From Onchidella celtica (Eukaryota > Mollusca > Gastropoda > Systellommatophora > Onchidiidae), in contig OZ007579.1 in the NCBI GenBank assembly GCA_963931925.1, positions 52,492,757-52,556,756 on the forward strand: a DNA stretch of 64,000 bases. Reading direction: 5' to 3'. Position numbers and translations under genes: made by a program. The notes beneath the pieces were generated by a model, which searched no databases, had not been told where the DNA came from, and saw only the letters and a list, made by a program, of their open reading frames with translations. This document shows positions 1-64,000 of this stretch, one piece after another (position 1 is the stretch's first letter; each line of letters begins with the position of its first letter).

Positions 1-45
<45 letters not shown>
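1..45. repeat. (CT)n microsatellite
   Basis: Uninterrupted CT dinucleotide run at the window edge. It probably continues to the left. Confidence 0.95.
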
Positions 46-49
<4 letters not shown>

Positions 50-497
50 CTTATACACACGTCTGTCTGTGAAACAATATAAAGTAAAAAGTACAAGTAT
101 CGATGTTTGATATTTCACTTTTCAATGTCCCGAGTGTGAGTATGTGGAGTATCATCCACTTGGTATACACATGTTAGTATAGTTGCTTTAAAGTTACATC
201 TTATTATGTGTAATCTTATTGTCACTGTCTGTGGAAAATATTTCATGAAACCATACAATGCGAAAGGCAATACAGAACTTCCAGATGTGCTCGGCAAACT
301 GACATTCTAATCGCCATTCTTCATAATAGATTATTTATTCATGCACATGTATCCTCCATGCCGGCCTGGAGACGGACAAACTAGTGGAACAAATTCGAGG
401 GCAGCTCAAACATGTACAAGGAAATGGTGGGAATTAAGTAAGGCCAACGTAGAAAAGATGCAAAAACATTTTTTTTCGTTGATTTTTCTGACGAAGG
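46..497. other. no gene seen
   Basis: AT-rich sequence between two repeats. No coding region, splice signal or element end could be supported. Confidence 0.5.
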
Positions 498-1202
498 TCC
501 TTGTGTAGACCGAAAGTTTGTGTAAACCGGAAGTTGTGTAAACCGGAAGTTTGTGTAAGCTGAAAGTTGTGTAAACTGAAAGATTGTGTAAATCGGAAGT
601 TTGTGTAAATCGGAAGTTTGTGTAAATCGGAAGTTTGTGTAAACTGAGAGTTTGTGTAAACCGGAAGTTTGTGTAAACTGAAGTTTGTGTAAATCGGAAG
701 TTTTTGTGTAAACCGGAAGTTTGTGTAAACCGAAAGTTTGTGTAAATCGGAAGTTTGTGTAAACCGGAAGTTTGTGTAAACCGGAAGTTGTGTAAACCGT
801 AAGTTTGTGTAAGCTGAAAGTTTGTGTAAACTGAAAGTTTGTGTAAATCGGAAGTTTGTGTAAACCGGAAGTTTGTGTAAATCGGAAGTTTGTGTAAACT
901 GAGATTTTGTATAAATCGGAAGTTTGTGTAAACTGAAAGTTTGTGTAAACTGAAAGTTTGTGTAAACTGAAAGTTTGTGTCAAGCAAAAGTTTGTGTAAA
1001 CCGAAAGTTTGTGTAAACCGGAAGTTGTGTAAACTGAAAGTTTTGTAAACCGGAAGTTTGTGTAAACCGAAAGTTTGTGTAAACTGAAAGTTTGTGTCAA
1101 GCAAAAGTTTGTGTAAACTGAAAGTTTGTGTAAACTGAAAGTTTGTGTAAACTGAAAATTTAATTGTCTCAAGCAAAAGTTTGTGTAAACTGAAAGTTTG
1201 TG
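498..1202. repeat. minisatellite, ~17-18 bp unit
   Basis: About 40 head-to-tail copies of a unit like GTTTGTGTAAACYGGAA, with point variants (CCGGAA, CTGAAA, ATCGGAA) and one-base length changes. The unit length is not a multiple of three, so long frames open in more than one reading frame on the minus strand with KLSVYTNF-like and FTQTF-like repeats. These look like products of the repeat, not genes. Confidence 0.9.
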
Positions 1203-1267
1203 TTGTTTTTCCTTTTCATGTTTGATTTGCTTGTGACCTGTTTGCTCCTTACTCGAGGCTTCTGGTT

Positions 1268-1358
1268 GTTTTTTCCTGTGTATTTTCCTGTGTATTTTCC
1301 TGTGTTTTTTCCTGTGTCTTTTCCTGTGTTTTTTCCTGTGTTTTTTCCTGTGTATTTT
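1268..1358. repeat. minisatellite, ~12 bp unit
   Basis: Seven to eight tandem copies of TTTTCCTGTGTN just after the longer minisatellite. Confidence 0.85.
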
Positions 1359-1530
1359 TACTTGAGTCCCAGCTCGTCCCCACCTCACAGCGTTTCTTTC
1401 TCTTGTTTGTTTTGATTTTTTTTAAGAGGTAAAGCGACCTTGACCTAGTACAATGTGCACTGACCTTGAGGACAAGGAGAGGATTGGAAGACAACATAAA
1501 TGTAAAACTAGAGATGTACCCTCGCCTACA

Positions 1531-1835
1531 CTCCGGATTAATCACTCAAAATTAGGCAAAAAGAAAAAATACGTTTGGCTTCGATTCTGTACATTTCCTG
1601 TTGAAATCTTTTATTGTTCGATTTGTTTTCACTTGAAAAAGGCGAAAGCCGAAAATTTTGTGTATTTTCTGTCTTCTCTTTAGTTTGCTTTGTATCGTTT
1701 GGGTTTTATTTCTCACGCGGGGCTTTGCAACATACAACTTTTTCTTTTTGCCCAATTTTGACTTTGCTTATAGCCCTGCTGTGACCCCACAGTTTTTCTG
1801 TGGTTTTTATGATAGTCCGGATTAATCTGTTTTAA
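1531..1835. repeat. dispersed hairpin repeat, copy 1
   Basis: The segment 1635-1830 (starting GGCGAAAGCCGAAAATTTTG and ending near CCACAGTTTTTCTGTGG) recurs with high similarity at 12405-12580. Around it, bases 1545-1572 and 1736-1762 form an inverted pair, and CCGGATTAATC occurs at both edges (1533 and 1817). The repeat has no coding capacity. The run GGC-GAAA-GCC-GAAA resembles a decayed hammerhead-ribozyme stem II plus GAAA core. It is probably a short retroelement, but the family is not known to me. Confidence 0.6.
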
Positions 1836-2353
1836 ATAAACTCAAAAGTAAAAAAAAAAAAAGATGATTACTTCTGAACTGTTTGGGACACCTTTGGTGC
1901 TGTGATTTCCTCTTCAGTGTTTGTGCACATCTCGGAGTTCTCGGCCTATACTTTTGCAAATCGCATTTATTTTATAATGTGCTGATGTTGAAAATTGTTC
2001 CACAATCTCTGCCGACGCCCCTGACTGGAGTTAGATCTGAACATATTAATTACTGACATAACAATGCCGTCTCTGCTAATGCTAAACTTAGAACGGTACA
2101 CAAAGTTATATTTAGCTGCATTATCTTTCCTCATTGCACAGATTCTCAACCTGGGTCAAATTTTGTCTACCCTGGAAGCAATTTTCTGACTCTGAATTTA
2201 TACACTGTTATGTATGTTTGTTGTTGTTGATGTTGTTCTTGTTTGTTTTTTAATTTAATTTTTAAAAATAAATTTAAAACAATCTGAAAAAATGGATAAG
2301 AAAATTGAAGCCTACTTTGTGAACGTATTAATAATAATACTGGTACATGTGTA

Positions 2354-2780
2354 TATAGGCCAATTGCGAATGACGTCACAGAGTGTTTTTGTTTTGTTCT
2401 TCCGACACCCAAGATGGCCGGTGGATCAGTTGATTAGTGTAACTTCGCGATATGTCTAAGCGGTCAAAATGCCTGCTGGTTGCATTGCAGTTGACTGTTA
2501 TGTCAGGGGTGGAAAGGATGAATCCAAGCTGGTCAGATTCCCTACCACCCGTGTAAACAAGGGAAAGGAAGTGAAAGAATTGACCGAACGTCCCCCACGT
2601 GCATGTACACACGTGCTATTGTTTAGTAGTGAACTACTTTTAGCTCGCCGCCGGTTGGTTCGCGGCGCCTGAAGTGCTCGCAATGCAAATCAGGTAACGA
2701 ATCAAAATCAATGCTACAATCGCCATAGTGATGCGTCGGTCCTTACATCAAAGATGGCCGGTATTTGCAATGGGCCTATA
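2354..2780. mobile_element. short inverted-repeat element with a THAP-like fragment
   Basis: The left end reads TATAGGCCAATTGCGAAT, and the right end read inwards on the other strand is TATAGGCCCATTGCAAAT. These are near-identical inverted termini about 427 bp apart. AAGATGGCCGGT also occurs directly near both ends (2410 and 2751). The inside holds a short THAP-like coding start. I see no convincing target duplication. A small derivative of a P-like (THAP-bearing) DNA transposon is a reasonable inference. Confidence 0.5.
2469..2672 (+). pseudogene. THAP-like zinc-finger N-terminal fragment
   Basis: A 67-codon frame begins with MPAGC and has a second Cys five residues later, then an RFP motif near residue 24. 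This is the layout of the first half of a THAP (C2CH) DNA-binding domain: Met-Pro start, Cys-x4-Cys, then arginine-phenylalanine-proline. The second Cys-x2-His pair and the conserved Trp are not convincingly present, so the domain is incomplete or continues in an exon not found here. It lies between the inverted ends of the 2354-2780 element. THAP domains occur in host regulators and in P-element transposases, and the setting favours the second. Confidence 0.4.
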
Positions 2781-2785
2781 AATAC

Positions 2786-4022
2786 ATAATTGTCACGAGC
2801 AGAGTTAGGGTCTTGGGGATGTTACGACTGCACGAGAGGCAGCTAACTCACACTCGGACACAACCACACAAGAAAAGTATTAAATAACTAGAGCGTATAT
2901 ATGTCAGGCCGGTCAGGCCATAGTTTACATCAATATTAATAACAAAACAAAAGACAATAGAGGTATATATTCAAACCAAAAAAACTCTAATTAATAACTT
3001 AACCAATGATATTCATGTAACTATGGAGGTACTGCAATCAATAGCAAATAGGTATATTATACGAAACTAGATATCAATTTAAAGTGACAGTTGAGTCGCC
3101 ACTGGCCAGTCGCCAGGCAAACTCTCCATAAATCATATGGGCTTGAATGTTAGGAGAGCCCAGTACGTTCAAAGCCTACAGAAGCACTCTTCGGCTTGTA
3201 GGTAATTTAAGCAGTTGCCAAAAGACTATATTTTATGCACAATCACTATTCAATTCATCAACAATGTGCTATATTATTCCAATCATACTATGGCAATAGA
3301 TCTATGATACAGGACACTCGTGGTCGAGTGCCAGCTGGGGTTTCCTTAGTCTTCCTATGAGGCTGTAGTTCTCTCTCTATCTCCGATCTCTATTATGCTT
3401 GAACAAATAAGATATATTACCATTGGTCACGCCTACTGGTAGTCGCGAACATCAATATAGCGCAGCGTGGGCTTTCAAAGGTCAGCCCACTCAGACCTTT
3501 CTTTCTAGAGCTCAGTCAGTCCGTTAGCAAGGACTTCTTGTCTTCAAAGCACACAGTTCAGGTACTGGTCAACCGGAGATACTTCACGACACGATGCTTC
3601 TGCTCGTCTGTATTCACCAAATCTGAACGTTACACGATGTTTTATACTATCTAACTACCCAGCGTGCTAGTCCGCTGGCCCAATTAGTTCAGCTATCTCA
3701 TAGGTCGAAACCTCCCACCATTTTAATTGTAGTAATACGTCTGCACTATTCTACCAGCCAGTTAACGTGCAAAAACTTGTCTAGCCATACTTAATAATGT
3801 CAACTATCCCCACCTTGTTTCACCCCTACTCCATTACTTATTAATCACGAACATTAAAACCGACAAGCGTGCATCTAACAGTTTAACTTTACATTTATTT
3901 ACTCACCAACTATAATTCGCGAGGGCCGTTCAAGGCCACCAGCCAATTTCTCATGGCCCTGGTAAACAACAACAACTCACTCTCTGCGTGAGTTTTAACA
4001 ACATCTGAATCATGACAATAAT
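2786..4022 (-). mobile_element. solo LTR, copy 1 (LTR 2791-4017)
   Basis: The 1227-bp sequence starts TGTCACGAGC and ends CATGACA (TG...CA ends). It is flanked by the 5-bp direct repeat ATAAT at 2786-2790 and 4018-4022. It is the reverse complement of 50394-51622 with only scattered base differences along its whole length. A 5-bp duplication with TG/CA ends and no internal gag-pol region is the signature of a solo LTR left after LTR-LTR recombination. Minus orientation is inferred from a TATAAAA box in the other copy at 50764-50770. Gypsy-type is likely because of the 5-bp duplication; BEL cannot be excluded. Confidence 0.88.
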
Positions 4023-5044
4023 TATATGGATAAATGTAGTAAATGATCGACTAATGTACACAAAAAAACAACAACTAAATTATCACCTATGTTAATGGCT
4101 TTATAATGGTCGAGGTGTCAACTGAAATTACTGACCAAAACGGTGGACGGTAAATCAACTTAAGGTCTTTGGAAAAGTTGCCACGGGTAAACAGGAGGTG
4201 AAAGGTTGAGAATCCCTGGACTTTTTGTTTCTCTTGCTGAAGGACATCTATTTCCGATCGTATTACGTCAGTCTGCTGGTCTCTGAAGCCGGGTGTTACG
4301 TCATACACTGTCATAACAAAACGCAGAGTTACAAGAGTTACCTCATCACGTGCCAGCAGGGGACTTCAACACTAGGAAAAACTGCCCCACCCAGGATAGT
4401 CAATCACTCATTTGAGTTGATGCCTGGAACAACATTGTGTGCAGTGGACTTCATTTGACTTCAATTCACATGCGTTGAACTTCTCTTGAGTTGATTTTTT
4501 TGTTGTTGTTGTTTTTGTTGGAACCGGCACCGTTACATCATATTCTATATTAAAATAAAACTGTTGTGTTGACTTCAACTGAAGCGTCGCGACGCCTGTG
4601 TTGACTTTGATTTCCTGCCCCATCTTTTATTCCAATTCTTGAACCCCCAACGGATGAGTTGATCTCGATTATCCGACCAAAGAAATTGAGTCGGCACCTC
4701 AACTGTCCGAAACCGACATTCCCCCGTTGGCGAGCAATACAGCTCGCTTACAGGCTAGGCTAGTCTAGTCCTCTCCATAGAGTTTCCCCGTTCCAAGGTC
4801 TCTCGTTGTTTTCACGCACAGTCACACAGGTAGTGAGTCCACGTAGGTGCATACGACTACAAACATGCGATGTCATGGACAATGCCCCTCCCTCCCAACC
4901 CTTCTCCCACGCATACTTCAAAAACACCACAACCCAACAGCAAAGGCAAGGGAACGCTAATAGGCTAGTCTCTAATGCCAGAGCAGGTCTACTACATATA
5001 GGCCTGTGGTCAAGCCAGCAGTGCGCGGGTGTTTTGACTCACAG
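4023..5044. repeat. non-coding; contains dispersed repeat 4575-4865
   Basis: No gene was recognised. Bases 4575-4865 (around TTGACTTTGATTTCCTGCCCC, then ACGGATGAGTTGAT and GTTTTCACGCACAGTC) match 18790-19055 in the same order and orientation with moderate divergence, so this is a copy of an old dispersed repeat. The short frames here have no recognisable product. Confidence 0.5.
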
Positions 5045-5157
5045 CCCACGCCAGTGAACCACTGGTCGGAATCACAACGACTAAGCTTTCAAAGGCTCTC
5101 CTCACACTATTAAAAGGTGTTGTGTCTATATTCGAATTGTTGCTCAACACATATATG

Positions 5158-5792
5158 AGGAAAGTAGGCAAAAAAAAAAAAAGAAACGTTGTATTTGCAG
5201 AGCCCTACGGGTATGGACAAACTGATAAGGGAGACGTTACAAACAAAACATGAATGTAAACAAAATTTACCAAACGAAGTCCAGCATAGCGAATTGCTGG
5301 CCGCAAGCCGCCTGTCGATTTCCACTTAACGTTATAACCTTTCTCCGGTCGCATACCTCTCCGTACAGTGTTGTCTTTGTCTCCCTGTGTCTATGTTTGT
5401 TCCCACCGCCCTTTCCCCTGACCAGTGAAGTTACCAACTTTCCTTTTTTTAACTGTGCGCTTTCCATATTCTTTGTTTTTTTGTTGCTTTATTTTCCCCT
5501 TTTTGTATGTGCCTGATGAATGTCCCAGGGACCGAAAGCTTGCGTGTTTCAATGTAACTATCCAACCGTTCATACTTCCCCAACGTTACCGCTTGCGGCC
5601 AGCAATTCGCTATGCTGGACTTCGTTTGGTAAATTTGGTTTACATTCATGTTTTGTTTGTAACGTCTCCCTTGTCAGTTTGTCCATACCCCCAGGGCTCT
5701 GCAAATACAACTTTTCTTCTTTTTTTTTGCCTACTTTCCTCTTACTCCTAGCCCTACTGCGACTCCCCGCCTGTCGATTTCCACTTAACGTT
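5158..5792. mobile_element. fold-back insertion with 14-bp target duplication
   Basis: TCAACACATATATG occurs immediately before (5144-5157) and after (5793-5806), and the flanking older repeat reads straight through when one copy and the insert are removed. Bases ~5163-5310 and ~5585-5738 are inverted copies of each other, about 145 bp long, with shared landmarks CCAAACGAAGTCCAGCATAG and GGGAGACGTTACAAAC. CTGTCGATTTCCACTTAACG also occurs directly at 5311 and 5771. A duplication of this length suggests a target-primed retroelement, possibly two inverted copies of one short element. Confidence 0.7.
5513..5537 (+). ncRNA. possible decayed hammerhead-ribozyme core
   Basis: CTGATGA at 5513-5519 is followed by a short hairpin (GTCC-CAG-GGAC) and then CGAAA. 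This is the order of the conserved hammerhead core: CUGAUGA, stem II, GAAA. There are extra bases beside stem II, and stems I and III were not resolved. Hammerheads are known in Penelope-like and other animal retroelements. It may equally be a look-alike. Confidence 0.25.
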
Positions 5793-6005
5793 TCAACACA
5801 TATATGCAGTATTATTTCATTTTCTCCTAAGCTGACTACATTGTACATTGTATCATCTTAGAGTTGTCTGTATCTAAGAACCAATTAGAAACAAGCTCTG
5901 AAATGACCTTCGCCCCAAAGTCCACATGTTGGTTCATTAATTGATATGTGGCAATCTGGATGAAACCGTTGTTTAGCGCTTGGGGGGTGTGGCTAGTTAC
6001 ATCTA

Positions 6006-9000
6006 TATACATGTACATATTTTTTATTATTGCGTGTAGTGTGACTTATCTTTTTTGGTGGTGGGGGGGGGGCAAAATATTTTTTTGGGGGGGCAAATTC
6101 CATGGAAAAACGTAGCTTGAAAAATGGCAAAAACCTCCGTGGACAGCGGTGGATTGCTGAGAGTCTGCAAGTTTTGTACAGCTGGTCAAATGTTTTCCCA
6201 CTCAAGGCCTGGACAGAATTACACTCACAATTCTCCTCAACTCCTGTTTTATCAGTTTCACCGGCACTATCAGAGGATGCTCTTTAACCCTATAGATGTA
6301 CTATAAAGTATTCCATATTTGAGTTAGGATTTGGAGAAAGCACGTCCACACGAACAGTCATACTGTGCTAGGAAAAAAGCAAAGCTCGATAGACAGAGAA
6401 TGGCACAGAATGATAAGACAGAAGGAGACCTGACCAGTAGCGGCCATCAAGCATCCGCTCCCATATTAGACCAACATCAGTCATGTACATGTAGGCCTAC
6501 ACGGTTCTAGATTTGGAGCACTTTATAATTTGTCAACTAGATCAACAATTCACCACGATTTCCCTCATTTATACATAATGTATTTTTGCCCGTTGGTTAT
6601 AATTGGAACAGAGCATTCTGCTTAAAATGTTTCACATACATGTACAATCACATTCAATGACTAAACATTTTTCAAACAGCTACCCTTCCCACACCCAAAC
6701 ACACGTAGCCTCACACACACAAAAACATCCCCCCCCCCCCCAACCCCTCAAAAAAAAATCAGCCTAGGGAGGTAACTCAATAAATGATTTGACAAATTGC
6801 TCAATGTTAATTATTAGTTTTTATGTCCCCTGGACATCACGCTAAGCAATGTCACATTGTCATGTACATGAGTTCTCTGTTCTTCTGGCCATCTTCAATC
6901 AGTTTCCTAAGACTCAGGCATTACAGGGTTAATTCTCTCACATACACACATATCCACCCCCACACACACGAAGACAAATGAAAAATGAGTTTGTAAAAAA
7001 TTTCAAAATAGTTTAATTCATTGCAATTTTGACAAGAAGATCATCAATGACACAACATAACATGTCCACGGTCACACTTTACTTTTGCCTCAGCATCCAG
7101 TCATTCAAAAAAAAAAACAACCTTACGGTAAAACATTTGGTGTCCAATCGATCATGCAATGTAGAACCAGAAAAGAAACCAAAAGTTCACATCATGCAAA
7201 TCTACAGACACACAGACAGACATACACAGTGTCCCAAACTTCATTGTTGAATGTACACGCACTGGCACAGTGTAATTCTGTGAAGAACAGTTTGCCAGAA
7301 TTGGTAGACTCAACAAGTTCTGACAGTTTACTAACCATCTGCTCTTTATCCTCCAATCAAGTGATAGGTCCTGTAGAGGACGAAGGACCACATCAGTAAT
7401 TATAATCTTATTTCCACACCTTGGTTCCACAAGTCATTTCCACTAAATATTCTCTTATTCAAGTTACTTACTAGCAGATTTGCACAAGTCAGGAAGTGAT
7501 AAAAATGTCCACAGACATTTTTTTTTTCAGGTTTATATAAATCTCCAGTTACTACCATATCATGCATGTACGCACATAGACACACACTCTCTCTCTCTCT
7601 CTCTTTCGTTGATCATATTTGTTTCTTCACTCATTTTCCTTCATTTTCACCTACAACAAAATCTCGGTCAAGCATGACAAATAAAAAAAAAATGACGGAG
7701 TAAATGATTTAAATAATAGTAAATGTTGGAGATGAAATGAAATCACAGCAGCGCTGCAGAGATGTTTCTGAGAAAGTGTTCCTCTGTAGCACAGTTTTAC
7801 ACAGATCTTTTCACTAGACTTCTGGATGGCAAGAAAGTTAACCTGCAATGTTCTGGAAAAACTGTTCTTCACCATTGGTCTAGAATTCAATTTGACTCTG
7901 TTCTCTTTTGCACAAACAAAATGATGAGACCATTCTAGCAGAGATAGAAACATTTAGCAACATTAAATGATGCCCTGATGAAACCATTTCCACAACCATC
8001 TGTGGTGATGCCACTTACTTCTTCTTTTTTAACATATCATGGTATCACATTTTGCAATGATAATACATGTATGTACATGTAATTTGAATTTTGAACACAA
8101 TAAATGTACGGTCATTTTCAAATATTTGTTCATACCTATGTACAAACACATCGTAGCATCTAAAACGTACAATACACTCTGTGCAGCCCATTTGTCATAT
8201 CTGAAACATACACATATAGATACAAGTGCAACAGGCCAGTTTATACCCCAGACTCTGCCCCACCAGTCAATATTATACCTCTATTGTTTTTGTTATCGAC
8301 AAGTCAAGATCAGTTTATTTCAACCTTAGTTTAAATGTTCTGCATCACTGGTACATGTACCATCTTAACATATGTGCAGACACGATTGTGTTCTTGACTC
8401 CCCGGCCCTAAATCTTATTACAATTAAGAGGAAATAAAAGTCAAGTTTATTTCAATCGTAGTTTAAATTGTTTGCTTAACACCGTCAGGTACCATATTAT
8501 CAGGTACATTACATGCATACAAACATTCTTGACTCCCTAAATAATAATATAATTTAGAGGAAATCAACATGCATTAATTATGCATTGGTAAACAATTGGA
8601 TTGAATATATCCATTCACATTGATATGGTTAGACTTTTATACTAAGTTTACTCGTGTCCGCCGATTTTGTTTTTTTTAATTTTTGGTACTTGGTTGCCCA
8701 TGAGTGAAATCTGCATTCTATTTCTTTGTTTGACACTGACATGCAATAAATTAGTATCAATGTATGAAATAATCATAAGACATAAATATAATGTCATCTG
8801 CATTTTATTTCAATTTTTGAAAATCGGAAACAAACTTCATATTTCAAAACAATTGCATGTACATATAATACACAAGTTAGAAGGATGCAGAGAGAAACAG
8901 CTGGAAAGAATACACAGAGAAAAAACCAAAACAACAGTAATAACCCAACGAACATATTATATTCTTCCATCGTCCATGATCTAATCCAGCAAAAATTAAA

Positions 9001-9371
9001 TATTCCACAAACTAAATGCACACTCGATTTTTTTCACATAATGAACTCCTCCTGTCAAGATACACTTGGAATTTTATAGAAAGCTAACAAGTAATACAAT
9101 AATAAACACCGAGAACACCAAATCAACATATTTACACTTGCAAATACAGAGAAATTTCAATACATGTACATGTATATCAGAATCAGAATCATCAGCCTGG
9201 AATAATATACTTGTACATGTAATTTATAAAGACATAAGAGGTAATGTAAAATGACCTTGTACTGTAGGCTACACATCGATCAAGACTATTATATGCAGCA
9301 CTAATTTATAGATCAAGTTTATACATATTTAAAAGTGCTGCTTTGTATTTTTTATGAATTGCTATTTGAAC
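6006..9371. other. no gene seen (3.4 kb)
   Basis: AT-rich sequence with homopolymer runs (6063-6072 G, 6730-6742 C), CA-rich stretches near 6700 and 6950, and a short (CT)n at 7586-7604. Frames here are short, without recognisable domains or a consistent exon pattern. I could not support any element ends. Confidence 0.4.
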
Positions 9372-10503
9372 TTAACTCTTTAACGACGAGAGGACGGTCC
9401 CACCGTCCAGTGCCTCTGCTACGTGATGTCGAGCGGACGCTCCGATCGTCCGATGCGAATACATGAAAATACCATGCGAAATGTTTCTGCTACGCAATAT
9501 TTAGGCCAGTTTTGACCCGGAAGTGGTAAACCTATCTGCGTTTGATGCTTTCTTTGGTTTCTTCTTTGTGTTTGGGCGGATTGTTTGAAGTTTTAGACTG
9601 ATTTCTGTACGTGCTTCACAACTCCAACAACAAAATGGCGAATAGATCAAGACGTCTTACAGTACAACAAACTATGGACTTGTTTCGGACTATTGATATT
9701 TCAGATGCTGATTGTAGTGACTCGGAAGGGGCTGGTTGTTCAGGTGATGCTAGAATGAGATCCAGGCATCGTGGTGATAGTGATAGTGATGATAGATCCA
9801 GTAGTGTGAGTGAGTCAGATTCATCAGACTCATCAGCTGATTCAGGGGGGGGCGTTACCCCAGACTCAGCCTGGACCTAGTGCGGCCAAAAGGGTGAGAA
9901 AAACAGCAGCAGTTGGCAGAGGGGCACAGGATAATGAGTGGAAAGAAGTTGAGCGAGGGTCCGAGGTGAAAACTGGAGCAGCTTTTGCCTTCCGTCCGAG
10001 AAACCGGAGGCCATGTGGGGTGAATGCTGATCTTGATGAGCAGTCTACTGCAATTGATTGCTTTGCCACTCTGTTCACAGAGGATGTGGCAGAGCTGTTG
10101 ATTGATTCAATGAATTCCTATGAGCCTTTGCCAAAAGGTGGGGTTTTTTACGTATACCTTATAAAACTGGTTCCTACGGCAGTTTAGATAACACCAGAGC
10201 ATTGAAATTTGGTATATGTCTGCATAAGATGATGTTTAAGCTGTGGGGGCAGACCAATAGCTATGAAGGTGGCAGGAGGAATTCTGCAAACGTTTTTGAT
10301 CATAAAATATGTGTATTTTTAACGCAAGAAAGGTGACATTTTCAGATCGGCATTTTTGTGTCGTGGAATTTTAACAACAACAAATACATTGAGAAGTTCG
10401 TGGTTCCACGGGTTATCAACGAGAACAGTCTTTTATATTGTTCTACATCGAGACATGCGAAATAATTCGCGATTTTTGGTTTGTGAGCGTTAGAAAATTT
10501 TCA

Positions 10504-11728
10504 CTTTCGGACATAACTCGCGTCGTCACTTCGTGAATCAACTTCGGTACACCGTAACTCTCTTCCGAATGCATGTTGAGGGCCCCGGAACGAGCATTGT
10601 AATCATTCAATACTTGCACTTTGTCCACAATGATTTTGAAGCACCGATCTTGATGTTTACTTCCGTTATCCTCGATCCCGGGCTATGACCTATTTCGTCG
10701 TCACGAGTTATGTTCGGAAGAACCAATCAGAAATCAAGTAAATTTTACTGCGGACAACTCGTCATTGTCTGTGTTGATCAACAACTGGTGCCGCTCGTGT
10801 TTTGCGGAACAAACTCTGTGCAGGACGATGAATTCGACGGATTCAGGTAAGTTTTCTTTTGTCGTCATCACTTATGATATTGTTATGTTCGAAAGAGTTC
10901 CTAAAAATGTTATGTCCGAAAGCAGTTTTTGACATATTATCAAAATGCAAACCATGTTTCAATGAAAATCGCCTGACAACACAGTGACCTACATTCGTAA
11001 CCACGTGCTTGGCTGTTCGCCAGGTCGAATGGAGTAAAAGTAGTGATATACAGTGATGAACTTTTCCAAAATGACGACATCAAGAGTGTCGTCATTGTTA
11101 TGTTCAGAAGATTAAATAAGAAAGTTATGTTCGAAAGCACATTTAGGCAGTAGTTAAGATTGTACCATGTGGAATGAACGCTAGTCGGCAATAAGAAACA
11201 TTTATTTATGTCACACATTGCAGGGCTATTTATAGATATGTCGCAATGACAACAACAGCAAGTGTCATGGATGAAATGGGCCAAAATGACGACGCTGAAG
11301 TCGTCGTCATTGCTATGTTCGAAAGATTGCCCTATGATGTTATGTTCGAAAGCACATTTATGCATACTATTAAAGTACAAACCAACAGAGGTGAATGTCG
11401 ACCGGCAATGGGAAACCTTAATTTATGCCACACATTGCAGGGGCTATTTTTATAGATGTCAAAATGACAACAATAACATGTAGGCCTATTAGTAGAGGTG
11501 AAATGGATCAAACTGACGACACTGAGGTCGTCGTCATTGTTATGTTCGGAAGATTGCCGTTGTTCAAAAACACATTTGTGCATATTATCAAAGTACAAAT
11601 CAATAGAAGTGAACGTCTGTCGGGTATGTCATACTCAGGGTTATTCATAATGACAATAACCCCGTAGGCCTGCTGCTGAAATGTGTCAGATTGATAGATG
11701 AATTTGTCGTCATCGTTATGTTCGAAAG
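10504..11728. repeat. left array of GTTATGTTCGAAAG motifs
   Basis: The motif starts at 10504 (inverted), 10707, 10882, 10909, 11097, 11124, 11312, 11339, 11539 and 11715. Variants are GGAAG, CAGAAG and TCCGAAAG. From about 10880 to 11700 it sits in a degenerate ~200-bp tandem unit that also contains ACATTTATGCATACTAT-like and CACACATTGCAGGGCTATTT-like pieces. Most copies are preceded by GTCGTCATTGT. Exons 1 and 2 flank the array. Repeated subterminal binding sites for the transposase are the likeliest role (inference). Confidence 0.8.
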
Positions 11729-14700
11729 AAAAATATTCTGGACTTGTTTTTAAGTTTGTTGCTATTGCTCCAGAGTGCTAATTTGATTGAAACTGCTCTG
11801 CAATCAAAGTTCATTTTAACCCTTTCCAGGCCCAGCCATGCTGCCCAAATTTTCAACCTAGCCCTTCCAGGCACAGCTGTGTTGCTATACTTTATAATTT
11901 TAAATAAATCTAGATCCTTTCCAGGCCCAGTCGTGCTGCCAAACTTTTCAGTTACCCTTCATCCTTTTTTTTGACACAATGTAAAAATTTTATCATTTGC
12001 TCTTGAAATCTTATATCTCTTACATTCTCATTTTCAGACACACTGCCAAGAACCAGAGCCCCTAGCAAAAGAATAGAACTCAAAATTGCCACGTCCACCC
12101 TGCCAAAAACGAAGAAATCCAACAAAGAGTATTTGCAGAAACACAGAGATGCCATAAAAGCTGACGAGCAGAAGTACAAGGCTTTCTGCAAGACCGAGAG
12201 TGAAAGGATGAAAAGGCAGCGAGAGAACTGGTCAGATGAACAGAAACAGAGACATCGTGAGCTCCAGAGGGAAAGGCAGAGGAAATACAGGTAAGAGGCA
12301 TAAAAAAGAAGTTTTACAGTTGAGTCCACTTAATTCAAATTCACTGTGACCACCCCTCAGAGTTCTAGAAACCAGAATTTGACTCACAGTCACTATGCAT
12401 TATAAAAGGCGAAAGCTGAAAATTTTGTGTATTTTCTGTCTTCTTTTGTTTGCTTTGTATCGATTGGGTTATTTCTCAGGCAAGGTTTCGCTATAAACAA
12501 CTTTTTCTTTTTGCCCAATTTTGACATTGCTTATAGCCCCGACGGGACCCCACAGTTTTTCTGTGGTTTTTATGATATTTCGTCAATTGGGTCAGAGGTT
12601 AATGTACACTCTGCTGCCAGGATACTTGATTATCGATCAATATTTTGGCACCCCCGAGCTGTCGTGTGTCACTTGACTCTTCCCTCCATTGTCTTATCAG
12701 CTGTGATGTAATTAAAACACACCTTACTTATTGCACTGTTTGGCACCACGCAAGAAGGGCATCAGGAAGCAATTTTACCTCTGTGACAGTGCTGACCAGA
12801 AATAGACGTCACTGACTTCTTGTTATGCAAAAGCAAATTAAATAATGTTTGTCTTTACTCTCTATATTTTCAGAGAAAGGAAGAAGCAACAAGAAGAAAC
12901 ACCAGTAGAGCTTGCATCTCCAAGGGTGACACGGCATATGAAAGACGACCAGGCGAAAAGACGGGAGAGTAACAAAGTATCCGCAAAGAAGATGAGGGAC
13001 AATTACTCACATCAGAAAAGGCTGGCAGTAAATAAAAAAAGACAGCAACGCTACTGGGAGAAAAAGGAAGAAGCAATGCAAATGTCCACACCAACCCATA
13101 GCTCATTCCAATCAACAACATCACGAACACGTGCATCACCACGTCCAATTGCAACATCAACTCCAGTACAAGAAAACGATAAACACGATGCACCATATCC
13201 AACATATGCCTCATACAAGTCAGCTGTTTATCGAATGAGACAGAAACTGGGGAATATGAAAGGAGAGCGAATGGCTCAGACACTAAAGGGCATCATCAAG
13301 GCTCAGGACACACCAACAAAAGCAGCTCTTAGAGCACTAGATGTTTGCATTTCACCTGCCTCTGCAAAAATAAAAAGTGCTGTTACAAATGTGGTCAAAG
13401 ACTTGTCCAGCCACAGAGACAAAACTTCGATTGCTACAAAACGTAAGCTCCTCAGCTCATTCCCCGAGGATATAAGAGCTAACTTTCAGCCCCAGCAAAG
13501 AAAAACCCCAAAATCACTGAGTACATTGTACTCAAAAAAGTGCCCAAAGAAGGAGATAGTGGAAGAATGTCTTCTTCAATTTGCAAATTTTCTTCCCTCA
13601 AAGAAGACAGCCTCTGCTAAGACAGAAGTACAAAAACAAATTTTGTCGGAATCTGTATCCAGCATACACAAAAAAGTTAAAGCCAAACACAATGTCTCCC
13701 TCAGAACACTCTACAGACACAAACCCAAACACATCATTTCATCACACAAAGCCAAGTTCAGACAATGCCTATGTGATATATGTTTCAATGCTCAGTCAAA
13801 GATGAGAACTCTGAATATGTTTTTGACTGAAAAGTTGGATATTTCAGATATGCTGTCTATGTCAATGTGTAAATCTGAGCAGTTGCCCCCAATTGATTGT
13901 GTGAAGAGAAAATGTGGACAGTGTGGATGTGATAGTGTGAAAGATGAATTTATTAGAAAGTTTGAAGACAGGCTGGAAACTCGTGTTTCGTATTCTTCTT
14001 GGAAGATGGTAAAGGAAGGTGGGAAATCGAAAATGGAGAAATTATTACAAAGAGTTACTTTGCGGGAACTACTGGATGAACTGTTTGCTGAACTGAAACC
14101 GTTGGCCCTTCATCAGTTTAACAGTAGATGGCAAAGAGACCAGTATAAACTGTTGAAGGCCAACATCCCTAAGGAAGCAGTTTTGCTGACTCTTGACTTT
14201 GCAGAGAATTATCTTTGCAAAGTACAAGATGAAGCTCAAAGTGCTTACTGGTCGTACACGCAGGTAACTGTGCATCCAGTAGTTGCCACATTTAAATGTC
14301 CATTATGTAATGACAACATTGTTCATCATCTTGTCTTTTTGAGTGATGATTTAAAACATGACTCACATATTGTAAATATTTTCTACAAGAAAACGTTGTC
14401 TCATTTAATGTCATTTATGAGCCTTCAGAAAATATTTATCTTTTCTGATGGTGCAGCAAGTCAGTATAAGTCAAGAACACCATTTTACTATCTTGCCAGC
14501 TCTACAGTACCTGCTGAGAAGGTTTTCTATGGAAGTCGACATGGGAAGAGTGAGTGTGATGCTGTTGGGGGCACAGTTAAATCTTTGCTCACCACCCTGG
14601 CAGCATCACAACCCTCTCTTATCATGAAAGATGCAAACTCTGTATTCCAGGAATGTCTTCAGAGATTCAGAAAATGTGAAGAGGGTGTTTGTGGTTTTCC

Positions 14701-15295
14701 TCATAAATCAAGAGAATTTTTTTTAGTCAAGTCGGAAGAGGTGGACCGGACTGAACTTGAAAACATCAAAGCAATTCCTGGAACACGGAGTTTACATCAT
14801 ATCAAGGTGGTAGCCAAAAACACTTTTGCCACAAGGAAACTGGCCTGTTTTTGTGGTTTTTGTCTCTCACAAGAGGGCACTGAATGTGAAAACAAAGAGT
14901 GGGTAGATGAATGGGAGTTTATTAAAATGAACGGAGCAGCAGAAAGTGAGAGTGAAAATGATGAAAGACAGGATATTGAAAATACAGTTGAGAATGCTCC
15001 TGAAATAGAGAGTGTACCAGCAGAAAAGATGGGTGAAAGAATAAAAGTTGGATCATTTTATCTTGTCCAATGGCATGGCAAGGATTACGTTGCCCAGGTA
15101 AAAGATAAAGACGAGTCACTTGCCAAAGTGAGCTTCATGAAGTGGAGGAATGGGCAGTTGATGTGGGGTGACGATGACTTTTCTTGGGAAATGTTCGATT
15201 GCATTGGCCCTGAGGTGAAACTAACCCTAAATGAAAGAGCCAGCAATCAAAGAGTTCAAGTTTTTACCTATTCTTTTATTACATCTTTTTTGTGA
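10828..15295 (+). CDS. putative DDE-like transposase, 3 exons, 897 aa
   Basis: Exons 10828-10846 (ATGAATTCGACG...), 12038-12290 and 12874-15295 join in phase at GT/AG sites (CAG|GTAAGT, TTTTCAG|, CAG|GTAAGA, TTTTCAG|) into 897 codons with no internal stop. The first ~170 residues are strongly basic and probably helical (Lys/Arg/Gln/Glu-rich). Cysteine pairs follow: KRKCGQCGC (~residue 435) and FKCPLC (~565). The later part has three acidic motifs in the order of an RNase H-fold transposase: LTLDFAENY (Asp ~532), FSDGAASQYK (Asp ~616) and GKSECDAVGGTVK (Glu ~651, Asp ~653). The C-terminus holds a ~50-residue segment rich in Tyr/Trp (VGSFYLVQWHGKDYVAQV), perhaps a small Tudor-like fold. It lies between the TGAGCC ends, so it is most likely this element's transposase. 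The motif assignment is inference. Similar uncharacterised proteins are common in invertebrate genomes. Confidence 0.75.
11812..11945. repeat. three copies of CCTTTCCAGGCCCAG
   Basis: CCTTTCCAGGCCCAGCCATG at 11820, a variant at ~11867 and CCTTTCCAGGCCCAGTCGTG at ~11917, about 45-50 bp apart, within the first long intron of the transposase gene. Confidence 0.7.
12405..12590. repeat. dispersed hairpin repeat, copy 2
   Basis: Strong match to 1635-1830, from AAAGGCGAAAGCTGAAAATTTTG through CTTTTTGCCCAATTTTGAC to CACAGTTTTTCTGTGG. It lies in intron 2 of the 10828-15295 gene, so it entered after this transposon formed or was carried with it. Confidence 0.75.
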
Positions 15296-15304
15296 ATTTC
15301 CAAA

Positions 15305-16041
15305 TGGCTATTTTCGCCATCATAGTTATGTTTGAAAGATCACTTATAATCATACATTAAAGGTTGTTTAACTGCTTGTTCACATTAACTGATTAAGTGT
15401 GTGTGAAATTCTAGGTGTTTATGTGTCCATGATTTTCAAGGCACCTGTCAATGTGTCTTATTGATTCAAAGCTACTGGCTTTTTTTTGTCAACATACAGT
15501 TACAGTAGTTATGTTCGAAAGATTACTTATAATCATACACCAATAAAGGTCATTTAATTGCATGTTCACATTAACTGATTAAGTGTGTGTGAAATTCTAA
15601 ATGTTTGTTTCCATGATTTTTCAAGGTACGGGTCAATTTTTCTTATTGATTCAAAGGTTTTTGGCTATTTTTGTCATCATAGTTATGTTCGAAAGATTTG
15701 TTGCAATTTTGCCCAATTCAAATTTAAACATGAATAAAGTGGCATTATTTCATCATAAATATGTATTGTGAGTCTAATTCAGCCTTCTGTATGTTAATTT
15801 GTCCCAGTTGTCAATACAGAAATTGAATCATAGAAATGTAAAGTTTTTTACTTTTTTCGTACATAACTATGATGACACAAATGGAGACTTACAAGGTATT
15901 TAGATTTTTTTTTTTCCATGTCCCTCTTTATTTTATATCCTCTATGTATGCATGTTTCAAAATAAAATCAATTAAAAAGCTTCAAAATAATTTTTGTTTG
16001 ATCTATTTCTAAAAATGTGTCATCATTGTTATGTCCGAAAG
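15305..16041. repeat. right array of GTTATGTTCGAAAG motifs
   Basis: The motif starts at 15325 (TTTGAAAG variant), 15508, 15682 and 16028, with a weak inverted copy at 15851. The first three sit in a ~180-bp tandem unit that repeats CACTTATAATCATACA, ACATTAACTGATTAAGTGTG and TTCCATGATTTTCAAGG. The array begins right after the transposase stop codon. Confidence 0.8.
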
Positions 16042-18094
16042 ATTTTGAGTTTTCATTACATAACGCCATGTATACGACTAAGCAGGTCCTCTCTAGGTCT
16101 ATAACCACATAATATTGTTGGAGGAGATATGCATGAATATAAAAAGTCTGGTAACACAGATGTGTTAAAGGACTTACTATCTACCATCAGTGCAACATTT
16201 CAGGTACCCACCTCCTGGCAAAGGCTCCTATGCACAGCATGTGATGAGGAAAAACAACCCAAGCAGAAAGTGGTCTAGGTTGTCCTCAATAGAGCCTGTC
16301 ACCATATATGAACTTCGAAAATTCATCGCCATGACAACTGCAATGGGGCTCAATTCAAGACCTGAAATCCGAGACTATTCAGCATTTCACACTCCATTTT
16401 TTGGTCAAATGTTCACGAGGGGCAGATTTGAAACACTTTATTCAACAATCTTACATGTGGCAGATCCAGAGGCACCCGGAAAGGAAAAGATTGAACCCTT
16501 CATCAATCTCCTCATTGAAAAATTTATCGACGCTTTTACGCCATACGACAATGTTTCAGTGGATGAAATGGTAGTCGGATTCAAGGGCCGCTTCATGTAC
16601 AAGCAATTCAATGCCTCAAAGCCCAAGAAACATCATATAAAAAGCTTTGGACTGGTAGACAGTGCAACTGGATATGTGCAACCTACTTACCTATTACGGA
16701 GCCAACACTTCGTACGATCCAGTGTCTGACAGCGATTATCAGGGAGGGAACTCTGAGAAGATATTCACCACCTTTCCCAAAAACATTGGCAGCGGGTACC
16801 ATATTTACGATGACAGGTGGTATACCACAAGACAGCTGCTGGAATTCTTGCTCCGCAATGAGTATTACTACACTGGCACAGTCCAAAGAAATCGTGTAGG
16901 CTTTCCTGCTGCCGTCAAGACCATGACCAATCGCACCCTCAAACACCAGGAATCCAAGTACTGGTTGTCTGAGAACAGCCAGCTTCTCTTCTGTGCATGG
17001 CAAGACAAAAAGGCCAGCAAACCTGTCCTCATGGTCTCAACCAAATCAGAGGAAGGTGGCACAACAAGAAGGGGAAAGAATAAGCCGTTAGTCATTGATG
17101 AGTACAACATGCGAATGAATGGCTGCGACTTAGCTGACCAAATGGTTGGCTACTATAACATGTTCAATCGCAAAACAAGAAAATGGTGGGAAAAGCTGTA
17201 CCATTGGATTATAGGTACGTCTTGACAAGGCCAGAAGGTACCAAACGCCGTGATCTGAGTATGCGTTCCTTCAAGATGCAACTCATCGAACAGCTTACCA
17301 AGGCCGCTGCTGAAATCACTCCTCACACCATCACCCCATCACGGAAGGCTGTTGGAAGACCAAACCCTATTGAACGCCTCGAAGGCACCAAGCATATGAT
17401 TCTCTTTGTGGGACGTGATCGACGCTGCCAAGTCTGCAGTAAGCCCGGCGACAAAAAGCGATCCAGCTTTGTGTGTGAAGGATGTGAAGGTCAACCCCAC
17501 CTTCATCCTAAGGAATGTTTCAAAATATGGCACACTCAAGCAAATCTGTCATAAGGCTTCCTGTATGACCTGTGCATAATTACTGTATATATATCTGTGT
17601 AAAAAAGTGTTTTCCAACTTCACTGACAAGTTTCACTCTTTTTTGGAATTTTTCTGTATAATTTCGTGATCTCATATAACCTCAAATTCAAACCTCTGGA
17701 GTAGGTATGATATGAAATTGTGGCAAAACTCTTATTCATATTGGATTACTAGTGGATTACCTTGCAAATAAGTACTTTGACATCCTTATGAAGTGGATTT
17801 AGCTACACATTATGCAGGTTAGAGTGTGTGTCATGTCCTAAAAAAAATCTTGTTTGTCTTTTTCTTACTATCCTCTATGTTCAAAATCTTTTTTCAAGCT
17901 TTCTTCACATCCCTGTCATGATATTAGTCAGAAAGAACATTCAATTACCTTTAATTTGATGTATAATTCATGTGTTTAGGATGCTTTTTAATTGTTCTAT
18001 GGGCATTTTTGTGACATCACTGTGAATCCATTTTGCGCCCTTGTGAAATAATTACGACGAAACATGGAAAATAATTCCGTCGTTAAAGAGTTAA

Positions 18095-18789
18095 CAATGA
18101 TTAAACCTGTAAATGGCTAATATTTAGCTGTTCCTCTACAAGTTCAACGTTGCACTGACGTCTTCTTTTCTTTGTGTTTCTGTGGAAATTTGATAATAAC
18201 ATCTGATTTCTGACATAAATGTCTAAGGAATGAACTGTGTTTCTCTTTGTTTTCAGAACCTTTTGTAACAAGCTTGCCCAAGTCCGTGACAACCAGTTCA
18301 GCAAATATCGTAACAACAGAGACGCCATTTTCACCAATATCAAACGAACAAACACTACACAGTGCAAGCACACACCACAGTTGTGCAAACAAACTCACAC
18401 TCATAGATAAAACACATACCTGAAAGAGGAAATTAAGACCAATTGTATGGAACAAGAAAGAATAGCAGAAGATAATCAAATTTTAAAAAAATTAAGCAAG
18501 CTTATTATAAAAGAAAACTTGAAAAATTGAAGGAATAAATTTATTTGTTGTGTAAACATCATTGTTTGTTTTTACTTATTGTAACTTTACTGGTACGTTG
18601 CAAAATCTATCAAAAATAATTTGCTGTAATGTGGTCCCTAACTACCTGACCTGCCACAGTCAACGCACTGCCACTCCCCTGACTGAATCCAGCTGTTGGA
18701 GGTTGCTGATTATCGTGGTCTTACTGATGTCGCCATCTGGCATGGGCAGATTTAAAGCTACTGCCTTATTGTGTAATATGATGCAGCAG
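18095..18789. other. possible unassigned exon at 18257-18423
   Basis: A good 3' splice site (TTTGTTTTCAG) ends at 18256. It is followed by an open frame rich in Ser, Thr and Pro that ends at TGA 18421-18423, with AATAAA-like sequence near 18532. No partner exon or homologous family was recognised. The rest of the stretch is unremarkable. It may be chance. Confidence 0.2.
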
Positions 18790-19055
18790 TAGTTGACTTC
18801 AGTTTAAACACTTTGATTTCCTGTCCCGCCTCTTATTCCAGTTTTTTAACGTGAAACGGATGAGTTGATTTCGGTGAACTTGAGACAACCTCAACTATCC
18901 CATGCAGAAGCCACCACCCCTTTCCCCTGTTGGCTAAGCAATGTTGATTTTATTGTGTGCATTACAGCATGTTGATAGGCCAGGCGTGGCCTCTCTTTGT
19001 TTTCACATATAGTCGGGTAGTGGGTCCATGTGGCCTCATGCTACTACCCACACTT
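18790..19055. repeat. old dispersed repeat, second copy
   Basis: Moderately diverged match to 4575-4865 in the same order: ATTTCCTGTCCCGCCTCTTATTCCAG, ACGGATGAGTTGATTTCGGT, TTTCCCCTGTTGGC, GTTTTCACATATAGTCGGGTAG. No coding capacity. Confidence 0.6.
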
Positions 19056-20640
19056 AAGCCAAAGTCAAGATTAGAATCTGTAAAAACACTGACCATTACT
19101 CAGTCAGATTGACTGTGTTTCACCAACTCGAGGTGTCTTGCCGCACGGCAGGTCTCACACAAATTTTCACCAGTCAATTGTATTTGTATCATCAGTTTTA
19201 TCTGCTCAACTCACAATTACGGTTTCAGGTAGAAAATTGAACACCCTACTATACTGCTGGAGAGAAAGATGGAATTAATTGAACTGGTGGATGTTACAGA
19301 TTTGGGGTGGATTAAATTATGGAATTTAGGTGTTCGACTGCATTTAATAAATATCGAGAGGTTTTACAAAATTACTCTGCCATACCATGCCACATACACT
19401 AATAACAATTTCGAGTAAGTTATATCAAGGACCTTGTAGGGCCACAAATTTATTACTTAAAATTCCTAACAATTTCGTCTATCTTACATATTAAAAAGAC
19501 AACATCAGCAGCATCAAATGAAAATACTATAATACATAACTAGAAGTCTCCTCTAGATTCTCAAAAGATTAGAAAATCCATATCATTCTGACTCATTCAC
19601 AGTTTACTTAGTAATTATTTATCTTCAGAAATATAATCTGCCTACTATCTCACAAATAATATTCTTATGTCTCAGACGACAATATTAACTCAGTAATAGC
19701 TTATAAAGGATCAAACTGTCAAGACACACTGACGTAGTTAAGATAGATCTAGATCTGCTCTAGGATGGGCTGGCAATCCCCAGCCTCATCCAGACACATC
19801 AAATTACAATTTACAAATGTGTATATCAGTCACTCAGTCTAGATCTTAATTGCAAGTAAAAACATTATAGTCTTGCATCCTTTGGTAGTACTTCTACTGG
19901 AAAAGTAGGGTCAGATTCACGTCATCGTCGACGCACTATCTCAAAACTTACGATTGGTTCCCTGAAACGATATCAGGGAACTGGAGAAAATAGCTGTGGG
20001 CAAATTCATTGTCTATCAAGGACATAGACATGTCTTTAACAGTCTCATGATTCTCTCAGGCTGAATCTTAGCCGACACCCTCGCAGGAGGAAAGGATCTG
20101 CATGGAGTGAGTAAACCTAAAGATGGCTTCGCTTATATCTTCTGCAACCCCCAGCCAACTGCTCAAATTTGATTGGTGCATCCATTTCGAGCTCAGCTCG
20201 CAGTCTATTAATAGTAACAGACAAAGTTAAGTTAGGGTGTCAAAAGCTTTCGTAAAGTCTCTTCACCCTCTACGTTTTATGTACGAATTTATTCACTCCT
20301 TATTCGCCCCGTCTTCCCTTGCTAAAGTACACCCAAACCACGGGGTCGAAAACTGCACCGTCACTGTTAATTTATCCATTCGTTCTATCTTGCCCCACTT
20401 TCTTTCCATCTCTAAGAAAAAGCGTTTCAAAAACAAACTGTCCACGGGAATAGTTCAAGGACGTTTGCACTGGCTAAAATCAATGATGACATGAAATAAA
20501 CAAAGCGTGACCCAGCACGGCAATTCAAATCCTAACCCTGACAGTGGAGATGGGAAAAACCAGAAGCTGGCAGCCCCCGACTTCAACATCTCAGCAAAAC
20601 AGTGTCGGTTATTATAAAGAACAACTAGCGATATGGACGT
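19056..20640. other. no gene seen (1.6 kb)
   Basis: AT-rich sequence with several AGATCT/CTAGAT clusters (19745-19760, 19840). One 85-codon frame at 20237-20494 has no recognisable domain. It may be leader sequence of the Tigger-like remnant that follows. Confidence 0.35.
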
Positions 20641-20654
20641 GGATGAGAAAAGGG

Positions 20655-21960
20655 CCTGTATGATAATGTTGATTTGGAATTGCTTAAATGGTTTCGTTCC
20701 ATGAGAAGAAACAACGTTCCACTCAGCAGCCCCATCATGAAGGCAAAAGCTGCAGCCATCGCAGCCAAATTTGGGAACAGCAATGACGGACGGCTTTCCC
20801 GGTTTAAGAAGTGACGCAACATCATCTTCAAAAATGTCTGTTGCAAGAGCGAGTCGGTGGATGTGGCTGCACTTGATCAATGGAAGACTAAAGTATTGAA
20901 GAAAGCACTGGAGAAGTAGGGACCATGTGATGTTTTCAATGCTCATGAGACCAGTGTACAGACACACCAATGGAAGTCAAGGGGCAATCTTGTCATGGAA
21001 CAAAGGACAACAAAGGACCACATCAATTCTCTGCTGTATCATGGATGGCAACTGCAAATGGCCGCTCTTTGTTATTGAAAATTTCAAAACGCTGCGCTGT
21101 TTCAAGGGCCAGAAGAAGATTCCTGACCATTAAGAAGCAAACACAAAGACATGGCTGACAGCATGACTGTATTGATAAAGACTGGCTGCAGCAATTTGAC
21201 CAGGGGATGCACCTTGAAAATCGAGAAGTCCTGGTCATCGACGATTGTACAGCCCACCCAAATATGGCAACACTCAAAGCTGCGGAACTTTTGCTTCTTC
21301 CCCAAAATGCAACCTCCATAGCACAGCCACGTGACATGGGGACTATGAACAACTTAAAGTGCCACTACAGGGCTGCACTCCTGAAGCATTTGATTGACTG
21401 TGTGGATAGGAGCAGCCCACTTGAAGCCTTCAAGCCAATCCCTGCTTGGTGCAGTACAACTACTGAAGAAAAGCTGAGAGTAGCGAGAGAAAGTGGAGGC
21501 TGCAACAATTGCCGATTGCTTCAGGAAAGTCGGCTTTACAACAGAGAGTGAAGCATCTGAAACAGTGGAAGACACCATGTCTCTATCTCTGCTGCCTCGT
21601 CTGTATGAGTGTATGAGGAATATGGTATCAATGCCCCAGTGGTAGATCTAGATGGGCTGGACGATGAAATTGAGACTCACGGCCCACCCATCTGACTCCA
21701 ACATTGCTGCACCTCAAGAGAGAGAAGAAGATGCTAAGCCTGATGTGGAACTGTAAAATGATGACCAAGGTGACGAATTACCCATTGTGACTGAAAATCA
21801 ACTGATGGAGGCAATGAGTAAAGTAGAATCTTACTTCATGCAGAAAGGCATCAGCCAAGACAGTCTGATAATATTGTATGGGGAAATCCAGGAACAGAAG
21901 GAAAAAACCAAAGTGAAAAACAAAATTTACAATATGGAAATCTCCCTTTCCTAGGCCTGC
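20655..21960 (+). pseudogene. Tigger/pogo-like transposase remnant
   Basis: Decayed DDE transposase of the CENP-B/Tigger/Jerky group. In order: a CENP-B-type DNA-binding segment (ELLKWFRSMRRNNVPLS, then GRLSRFKKRRNI) at ~20670-20830; a damaged first catalytic block around FNAHETS at ~20937, where the family has ADET; the second block VIDDCTAH at ~21232-21255; LPQNATSIAQPRDMG at ~21298-21342; and an acidic tail at ~21740-21955. At least four stops or frame changes separate these pieces. It is a different, much older copy than the Tigger at 46982. No ends were identified. Confidence 0.75.
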
Positions 21961-22060
21961 CCTCGGTCACTTTCCCAGCAGCATTACGACATCTCCGACA
22001 CCAGCTTTCAGATAGATCCACTTTCTTCTAATATACAGTATCACTTCACAAAATTACTCC

Positions 22061-22080
22061 TCCCCCCCCCCCCCCCCCCC
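22061..22080. repeat. C homopolymer
   Basis: A run of about 18 C, preceded by CTCCT. Confidence 0.8.
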
Positions 22081-22086
22081 CGTTAC

Positions 22087-23060
22087 CTTATACTAAAAAG
22101 GAAGAAGAACGACAAGCGATGTTGATAGTGATGCAACTGGACACGGCATGAATGATGAGTCGAGTTCAGAGTCAGATATCTCTACATCATCATCTTGTCA
22201 TGAATTTGATGCACAGGCATTCCTCACCACTCAGCCTGGTTCTTCAAAGTTCTGCATTCCAGCAATTCACTGCTTCCAGGGGACTGGAGACGAGTGGTTT
22301 AGATAGTCCCATGGCAAAGCCTCATCATTCCTTCTCATCTGTCCAGGAGATGAACAAACCAAATTTTCTCAAGGACAATCTTTCTGCTCCTGCATTTCCG
22401 CCCTCTCATCAGCCGCATTTTTCACCATACCCAGTGTCACATAGTTTTTATTCATTTGTTGAGGATACTATTTGCAATGCTCCTCTCCCTCCGTCTCTCC
22501 CTGACTCCAGGAATTTGGTACCAGACAATATATGTCTTTTTCTCAGCCACAATCAGACTTTACTCCGTCATCATTGCCATCATTAATCCCGCAACACACA
22601 TCAACACCTAAACATCACCACCCTACCTCACCTCACAAGAGCAGCTCTCCAAAAAATGAAAAGCATGGCAAAATCACCAATCAAACAATTCTTACCCTCT
22701 ATTCTTTCTCTCTGTCAGCAACCTGACCCTGATGTGGTGACTCAAGATCAAGTAAAGGCTTGCCCATTTCTTGCAAAAGAATTACTGCTAAATGAGAAGA
22801 CAAAGAAACTGAATTTACCCACTAGCAAGCAGCCTGTCACTTAAACACTTACAAAAGAGTAGTGAAGCCCAGAAAAGAATCAGAGTCAACAGGACCTGAC
22901 ATACTCAGGACAAGAGTTAAAAAATTAAAAGACATTAGAGAATTCATTTCGGGTGGTGTAGAGGAGTCAGTTCATATACAACAAATTGCTGAGGTGAAAA
23001 GTCTCAAAAAAGATGTAAAAGATTTATATTCTTGCAGAGAAATCTGGCCTAAATAAGAAA
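22087..23060 (+). pseudogene. Ser/Pro-rich coding remnants, family uncertain
   Basis: A series of short plus-strand frames: an acidic serine-rich piece at 22110-22210, a Pro/His/Ser-rich piece at 22535-22700, and a lysine-rich piece at 22862-23055 (containing STGPDILRTRVKKLKDI). Stops and frame changes separate them. Position and strand suggest the decayed N-terminal half of the gene continuing at 23255. I do not recognise the domain. Confidence 0.35.
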
Positions 23061-23254
23061 ATTATAGTTAATAAGCGGTACAGTTTGGTGTCTCCATGCA
23101 AACAAATGCTGGCTGCACATATACTCAAATGAGAAAAATGAGGCGTTTTTTTTTTAGATGCTTAGGTGTTTTTGAAAATGAATCAGCTCAAAGGAATGAA
23201 CTGGCAAAGATCATTCCACATCAACTAGAAGTATCATAGTTCATACAAGAATTT

Positions 23255-26200
23255 TTACTTTGTCAATGATGAAGGTGATGAGTTTAGAAAATCTGCAACT
23301 ATGGTGTGTGTTCAAAACCTTCATGGCTTTGTGAGTGAAGTGCTTGACAGTTATAAGAGAAATGGGTTACTTACATGGCATGACATTCCTGAAAACGAAA
23401 TTTGGCACTTCCATGTTCTTGGTTGTGTAAGTACATGTGTATTCTTTATCAGTGTTGTTTCTTCAATGCAGTATTACATGTATTATTATTAGATCTCAAG
23501 ACATTAGCCTGATTATCTCAATACATGTAAATTGATACACATCAACATGTATGAGGGAGGTATTTTAGCTAGGAGTTTTACATGATCATCATGAGTGAAG
23601 AAAAGAAGTGTTTTCTAGTTTCTCTTGATCATGTCTCTAGTGATGGATTGACATCCATTGTGATTTAATATTTAATGTACAATGTGTCACAATGTGTGTA
23701 TGTGTCATTATTGGTATTTATTTTTAACATCAAAATGACCACAAGAAAAATAATGCAAAAAAAAAATCTGAGTAGGTTTTTACTTGTAAAAAGAACAGCA
23801 CAACCTGAACCAGTTTCATAAAAGAAACAGAAAAACTAACTTCAGCGCAGAGGAAGGTAAAACATTTTCTTAGTTAAAACTGGCATATTTTCTTTGTGAT
23901 TAATCGAGGGAAGGACACGATGCAGACAAGAAAAGAAAGCCAACAAATGAGGGTAGCTGGCACAGCATTCAATTTAACATAAAACCTGAGACTATTACTA
24001 GCTGTGAGTGCCATATTGCCATGCAAATTGCACCTTTCCCTCTTGTTACTTCCTAGATTCTGATACCTCCTCAGGATATTGACACACAAACTCGATGCTA
24101 TGAAAAAGCATGTGCTTGAATTTGGAGCAATGCCCAGACAACTGAAAAGTGGAGGTCGCAACAAACGTGCTCTCACAGATATTGATGTGGACCGTATTGT
24201 TACATTCCTGCATTCCTATGCAGAGACAAGTGCTCTGGTCATGCCTGGGAGGATCCGCTCCATCAGCAGGACAAACTTGGAACTCCTGCCTTCTACTACT
24301 TCAAGCCATGTGAAGGATATTGTACATAAACAGTGCAAAGAAGCTCAGACACAATCAGGTAATAGTTGTATAGTTGTAGTGTCTTTGATGATAACTGAAT
24401 AGAAATTGTTTATAATCTCAGAAATAATGAAATGAACATAATGATCAGTGAATCAGAAGAACTTTTCAATTTTCTATCTACAAAACATTTTTACATTCAG
24501 AATTAAAGCATGAGCATAGTGTCCTTTTCTTTATTCCATCCCTGAACCCAAACCCTAGGCCCTCAGTAAAATGAAAGATAAATATAAAATTTATTTTTTT
24601 TTAAAAGAGGAAAAAAACTCTAGAGCAGACTTTTTATCAATTCAACCCCCCCACCCCCCTCCCAAAACATTCTTGATCTTTACTGTTAAATTCATCCACT
24701 GCATTGAGATAATATGTATGGCGAACTGACTGTAATCTTCTGCCAGCCCATTTTACTAAGCAAAAAGTGTGCAACATGTACAATGAGGCAGGGGACACAG
24801 TCCGAGAAAGAGTTGTGTCATTTTACTAAGCAGAAAGTGTACAACATGTACAAAGAGGCAGAAGACACAGTCCGAGAAAGAGTTGTGTCATTTTACTAAG
24901 CAGAAAGTGTACAACATGTACAAAGAGGCAGAAGACAGTCCGAGAAAGAGTTGTCATTTTACTAAGCAGAAAGTGTACAACATGTACAAAGAAGACACAG
25001 TCCGAGAAAGAGTTGTGTCATTTTACTAAGCAGAAAGTGTACAACATGTACAAAGAGGCAGAAGACACAGTCCGAGAAAGAGTTGTGTCATTTTACTAAG
25101 CAGAAACATGTACAAAGAGGCAGAAGACACAGTCCGAGAAAGAGTTGTGTCATTTTACTAAGCAGAAAGTGTACAACATGTACAAAGAGGCAGAAGACAC
25201 AGTCCGAGAAAGAGTTGTGTCATTTTACTAAGCAGAAAGTGTACAACATGTACAAAGAGGCAGAAGACACAGTCCGAGAAAGATTTGTGTCATTTTACTA
25301 AGCAGAAAGTGTACAACATGTACAAAGAGGCAGAAGACACAGTCCGAGAAAGAGTTGTGTCATTTTACTAAGCAGAAAGTGTACAACATGTACAAAGAGG
25401 CAGGGGACACAGCCCGAGAAAGAGTTGTGTCCTACAAGTCCTTTTTAAGACTGCGGAGGCAGCTAGTTCCTTCTATAAGAACCATGAAACCAGCAACTGA
25501 CCTCTGACCTCTGCTGGTATTGCCAACAGCGGTCAGTTCACCTTCAACGCTGTGTAGATCTCCCAACAAAGCAAAAGTCTGAGATTGCACAGCCAATGAT
25601 TAACCATCTAAATGGCGCATCCGCTGAGTGTTCGCTGTACACTTCTGTTATTCAAGAAGTAGTGAATTCACTACCAGCAGAAGATGCCACTTTGGGACCC
25701 CAAGCTGAATGTTCACACCAAGGCAAAGCTCACTATAGCCTTGACTTTGCACAACAGATGCATTACCCCTCTAACCCATTACAACCAGGTCCCATTTTTT
25801 TTCAAAAGCAGCTAGAAAATGTGGCCTTTTTGAAGTGAGCTGTAAGGGGCTTAAAAAGCAAGTGAACTTTGTTGTGGATGAATCATGGGACTATGGAAAG
25901 GGCGCAGACACTGTCATTTCAAAGCTCCATTTTTTTTTTTTTTCTGTCAGTATGGACTTGGTGAGACTGAAGCCCATCTACATGCAGACAATTCTTGCAG
26001 TCAAAACGAAAACAATGCCATGATCCAGTACCTCATTTGGCGAGTTTTGACTGCAAAACAAGAAAAAAATCACCTTGTCCTTTATGTTGGCAATGGCAGG
26101 CCACACAAAGTTTGCATGTGACTGGAGTTTTGGTCTCACCAAGAAACTGTACAGAAAAACTGTTGTGAATTGTTTGCAAGATGTGGCAGATGTTATTTGT

Positions 26201-26690
26201 GCAATCTACTGTTGTAAAGAGAATAACTCTGTGCCACTCAGGATGGTCACATAATGTGCCTGTTTATAGATGGACAGAGTTCTTGACTGCTGTCTGCAAA
26301 AGATTGCCCAAGGTTTTAACCTACCACCACTTCTACTTTGAAGTGACTTCAGTGACGTCAAGGTTCAAGAGCTTATCCACACAGGTGAACCCATTCCTGT
26401 CAACATTCTGAAGGCAAATATGCTTATTGATAAGAATGCTTTCCCTACAGGCAGTAAAACAAAGGTTGTGGTACTTGTACGAGGAAATCGTGTCTTTTGT
26501 TTCACCAGAGCACCAAGATGAAGTTTGCCCTCTTCCAGAAGAACCAGAGTCATCCTCAGTCAGAAACTGAGTCCCAGCCTAAGGCACTAAAACTTGGGAG
26601 AGGAAAGGGAAGAGGAATGAAAGAAAATGGTGGTGCAGGTGTTAGAAGTGGAATGAGAAGGAGAGGTAAAAAGTCCTCATAGGATTTTGT
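23255..26690 (+). pseudogene. unnamed transposase-like family, decayed copy 1
   Basis: Pieces in order: an exon ending at 23426 with a good donor (GGTTGT|GTAAGT), containing NDEGDEF and HDIPENEIW; an exon of ~24070-24358 (FLHSYAETSALVMPGR, then LLPSTTS) with donor CAG|GTAATA; an exon that starts inside the tandem array (KVYNMYKEAED) and continues at 25430 (SYKSFLRLRRQLVP, then a Cys-x2-Cys CWYCQQ, then HYSLDFAQQMHYPSNPLQPGP, VNFVVDES, LHADNSCSQNENN and GHTKFACDWSFGL). The same blocks recur at 27945-29125. I know such proteins as a large uncharacterised invertebrate family. The three blocks VVDES, HADN and HTKFACDW fit an RNase H-like transposase order (inference). Several stops and frame changes make this copy dead. 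Confidence 0.65.
24758..25432. repeat. minisatellite, 70-bp unit, made of a splice acceptor plus exon start
   Basis: Nine to ten tandem copies of a 70-bp unit, two of them shortened (24936-24958 and 25106-25112 regions). Each holds TCATTTTACTAAGCAG followed by AAAGTGTACAACATGTACAA. The first part looks like a 3' splice site, and what follows encodes KVYNMYKEAED, the start of the next exon of the 23255-26690 gene. Only the last copy reads on into the exon body at ~25430. Confidence 0.85.
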
Positions 26691-26889
26691 TCTATTGCTT
26701 TCTTTTGCATAAGATTTCGTGTGACAATGACTGACCACGTACAAAGATTGACGGTTCCAGTAAAACATGTCATGCTTGATAACTTGGAACATGAAGCTTG
26801 AGAAAATCATGTAAAATGAGATTCTGTTCTCTGTCTGTGCCTCTCACTCTCTCTCTCTTTTCTCTCCTGTGTATGTCATTGAATAAGAA

Positions 26890-26923
26890 AGCAATGTTGT
26901 TGTTGTTGTTATTGTTGTTGTTT

Positions 26924-26956
<33 letters not shown>

Positions 26957-26990
26957 TTGTTGTTGTTGTTGTTTTTTCTTATTGTTTATT
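26890..26990. repeat. (GTT)n microsatellite
   Basis: Long run of GTT with a few TTTTGTT interruptions. Confidence 0.95.
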
Positions 26991-27009
26991 CTTTCTGTTT
27001 ATGACAGTG

Positions 27010-27800
27010 AAAATTTAATTCAAAGGTTCTATCTCAATTAGGTTGTGAGAAATCAGTTTTATGGAAAAGTCAATTGTTACATGGAACATGGGACATTATG
27101 TAGCACATTTTAACTCTTGCACACATTAGGCAATATTGTCTGTGCGATAATAGTCTGCACTTAGTTCTACAAAATAAACAGAATACGAAAAAAGAAAAAT
27201 GAATACAGAATGATATGAAATCACAAAGTTGGTTTTTCTTTTAAAAGTGTGGATCTCCTGTGCCTTCAATTAGAATTATTTCACGTCATTTTTTTTCTCC
27301 CATTTGTGGTGATTTTTTTAAAATCTTGTAAAATACAGAAATAAAGATAACCAATTACTGTTTATTTTATCAATTTGTTTGTTACTTCATTTGAATATAT
27401 GTAGACTGAAAATTTTGAAGTTGTATCTTAATTAGTTCAGTTAGAATTAAATCATGGAATGCAGAATGTCACGTCGAAAATGACGTATTATGTAACACAT
27501 CTTAACCCTTGCACACACTATATAAATACATCCATAATGAGAAAAATGCCATGGTTTTGATGACAAAACAAACAAAGCACATGTAAAAATGAATTCAGAA
27601 TGGCATAGAACCATTTGTTAGGTTTTATGCAACCTTGCAGCTCTAAAACTGAAATGAAAACAAAAGGAAAACTAAATGCATTTTTCTCAAAACTTACTTC
27701 TGACACTTTGGGTCACAAAAATTGGAATATCTCAGAAACTAATACAAATATCTCAAAAATTCAAAAACCATTGAATTCAGAAGATCTTTCTCCATAATTA
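27010..27800. repeat. diverged ~395-bp tandem duplication
   Basis: Two successive blocks share ATTATGTAGCACATTTTAAC / ATTATGTAACACATCTTAAC followed by YCTTGCACACA (27092 and 27487), then GAATACAGAATGATAT / GAATTCAGAATGGCAT (27202 and 27591). Both lie after the first decayed gene copy and before the second. No gene is seen in them. Confidence 0.5.
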
Positions 27801-27944
27801 TGACTGTATAAAAAAACAGCAGAAGTCCAAAATCCGATTTATTGTACCTTTTTGCAGACAGGCTCACATATGATGTATCAGAAGAGTTAGGTATACTATG
27901 CATGATTACTTTCAATTCTTTTGTTCCCTTTCCCATTTTACTTT

Positions 27945-29125
27945 TCCAGTGACAAGACATTATGCAGTGAGCTTGAGTTCCTTCAAGCGAGAGTGGAGGT
28001 AATATTGCCCTGAGATATATGTGACAAGGCCGATGACAGACCTCTGCTGGGTGTGCCAGAACAATAACAACAAAATCCAAAGGTCAACAGGCATGTCGAC
28101 AGATGCAAAGAGCGCCCTTGTGGAGCAACCGCAGCAGCACCTTCTTGAAGTCACATGAGAGAGGTTTTTTTACAATTCACTTGTGGAGGGTGCCAAGTGT
28201 GTTGCTGGGGAGCTCAGGATTAGTGCATTGGAGGCATCCATACCAAACAGCAGAGCCATAGAAATGCATTATAGTTTTGACTATGCTCACCAGGTGCACC
28301 TCCCCAGCAACCCACTCCAGCCAGGTCCTCTCTACTTTTTGGCGCCATGAAAGTGTGGCATTTTTGATGTCTGTGTGGGGCCATCCCACAGCAAATCAAT
28401 TTTGTAATAGATAAGGGAGATGCTCCAGCAAGGGCAGAGAGGTGCTCCAGCAAGGGCAGAGAGGTGCTCCAGCAAGGGCAGAGAGGTGCTCCAGCAAGGG
28501 CAGCAATGCTGTCACCTCTTATCTTGATTTTTTTTTTTTTTCAATAACTATGGCCTCAGCGAACAAATTGTCCACCTCCATTGCGACAACTGTGCAGGGC
28601 AGAACAAACACCAGCATGTTCTGCTCTACCTCGCTTGGAGGGTGATGACTGGCCAACACAGTGAAATTAATTTACATTTCATGTTGCCTGGCCACATCAA
28701 GTTTGTCCCTGACTGGTGTTTTGGGCTGTTGAAAAAAAGTTCAGAATCAGCCATGTCTCTCCAGCCTTCAAGAGATCAGTGATGTCATCAACAGCAGCAC
28801 ACACACAGAGGCATAAATTATGCACAGCTGGTTGGAGACGAGGCTGGCAACATCCTTGTGCCAACCTACAACTGGCACAAGTTTTTGTCTACTTCAGACA
28901 GACCAATTCCTGGCATTGAGCCCCTACAGCATTTTAGATTGGTTCGGACAAGGCCAGGAGTGGCTGTAGCCAAAGAAGCTTTGGATGGGGGTGAGGTGGA
29001 GCGAGTGGTGCTCACACACGTGCCTCAGCAACTCAGACCAGATGCCATCCCACCCCCTGGACTGTCAGGGAAGAGACAGGAATATCTGTTCCATCACATC
29101 AGACAATTTGTGCAGGAGGAGTGAC
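27945..29125 (+). pseudogene. unnamed transposase-like family, decayed copy 2
   Basis: Same blocks in the same order as 25430-26690: TRPMTDLCWVCQ (~28020), HYSFDYAHQVHLPSNPLQPG (~28270), QQINFVIDKGD (~28390), VHLHCDNCAGQNKHQH (~28570), PGHIKFVPDWCFGLLKK (~28690), and then an intact ~88-codon C-terminal piece ending at TGA 29122-29124. A short GCTCCAGCAAGGGCAGAGAG repeat (28424-28502) has expanded inside it, and stops and frameshifts are frequent. The C-terminus reads well even where copy 1 is lost. Copies 1 and 2 are clearly paralogous but not close. Confidence 0.65.
28424..28505. repeat. 20-21 bp tandem repeat
   Basis: Four head-to-tail copies of GGTGCTCCAGCAAGGGCAGA within the decayed copy 2 gene. 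Confidence 0.9.
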
Positions 29126-29926
29126 AGGACATGGCGTGTCCTCAGCTACAATAAATTTCTAACTGTGTTGTTCATAATCTTTAAATTGCACTGGTGGTGA
29201 TACCATGAAAACGGTCCTTGGCCACAATAAATGCCTGACTGGTGTTTTTCATTGTATTATAATTTACAACTTGCATTGTTGGTGAAACCACTGTGGTGTG
29301 TTATTTCAATAATTCAATAATCTGTAATTTGCACTGGTGGTGAGAATGTGAATTCTGTGGATTTTGGTGTTTGTAATCACTGCTGTGTAATTCCTGAGGT
29401 GTTTTTCATTGTGGGGTAAGTTGGATCTACTTTTATTATTTTTCAGTTCTACAAGCAATGGCCTACTTTGTTTCCTACATCTACATCCTTTAGTGTTTCA
29501 TTGTTCCCCCTTTCCCTTGCACTCATCTTCAACCTTTCTTCCTCTTGCTACATTATTTGCCTTGTGCATTAATGAAACTGCTATCCCTTTTAGCATTTTT
29601 GTTTGTTTAAATCTTGCCTACATTGGATCATTGTTTTATCATGCTTGCTAACAACTACAGTTTACTACCACCAAGTTGGTTTGCATCCTCTGCTATTATT
29701 CCCTCAATTTTTACCACTAGAAAATGGATGGACAGGGGAGAGAGGGTACTCTCAATTCTGTTTGTTTTTTAAACGTATGAATAGAAATTTCTACTGCAAA
29801 TATTGAAAATCAGTTCATAAATACATCCTCCAGCAGTTCAACTTCAAATTTCACTTTCATGCCTGGTTGCTATGGAAAAACCTGGGCTGAACAAGCCTGA
29901 TCTTCTCGAAATTTCCGCCATTGCAT
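29126..29926. other. no gene seen; weak repeats
   Basis: Bases 29145-29350 contain three loose copies of a unit with TTGCACTGGTGGTGA or TTGCATTGTTGGTGA and ACAATAAAT. The rest has only short frames without recognisable content. Confidence 0.4.
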
Positions 29927-29960
29927 AGTGGCCACCCCCCAGAGGTGGGGGGTGGCCACT
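29927..29960. repeat. perfect palindrome, 14-bp arms
   Basis: AGTGGCCACCCCCC and its exact reverse complement are separated by 6 bases. It would fold into a strong GC-rich hairpin. Confidence 0.9.
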
Positions 29961-30096
29961 ATCCCCGTCTCTTTAAACTGCTATATCTCGGGCTACAATT
30001 AAGCTAGCTCAAAAATTTTTTCACCACTTGAAAGTACAGTAAATAAGGTTTCCTATGATATCAATAGCTCAGTTACGGTAAAAATCGATTTTTGTG

Positions 30097-30131
30097 AGCA
30101 AGCCCCACTAACCTCAACGGAAGTCGCACTT
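30097..30131. repeat. outer inverted pair around piggyBac 2, left arm
   Basis: GAGCAAGCCCCACTAACCTC here is mirrored at about 32369-32405 (other strand GAGCGAGCCCCGCTAACCTC, then CGGAAGTCGCA on both). The pair encloses the decayed piggyBac at 30207-31961 and may be the ends of a further element. Confidence 0.55.
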
Positions 30132-30202
30132 GACCAAACAGAGAAGAACGCGGTGAAACATAAATATCTGATTTTTTTACCTTTTTCCTTTTTTGGTCGA
30201 TA

Positions 30203-31965
30203 CTAAACCCTGTGAACCCGAGCACCCAGAATAGCGGGCGAAGTGTTATACGGCAAATCTCCAAGCACCCAGAATTCTAGGCATCCAAACATAGCAGTGC
30301 CAAGGGATTTCCTAAGCTATTTATACCCGACCAAATCACAATATTACTTCACCTTTAGCCCGTAAAAGAGCTTGTTCAATGTCTGCCTCCATGCTTTTGT
30401 GAATTTGTTGACATTTTGTTGGTGAAAATTCAGTTTTTTTTTCATGATGAAGCATAGCAACATTTCAACACCTCAACCCAGCCATGCCCCAAGCATATGA
30501 CTGGTGAAATAGTGTTAGACTTAGAACAGTGGTCTGATGATGAATTAGACTAAGCTTGTGATCAATCATACCCTGAATCAGATCTAGAATCAGTTTCTTC
30601 TAGAGACAGTGATAGCAGTGACGAAGATGCTACCACAGATCCAGATAGTTCTAGACCTCCTGTTGTTATGCAAGAAGGTGGGCATGACGATGCACCAGCT
30701 GACACTGCTGCAGATGATGAATTAGGTCAAGGGTGGTCTAAAAGATTTACTCTGATTGATGTTAGATTTGACAACAATGGTGTAGGTCCTAGAAATATGC
30801 CAAAAACATTTGATGATGAGATAGAGCCAATAGAATTTGTCAAACTTTTTTTAGACAAGACATTTTTGGGAAAATATGTGCATGATGACAAATTGTAGGG
30901 CTGAGCAAATGACTGGAATAAACCCTGATTTGTATTATCTGAAGTACATGAAGGAACCAGTTTCTGTTCGAGAACTAAAAGCATGTCTGGCTCAAAGAAT
31001 ATTCATGGAGTATGCGGTAATCCAGCCTGCATATGAAGACTACTGGAGATCTGGAGCCAAACATTTTTGTGACAAACACAGCAGGTTTCCACGATGTTAT
31101 GGAGAGAGATCGATTCCTCCCAATCTGGACTTTTTTTTTACAGTTCGTTGATGAAAATGATGAGACAATCCACAAGACTGATAAAATTTATAAAGTGTGG
31201 CCAGTATTCAACTACTTGTTGCAAACGATTCAGATACCACTAAAAACCATCCCGTTTTCTCAGCCTTGATGAGGGGATGATTCCCGCGAAGAACCGTCTT
31301 TGTATCAAGCAGTACATCAAAGATAAACCCATCAAATCTGGAATAAAGTCCTTCATGCGGTGTGATGGAAAGAAAGGTTTCATAACAAATGCTGAAATTT
31401 ACACTGGTTAGGGAGGAGATGGCACATCCAGATTTAGGGGTTATTGGTAATGTGGTGGTGCGGCTATTGACTGTTGCAGACAGTGATCACAGAGGACATG
31501 TTCTGGTCATGGATCGGTATTACAGCTCAGTCAAGTTCTATCATCATCTGCATCAGCAGGAAGGTACATTGGCTTGTGGCACAGCTCTTTCCAATAAGAA
31601 ATTCTATCCAAAGTGTTTGCACAGGAAAAAAATTAATGCACATGGAGACTCCTGTTATCAGTGTCGACAAAATTTGACATGTGTATGGTTTGGCCGGCTA
31701 GAAAGCCGATCAATTTTGTTTCAAATTTCCACAATCCCTTGGACATCAGTGACACTCAACAGCCAAACAAGGATGGAACACACGTAGACATACCAATCCC
31801 ACAGCTTGTCAAAGACTACAACCAATTCATGGGAGGCTGCGACCTCAATGACCAACTGACCATGCTCAACCAAAAGCACTACCGTTCATTTTTGTGCACA
31901 TTTTGCTCAGGAACTCAGGGGAGGTTTTTTTTTTAGCCTCAGCAGCCCAGGGTTCAAAGGGTTAA
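30203..31965 (+). mobile_element. second piggyBac element, decayed
   Basis: The right end AGGGTTCAAAGGG is followed by TTAA (31962-31965). The left end is CTAA (decayed TTAA) followed by ACCCTGTGAACCC. The ends are imperfect inverted repeats (CCCTTTGAACCC against ACCCTGTGAACCC). The interior is piggyBac-like coding sequence on the plus strand. Confidence 0.7.
30560..31935 (+). pseudogene. piggyBac-like transposase, decayed
   Basis: An acidic N-terminus (Ser/Asp-rich, 30570-30730) leads into a transposase core in several frames. Catalytic blocks are recognisable: SLDEGMIP (~31262), VMDRYYSSVKF (~31507) and MGGCDLNDQL (~31830), each with the expected Asp. Frame changes occur near 30897, 31150, 31268 and 31660, and the C-terminus after ~31890 is lost. 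It differs in sequence from the piggyBac at 9376, so it is a separate family member. Confidence 0.78.
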
Positions 31966-32368
31966 AGTTCAACCATTTTTCTACATTCTGTGAAAATATT
32001 AGATCTCAAATCAGCCTCTAAATATGATAAATACTGCTTTTAATGCCTTTAATTTTGCCTTTGACATCGAATATCACAGCAATAATGGGGTTCATTGAAC
32101 TCCCGATAACGACAAAATCAATAAACCTATTGTCACAAGATGTTTACACAGCATGTATCATTTATATATTTATTTATTTATTTATATTTATGTATCATTA
32201 TCATGTACAGACATGCAAAATTTCAAAGCCATAGGTTAATTATAAGTACCCGCTGCTAGGGAGATAGTAAGGCCACCCATTTTGCCGAGAGCGAACATTG
32301 CTATATCCATCTCAAATTAAAGATGAGATTTCATACTTCATGGTGACGTCCATATCTCAAAACTGAAA

Positions 32369-32405
32369 AAATGCGACTTCCGGTGAGGTTAGCGGGGCTC
32401 GCTCA
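32369..32405. repeat. outer inverted pair around piggyBac 2, right arm
   Basis: Partner of 30097-30131. See that entry. Confidence 0.55.
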
Positions 32406-33000
32406 CATATGTCTCATTTTGACTGGTCACGAGACATATATTATACAGCCCATCTGTTATATCTGAAACACACACACATATAATATACAGCCCATCTGTA
32501 TTATCAGCCTAATCTTTGACGTCCACAACTTGTTTTTTCCTCTCTGGTACAAAGGGCACTGCTCCAGGCTTGCTGTGAAATCTTTTGTTGGTTTCCCTGA
32601 AACACAAATACAAATCAGATAAGTTCATGTGGAATGTAGAAGACTTAGACAGTCCTGCCCAAAAATCTAACATCATTTTTGAGAAGATTTCAAGAAGATT
32701 TTTTTTTAATTCAAAGACTTACAGTAGGTTACAAAGACTTGCAGTAGGTTAAAAAATGAAAACTGACCCGTCTCACCCTGGCCCACCGTTCCAATATCTG
32801 TTACCGTAAGGGAGGGAACCAGCGCCATTATTTTCCAAAGGACTTTCAAGGAAATTTTTTGAAATTCAAGGACTCCTTAAATTTGAGGATGTCGCATGAA
32901 ATAAAGATAACTGAAGAGCATTTTTCCAAAATGGGTAAGTTAAATTTTGCATGAGTTATGGCCCCTTTCAGACAGGCATTCCAAATGAGTGGAAGACGCG
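32406..33000. other. no gene seen
   Basis: A short duplicated phrase, ACAGCCCATCTGTTATATCTGAAAC, occurs at 32448 and in part at 32484; a related one is at 8186. No coding evidence. Confidence 0.4.
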
Positions 33001-33002
33001 GT

Positions 33003-33430
33003 GTAAGTATTCAGTTAAAACTTGCTGTGTCCCGTCTCTATCTGTCTTTATCTTATAAAGACGGCACATGGCAAGTTTTAACTGAACACTTATACCACGT
33101 CTAAGTGTTCGTTCACACCAAACTGCCAACAATGGGCATGCAATCATGGCTGAACGACAACAGTACACTCAGCCGTGTAGCCAACAGGAAGGGATTGTTT
33201 TTCTTTAATCTCACGTACCCCAAGCCTGTTGGCTACATGGCCGAGTGTCATTGAAATTTTACGGCAGCGGTAAAAGTGAAAAGACGGACGGGCGAGAGAA
33301 AATTACTCGTCCGTTGCCGATAGGATGGTCTGAATCCGATCATTATTATGATCTGTACTGTTGTCGCTCGGCCGTGATTGCACGCCCGTTGTCGGCAGTT
33401 TGGTGTGAACGAACACTTACACTAATTTTG
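33003..33430. mobile_element. fold-back element
   Basis: Bases ~33099-33166 (AAGTGTTCGTTCACACCAAACTGCC...) and ~33357-33420 are inverted copies, and so are 33170-33195 and 33222-33250 (GCCGTGTAGCCAACAGG against CCTGTTGGCTACATGGC). A smaller hairpin, TTCAGTTAAAACTTGC / GCAAGTTTTAACTGAA, occupies 33010-33090. No protein-coding content. Confidence 0.65.
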
Positions 33431-33793
33431 AATGAGTATCTGTAAGAGACCACAATTCATGCATAATTTGACTCACTCAGTTTTGGAAAAACACTCGTCA
33501 AACTAGCACTATATCAAGTCAAAAAAAAAAAAAAAAAAAACTTTGAAAGCAACAATTTGCGACCAAAAATGTTCAAGTTTCATTTAAAGGTGGTTTTTAC
33601 AGAAATATCAGGTTGCTGTTAAGTAAGGACGAAACTGGAATAAATCTGAATTACTTTCTGTTATCACCAATTTCTTACAAAAAACATTCGAGTTGGCAAC
33701 AGTGCTGGACATTTGGGGATTACACACCAATACATGATCAAATGTCATTGTTCTTTACAATGCACAGAGTAGTGTAAATTATGTCATATACAG

Positions 33794-35476
33794 TATGAGC
33801 CATTCTCAAAAGGTGGGACTTGCACTGGTGACATTGTTGTAAGTGATCTCTGGATGAATAAAATCATATTAATGTAAAGTATTTAGTATCATTTCCTTCC
33901 CCATATGCTCAAGTATCATCACAAGCAACAGCATCAACTACATTTATACCAGTTTATCAATATTAATGATTTATTTTTCAAAATTCCCCTTTTTTGACTT
34001 CGAAAAACGTGGCATACCAGAGAGCCACATTTCAATGGGTGTTTTTGTAGTGAAGAACAAACTGAACCACAACTGCCCTACCATTATCTTGTAGTGTATT
34101 AATTGAAGCTTAAAAAACACCACAGGGAGTTGGAACAGACCCAGTCCATTATTAGCAACTCAAGGTTAAAATGATGATGTTGGACGTGATGGTGTCTGTC
34201 ATTTTTAACTTCGGCGTAATTATATCCTTTTACAAGTATAATAGATTAACATTAACTGAATAGTGGTGAATTATAGTTAACCAACAATTTAAAAACAAAA
34301 AAAACAGCAGAATTTTTGCAATTGCACTTCCCCGGGCCTTGATGTGCAGGGTTTAAATAATATTGTTGATTGTCTGTCATTTATTCACGTCCGACCCATC
34401 TCCGATAGCTTTTGCGCCGGGTGACTCCGCACACTACCTTGTGTCGTGCGAGTAGCACTTTAAACAAACTTGGTACGGAACAACGGAAGTGGATCCAAAG
34501 ATGCCTGTTTAAGCACACACGCGGGATCACGAAGCGTCTGTCATCAGAATGCTCCGACTTCACGTCCGACCAATCCTGGCAGAAAGGACGCTTTTAAAAG
34601 GAATTGCGCAGTGTTTTTAGTGTTGAAATGAATTCTATTTAGTACAGATGATATTTAATTTCGACTTTATGGTTTATTTAGCAGAAATAAGGTCTAGGCA
34701 ACTCTAGGTAGATCTACGAAATTCCTACGGTCATGTTCACGTCCAAAACCTCCATACTAGTCATGGGACACTATGATGATATCCTTTTGGCATCCTTCTG
34801 AATAGATTTTCACGATGGATTTGATTCTTATGTACACTACAAACGCAAAATTAAAGTATGGATATCACAGGTAGCATTGCAGCCAATAAAATAAGAAAGA
34901 AATAGGGAAATAATTGTAATTTTATAAGTGTCTGTCATACTTCACGTCCGTCACTTTTCTTGTCAAATCATTGTTCATCTTTCATAATATGCCCATATCA
35001 GATTGTTTCTCTGATTACCTAAACACACAGGATTGATTTTGAAAGCCACACCTATGTAGTCCTTTGTTTTTTTGAGATATGGAAACTTTCAGATTTAAAA
35101 ATGTTGGACGTGAAGTATGACAGACCAACTTCCTCAATTAGTATTATTTGCATCCAAACATTAAATAAACTACATAAAATGTAGTAATGTCTTGCCATGT
35201 TTAATGTTATTTTGTTTGTTATATGCTGTTGTCATGCCCACAAATAGAGAAACCTGCTGTTTTTGTATGTCATCAATCACGTCCAACACGTCTGCATTTT
35301 CTTCACATTATTTCAAATAAATAAATTTCTATGAAAGATCTTGTTCTGGGACTTCTTTTTTTATGTAAATTAATATCATGAGTGAATGTGTTTGTGTAGT
35401 TTTAACATTGTTTTACAAATTTAAAAATGTGCTGTCTTGTCACATTTTGGTTCCCACCTTTTGAGAATGGCTCATA
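33794..35476. mobile_element. short TA-flanked element, TGAGCC ends (33796-35474)
   Basis: Both ends read inwards as TGAGCCATTCTCAAAAGG plus TGGGA, a ~23-bp inverted repeat, flanked by TA at 33794-33795 and 35475-35476. The ends match those of the 6.1 kb transposon at 10121-16228 (TGAGCCTTTGCCAAAAGG). The interior is 1.68 kb with no transposase. It contains seven copies of CACGTCC in both orientations (34182, 34386, 34561, 34738, 34943, 35106, 35278), mostly near TGTCAT or ATGACA. It is a non-autonomous member or a related family. Confidence 0.8.
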
Positions 35477-35880
35477 TACAAATTAGAAGTGCCATCAGAT
35501 GATAAAAATTCACATCTTTAATCTCACAAAGCCACTGCTTGTCAAAACAGTCAGGGTTGGGAACTACTGACAGAATAAGAATTAGAATTTGAAGACAGGA
35601 GAAAAAGAAAATAGAAAGAGGCAGAAAGGAAAAAAAAATATGTGTAAAAATATGGAAATTGAAAGATTTTTGGAGAATTCTCAGACTACCACCTCAAATA
35701 CTATAACAAACTTACTGCCTCAAACAGGATATCATGAAAAAATGTCTTTTTCACTTCATTACAGTGGCCTTGAATCCGTGATGACTAATTCAATAAACAT
35801 CAAAAATTCAAGCACTGCAAATTGCAAACTTCAAATTTCTCTCTGCCAAGAGAAGATCTGTTCAAATTATATAAACTTAA

Positions 35881-36094
35881 CCCCTTCACTGCTGAATGCT
35901 TTTCCTTGCTGGATGCTGAAAAATTTGTTTGAAATGCATCAACTTGCAGTTTATAGACGGTTTTAGTAGAACATAAGTTGTATATTAACAGATTATTCCC
36001 ACTATCAACTTTAGAATGTACTGTACACATCCACAGTGCACTTGCACTATGGCTGATGGGATATACGTTCGAATATCCACAGCGCAGTCAAGGG
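35881..36094. mobile_element. 214-bp TTAA-type miniature element
   Basis: The left end is TTAA (35877-35880) then CCCCTTCACTGCTG. The right end read inwards is CCCCTTGACTGCGCTG, followed by TTAG (36095-36098). Size, inverted ends and target suggest a piggyBac-type miniature element. It sits 48 bp past the DCAF13 stop codon, so probably in its 3' untranslated region or just beyond. Confidence 0.6.
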
Positions 36095-36141
36095 GTTAGG
36101 GAAGCCATTACCAATTTCTAATCACCAATGAAAACTGAAAC

Positions 36142-36309
36142 CTACTTTCTCTTCTGGGATTCTTTGATTTCCCGTAATTCTTTCTTCTGATTGTAGATCA
36201 TCTTGGGGAGATGTCTGTGTCGAGCTATTCTCTTGACCTCTGGGTGATCTTTGTATGTCTTCTTCAAAACCTCGGCTGTATTGAAGGCTGTCTTCTCTCT
36301 GGGTTTGAT
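36142..36309 (-). CDS. DCAF13: DCAF13 exon 11 with stop codon
   Basis: Encodes the SOF region with VKRIARHRHLPKMIYNQ and ends KRK followed by TAG at 36142-36144. Confidence 0.96.
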   Translation of the reverse strand: MKPREKTAFNTAEVLKKTYKDHPEVKRIARHRHLPKMIYNQKKELREIKESQKRK

Positions 36310-39300
36310 CTACAGCACAAAAACATAATGTCATTACTTCCAAAATAACATGATTGCATTTTTTTGTTAAATCGACTGGTGTGGCTGTAGAATTACAGAG
36401 TAAATATACAGCCAAAACAAAAAAAAAAGGGGGGGGGGGGGGAGACAGAAAAGGAGTGCCAGTAAATGTGGATCCTTTGACTTTCCTCATGCTAAAAACT
36501 CTTTGATGTGACTACAGCATTATGCTGACTAAACAACAGTGGTATGAGAATATCTTATCAGATGTACACAATCATATTCACAGGACAGCAGCCTCAATGT
36601 GCACATTTTTAGCTGGGTTTTTTTTTTTTTTTTTGCAACTCTCAGAAATTATTCAAGTTTTTCTTTCACTTGATGACTGGATGAAAATCTGAGTGACTGA
36701 TACAATGCAATTTTTTCTTTTATTGTTGAGTTAGTTCTCTTGTATTTGATATAAAAATTTGGAGCTTTCGTAGATGCAACTTTTTTATCCTCTCCTTCTT
36801 CGCCATCTTTCTTTTTTTTGTTTTTTGGGGTTTTTTTTGGTTCTGTTTTCAGAATTTATTTTCATCCTGGGTTTCTTTAGCTGTGCTGAAATCATTTCTT
36901 ACCACGCCAAGTTTCTCTGCCGCCCTGGCTTTCCACAATCTGATGTTCATCTCATCTGAGCCAGACATGATGTATTTGTTATCCATGGACCACAGGACAT
37001 GGTTGACACGTTGCATGCGTTTGGTGGTATATACATCCCTGCAAGTTAGACAACAGAAAGTTTAACCTAACTGTCCAAGCCAACTGGCCTGAGAGATACA
37101 AAAAAATGTTACACTTTTCCTAAAATATCTTTCACATCCACACATGATCTTTAATCATTAATCAATGATAAATAAAAGAACTCGGACATGAATGTTTCAT
37201 CTGTGTGACCATCCTAGGCTCTTACAATCTGCGATGCACGTGAAATATGGGAAATGCAGTATTTAAGGAAACAAGGAATGTGCACATTTATGAATGACCA
37301 ACATTTTGTTTTTTCCACATTTAGATTTGTTCTATGAGATGTGAAACAACCTCATTTACAGACAATCTACAGTTTTCCTCCCATGGCCAAAGTGGTGGCC
37401 AATGACTTCAAATTCATCCCAATACAGGTGACAATGCCTGGCAGTGACAGTACTTACCTGCTGTGTCCTTCAGTTGAATTAAATATTCTAACACATTTAT
37501 CATAACCAGCTGTAGCAAATTCCTTTCCTGTTGGTGAGTAGTCGACACCCATCACTGTAAAGACATTTCAGTGTGAAAAATTGTCATCATGCATGAAAAG
37601 AGTGAAATGGAAGCAAAGACAAACTCTAGTGACCAGAATGATTTACCATAGTCCTGCGGGAGGCCACTATATTGGCCTCCCCGCGCAACACGCGAGGCCA
37701 TTATTTTGTCCAACATGCTTAACCGCGGGTCCTGCGGGATGCCACATTTTTGTATAGCAACGGTGCGCCTCGCGCTTTGTGTATTCGGTTGCCAAGGCTG
37801 TCGTTTTTTGTTTTTTTTTCATGTTTTTTTCCCCACACGATTTTCGCGTTTATTTATCCTGTCACCCCTACTATATCTAACAAAATGGTATCGTCCGATT
37901 ACGTTTATTATGATGCAACTATTCATCATACTCGAGTAATAGTACTGACGGTCTGAAGTTCGAACTGGGGAAAATCTTGGGGAAACTTTTACTTTGATGC
38001 TGGTTGTCGTCTACATGTGAAATGAGAAGAAAGGGGCCATGTGCGTATTTGAGACGCCGTTCTACGTCTGTAATTATGAATTCTGATGTAATATTAGGGC
38101 ATGCTGCATAAGGGCGTCTGTCAGTAGGTTTTTCATCAGGGAAAACTGGGAGAAAATGACCGACTTTGTTTTGGTCGTTGACTTTATTTGGTGTGGTAAT
38201 TAGAGAGATATTGTGTTCCTTTGGTTAAACCGCTTTTCAGTACATGTATGTGCTCTACGACCTGGAACTGGAAATCAAATCTCTCGCTAAAACTAACATC
38301 ATAGTACGTGGAAGTTTTACATAGTAGAGGAGGGAGAAGGCAATATCACGATACATGTGGTTAGTAAATTAAGCGAATGGCTTAAAAAACAATTTGTTCA
38401 CCTGAATGGCCTGACTTAGGGATAGAAAAAGCGCAGAGGTCTTGGGAAAATGATAAAACGTGTGTTAAACTGCATGTAAATGCAGAAAATTCTTGATTTG
38501 GGCCTTCAATTTCACAATAAAACCTACTGCATATCATCACAAGTACTTTATCCAAATATCATAGGGGTCCCTTGCGATTTATCCACCACTATTGTTGTTA
38601 TTGCATCCTGAAGTATACGCGATACACGTGTTCACAACGGCCCGATTGACCAGACCGCCGAGGTTATCGGTAACACGCGAACGATCAGCTGACTGGCCGC
38701 TGGCTATCCCCGCACGGGGCGTTACGTGGACGAGTTCACTCAACGCGGGACGAGGGTTAAATAAACCATCTATTTGAAGTTGTATCTGCTGGAGATGGTG
38801 AGGTGAAACTGTTGTAGGATCAGTTATTTCATTCTTAACCCATACCCTGCGTGCTACCCGTAAAGCCCGCTGCCCCATCAGTGACCTTACTCACGGAGAA
38901 TCTTATCTGGGGTCACTGACCCGTGCCGCTAGACGATGACCACATACACTGTCCACGTGGTTCGGTTTTTATTGATCGGTATGAAAACATTCGCTGCTCT
39001 GCCTTATCACGCTTGATAATGAATTAACCAGCAAAATCTTAGTCTGTCAGTCTCTAACCGATGATCTGACTTATGATTCCAGACTGACAGCTGTAGTTTT
39101 CGTGAGAACGAAGCATGATAACTAGCCACGCCCTCCCAAGCCCTACACAAATGGTTTCATCCTGATTGACACTTATTAATAAACCAATGTGGGCATTTGG
39201 GGCAAAGATTATTTCAGAGCTTGTTTCTGACTGGTTCTTAGATACAGACAACTCCAGATGGTGGTCAGCTTGTGAGAAAATGAGATAATATTGCAAATTT

Positions 39301-42300
39301 GTTGAGCAACAGTTCGCATGTCGATGTTACATCTTTTGAAAGTGTGGGGAGAGCCTTTGAAAGCTTAGTCTTTGTGATTCCGACCAGTGGTTCACTGGTT
39401 AACATGTCCATGTCACAATGCGTTTGATTTAGAAGAGATACAGTGAACAATAACACGGTGGTTACGTCTCAAAAAGGTCAGTGACCTGATGCGTGAAAAT
39501 ACGGCTTGCGCATGGCGCGGTCAGCTTGACCGGTGCGACTTTTGCCGCCCGTGCGGCGTGAGCGCTTGCAAGTCCATACCAACTATTGCCGCCCCGCGCA
39601 GGGTGAGGGTTAACATACACATGCTCATTCCAGTTTTACTCAAGCCATTTGGGCTTATCATAATAAATATATGCAAATAATTACATATAAACTTTCTTAC
39701 TTATCAAGAACAAAGTAATCAAGAATAAAAATGAACCCACTCCCTTTCAGTAAAGTGCTGAAAAAGTTGGGACTGGATGAAATTATGGATATATTAAAAG
39801 AATATATGATGTCAATCTAAGAACACCCAAGTGCCAGCTGAACTAGCATCCCAGACAGTAGGAGCTAACCAGCAGCAATTGGAGCACACACATGTAGCAA
39901 TGACATTGATTTTTTTTTCATTCAAGTTAAGTGTCCTTTAGCTTTGTGCACTGGAAAGTACAGTCAATGTACAGTCAGTGATCACGCCTCGGATGGAAAA
40001 GGTGGGGTCGGCAATCGCGCTTTGGACGAAAAAGACAGAAGATTTACACTGCAAAAGCATAATCAGTAATTTTTAGGTGATCAGCAAAACTTGACTTAAT
40101 TTTTTTTTTCCTTCCCCTTTTCCATGAAACGAGGAGATTTCAAAGGAACACAGGGAGGGCGGGGTTTTGTCATAAAAACAGGGAGACTCCCCGCAAAAAT
40201 GGGGGGACTTGGGAGATCTGCCTACGTATGGTGCCTTCTTTACAAGGTACACTACTATTATTTCTTTTGGTCTGAACCATCTTACAGGTCAAGTGCCACT
40301 GATTTTCAAAGCTGATCAAGTTCTATTTGTGGCACATTCCTGAACCTCTACTGGTACACGGTCACAGGCTTTGTTAACAGGATGAAAGAAACTTGTGGGT
40401 ATCTTAGCTGCATTTCCAAATCTCATTGTATTTTCAAATCTATGACTGTGCAGATGATGAAAATTTGTATGAGCAGCGCAGCTACCCCTTTAGATGTTTC
40501 ATAATCACATACAACAAAATGCACACACTCTAAAGACTAATACTGCACAAGCAACTTACCAGCAGCAATATGATCTTCATGTTTATTGGCTGCCATCCTC
40601 AGGTTGCGAATGTCATATGTATATAAACTAGGAAACAGAGTAAAACATTTATAAGAAACTATGATATAATCTTCAGACATGCAAAAACTGACATAATTAT
40701 AGTTGAAGAAGATGATGCGTGGTGCAGCTAATGCATCAAAAGTGCCGAGTCTACAAAATTTGAAGTTACCATGATTACAAAAATGTTATCAAAGACAAGA
40801 ATAATCTCCAATGTCTCATTCAGATTTACGAATTATTCTATATAGTGAAATTCTTCTTAACAACAACAAAATGTAACTCAAGACAAACTTTAATTTCCCT
40901 ACAGATAAAATAACAAGATAGAATTGATACAATTTGTTTAGCTCAAAGTAAAAAAGTCAAGGAAGTGACAAACAATTTTTAGGTAAACTGGTGGAATTAC
41001 GCCAGTGGTTGACAAAGAAGAGACTTCATCAAAGAACTGAAACAAGTCATCAACTAAATGACCATGAAATCCCCTCTAGGATCACAATGGCTATAACTGG
41101 TAGTTTGGCAAGGGAAACAGAATATAAATTCTGATCAATGATGGATTAATTATTTAAATTAGTGTCACTGACAGCTACCTCTCATTTTGTCTTCAAGACA
41201 AATACAGACCTGCCAACTAAATACCACTTCAATAAGGGACACTTCAAGTTCCACAGTATACCCATACTCTATACAAGCAAAGTGAAACTGTCATTTATGA
41301 TTTCCACCTAAAAGAGAACAACTAATTATACAAAACACTGTAACACACTTCACAGATCTCATGTACATGTTCTCTCTATATATAGTAGTATATTGTTCAT
41401 ACTGTCATCATTGTCCTGCTCCTTCCTAAACAGGCTTTGTAAATATGGCAGGAATTCCTTTGCCATAAAATGAAAATATTTCTCAACATCCTTCAAAACG
41501 ATCCTGTGAAATAAGGTGCAGCTGGCGTCTGTTACTATATAAGGCAGAATGATCTTACTTGTAATCATCACAAGCTGCAGTGAACACGAATGCCTGCATG
41601 GGATTCCAGCTAAGGGCGTTAGTTCTCATCCTCATCACAAGCTGAAAAAGATTCAACAAACATCTTTATACATAACCATGGAACAAAAATTTATGTACTA
41701 TGACTTTTGTTATGAAATACACTAAGTCTCATTCTGTAATTTCTGGCTAACAGTATAACAATGCTTAACTGACTTGTTACCATGTGTGTATGAGGGCCAC
41801 ATAGACTTGAGGAACTTCTCTGGCAATGTCATCTTTACTGAAATATGAGTTTATGTAGTAAATTTTGTGAAATATGCGTAAAAGGATGTTAATTTTATTG
41901 GATCATTTTGTCACGTAAACAAACTGACAGATATCCTGCCATAAATACAACAAATTCTACATAGTGCTTTTCAATAGAAATGTTTATTGATATCAAACTG
42001 AAAAGTTCCATTGGCCAAGGGTTCAAATGCAAGAAAAAAGGTGCCTGATCAAACTAATGCTAAACTTGTGATTCAAAATTGCACTGGAAATTCCCATTTC
42101 ATTATATTTGACAAGAGACTATGTATTTTTGACATGACTATAAAAAAGATAAAAATGATCACAAATACTGGGATATGTACGGAACCTTCTGGACTCCTGA
42201 GCTGCCACGTGTGTCGTACAACATAACACTTCTGTCATCTGCTGCCGCAGCTATTAGGTGAGTCTAAATTGAAAAAAAAGCAACAACAACAATTCAGCTA

Positions 42301-45300
42301 CTTTGACATTTTCACAAACTATTTTTTTTACAGTAACTACCCGCATATGGTGGCACAAATTATTCATTAAATATCATGAAAAACTAGGCTATTTTGAAAA
42401 ATGCCTAACTTTTTTTATTCATGTATGGAATTGTTTCATCTTTGCAGGCTGTACTCAAAACTGAATGTTTTAGGTCTCTGCATTAAAAAATGTATGTATA
42501 TAATATTATCTTTTATGTATGTGTTTCTATGAAGGTGTCAATGAAGCTGAAAAAAAAGTTAAAAAATAATGTTTGAGAGTAACGAAAGGTGACATACATC
42601 TCAATTTCACTGAATTGCAAACTGTCTGGCATGACGAACAGAGCGTAATAAATTTAGAATCTCAAAAGAATTGAAAGGATTTTAAAGGGAGGTATCATAT
42701 TAAGCCCAGTCAGAAACAGTCCGATACTGGCAAACCAGAAGCGCACACACACACCATAATTTCCCATATTTTCTCAGTAAATCCGGGAAGACCCTATCAA
42801 ACTAAGCCCAATCAGACACAGTCAGCTTCAGCCACTATTTCTTCAGTGCACATTTTCCTCGCAGCCTCTCGGTGTGTCTGGCTGGGGTGGGTATAATGAC
42901 CCCCTTAGCCAGGCACTACAGAGCAACAATGCACCATTCATTTAGCAAGAAAATACACAAATGAGGTGTCTACCAACTCTCCAGCAAAAAGAATGGATTG
43001 ATTGTCTGTGTTTGTTTCCATGAAGGACATGAATCCAGGTGATTTGTTTACACATGATTTTAATTTACATAAAGAAAACTCTTGAGTTTATGCCTGCATA
43101 CCGTGTCCATTTTAAAAACTCAAACTGAAAGTTTGAAAAATTCTGGACTCATTGGTTACGAAATGACCATTTTTTAAGTGAGATACCTCAGTTTTCAAAA
43201 AATTCCGACTACCCCAGAAACAAAAGGAACATTTCAATGGTAAAGTTTCAGCAAACCACAACATACAGCCCTACAGCCCTACCTCTGTTCTGTTGAACTT
43301 GACATGATGCATACTGTCCAAACCCCATTTGTAGGACTGGTACGGCCGAGCACGATCCCCTGCCCAGATGTCCAAAGACTGACCACAGGTGACAAATATA
43401 TCTTCTTTCTCATGGTGATCTATACTTAGATAAACATGCTGTGAGACAAAGAGAAAACAAATAAGCTTTAAAAGCCCTTGGTGAAAATAAAAATATTGTC
43501 AACATTAATAGAACTAAAAAAGTTCTGTAATGAATAATAATATGATTCCTGTGGCGATCATTTAAAATAAATCAAAATTTTGTCAAATGCATATCATTTG
43601 CTAATTTACTCTACTCACATACTGATGTATCATAAATGTCCTTATTTCACTTGGCACCACCTCATTCCGTCTCCTCATGAAAATCTGTGGTAAACGTTTG
43701 TAGTTAAACTTACAAAGTGTTTGGTCAACTTTATATCACTTTAAAATCTACACCCACAGCTAGGAGATAACTTCACAAATTTCATTGGAATGAAAGAATT
43801 ACACCTTGTTATATGCCATATGATATTGTGGTCTTGTCTCAATTTTTGTACAAAATGAAGATGAATAATGCAGTGCTGGGACAATACATTGTCTAATGTA
43901 TACATGTGCCCCAAACCTACATTTTTTATCATGCCACTATCCTAGTGACACCTACTTTGCTCAAAATGGTCCTGACAGGCTCTTGTGTGATGTTTCCTTC
44001 TTCTGAGCAGGCCCAAAGTTTGATGTTTGCATCTTGTCCACACTGGGGATTCATTCAGTACAAAGTTCATCTCACGGCATAGACAACATCTAGCATTTTT
44101 AACCCTCGTCCCACACTGAGTGAACTCATCCACATAACGCCCCGTGCGGGGATAGCCAGCGGCCAGACAGCCGATCGTTCGGTGTTGCCGATAACCTTGG
44201 CGGTCGGGTCAATCTGGTCCTTGTGAACACATGTATGTTTACTTAAGGACGCAGTAACAACAATACTGGTGGATAAATTGTAAGTGACCCCTATGATATT
44301 TGGATAAAGTACTGGTGATAATATGCAGAAATTTTATTGCCAAATGAGAGGCCCAAAAATCAAGAATTTTCTGCATTTACATGCCATTTATCATACGTTT
44401 TATCATTTTCCCAAGACCTCAGCACTTTTCCTGTCCCTAAACAAAAATTATTTTTTAAGCCATTCGCTTAATTTACTAACCACATGTATCGTGACATTGC
44501 CTTCTCCCTCCTCTACTATGTAAAGCTTCCACTTACTATAATGTTAGTTTTAGCAAGAGATTTGATTTCCAGCTCGTAGAGCATACATGTGCTGAAAAGC
44601 GGTTTAATCAAAGCAACACAACATCTCTCTAATTACCACATCAAATAAAGACAACGACCAACAACAAAGTCAGTCATTTTCTCCCAGTTTTCCCTGATTT
44701 TTCCCCTACAGACAGATGTCCATAGGCAGCATGGCCTAGTATTACATTGGAATCCATCATTACAGACATAGAACGGCATCTCTAATACCCACATGGCCCC
44801 TTTCTTCTCATTTCACATGTAGACGACAACGAGCATAAGTAAAAGTTTCCTCAAGATTTTCCCCAGTTCGAACTTCAGACCGTCAGTACTATTACGTGAG
44901 TATGACGAATAGTTACGAACAGTTGCATCGTAATAAACGTAATCTTACGATACCATTTTGTTAGAATAGTAGGGATGACAGGATAGATAAACACGCGAAA
45001 ATAGTGTGGGAAAAAAACGTGAAAAAAAACACTAGCCGCGGCAACGGAATAACCAAAACACTAGGAGCAGCGCTGTCATACAATATATTGGCCTCCCGCT
45101 GGACCCGGTTTGCAGTATGTAAGCCACAATATTGGCCTCGCGTGTTGCGCGGGGAGGCCAATATAGTGGCCTCCCGCAGGACGAGGATTAATAAGGAAAC
45201 AAAATGAAATGTCTGTCAGTTTCAGATGTCTGAAGCTGTGAAATAATTTACCTGCAATATGTCAAAAGTCTAAGCAGTTAGCCTTAAATATTCTTCTGGA

Positions 45301-48193
45301 AAGAACAAAAAATCACAACTTCAAAAAGTTATAAAAGGGATGCCCCAAAAAATAATTTCACATGAACCCCTGCCCCATTGGCTAGACAGGTAATTGAAAC
45401 CACCATCAGTTAGTAATGATTTCCAAAGAAGGGAGAACACAAAAGTGAAACTTTGTACACATTTCACAGGTTCGTTATACTTTAGGCACTGGCCTAAATC
45501 CTGAAACCTGGCAGAAATCTCTCCCCCCCCCAAAAAACCCACTATTCTCACATTCCTCTCAACACTCTAAATACAAAACAATCCTGTAAAACAAGGGGTG
45601 GTTGACAGACCTGCCCATATAATATACTGAAAACCTGTGACTGAGCTGTTCATCTCTGCTGTAAAAAGTCCTGGTTTCAAACACTTACATCTTGCTGGCC
45701 ATTCATTAACATTCTGAATTTCTCTCTCATGCTTGCTGCACCTCTTGCTTACATTTGCTTTAAAACATGACAACTCTTAAATTAAATTAGATGTGAATAT
45801 CAAACACATGTGCAGAAGGTCTAACTGAGTCTGAAGACTCCCTAGGAAAATACCCATTCCAATGCAGGCATCTGTGTAGGCAAAATATGAATTCATTCTC
45901 ACCTCAAAACGAAATACGGGAGTCTACCTGCCTCTATTTTTCCTGGAGAAATCATTTGTAACGCAAAAAAAATCTTAAAACTAAGGAAATTATGAAATAG
46001 GTCTGCTCAGAGAATGCTCAGAGACAGACAAATTTAATCTTCCCTGACAATTCCTACATTTCTCACTCCATGGTGTACCAAAGTATTTTGTCACAACAGA
46101 TGAAGGTAAAATTAACCATTTATAAGATAAAATTATTCAAGCAACTCACAGAAAAGAAAAACTGGCCTGTTCGATGTGCACACAAACTATGAACCAATCC
46201 ATCATGAGCAGCCACAGAACTCACACACTGTTTCGTGGACAGATCCCACAAACGAATCTGAAAGAAATACAATTAGAATTCTTGCAATTTCATGATATTC
46301 ATGGTTGTGAAAGGGTGTTGCTATATTATTCAGAATCCTTGCCACCACTGTTTTTATAATTTATTCCCAGAGACAAATCGATCAACAATAGGAAGACAAG
46401 AACACTTGTATCACATGAATAGTCATGATTCTCAAAGAATAAGTTTTTTTAGTTTTACCATGAATGTAATGGCAGAATTTTGAAAACGAAGGTTAATAGT
46501 AATACTCTCAAACATGTTCAATTTATTACATGAATGGATGCAAAAATTTACCATTAAATTGCAAAACAACTATGGAAAGAAAATAAATGAATTTATAATG
46601 CAATGGGCACAGCTTCTGATTCCAAAAATCTGCACCTTTTTAAACACATCCAACCGACTGAAGGTATCATACCAGGTCCAGAACATTTATTAAACAAAAT
46701 AAAAATCAGCAGCTCTATAGCTTTAAAGGAATGGAAAACTGGAACATGAATTAGAATTTATAACCTAAATCTGCCAATCAGTTCTCTTAGAGCATAGGAA
46801 TATTTCGTAAAGTCATTTTCGTAAGCCAACAACTTCCTTTAATAAAAAAAATAGGCTGTGGCTATGGTCCCGGACTGACAAACAGCCAAATGCCTATACT
46901 CCAGTCCCAGACTTGTGTGTACATCGATCGCCAATGGCTACCCCAGTCCCTTTTCACCTGATTAGTTAGTCAATCTGACTACAGTATAATCCGGATGTAG
47001 TGAACGACCTATGTAGTGATAATCCGGCTGTACTGAAGAAACTTTTGGGTCCCGGGTCCCAACTGTTCATATTCTTTGTTAATTTTAGCCGGTTGTAGAG
47101 ATTCCGGATGTATCCAATAATCCGGTTGTAGTGAAGTCATTTTCGGGTCCCGTGGCGAGTCGGGCGCCGGTTGTAGTTAAGAGTAATAGTCCCTTGCACC
47201 AGCATAATGGCGAAACGCAACGTGCTGTCCCTGAAACGGAAAATAGATCTGTTAAAAGACATCGAAACCAAAAAACAGAAACAGGTGGATGTCGCGCAGC
47301 AGTACAATGTTTCTCAGGCAACAGTCAGCTCCATTGTGAAAAATAGCGAACAGCTGAAAGAAAAATTCTATGGCGGTGAGGTTAGTGCTAAGATGAAGCG
47401 AGAAAGACTCCCACACGAACCGAAAATCGACAGTGCGCTGTTGAGTTGGTTTAAAAAGGCAAGGGCCAACAACATGCCTGTCTCTGGCTTTGTGTTGAAA
47501 TTGAAAGCAGAGGAGTTTGCTAAGGATATTGGCTTGCGTGACTGGACATGTTCTGAAAGTTGGATTCGGCGCTTCACTGCTCGACACGACATTTCATTCA
47601 GAAAAATAAGCGGCGAGAGAAACAGCGTTGATGAGAGTGCTACAGATTGTTGGATCAGTGATGTCCTTTTGCCTACTCTCAACGAGTGTGATGAAAATGA
47701 CATTTTCAACATGGACTGTTTTTGGCGTGTGCTGCCAGACCGCACGTTTGCACTCAGAACAGAAAAATGCCATGGTGGAAAATTATCTAAAGACCGACTC
47801 ACAGTAGCGATGTGTTGCAATATGACAGGAACTGAGAAAAGTCGACTGGTGGTCATTGGTAAATTCCGTAGCCCACGCTGTTTCAAAGGGATAAAGAACT
47901 TGCCTGTGACCTATGAAGCAAGCCCAAAAGCATAGATGACCAAGGCTATATTTGAGAAATGGCTGAGAGACTTTGACCGTTCCATGGACAATATGAACAG
48001 GAAAGTGCTTCTGGTACTGGACAATTGCACAGCTCACGTCAAAGTGGATGGCCTAAGAGCAACCAAGCTGCTGTTTCTTCCACCGAATGCCACGTCTAAA
48101 CTGCAACCTCTGGACACAGGAATTATAAAGAATTTGAAGTACTTTTACAGGTAGGCCATTTATAATAGTTCCTGTACGATTACACTCAAAAAA

Positions 48194-48240
<47 letters not shown>

Positions 48241-51200
48241 AGTGTTGAATGCAGTGTAGATTTGATCTTTATCATAGTATGGGACAAGTTGGAAGAAAAG
48301 GCCACACACACACACACACACACTGTGAATGGTGGGACGATCGAGAGGTCAAGTGTGTAGTGTATGCTTTTAACACCCCCCGCCCCGAAGGGGAGGGGGG
48401 ATTAGATTCGGTCGGTCTGTCTATTTTCTGTACTTTTTTCACTACCAAAACCCATCACATACCACCCTGAGTTGAAGTAACACACGTTCTCAGATGTCTG
48501 TCTGTCTGTCTGTTTGTCCGGCACTTTGGAAAGCTATGCATCTCCACAGTTTTAACCGTTTGACTAGAAATTTAGTGTGCAGGGTCCATACTTTTGGGAC
48601 AATGTTTTAAAGAATATCTACCCAGATGACTTAATTATGTCGAGGACAGCGGCTAAAACTACAGTTAATCTTGGAAAGCAATGGACTCTGAATTGTACAA
48701 ACAGATCAAACTCAAAGTTACTGTTAGCTTACGATCTTTTAATGCGTTTAAAATAAATTTTACCTTGGTGTTTTAAATAGATCACAGGAAATTGCTAAAA
48801 ATACATTTTGATTTGTTTGCTTTTGTAGTCGTGATAATGAGCACACATGTTTCTAGTGACATGGGAAATGTTTCAGTTTTGATCAGGTATAATGTTGTTG
48901 AGAACAGTGGCTAAAAAAAAAGAATATTGAAACAGAAAGAGGGTGTTAATAACCACTAGGATTGAAAAATTGGGGAGATTGATTAAACGAGCAGGGGGTG
49001 TCATGTTCGTCTCGACCGACAAGCCTTTTTATCATTCGGTACCGGGTTCAAAGGTTTACGTAGCAGCAGGAACAGGAGAGGCACTTTCTGTTAGTTCCTC
49101 GATATGCCAACATGATAAACTCACTTTATTTGTGTTGCAGCTGTATTGGCTAAAAATGCCCCTCTCTTTTCATTTGGCAGCAACATGTTTCTCTTCATTC
49201 GTAGACCGCAAATCGCAACTAAATTTATTCCTGTTCGGCTTCACACAAGAGGAGGAAAAGAAAGGAGAGGAGAAGGCAGTCTCTTGTCTTCGATACTTAC
49301 ATGTACAATGGGCTCATTACGTACAGATGTTATCTTTTTACTAGTCTCAGGGGCTTTGAGGTAAAGACATATATGCCCTGAGACTGAGATATTTTGCTTC
49401 AATCCCTTGCTCTGAAGCCTTGATTAGAGTTAGGGCTGCTCGGTGTTGGTATACTGTGGCAGGGTGGGTAGTTAAGCCGTTTGTGCATGTTTCATGTGGT
49501 AAATCAACATGAAATGATTTCTTTTGCAACAATTTTGTTCAACAGGACTCGCTTGCTGACCAGGCTGATGGGACATGCAGAGTCTTCGGAGACCGACTTC
49601 CAGATCAACCTGTTGGATGCCTTGCAGAATCTGAAAGAGTCATGGGATCAAGTCACTGCATCCACCATTAGAAACAGTTTCCATCACGCAGGATTTGTTT
49701 CGCCCAAGGATGCTGATGACTCGGCCACCTCAGACAAGGAATGCAAGGAGTCCGAGCTGCTGACGTCATCAGTGGAGCCAATACTTTCGAGGCTTTACAA
49801 GGACTTTGATGTCTCTCTGGAGGACTACTGCTCATGTGACGATGACGTTGCTTCATGTGCCCCGCCTTCTTCAGATACTGGGAGTACATCAACTCCAGAC
49901 GAAGAACCTAACTCAGGGTCTGACTTGGATGATTGTGGAGGCCCATCCCTAGCTGTATCAAAGTCTGAGGCAATGTCTGCTGTATGGAAACTTGATTTGT
50001 ATTTGATGCAAGGAGCGCTTGATGTGAATGTCAGAGAAAGCTTTGACAGATTCAAAGTCCTGGTGCAGAAGTTCATGCTGAGAAGCTTCGGAGTTCAAAC
50101 GAAAGTTACAGATTTCTTTTCTAGCCAAGAGAAACAAACGAGATGTTCATTTAAAAAAAATGACTTGGAAGAAGACATGACGACAGGGGTAGAAACAGGG
50201 TCAGACATGAAATCAGAGAGATCAGGGATCAGGTCAGATTCAGGAATCTGGTCAGAAAGTTCAGGGATCGGGCAAGAGAGAGGACAGTGGTCTACTCAGA
50301 CAGCACAGGGATCTAGTCAGACAGCACAGGGATCTAGTCAGACAGCACAGGGATCTAGTCAGACAGCACAGGGATCTGGTCAGACAGCACAGGTGTCATG
50401 ATTCAGATGTTATTAAAACTCACGCAGAGAGTGAGTTGTTTTTTTACCAGGGCCATGAAAAATTGGCTGGTGGCCTTGAACGGTCCTCGCCAAATTATAG
50501 TTGGTGAGTAAATAAATGTAAAGTTAAACGGTTAGATTCACGCTTGTCGGTTTTAATGTTCGTGATTAATAAGTAATGGAGTAGGGGTGAAACAAGGTGG
50601 GCATAGTTGACATTGTTAAGTATGACTAGACAAGTTTTTGCACGTTAACTGGCTGGTAGAATAGTGCAGACGTATTACTACAATTAAAATGGTGGGAGGT
50701 TTCGACCTATGAGATAGCTGAACTAATTGGGCCAGCGGACTAGCACGCTGGGTAGTTAGATAGTATAAAACATCGTGTAACGTTCAGATTTAGTGAATAC
50801 AGGCGAGCAGAAGCATCGTGTCGTGAAGTATCTCCGGTTGACCAGTACCTGAACTGTGTGCTTTGAAGACAAGAAGTCCTTGCTAACGGACTGACTGAGC
50901 TCTAGAAAGAAAGGTCTGAGTGGGCTGACCTTTGAAAGCCCACGCTGCGCTATATTGATGTTCGCGCCTACCAGTAGGCGTGAGCAATGGTAATATATCT
51001 TATTTATTCAAGTATAATAGAGATCGGAGATAGAGAGAGAACTACAGCCTCATAGGAAGACTAAGGAAACCCCAGCTGGCACTCGACCACGAGTGTCCTG
51101 TATCATAGATCTATTGCCATAGTATGAGTGGAATAATATAGCACATTGTTGATGAATTGAATAGTGATTGTGCATAAAATATAGTCTTTTGGCAACTGCT

Positions 51201-54200
51201 TAAATTACCTACAAGCCGAAGAGTGCTTCTGTAGGCTTTGAACGTACTGGGCTCTCCTAACATTTAAGCCCATATGATTTATGGAGAGTTTGCCTGGCGA
51301 CTGGCCAGTGGCGACTCAACTGTCACTTTAAATTGATATCTAGTTTCGTATAATATACCTATTTGCTATTGATTGCAGTACTTCCATAGTTACATGAATA
51401 TCAGTTAGTTAAGTTATTAATTAGAGTTTTTTTTTGGTTTGGATATATACCCCTATTGTCTTTTGTTTTGTTATTAATATTTATGTAAACTATGGCCTGA
51501 CCGGCCTGACATATATACGCTCTAGTTATTTAATACTTTTCTTGTGTGGTTGTGTCCGAGTGTGAGTTAGCTGCCTCTCGTGCAGTCGTAACATCCCCAA
51601 GACCCTAACTCTGCTCGTGACAACAGGGATCTAGTCAGATAGCACAGGGATCTGGTCAGACAGCACGGGGATCTGGTCAGACAGCACAGGGATCTGGTCA
51701 GACAGCACAGGGATCTGGTCAGACATCACAGGGATCTGGTCAGAGATGGTCACACGTGGGAGGGATCAAATTAGATAGGAAATCAGAAAAGGCAGAGATG
51801 AGGCTACAAGAGCCAGGGGACAGTTTGAATTTGATGCCAGATCTCCAAAACCTTACGCCAGTGAATGTGTATTGCTGTAATGATAATGATACAGGTGTGG
51901 ACTTAAACATTCAAGGCTACGAACCAGGACGTCAACTAAGTTTTACCCCAACTGGATCGCTCTGGCGTAGAGAACAAGCCAGGCAACTGGGCTTGCCTGA
52001 TCCTTTGCCGTTGGCTGAACGTCAAGCACATGAGACATTGAGTGAACCGTTTCAAGTAGACACTGTCATTGGCGATGGCAATTGCTTGTATAGAGCCCTC
52101 AGCTTAGAAGTTTCAGGCACACAAAACTATCACGAACAAATCAGGGCGAAAATTGTTGACATTATGCTTCAAAATCCAAGAACCTTTGAAGAGTACGTGG
52201 GAAGAGACATTGGCAATTACATTCTGGAGCATAACCTTCCGTTGCGCACTTGGGGAACCGATGCAGAGATTTATGCTGCAGCAACACTTTTCCAGACAAC
52301 TATTGTCGTTTACACATCTGTGAATGAGACCAAGAGGGAATGGATCCAGCACCAGCCTCTCTTCTCGATTCCTTCAATTCAGTTCAGCCAGGAAAACGTT
52401 TATATCAGAAACCTGTGCGGCCACTTTGAGCGCGTTGTCAGCGTTCGTTAAGCCCAGACACATTGACTGGAATTAATCAATAGTGATATGCCGTTACGCA
52501 ATCATTATTGTTTGCTGCTCAATTTGCACATTGGTAGCATTGCTTTTGTCTCAAAAACTTCGAGTAAAAAGTGTATTGTTTTTGGTCGAAGTGTGCAGAC
52601 TCGTAGCGCATGTATTGATTTGAATTCATGAAAAACCTAAACACTCTATTTTCCAAAACGTTTTTTTCTGATCTTCCTTAATCTAGTCCGCATTCAGTTG
52701 ACATAACAAAATTTTGGTTTCATTTTTATACTTTTAACACTCGTGTTTTATGCAAATTCTCATGTCCAGTTGATTTTTACGCGCGTGTGTGTGTGTGTGT
52801 GTGTGTGCGTGAGTGCGTGTGTGTGCGTTCACATGCGTGTGCGATTTGTTGTTAACTTAAAGACTTAATGAGAATTAAGGGTTCAGTTCACTACAGACTT
52901 GATTTTTAAAATTTCTTTGGCAAAATTTGTAACCCATTGTCACATTTCCTTACTTATGTTTTAATTAGCGTGCCTACACAGCTTGTAGAAAATTAAGAAG
53001 CATTATTCTTGCTTAACAGCAATTTGTTTAGTTGAATATCATTTCATCCATTGAAAATTGAAATTGTTTGAATCAATGAATAGACATGTCAGTGTTTTTA
53101 TCCATTTAATCAATTTTATTTTGGACACTACTTTCTTTATCATAAAAAATGAGTGGTTACATATTGTATTTGTTCGCTGATGTTTAAAATTTTAATCCAA
53201 AGGAATGGACTGTTTGTTTTTTTTTTGTTAAACAGTATTTAGCTCGTAATTGTATTCACGCTGATTAAAGACAACAGTTTACTTTATAACTTCTGACTAT
53301 TTTGCTTTTAACCTTTATTTCTAGCAGCCCCCCCCCCCACCCCACCTTCTCTCTCTCTCTCTGTCTCTCTCACACACACATATACACACACACACACACA
53401 CAAATCGTGCGACGCACCAATAAACACACCAGCACGAAAAAGACAATACGCCACCAAATTTCTGATCTTACAGCATAAAGGAAGAGAGGAACAAAATAGA
53501 GTTTGGAAAGAAAAATCGTTGCCTTCACGTTTCCTTTATCGCCATTTTACTACGTCATCGTATGGTTAGTCAGCGTTACAGAACACTCACACGCCCGACA
53601 AAAACTGCAAAAAAAATGTCATAAAACAAAATGAATCTACATAGTCTTTAAAATCTCATTAGTTTACCAAATCTCTTATTGCCTAATGTGCCGGATGTAG
53701 CGATGAAATCTTGAAAAATATTACTACAACCGATGTGCCGATGTAGTGATAAGACCTCTTTAAAATATCACTACAACCGGATTTTCAAGTAGTGATAATG
53801 CGGATGTAGTGATAGGATTTTTTGGTCCCAAGGGGCTTCACTACATCCGGATTTTACTGTACCACCCATTGATACAAACTGACTAGACCCTCACGCCCCC
53901 CCAGGTCCAACAAAACATAGATCTAGATCTATTAACATCCACGCCGCCATTCGAATGTTTGTGTTCTTACCCTAGCCTAACTTGGCGATGAAAGACTTCA
54001 TTGGTCCGGGACTGGAGTATTTACCATTTGGCTATTCGTCGGGGGGATCGGAGTATAGTCACTCCGAAAAAAATAAAAAATTTGAAAGTTAATATTTAAA
54101 TTTCCAGAACGACAGACCACATTGTACAATGTTCTGATTAAAAAGAATACTACCTCGCCATCACTAGCAGCAGATATAACTTGCGACAGGCGAGTGGGGA

Positions 54201-55953
54201 ACTTTGCTAAAGCCTCAATGCTGTCCCTATGACCTTCTAAACCACACAGAAAAGGTTTAGCAAAAACTCTCTCAAGCTTGGTGGCATTCAGTGCTCGCTG
54301 GTAATCTCGGTGCAAGGCAAATGGATGCAGATACGTCTCAGGGTTTTGGGGAGCTGCAACATGAAAATACATTGTTCAAGATTTCATTACTCTTTGCTTT
54401 CTCATTACAGATCAAATCAAAACAAACGAACACAAAAACTGCAAACAAACTTAGACTAGAGTCACAGGAACTGCAGCATATAGATCTATAAACAATATCA
54501 TATGTTTGTTTTCGGTAATATATAATTAATAGGTAACACGATGAGTTCTTAACCCATACCCCGCGCGCTACCCGTAAAGCCCGCTGCACGGTCAGTGACC
54601 TTACTCACGGAGAATCTTATCTGGGGTCACAAACGCTGTCCACGTGGTTCGGTTTCTATTGATCGGTATGAAAACATTCGCTGCTAAGTGCTATGCCTTA
54701 TCACGCTTGATAATGAATTAACCAGCAAAATCTTAGTCTGTCAGTCTCTAACCAATGATCTGACTTATGATTCCAAACTGACAGCTGTAGTTTTCAAGAG
54801 AACAAAGCATGATAACTAGCCACGCCCTCCCAAGCCCTAAACAAATGGTTTCATCCTGATTGACACTTATTAATAAACCAATGTGGGCATTTGGGGCAAA
54901 GATTATTTCAGAGCTTGTTTCTGATTGGTTCTTAGATACAGACAACTCCAGATGGTGGTCAGCTTGTGAGAAAATGAGATAATATTGCAAATTTGTATTT
55001 TGTTGAGCAACAGTTCGCATGTCGATGTTACATCTTTTGAAAGGGTGGGGAGAGCCTTTGAAAGCTTAGTCTTTGTGATTCCGACCAGTGGTTCACTGGT
55101 TAACATGTCCATGTCACAATGCGTTTGAGTTAGAAGAGATACAGTGAACAATAACACAGTGGTTACGTCTCAAAAAGGTGAGTGACCTGATGCGTGAAAA
55201 TACGGCTTGCGCGTGCCGCGGTCAGCTTGACCTTCCCGACTTTTGCCGCCCGTGCGGCGTGAGCGCTTGCGAGTAAATACCAACAATTACCGCCTCTCGT
55301 AGTCGCAGGGTGAGGGTTAAGCATCTAGGCTAATTATTCAACACCGTGGCGTAAGCCATTTCTGTCTCTAGCAGTAGCACAAAGGATCAACTGAAAACTT
55401 TAATGCATGCTTGAGGCACAAGACCACAGGTCTGAAAAAGACTGGGTCTTAGAGAAATAGAAATTTCAGTTTCAGAAGCGCATGCATTCTAGATCTAGAT
55501 CTAGATCTAGACTCTACTCGTCTCTAGATCCAGATTAGATTTTTTTGTCGTTGTTATTGACTGGGCATGTGGCTTCTTGTGTCAGACTGGGCTGTGACAC
55601 CCTGCTAGATAATATTCACAAATGAAAGTACAAATTTGCGGCCACACATGTCCGCTGGTTTCATCTATTGGCCGAGGGAACCCTTCGTTACGGACATACG
55701 GCAGACATTGGGTGAGAACGGGACGTATGTTGCGAGAGTGTGAGAGTGAGACACGACCACACGTGAGTCAAAGTTTAGATCTTGATCTAGAGTCTAGATC
55801 TGTTGAATGGAGACAAAGGTAACATGAGACGCCCGGGTCAAAAATGTTCCTACTACCTCTGTGTATGTCCAGTTTTGTTTCCCGTCGGTAATCATCCGGA
55901 TTCCTTGACAATACTTTCAATGAAAACTTCTTTCTCTTACTAACAGTCGCCAT
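36142..55953 (-). CDS. DCAF13: DCAF13 / WD repeat and SOF domain protein 1, 11 coding exons
   Basis: Ribosome-biogenesis WD40 protein (yeast Sof1), part of the U3 small-subunit processome in the nucleolus; in animals it is also a DDB1-CUL4 substrate receptor. Coding exons, 5' to 3': 55857-55953, 54154-54353, 46150-46257, 43956-44042, 43283-43438, 42186-42263, 41559-41641, 40560-40627, 37458-37554, 36903-37038, 36142-36309. They total 1278 bases (425 aa; the human protein is about 445). All junctions are in phase and all have GT/AG. Hallmarks: LSRNPDDYRRETKLDIHR at the start, ALNATKLERVFAKPF before the propeller, blades ending IRLWD and DIWAG, and the SOF-domain KRIARHRHLPKMIYNQKKE near the C-terminus. 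Unusual points are a donor AAG|GTTCCG after exon 6 and introns packed with mobile elements. The gene looks intact. Confidence 0.95.
36903..37038 (-). CDS. DCAF13: DCAF13 exon 10
   Basis: Encodes DVYTTKRMQRV and SGSDEMNIRLWKARAAEKLG; donor GTG|GTAAGA. Confidence 0.96.
37458..37554 (-). CDS. DCAF13: DCAF13 exon 9
   Basis: Encodes MGVDYSPTGKEFATAGYDK; acceptor TTTACAG, donor GTAAGT. Confidence 0.95.
37646..38756. mobile_element. 1.1 kb TTAA-type element, copy A (DCAF13 intron 8)
   Basis: Right end GGGACGAGGG then TTAA (38757-38760). The left end is decayed (TTTACCATAGTCCTGCGGG). It is the reverse complement of copy B at 44103-45187 over its length. GC-rich terminal palindromes (GAGGCCACTATATTGGCCTC near 37671) are present. 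No protein-coding content. The ends (CCCTCGTCCYGCG) suggest a piggyBac-type non-autonomous element. Confidence 0.75.
38839..39609. mobile_element. 771-bp TTAA-type element, copy 1 (DCAF13 intron 8)
   Basis: TTAA at 38835-38838 and 39610-39613. The ends read inwards as CCCATACCCTGCG and CCCTCACCCTGCG. It is nearly the same as 54553-55316, in the same orientation. No coding capacity. Confidence 0.85.
39614..40559. other. intronic, nothing further seen
   Basis: Remainder of DCAF13 intron 8. The purine/pyrimidine run near 40100 is simple sequence; no exon or element end was recognised. Confidence 0.5.
40560..40627 (-). CDS. DCAF13: DCAF13 exon 8
   Basis: Encodes LYTYDIRNLRMAANKHEDH; donor GTAAGT. 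Confidence 0.94.
41559..41641 (-). CDS. DCAF13: DCAF13 exon 7
   Basis: Encodes MRTNALSWNPMQAFVFTAA and ends in phase 2; acceptor TTTTTCAG, donor GTAAGA. Confidence 0.95.
42186..42263 (-). CDS. DCAF13: DCAF13 exon 6
   Basis: 26 codons, THLIAAAADDRSVMLYDTR...; donor AAG|GTTCCG is weak, but the phase and protein alignment demand it. Confidence 0.88.
43283..43438 (-). CDS. DCAF13: DCAF13 exon 5
   Basis: 52 codons, starting HVYLSIDHH, with VTCGQSLDIW; donor GAG|GTAGGG. Confidence 0.95.
43956..44042 (-). CDS. DCAF13: DCAF13 exon 4
   Basis: 29 codons, phase 0 at both ends, starting CGQDANIKLW and ending RTILSK; donor AAA|GTAGGT. It corresponds to the human blade ending in HTILGK. Confidence 0.93.
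44103..45187. mobile_element. 1.1 kb TTAA-type element, copy B (DCAF13 intron 3)
   Basis: TTAA at 44099-44102 and 45188-45191. Ends read inwards as CCCTCGTCCCACAC and TCCTCGTCCTGCG. Inverted relative to copy A. The two copies form a ~1.1 kb inverted repeat separated by 5.3 kb that contains DCAF13 exons 4 to 8. Confidence 0.85.
46150..46257 (-). CDS. DCAF13: DCAF13 exon 3
   Basis: 36 codons, phase 0 at both ends, starting IRLWDLSTKQC and ending GQFFFS; donor TCT|GTGAGT. Confidence 0.95.
48151..49545. other. Tigger intron with simple repeats
   Basis: Intron of the Tigger gene. Contains (CT)n at 48196-48239, (CA)n at 48305-48322, a palindrome CCCCGCCCCGAAGGGGAGGGG near 48376, and short (GTCT)n near 48496. 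No exon was found inside it. Confidence 0.7.
50281..51745. repeat. 21-bp coding minisatellite, split by the solo LTR
   Basis: In-frame copies of a 21-bp unit encoding SQTAQGS (or GQTAQGS) lie at 50290-50393 and 51628-51745, on both sides of the LTR. About 11 copies in all. Confidence 0.9.
50389..51627 (+). mobile_element. solo LTR, copy 2 (LTR 50394-51622)
   Basis: A 1229-bp sequence with TGTCATG...GTGACA ends, flanked by the 5-bp duplication ACAGG (50389-50393 and 51623-51627), both inside the 21-bp minisatellite. Nearly identical to 2791-4017 in inverse orientation. TATAAAA at 50764-50770 suggests the promoter and hence plus orientation. Removing the LTR and one ACAGG restores the reading frame exactly (50393 to 51628). 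Confidence 0.93.
51990..52451 (+). other. OTU cysteine-protease domain (part of the Tigger gene)
   Basis: The run VIGDGNCLYRALS (Asp at 52074, Cys at 52083) is the OTU catalytic Asp-Gly-Asn-Cys signature. It is followed by WGTDAEIYAAATLF (~52250) and a C-terminal RNLCGHFERVV with the catalytic His at 52422-52424. OTU enzymes cleave ubiquitin chains or related polyproteins. The domain is open to its TAA at 52449-52451 and keeps all three key residues, so it may have been functional until the LTR insertion. Confidence 0.88.
52452..53691. other. Tigger 3' region, simple repeats
   Basis: No second gene seen. (GT)n at 52783-52815, C run at 53328-53337, (CT)n/(CA)n at 53346-53401. Confidence 0.6.
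54154..54353 (-). CDS. DCAF13: DCAF13 exon 2
   Basis: From TTGCAG| to GGCGAG|GTAGTA; encodes RALNATKLERVFAKPF and the first WD blade up to SDGE. Confidence 0.95.
54553..55316. mobile_element. 764-bp TTAA-type element, copy 2 (DCAF13 intron 1)
   Basis: TTAA at 54549-54552 and 55317-55320. Ends CCCATACCCCGCG and CCCTCACCCTGCG. Very close to 38839-39609 along its length. Confidence 0.88.
55480..55530. repeat. (GATCTA)n cluster
   Basis: Run of AGATCT/CTAGAT hexamers in DCAF13 intron 1; a larger cluster is at 57255-57340. Confidence 0.8.
55857..55953 (-). CDS. DCAF13: DCAF13 exon 1
   Basis: Start ATG at 55953; encodes the MATVSKRKKFSLKVLSRN leader and ends in codon phase 1 at CACAGAG|GTAGTA. 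Confidence 0.93.
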
Positions 55954-55984
55954 GCTTCCTCAGTAAATTATTTCATACTGCTAA

Positions 55985-55993
55985 ACCGGAAGT
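55985..55993. promoter_or_regulatory. ETS-type site upstream of DCAF13
   Basis: ACCGGAAGT lies 32 bases upstream of the DCAF13 start codon. This is the consensus core for ETS/GABP factors, common in TATA-less promoters of ribosome-biogenesis genes. Its role here is inference. Confidence 0.4.
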
Positions 55994-55999
55994 TGGATA

Positions 56000-57250
56000 G
56001 CAACCGAAATATTTGACCCAACTGCCGGCTGTCATGAGGCAGCCGTTTTGAGATCCATGTAATCATGCTTGCTGCTTGTTCGTAATGATTCATCACTTGT
56101 TACGTGACTTTTTTTTTTTAATTGCATCCTTTTACGTAGTACTGTATTTAAATTTGAGAAATATACATTGCACGCTGACACGCAAGAACGTTTGTGCTGG
56201 TATATAATATGTAATGTATCATTCATTTTGGAATATTTATTCAGATACTTTTGATTTTCGCACATTGTATTGCTTCTCTTCACTGAGCACAGTGAATTCA
56301 CTGCAGAAATTTGATCGCCCAAATCTATTGATACTATTTGGCACATAAAGAAAGGCAAACGGTAAACTCTGCATACCTAAAAATGCGAATTAATAAATGC
56401 AAATAAAGAATTAAATAGAAGAAAATTAAACAGTCCACAATAGGTTTTTTTTTTTTTAGTGAAAAATACAATATCATACTCTCAAAAAGTATAACCCCAT
56501 GTGTTGGCTAGTCTATAATCAATTAATCTGGCAAGCCATCATCGGGTGTTTAAATGTCACTGCCGAAGCTGTTGATTCCCTTTCTTCCCCAGCACTTGTT
56601 GCGCCCCCCGCCCCCCCCCACCAAACATCAGGTAATATATGTATATTTTTGGATTATTCAGTCAGTATCAATATTTATGATAATAGGATTTTGCACTGTC
56701 TATTCAAGGCAAGTTCATGACTTTCGGGACATGTTTCTACAACTCCTCCCTTTCTCTTCAGAAGTTGACATGTACGCTCCCCTTATGTAAAAGCAAGAAC
56801 TCCAACACTCGCAAAGTTCAGTTCCGCACAGGACAATGTTTTAACTATTCAGAAGGTCTATTCTGACATTTGACCTTATGCGATTCTTACCTTGTTTGGA
56901 TGTTGGCTGTTTCAACTGCACCCACCACAGACTAATAAATTTTATTAATCTGTGGCACCCACTAACCCACTCTGCCCGTAGCCCAAATGATAAATATTTG
57001 AAATTTCGGATTTCAGTTTTCTTGTTGTGGTATACTGTCAGACACCTCATAGTATGATTTTAGGTCTGTGCTTTTCTGTCTAACCTCAGGTTGAAGAAAA
57101 TCTGCGTTAACTTTGAGTCCCTACCTGTCAACCCGTTTCTAAAGTTTCCTGCATTTCAGTAGGAGATAAATTAGACTTCTGAAAATTTCAAGAATTCTAT
57201 AGGCCTGGAATCTAGAGTCTAGAGCTGTTAATGAGTGTGCCTAATTTTAG
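56000..57250. other. no gene seen upstream of DCAF13
   Basis: AT-rich with a C-run at 56613-56620. Small frames without recognisable content. Confidence 0.4.
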
Positions 57251-57254
57251 TTAC

Positions 57255-57345
57255 GCACCAACAGTTAGATCTAGATTCTAGATCTAGATCTAGATTCTAG
57301 ATCTAGATCTAGATATCTAGATATCTAGATCTAGATCTAGTGACT
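57255..57345. repeat. (GATCTA)n cluster
   Basis: Alternating TCTAGATC and AGATATCTAG units, nearly palindromic. Related short runs occur at 57465-57490 and 55480-55530. Confidence 0.85.
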
Positions 57346-57529
57346 TGCTGAGTTATAATGTGAGTACCGGATTCTGATCTAGAATCTAGATCTACCTGCA
57401 CTACAGATCTTCAGGACTGCTTAATGGCCCTGACAGACCAACTGGAAGTATTACATTATCTATCTATATATATAGATCTAGATCTATATTTGGACAATGT
57501 CAGGTCGGCATAGCTGCTATTGCATGACA

Positions 57530-60500
57530 GTGTGCAATACTACCTGGTACTGTCCGCACTGCCTTGTGTGTGACTCGGGAGTGTCAAAGGCTGGGGGAGA
57601 AAACCCTGATAAAAAACCGCACTGCCTTGTGTGTGACTCGGGAGAGTTAAAGGCTAGGGAGTAAACCCAAACAAAATCCGGTGGGAGGGACCCCAAGGCA
57701 GTTGGTGGGGAGGTCTGTTCCAATCCATCCTCTGGCATCGCCTGCAGCTCTATGCGATTTCAAACGTATTGGCTATGCCTTTCCCTTGGATTAAATCTGT
57801 GGAGAAGAGAGGGGGTCTGTGCAAAATGGGCTAGGCACAGGTTCCATACTTTTTGCCCAGGCTAATGCAGCATACAGAGGGAGAACACTGCCAACCTGGG
57901 CAAATACAGTGTACAAAACCCATGCCCAAAAAGCTCTCACAGCTCTATGTCAACACGGAGATGTCACTCTGTCATGGGTAATGCCATGAAAACAACAAGG
58001 GGAGGGGCAGTTACAGGTTTTAAGTTTTCCCAAATTGGCGAAGGGGAAGGCGCCAGGGGCCTCTTCTATCGGTGGGAGTGACTATTTAGTTACACTGGTC
58101 AGCTACCGCCCGCCTTAAGCTGAGCAGCCCTCAGCCAGTTGGGTGCCGACCCGCCACATCTGCCTGCCTCATTGGGTACATGGGGATAGATCAAAAATCG
58201 AAAAGTTGATGTAAATGATGTACCTCGCTCAAAACGAAAAAACCAAATAAAAATTAGCACTTGGAACGTTAGGACCATGTGCCCTGGACTTGACCAAAAC
58301 ATCGATATGACAAAGAACGACTCATTAAGAAAAACTGCAATAATAGACAAAGAATTGCTTAGGCTGAAAGTGGACATCGCAGCTTTACAAGAAACCAGAC
58401 TGGCAGATACTGGTACACTCAAAGAGCAACACTACACATTTTTTTGGAAAGGACTTGACTCGAACCAACCTCGTCGTCATGGTGTTGGCTTTGCCATCAA
58501 CAATCGCCTGCTCAGTTCCATCAACACACCCACTGGAAAGTCTGAAAGACTCATTTCCCTAAGATTACGCACAAAAACTGGTCACACCAACATAATCTGT
58601 GTTTACGCACCAACGCTTATGTCATCAGCAGACGATAAGGACCAGTTCTACAGCATGCTAAACGAAATGTATGCCACCATTCCGAAAAACGAATCAGTAG
58701 TTCTCTTAGGAGACTTCAACGCAAGAGTTGGCGCAGACCATCAGTCTTGGCCTGTTTGCCTAGGACACCACGGCGTAGGCAAAATTAACGAAAATGGACA
58801 GCGTCTCCTGGAATTCTGTTCACAAAATGACTTGTGCATTACCAACACCTTCTTCAAATTGAATGACTCAAAGAAACTTACGTGGCAACACCCAAGATCA
58901 GGACATTGGCATCAATTGGACTTGATTATCACCAGAAGGAAAGATCTGAACACGGTTAAATCAACAAGGAGCTTCCACAGTGCTGACTGCGATACAGACT
59001 ACGCCCTTGTGATCAGCAAAATGCATACAAAGCCAATGAGAATATTTAGGAGCATCACGAAACGACAACCCAAATTAAACATTACAAAAGCAAAACAAGA
59101 AGACTGTAAGAACGCTTTCATAAGAGAATTTAGTAACATCCCGGTAAATGATATGGAATCACCAAGCGTGGATGAAACATGGAACACAATTAAGACCAAC
59201 ATATATAACAGTGCCTCAACAGCTTATGGTACAAAGCCATCTTTCAGACATGATTGGGTTGGAGAAAACTCCACCACACTTCTTCCCCTGTTAGAAGAAA
59301 AGAGGAAAATGATGCTTGAATACAAGAAAGATCGCTCGCAAAGCAACAAAGATAAATTCAAACACATCAAGGCAAAGGTTCAAAGTGAAACAAGAAAATG
59401 CGCCAATGAGTACTGGACCAACTTATGCTCTGAAATTCAATCGGCCTCTGATGCAGGAGACTCCAGAAACATGTATGAAAAGATTAAAGTTGCACTAGGA
59501 CCAACCATTTCAAAAAGTGCCCCCATCAAGACAGAAAACGGCCAAGAACTTACCGACAAGAAGGAACAACTGGAGAGATGGGTCGAACATTATTCCAAAC
59601 TATATGCAAACGAAAAGCCAGCAAATCAAGGCTTAGAAGAAGCAGTCCCAAAGCTACCTGAAATGATGGATCTGGATGTGGAACCAACAATGAAAGAACT
59701 CTCTGAAGCCATCCAGGATATGAAAAATGGAAAAGCTTGTGGAGAGGATAACATTCCAGCTGAAGTCCTCAAAGAAAACCTTGAAACACTATTACCACAC
59801 CTATACCACCTACTAATCGTGTGCTGGAAAACTGGAACAATTCCATCCGATATGAAAAATGCAAAAATTGTAACTCTTTACAAGAATAAAGGAGACAAAG
59901 GGGATTGTAACAATTACCGCGGCATATCATTGATGAGTATTACAGGGAAAGCGTTCGCCAAAATCATACTCAAACGATTACACAGGCTCGCTGAAAGAAT
60001 CTTACCAGAATCCCAATGCGGATTCAGAGCAGAACGATCAACTGCAGATATGATATTGACAGTCCGTCAACTACAGGAAAAATGCAGAGAACAAGGAAAA
60101 CCACTGTACATGGCTTTCATAGATCTGACAAAAGCCTTCGACACCGTAAGCAGACCATCGCTTTACATTGTACTGAAGTCCATTGGATGTCCACCACAGC
60201 TATTGAAGCTGATCATCTCCTTTCATGACGACATGAGTGCATGCATCCAGTTTGACGGAAACATCTCAGGTAAATTTGCAGTGAAGACCGGAGTAAAACA
60301 AGGATGTGTACTGGCACCAACTCTATTTGGAATTTACTTTGCAGCACTCCTACAGTTCGCTTTTCAAGACTCCACAGATGGTATTTTCATCCGAACAAGA
60401 TCAGATGGGTCTCTGTTCAACTTGGCCAGGTTAAAAGCAAAAACAAAGACTCGAGAAATCATGCTGCGTGAACTCCTCTTTGCAGACGATGCTGCAGTAG

Positions 60501-60660
60501 TAGCCCAAAACAACGAACAACTGCAAAATATGATGGACTTATTGTCAAATGCATGCGACCTCTTTTCCTTGACAATTAGTGTTAAAAAGACAGAGGTAAT
60601 CGGACAAGGTACACTATCTCCTCCCGACATTTCATTGAACAGCAACAAGATCAACTCAGT
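57530..60660 (+). mobile_element. non-LTR retrotransposon (LINE), truncated at the 3' end
   Basis: Leader of ~700 bases containing two direct copies of CGCACTGCCTTGTGTGTGAC (57555 and 57618), then one long frame with endonuclease and reverse transcriptase. Coding similarity stops at ~60655, and no poly(A) or target duplication was found, so the 3' end is lost or rearranged. Confidence 0.8.
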
Positions 60661-60694
60661 TGGGCAACTTGGAACGGTCCTTCCCTATGCATAG
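58277..60694 (+). CDS. endonuclease-reverse transcriptase (LINE ORF), partial
   Basis: An 805-codon frame, open upstream to 58190 without another Met, where STWNVRT (an APE-endonuclease start) precedes 58277. N-terminal APE-type endonuclease: QETRL (~38), LGDFNARVG (~145), SADCDTDYALV (~237). Reverse transcriptase: YRGISLM (~552), AFIDLTKAFDTVS (~617) with the first catalytic Asp, GVKQGCVLAP (~675), and FADDAAVVA (~735) with the Asp pair. Copies of this kind are often annotated in animals as craniofacial development protein 2-like. After ISVKKTEV the expected C-terminus is replaced by an unrelated tail ending at 60694. The frame is otherwise unbroken, so the copy is fairly young. Confidence 0.9.
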   Translation: MCPGLDQNIDMTKNDSLRKTAIIDKELLRLKVDIAALQETRLADTGTLKEQHYTFFWKGLDSNQPRRHGVGFAINNRLLSSINTPTGKSERLISLRLRTKTGHTNIICVYAPTLMSSADDKDQFYSMLNEMYATIPKNESVVLLGDFNARVGADHQSWPVCLGHHGVGKINENGQRLLEFCSQNDLCITNTFFKLNDSKKLTWQHPRSGHWHQLDLIITRRKDLNTVKSTRSFHSADCDTDYALVISKMHTKPMRIFRSITKRQPKLNITKAKQEDCKNAFIREFSNIPVNDMESPSVDETWNTIKTNIYNSASTAYGTKPSFRHDWVGENSTTLLPLLEEKRKMMLEYKKDRSQSNKDKFKHIKAKVQSETRKCANEYWTNLCSEIQSASDAGDSRNMYEKIKVALGPTISKSAPIKTENGQELTDKKEQLERWVEHYSKLYANEKPANQGLEEAVPKLPEMMDLDVEPTMKELSEAIQDMKNGKACGEDNIPAEVLKENLETLLPHLYHLLIVCWKTGTIPSDMKNAKIVTLYKNKGDKGDCNNYRGISLMSITGKAFAKIILKRLHRLAERILPESQCGFRAERSTADMILTVRQLQEKCREQGKPLYMAFIDLTKAFDTVSRPSLYIVLKSIGCPPQLLKLIISFHDDMSACIQFDGNISGKFAVKTGVKQGCVLAPTLFGIYFAALLQFAFQDSTDGIFIRTRSDGSLFNLARLKAKTKTREIMLRELLFADDAAVVAQNNEQLQNMMDLLSNACDLFSLTISVKKTEVIGQGTLSPPDISLNSNKINSVGQLGTVLPYA

Positions 60695-60927
60695 AAAAAC
60701 GGCTAAACGTAGAAATTTCAAACTTTCTGTGCTCATTAGTTAAAAAATCTACTAGATTTTTACACATTCATTTTGAAGATATAATGTGTGGAAATGTACA
60801 AACTGAATTTATGAAGTCATTTGTTTTGTTACCGGTTCCAATCATGATTTGAGGTCTTTATTTTAGGAGGTTCGCTGCCCTTGGCGTTTACACCTCACTT
60901 TACTTGTTTTATTATTTCTTGTTCTGG

Positions 60928-60947
60928 CGGGGGGGGGGGGGGGGGGG
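60928..60947. repeat. G homopolymer
   Basis: About 19 G in a row. Confidence 0.9.
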
Positions 60948-61062
60948 ATGATATGGATAAATTTTAATCTATTAATTTCAATTATCTTTTTCCAATCATC
61001 TTTTTAAAACACCATTTTCAACATTTCCAAATAGGTTTGCCAGGTTGCCATTTTTATGATCA

Positions 61063-61589
61063 TCTATATAATAGAGCTACAACAAAACCCCTAATAGTCC
61101 TATGGACTCGGAAACTACACAACGCACCGACCTGAAATTTGGCACAAAGAATTATGGGATAGCGAACATTGTTCCTATCGCTATACACAAACGAAACCGT
61201 TTGTTATTTCTGAATTAATCGGTAAATGCGGTTATAATTAAAGACTGAATTCACGAGAGCGTTTGATCCGAAATTTACGATCAATAAGATATGATGTTTC
61301 TAATAATAGCCCACTTCCGCCTACACATGACGTTATCACTTCCTGCGATGTGTTCACTAACAAACAAACTAACCGGTGCGCAAATCATAGCCATTTGGCG
61401 GATGCTGATGGGATGCGCAGGATGTCAACGCGCAAAAGGAGAGCAGTAAAACTTATCTAACAACAAACAAACAAACAAAAATAAAATAAAGCTAAAGGAA
61501 CGGGCAAAATGAAGCAGGTCCATAATAATCACCCAGAACTGAAACTAATAAATCGATTTATCCCGGGCAGGGCCGGGCAACTCAGCTAG
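61063..61589 (+). mobile_element. non-autonomous Helitron, 527 bp
   Basis: Begins TCTATATAATAGAGC after an A and ends CTAG before a T, as Helitrons insert between A and T. The 3' end has the usual short GC-rich hairpin (CCCGG...CCGGG) followed by CAACTCAGCTAG. The interior includes CGACCTGAAATTTGGCAC, typical of animal Helitrons. No Rep/helicase is encoded; a 65-codon frame inside is not a recognised protein. Confidence 0.8.
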
Positions 61590-62256
61590 TATTTAATATA
61601 AGAATAACGCTGTGTCCTGTGCTCTGACAAGCAGTGGTCATGTCTGTCAGTCTGTGCAGCACCTTTTACTCTGCAGCAACAACATTGTAGGCTAGGCGGT
61701 AGGCCTACCGTTTGCTGCAATCACATTTCATTTAGGCTATAGGCCCTATATTGTAATAGCATATTCATGACCTCGTCATAATTGAAGCAAATTCTATCAT
61801 TTTGCCGAAAATTCGGGAGGTGTTCCATTCCAGTGACACAAGAGGGGTGTAACAAGGACGCAACTTTACTGCCGTGTTTATGAATGCACAGAATTTAGAT
61901 CTAGGCCTAACAACATATAATATACTTTTTAACATTGTAATTCACTAATTGCTTTTTAAAAAATTAGTGCTCTATACTATTCCAGTGAAGTGTTTCTGAA
62001 TACGGGCAGTGGTGACATTTGACCTTTTTTATTTTTTATTTTAAATTTATAATATAAACACTCACACTGTTTCTCCGTTATTGTATTTCCTACTTTGCTG
62101 GCCTACGACAAATCATTTTCAGTGCTTGCTGAACCAAGGTCTGTCAGCATGTATAGCTTAAGAAGATGGAGTGTCAAAAATTTTAGCAACTCAAGAGGAC
62201 TTTGGGAAATGTGCACTGCAATGATGTGAAGAGATGAGGCATTGATGTAGTCAGTA
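61590..62256. other. no gene seen
   Basis: AT-rich, with short GGCCTA repeats near 61690-61750. No coding or element evidence. Confidence 0.45.
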
Positions 62257-62601
62257 TTAAAACATGGCTGTGGCTATACTCCAGTCCCGGACTGATGAAT
62301 AGCCAAATGCCAATACTCCAGTCCCGGACTTGTGTGTACATCGATCGCCAATGGCTAGGCTACCCCAGCCCCTTTTGCCTGATTAGTCAATCTGACTACC
62401 GCCCATTGATACAAATTGACTAGACCCTCATGCCCCCCCCCCCCCCCCCCCCCCCCGTCCAACAAAACATCAACATCCATGCCGCCATTCGAATGTTTGT
62501 TATCTTACCCTAGCCTAGACAGCTTTTCATTGGTCCAGGACCGGAGTATAGCCATTTGGCTATTAATCGGGGGGACCGGAGTATAGTCACTCCGTTAAAA
62601 C
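62257..62601. mobile_element. hAT-like short element, intact copy (62264-62594)
   Basis: About 331 bp flanked by TTAAAAC (62257-62263 and 62595-62601). Ends read inwards as GGCTGTGGCTATACTCC and GGAGTGACTATACTCC; the imperfect inverted similarity extends ~40 bases to ATAGCCAAATG. It contains a C run (62439-62457). Together with the split copy at 46853-54066 it defines the family and shows the empty Tigger target. Confidence 0.78.
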
Positions 62602-64000
62602 TTATGAACTGCCAGTAGTGCTAGTGGTAATGGAGTACTCAGATCCATCGGGAAGGAAAATTTCAAACTCAGCAAACATCAGTCATGCTGGCAAGATTGC
62701 CCAGATAGTTTAGATGTTTAAGGGGCTGTCACTGATTTTGAAAAGCTGCAAGTTGTCTTAGTGATTAGTCTGAGAAGACCTAGGCCCTAATTACATAAAG
62801 TTTGATTTCATAAAAAGTTTCAGATTGTATGTAATGCATTTTTATTATTCTTTCCCAGGTTGTCATTTCAAAATGATGTATCCGTAGACTTGAACTGAAG
62901 TTGAGTCAATGAGTTTTTATGTATCAGTTTTACAGGTGAGATGTTGCTTAGCCTGAATGACAAAATTTTACATAATAAAATAGCAATGTAGTGATAAGGA
63001 TGATTTAAGTCCTGTGCAAATTAAACTTTATTATAAACCTTCAATTATATAAAATTGATAACATGATAATAATCCACTGTAAATGACACTATAGAAGTTT
63101 AATTCTGTAATAAATTTATAACACAACACGGGTCAGATATTTCATTTTCAGCTTAATGGCTATCTTTCAAAACACATTTTGAAACCAGACACCAGCAGCT
63201 TGGGGATGCTTTTAAGTAGAAAATAAACCAGGGGTGTATCAGTTTGTCACAAACGATAGTGGTTATCATGAAAATATGATGTGTTTTATTAGTTTTAATT
63301 ACTTGAACTGTATTTTCAGCAGAGCAGTAATTATTGAAGCTTTTGGAAGTGCTCTTGGTACTTTTATAAAGGATGTAAAATTAATTGAAGTTTAAACGAA
63401 TTTAAAGAAACTCTGGGATTGTAAGATGACCTTGCTTTGTCCTTATCATTGTCAAAAAATGTTTGTTGTTTGAATTGTTCAGGAGTTATTATTGTACATT
63501 ACAAAATGTATTGAAAAGACCAATAGGCAGGTTTCAAACTGGGACACTTGAGATAACTCAAAACTTACTTACATATCTTGTACTTTTTGTTTTTCAACGC
63601 CATTAGTGAGAATATTGATTTTAGTGTGTTTGAAATGCAAAAATTTATATAAAAGATATAAAAAAACATGATTTTATTGTCTTTGGTTTTCATTTGAAGC
63701 TTCTGTTACAAGTTTTGGGGTCATGTCTTTAAAGACTGACATGATTTCTTAATTTGCAGAGGTATGTTTAAATCACTGTGGTATTTGTGCTAAATTAACA
63801 GTGACCCTAAAACATCTATATTTGCATGATGTGCTGGGGGTGACATTAAAACCAAAACTTGAAAATAGCTATCTAGATTGTGAAATTAGTGGTGCATACC
63901 AACCTCGGAAATGTCCGATAAATCACAGATCTTATTTGTCCAGATTTCACGCCATTGTTAAATCATTCCACAAATTGTGCCATTTTCTTTTTTTTTTTTT
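62602..64000. other. no gene seen (1.4 kb)
   Basis: AT-rich sequence without recognisable exons or element ends, up to the window edge. Confidence 0.4.

Follow-up and report, generated by a model that had tools for sequence, protein, structure and literature searches.

Does the 6108-bp insertion at positions 10121-16228 of our window, a stretch of 64,000 nucleotides on contig C13 of the 1.14-Gb genome of Onchidella celtica, represent a complete mobile element, and does it belong to any group that already has a name? A first-pass annotation of this DNA had described a candidate transposon inserted in a piggyBac coding sequence, and had proposed that it links an orphan protein family to defined ends and a defined target. 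Our reading, to which we give a probability of about 0.8, is that this is a complete DNA transposon with a DDD transposase, and that its group, found in animals, stands apart at the superfamily level from the named groups compared, Repbase and Dfam not being among them.

The insertion itself could be reconstructed from its flanks. Removal of the element and one TA joins them into an uninterrupted frame, LLIDSMNSYAQHVMRKNNPSRKW, and the right flank matches the Pfam model DDE_Tnp_1_7, as expected for the piggyBac coding sequence that had been proposed as target; the left flank by itself has no Pfam match at E <= 0.1. The inverted ends reported earlier are also present, as arms of 24 nt (10119-10142 and 16207-16230) that are 88% complementary, and the terminal inverted repeats of this copy are imperfect, with a mismatch at the outermost position. 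The description of these ends as TGAGCC holds for the right ends of copies L009, L010 and L011, but not for the window copy, where the right end reads GGAGCC, or for L041, L042 and L043, where it reads TGAGCA. At the window junction, exact duplication beyond TA was looked for up to 10 bp and not found. One reading of the right end would allow a 6-bp duplication, CCTATG, from this copy alone; it is ruled out by the other 12 copies with both ends, in which exact junction matches are only of 1, 2 or, for TATA, 4 bp. The features of the locus are given in Table 1.

Table 1. Features of the element and of its insertion site (positions in the window).
Feature	Positions	Strand	Evidence or content
Interrupted piggyBac-like gene, left part (frame)	9810..10118	+	continuous frame once joined
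Target duplication (2 bp), left copy, TA	10119..10120	.	
Whole element, family F1	10121..16228	+	inverted repeats at both termini, duplicated 2-bp target, almost identical copies elsewhere in the genome
Left terminal inverted repeat, TGAGCCTTTGCCAAAAGGTGGG	10121..10142	+	19/22 positions equal to right end
5' subterminal repeats, about 215 bp, with GTTATGTYCGAAAG	10504..11728	+	10 sites, up to 2 mismatches
Exon 1: start codon, 6 codons and one base	10828..10846	+	splice and phase test
Exon 2: basic N-terminal region	12038..12290	+	splice and phase test; homology across exon 2/3 junction
Exon 3: most of the 897-aa predicted transposase; stop codon 15293-15295	12874..15295	+	
Cys-rich module, directly before the catalytic domain	13766..13924	+	C389, C391, C394, C423, C433, C438, C441
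Putative catalytic D532 (D1) codon, just after strand b1	14195..14197	+	D in 91/92 rows, one gap; model
Putative catalytic D616 (D2) codon, just after strand b4	14447..14449	+	D in 92/92 rows; model
Putative catalytic D653 (D3) codon, start of helix after b5	14558..14560	+	D in 92/92 rows; model
Predicted small C-terminal beta barrel	15056..15166	+	model strands 728-764, block pLDDT 74-84
3' subterminal repeats, about 180 bp, with GTTATGTYCGAAAG	15325..16041	+	5 sites, up to 2 mismatches
Right terminal inverted repeat, terminal base variant GGAGCC	16207..16228	-	
Target duplication (2 bp), right copy, TA	16229..16230	.	
piggyBac-like gene, right part, several frames	16231..17554	+	Pfam DDE_Tnp_1_7, 3.4e-21 and 7.5e-18

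A genome search recovered the same gene with both ends at other loci, together with more distant families. The exon-3 product has at least 58 genome matches at E <= 0.001, a lower bound obtained with 56 of 1146 candidates scored, and five of these matches, the window among them, are full length, stop-free and 99-100% identical. The window copy, L010, L042 and L043, which align over their full length, share 99.3-99.98% of their DNA sequence pairwise, and the movement of family F1 is therefore recent. The sequence of L009 has diverged further and its reading frame is in two parts, the left part of the element is missing from L041, and L011, only 590 bp long, has an internal deletion but keeps both ends. 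In F4, F8, F9 and F14, too, there are several copies per family that differ little from one another (98.4-100% identity in the main alignments).

Thirteen copies from five families have both ends (six in F1, one in F6, two in F8, one in F9 and three in F14), the count leaving out copies with one end such as L041, L044-L047, L049, L051-L053, L055 and L056. An exact 2-bp duplication was found in 13/13: TA in eight, TT/AA in four and TC in one, and TATA fits as well in three of the TA copies. Termini of the form 5'-TG..CA-3' occur in 12/13, the exception being the right end in the window; the readable end of L056 carries a variant base at its terminus. The end sequences are TGAGCCTTTGCC in F1 (with TGAGCATTTGCC at the right end of L041-L043), TGAGCCATTCTC in F8, TGAGTCATTGCC in F9, TGACTCATTGCC in F14, TGAGTCATTCTC in F6 and, from one end only, TGAGCCATTGTC in F4. 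The end pattern TGASYCATTSYCAAAW has 642 genome matches against 22 for its reversed control; among the first 100 of the 642 places, neighbours less than 12 kb apart form 25 convergent pairs, no divergent and two same-strand pairs, and the paired ends recur at lengths near 1.65, 3.57, 6.4 and 10.5 kb.

Empty sites, which the first-pass annotation had suggested searching for, fix both the ends and the duplication. L010 is inserted in a repeat, and a 180-nt query made of its two flanks and a single TC aligns without interruption at 13 further places, seven of them exactly over positions 1-180, two at 100% and four at 99% over 2-180; the search returned 15 rows, two being L010's own halves. Since the TC of L010 is confirmed by these 13 sites, TA is preferred but dispensable: the proposed TA duplication stands as to its length and preference, and not as a requirement, given the TT/AA and TC copies. 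Elsewhere, one paralogous site matches L048 (F8) end to end at 84% with gaps (188 bases vs 180), and 39 of 41 rows for L060 (F6) are repeat matches at 77-85% across the junction, the other two being its own halves. The left flank of L057 was covered by its own halves only, and the joined flanks of the window insertion have no other match in the genome.

The gene inside the element has three exons with GT/AG borders and consistent phases, so that the 897-aa product described earlier is borne out by the splice and phase test; the one long open reading frame of the element belongs to this gene, the next longest being of 160 aa or less. Exon 1, with its six codons, is the least certain and has no homolog support. 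Homology spans the exon 2/3 junction (P0011, 6e-11; P0134, 1.5e-9; P0125, 2e-8); the region concerned is basic and shows strong bias (for P0011, score 35.8 and bias 24.5). Three acidic motifs had been pointed out in this protein, and all are present, with D532 in DFAENY, D616 in SDGAASQYK and D653 in SECDAVGG; the third acidic residue, however, is D653 and not the glutamate two places earlier, E651, which is E in only 7 of the 92 rows of the alignment. The triad is DDD, its third residue lying at a spacing of 34-41 in these 92 rows. Structure prediction, which had been proposed as a check, yields a model with an RNase H-like DDE fold and the three acidic residues in canonical places. The Cys-rich module, in which six positions are Cys in 82-88 of 92 rows while the C394 position has Cys in 33 rows and His in 53, probably binds zinc, and the modelled C-terminal barrel appears SH3/Tudor-like, a fold name that we infer from its appearance.

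The following searches tied this protein to no named transposase family. The window protein has no match in Pfam or NCBIfam. With 45 members of the group, 17 Pfam families were matched at E <= 0.1 (Zn_Tnp_IS91 in one member, at 0.085), and no catalytic transposase model was among them. PHROGs gave two weak matches of unassigned function (best E 0.0071); the PDB, searched by sequence, gave none over the catalytic part, and OTU proteins over the OTU part discussed below; Foldseek against viral models gave none at E <= 0.001; and a second profile search recovered 24 proteins and no tie to a named transposase family. Candidate relatives in IMG/VR contigs (13 pattern stretches) and GTDB genome contigs (12) were not confirmed. 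Hermes (hAT) appears in the Foldseek PDB rows at E 0.05 and TM 0.09-0.13, below several unrelated folds, and was rejected as a relative; absence from the structural rows does not exclude a superfamily. The homologs P0107 and P0123 were binned with Sedimenticola and are probably animal DNA in that bin. The earlier statement that the protein could not be placed in a named superfamily thus agrees with our results, since protein and ends match none of the groups compared, Repbase not being one of these.

The alternative that survives best is that the group has already been catalogued in Repbase or Dfam under some name, which we hold to be quite possible, at rather less than even odds. Hydra, Bemisia and molluscs all have homologs, and the repeats of these animals have long been mined; one Bemisia homolog, P0075, carries the UniRef name 'Cc8L18.2-like protein', which we could not trace. 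Against this, none of the 120 homologs listed has a Pfam domain, the other names seen are of the 'uncharacterized', 'hypothetical' or 'unnamed' kind, and no description of the element was found among 5.39 million open papers, a search that does not cover Repbase.

We consider it unlikely, though deserving of attention, that the element is a highly divergent branch of the IS630-Tc1-mariner (ITm) assemblage, one in which the TA target is relaxed and, as in long pogo transposases, large extra domains are present. The RNase H-like core and the 2-bp duplication with TA preference resemble Tc1/mariner and pogo elements, and both Mos1, with a long alignment, and SETMAR rank near the top of the structural matches. 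In contrast, TA is not required here (5/13 copies have TT/AA or TC), a Cys-rich module and a C-terminal barrel are present, and the Pfam models that we take to stand for ITm are absent from the matches of the 45 members (E <= 0.1). The DDD spacing of 34-41 agrees with the triad ranges published for ITm.

An integrase-like lineage, related to rve or Ginger elements, is less probable still. No rve model, that is, no Gypsy-type integrase core, was among the Pfam matches of the 45 members (E <= 0.1), the third residue is D and not E, the OTU motif is missing from the window family, and the duplication is of 2 bp against the 4 bp of Ginger1. The TG..CA ends, the Cys-rich module, the RNase H core and the C-terminal barrel would fit such a lineage, as would the structural rows, although the rank of integrases there is weak evidence because retroviral integrases are numerous in the PDB. 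Ginger1 has an integrase-like fold and carries an OTU or Ulp1 domain C-terminally; the OTU-like module of our sister families is a parallel to it (PMC2836005). That a domesticated or captured host gene lies between chance inverted repeats, as its intact spliced structure might suggest, is refuted by the several loci with the same gene and ends, exact duplications and empty sites.

The 2-bp AT-rich duplication recalls ISL2EU and other PHIS elements, and its length is compatible with the PHIS definition (0-3 bp duplications and a Harbinger-type transposase); no Harbinger model was among the Pfam matches of the 45 members. The duplication of fungal PHISTA is TA (PMC12730594). ISL2EU has an AT duplication within A|AT|T, termini that are usually GG and mostly a second ORF with YqaJ (PMC4482050), whereas here we find TA, TT or TC duplications, TG termini and a single long ORF. 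The CMCT clade (EnSpm/CACTA and allies) has 2-5 bp duplications, TA in ESTA, a C(2)C and H(3-4)H signature between the second D and the last E, and ends that are mostly CA..TG (PMC12730594); CxxC occurs between D2 and D3 in 0/92 of our rows, and our ends are TG..CA. The 4-bp TTAA duplication of piggyBac and Kolobok is seen in none of our copies, and the 7-8 bp duplication of KDZ (Zisupton, Dileera, Kyakuja; PMC12730594) is likewise unlike the 2 bp found here. The element thus differs from each of ITm, ISL2EU, CMCT, piggyBac/Kolobok, KDZ and Ginger1 in at least one of the defining features compared.

An OTU-like module in sister families had gone unmentioned in the first-pass annotation. The motif DGNCxxR with a later W..NH was seen by eye in F4, F6, F8, F9 and F14, the sister families whose C-termini were read, and [DG]GNCxxR in 22/120 homologs listed; the window protein has neither [DG]GNC nor an OTU motif. 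The Pfam OTU cut-off of 23.3 bits is passed by F9 (26.1), F4 (15.8) and P0015 (19) lie below it, no OTU match was obtained for F6, F8 or F14, and 11/45 members match at E <= 0.1. The profile of alignment A3 matched OTUD1 in the PDB at 7.6e-5 and, more weakly, A20 (0.0043), OTUD3 (0.036), OTUD7B (0.044) and OTUD5 (0.057). A quick tree included 131 of the 144 rows, the other 13 covering too little; in it all 26 rows with an OTU label, that of F8 assigned by hand, fell in one 50-row group with support 88. The window family lies within this group, beside P0001 (motif-less, but only 481 aa), and it has therefore probably lost the module. The OTU label changes 11 times on the tree, at least seven of these changes being forced by well-supported branches, so that losses, truncated records or regains must be frequent.

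A dispersed motif had also been attributed to the element. With up to two mismatches GTTATGTYCGAAAG has 15 sites in the window, against 0.95 expected by chance, and 15/15 lie inside the element; GTTATGTTCGAAAG occurs exactly 38 times in the genome, 35 of them within F1 copies by coordinates (reversed control, 11). The motif belongs to F1 and not to the group: GTTATG-N(2-6)-GAAA was found 12 times in F1, four in F14 and not at all in F4 (counted with one end missing), F6, F8 or F9. Other families have subterminal repeats of their own (F4, 194 bp x 4.1; F9, 234 bp x 3.2 and 173 bp x 12.3; F14, 164 bp x 2.6), and the tandem-repeat program reported none in F8 and only an 18-bp repeat in F6, as it also reported none in F1, whose repeats show by another analysis.

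Taken as a DNA transposon, the element would be mobilised by a transposase that binds the ends TGASYCWTTSYC and perhaps also the subterminal arrays, which may be accessory binding sites. The metal-binding triad D532/D616/D653 would cut the element out, and its ends would be joined across two bonds of the target that lie 2 bp from each other, in AT-rich sequence with TA preferred, repair of the staggered joints giving the 2-bp duplication. We can only infer excision, that is, cut-and-paste rather than copying, since we saw no excision site. The OTU-like module of the sister families perhaps shields the transposase or repair factors from ubiquitin.

We see an even chance that these families form an undescribed animal superfamily, characterised by DDD(34-41) transposases in which H-G-K-x3-D-x6-K is conserved, 5'-TG..CA-3' ends and 2-bp AT-rich duplications with TA preferred, and split into two main lineages, one of which would have gained an OTU deubiquitinase-like fusion that was lost again in the window family. 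The orphan protein family is linked to defined ends and a defined target, as had been proposed, by the gene and ends shared among several loci with 2-bp duplications, and for this transposase group both are now defined in one host genome. Proteins of molluscs, Hydra, whitefly and other animals now called 'uncharacterized' or 'hypothetical' would become transposases, and because several near-identical F1 copies have an open frame, an active element may exist for study. The union of an OTU-like protease module with a transposase would be a further case besides Ginger1, and a comparison of relatives with and without the module would allow the part that ubiquitin removal plays in transposition to be tested.

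The host gene broken by the insertion of F1, the transposon family of the window, is a piggyBac-like transposase (window 9602-17554) whose reading frame is also disrupted 3' of the insertion. A genome-wide DNA search found no other copy of this insertion site. The F1 copy L010 is inserted in a repeat that has at least 14 near-identical copies (G000:C18:24608754-24615042 and 13 other places) and could be a young mobile element in its own right. On contigs C1 and C2, element ends were observed in convergent pairs whose lengths recur near 1.65 and 3.57 kb among the matches listed; these pairs suggest the presence of non-autonomous derivative families.

Five sister families from the same genome carry an OTU-protease-like module, and among these only F9 passed the Pfam OTU cut-off.

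OTU-protease-like modules C-terminal to the transposase
Family	Location	Assignment
F9	L051:3632-6721	above Pfam cut-off
F4	L044:3613-6654	by motif
F14	L057:2918-6043	by motif
F6	L060:3648-6797	by motif
F8	L048:3074-4066	by motif

L054, an F9 copy (element 366-9428), contains within the transposon a subterminal satellite-like array at element positions 6866-8982, made of 12.3 copies of a 173-bp unit with a 96% match.

The OTU-less homolog P0107, from a Sedimenticola bin, has its top match in the genome that contains the window at G000:C7:37546595-37547845 (E 6.3e-58). Since it scores 204 bits there, compared with at most 119 bits against the window family, this similarity suggests that the OTU-less and OTU-bearing lineages coexist in the window's genome.
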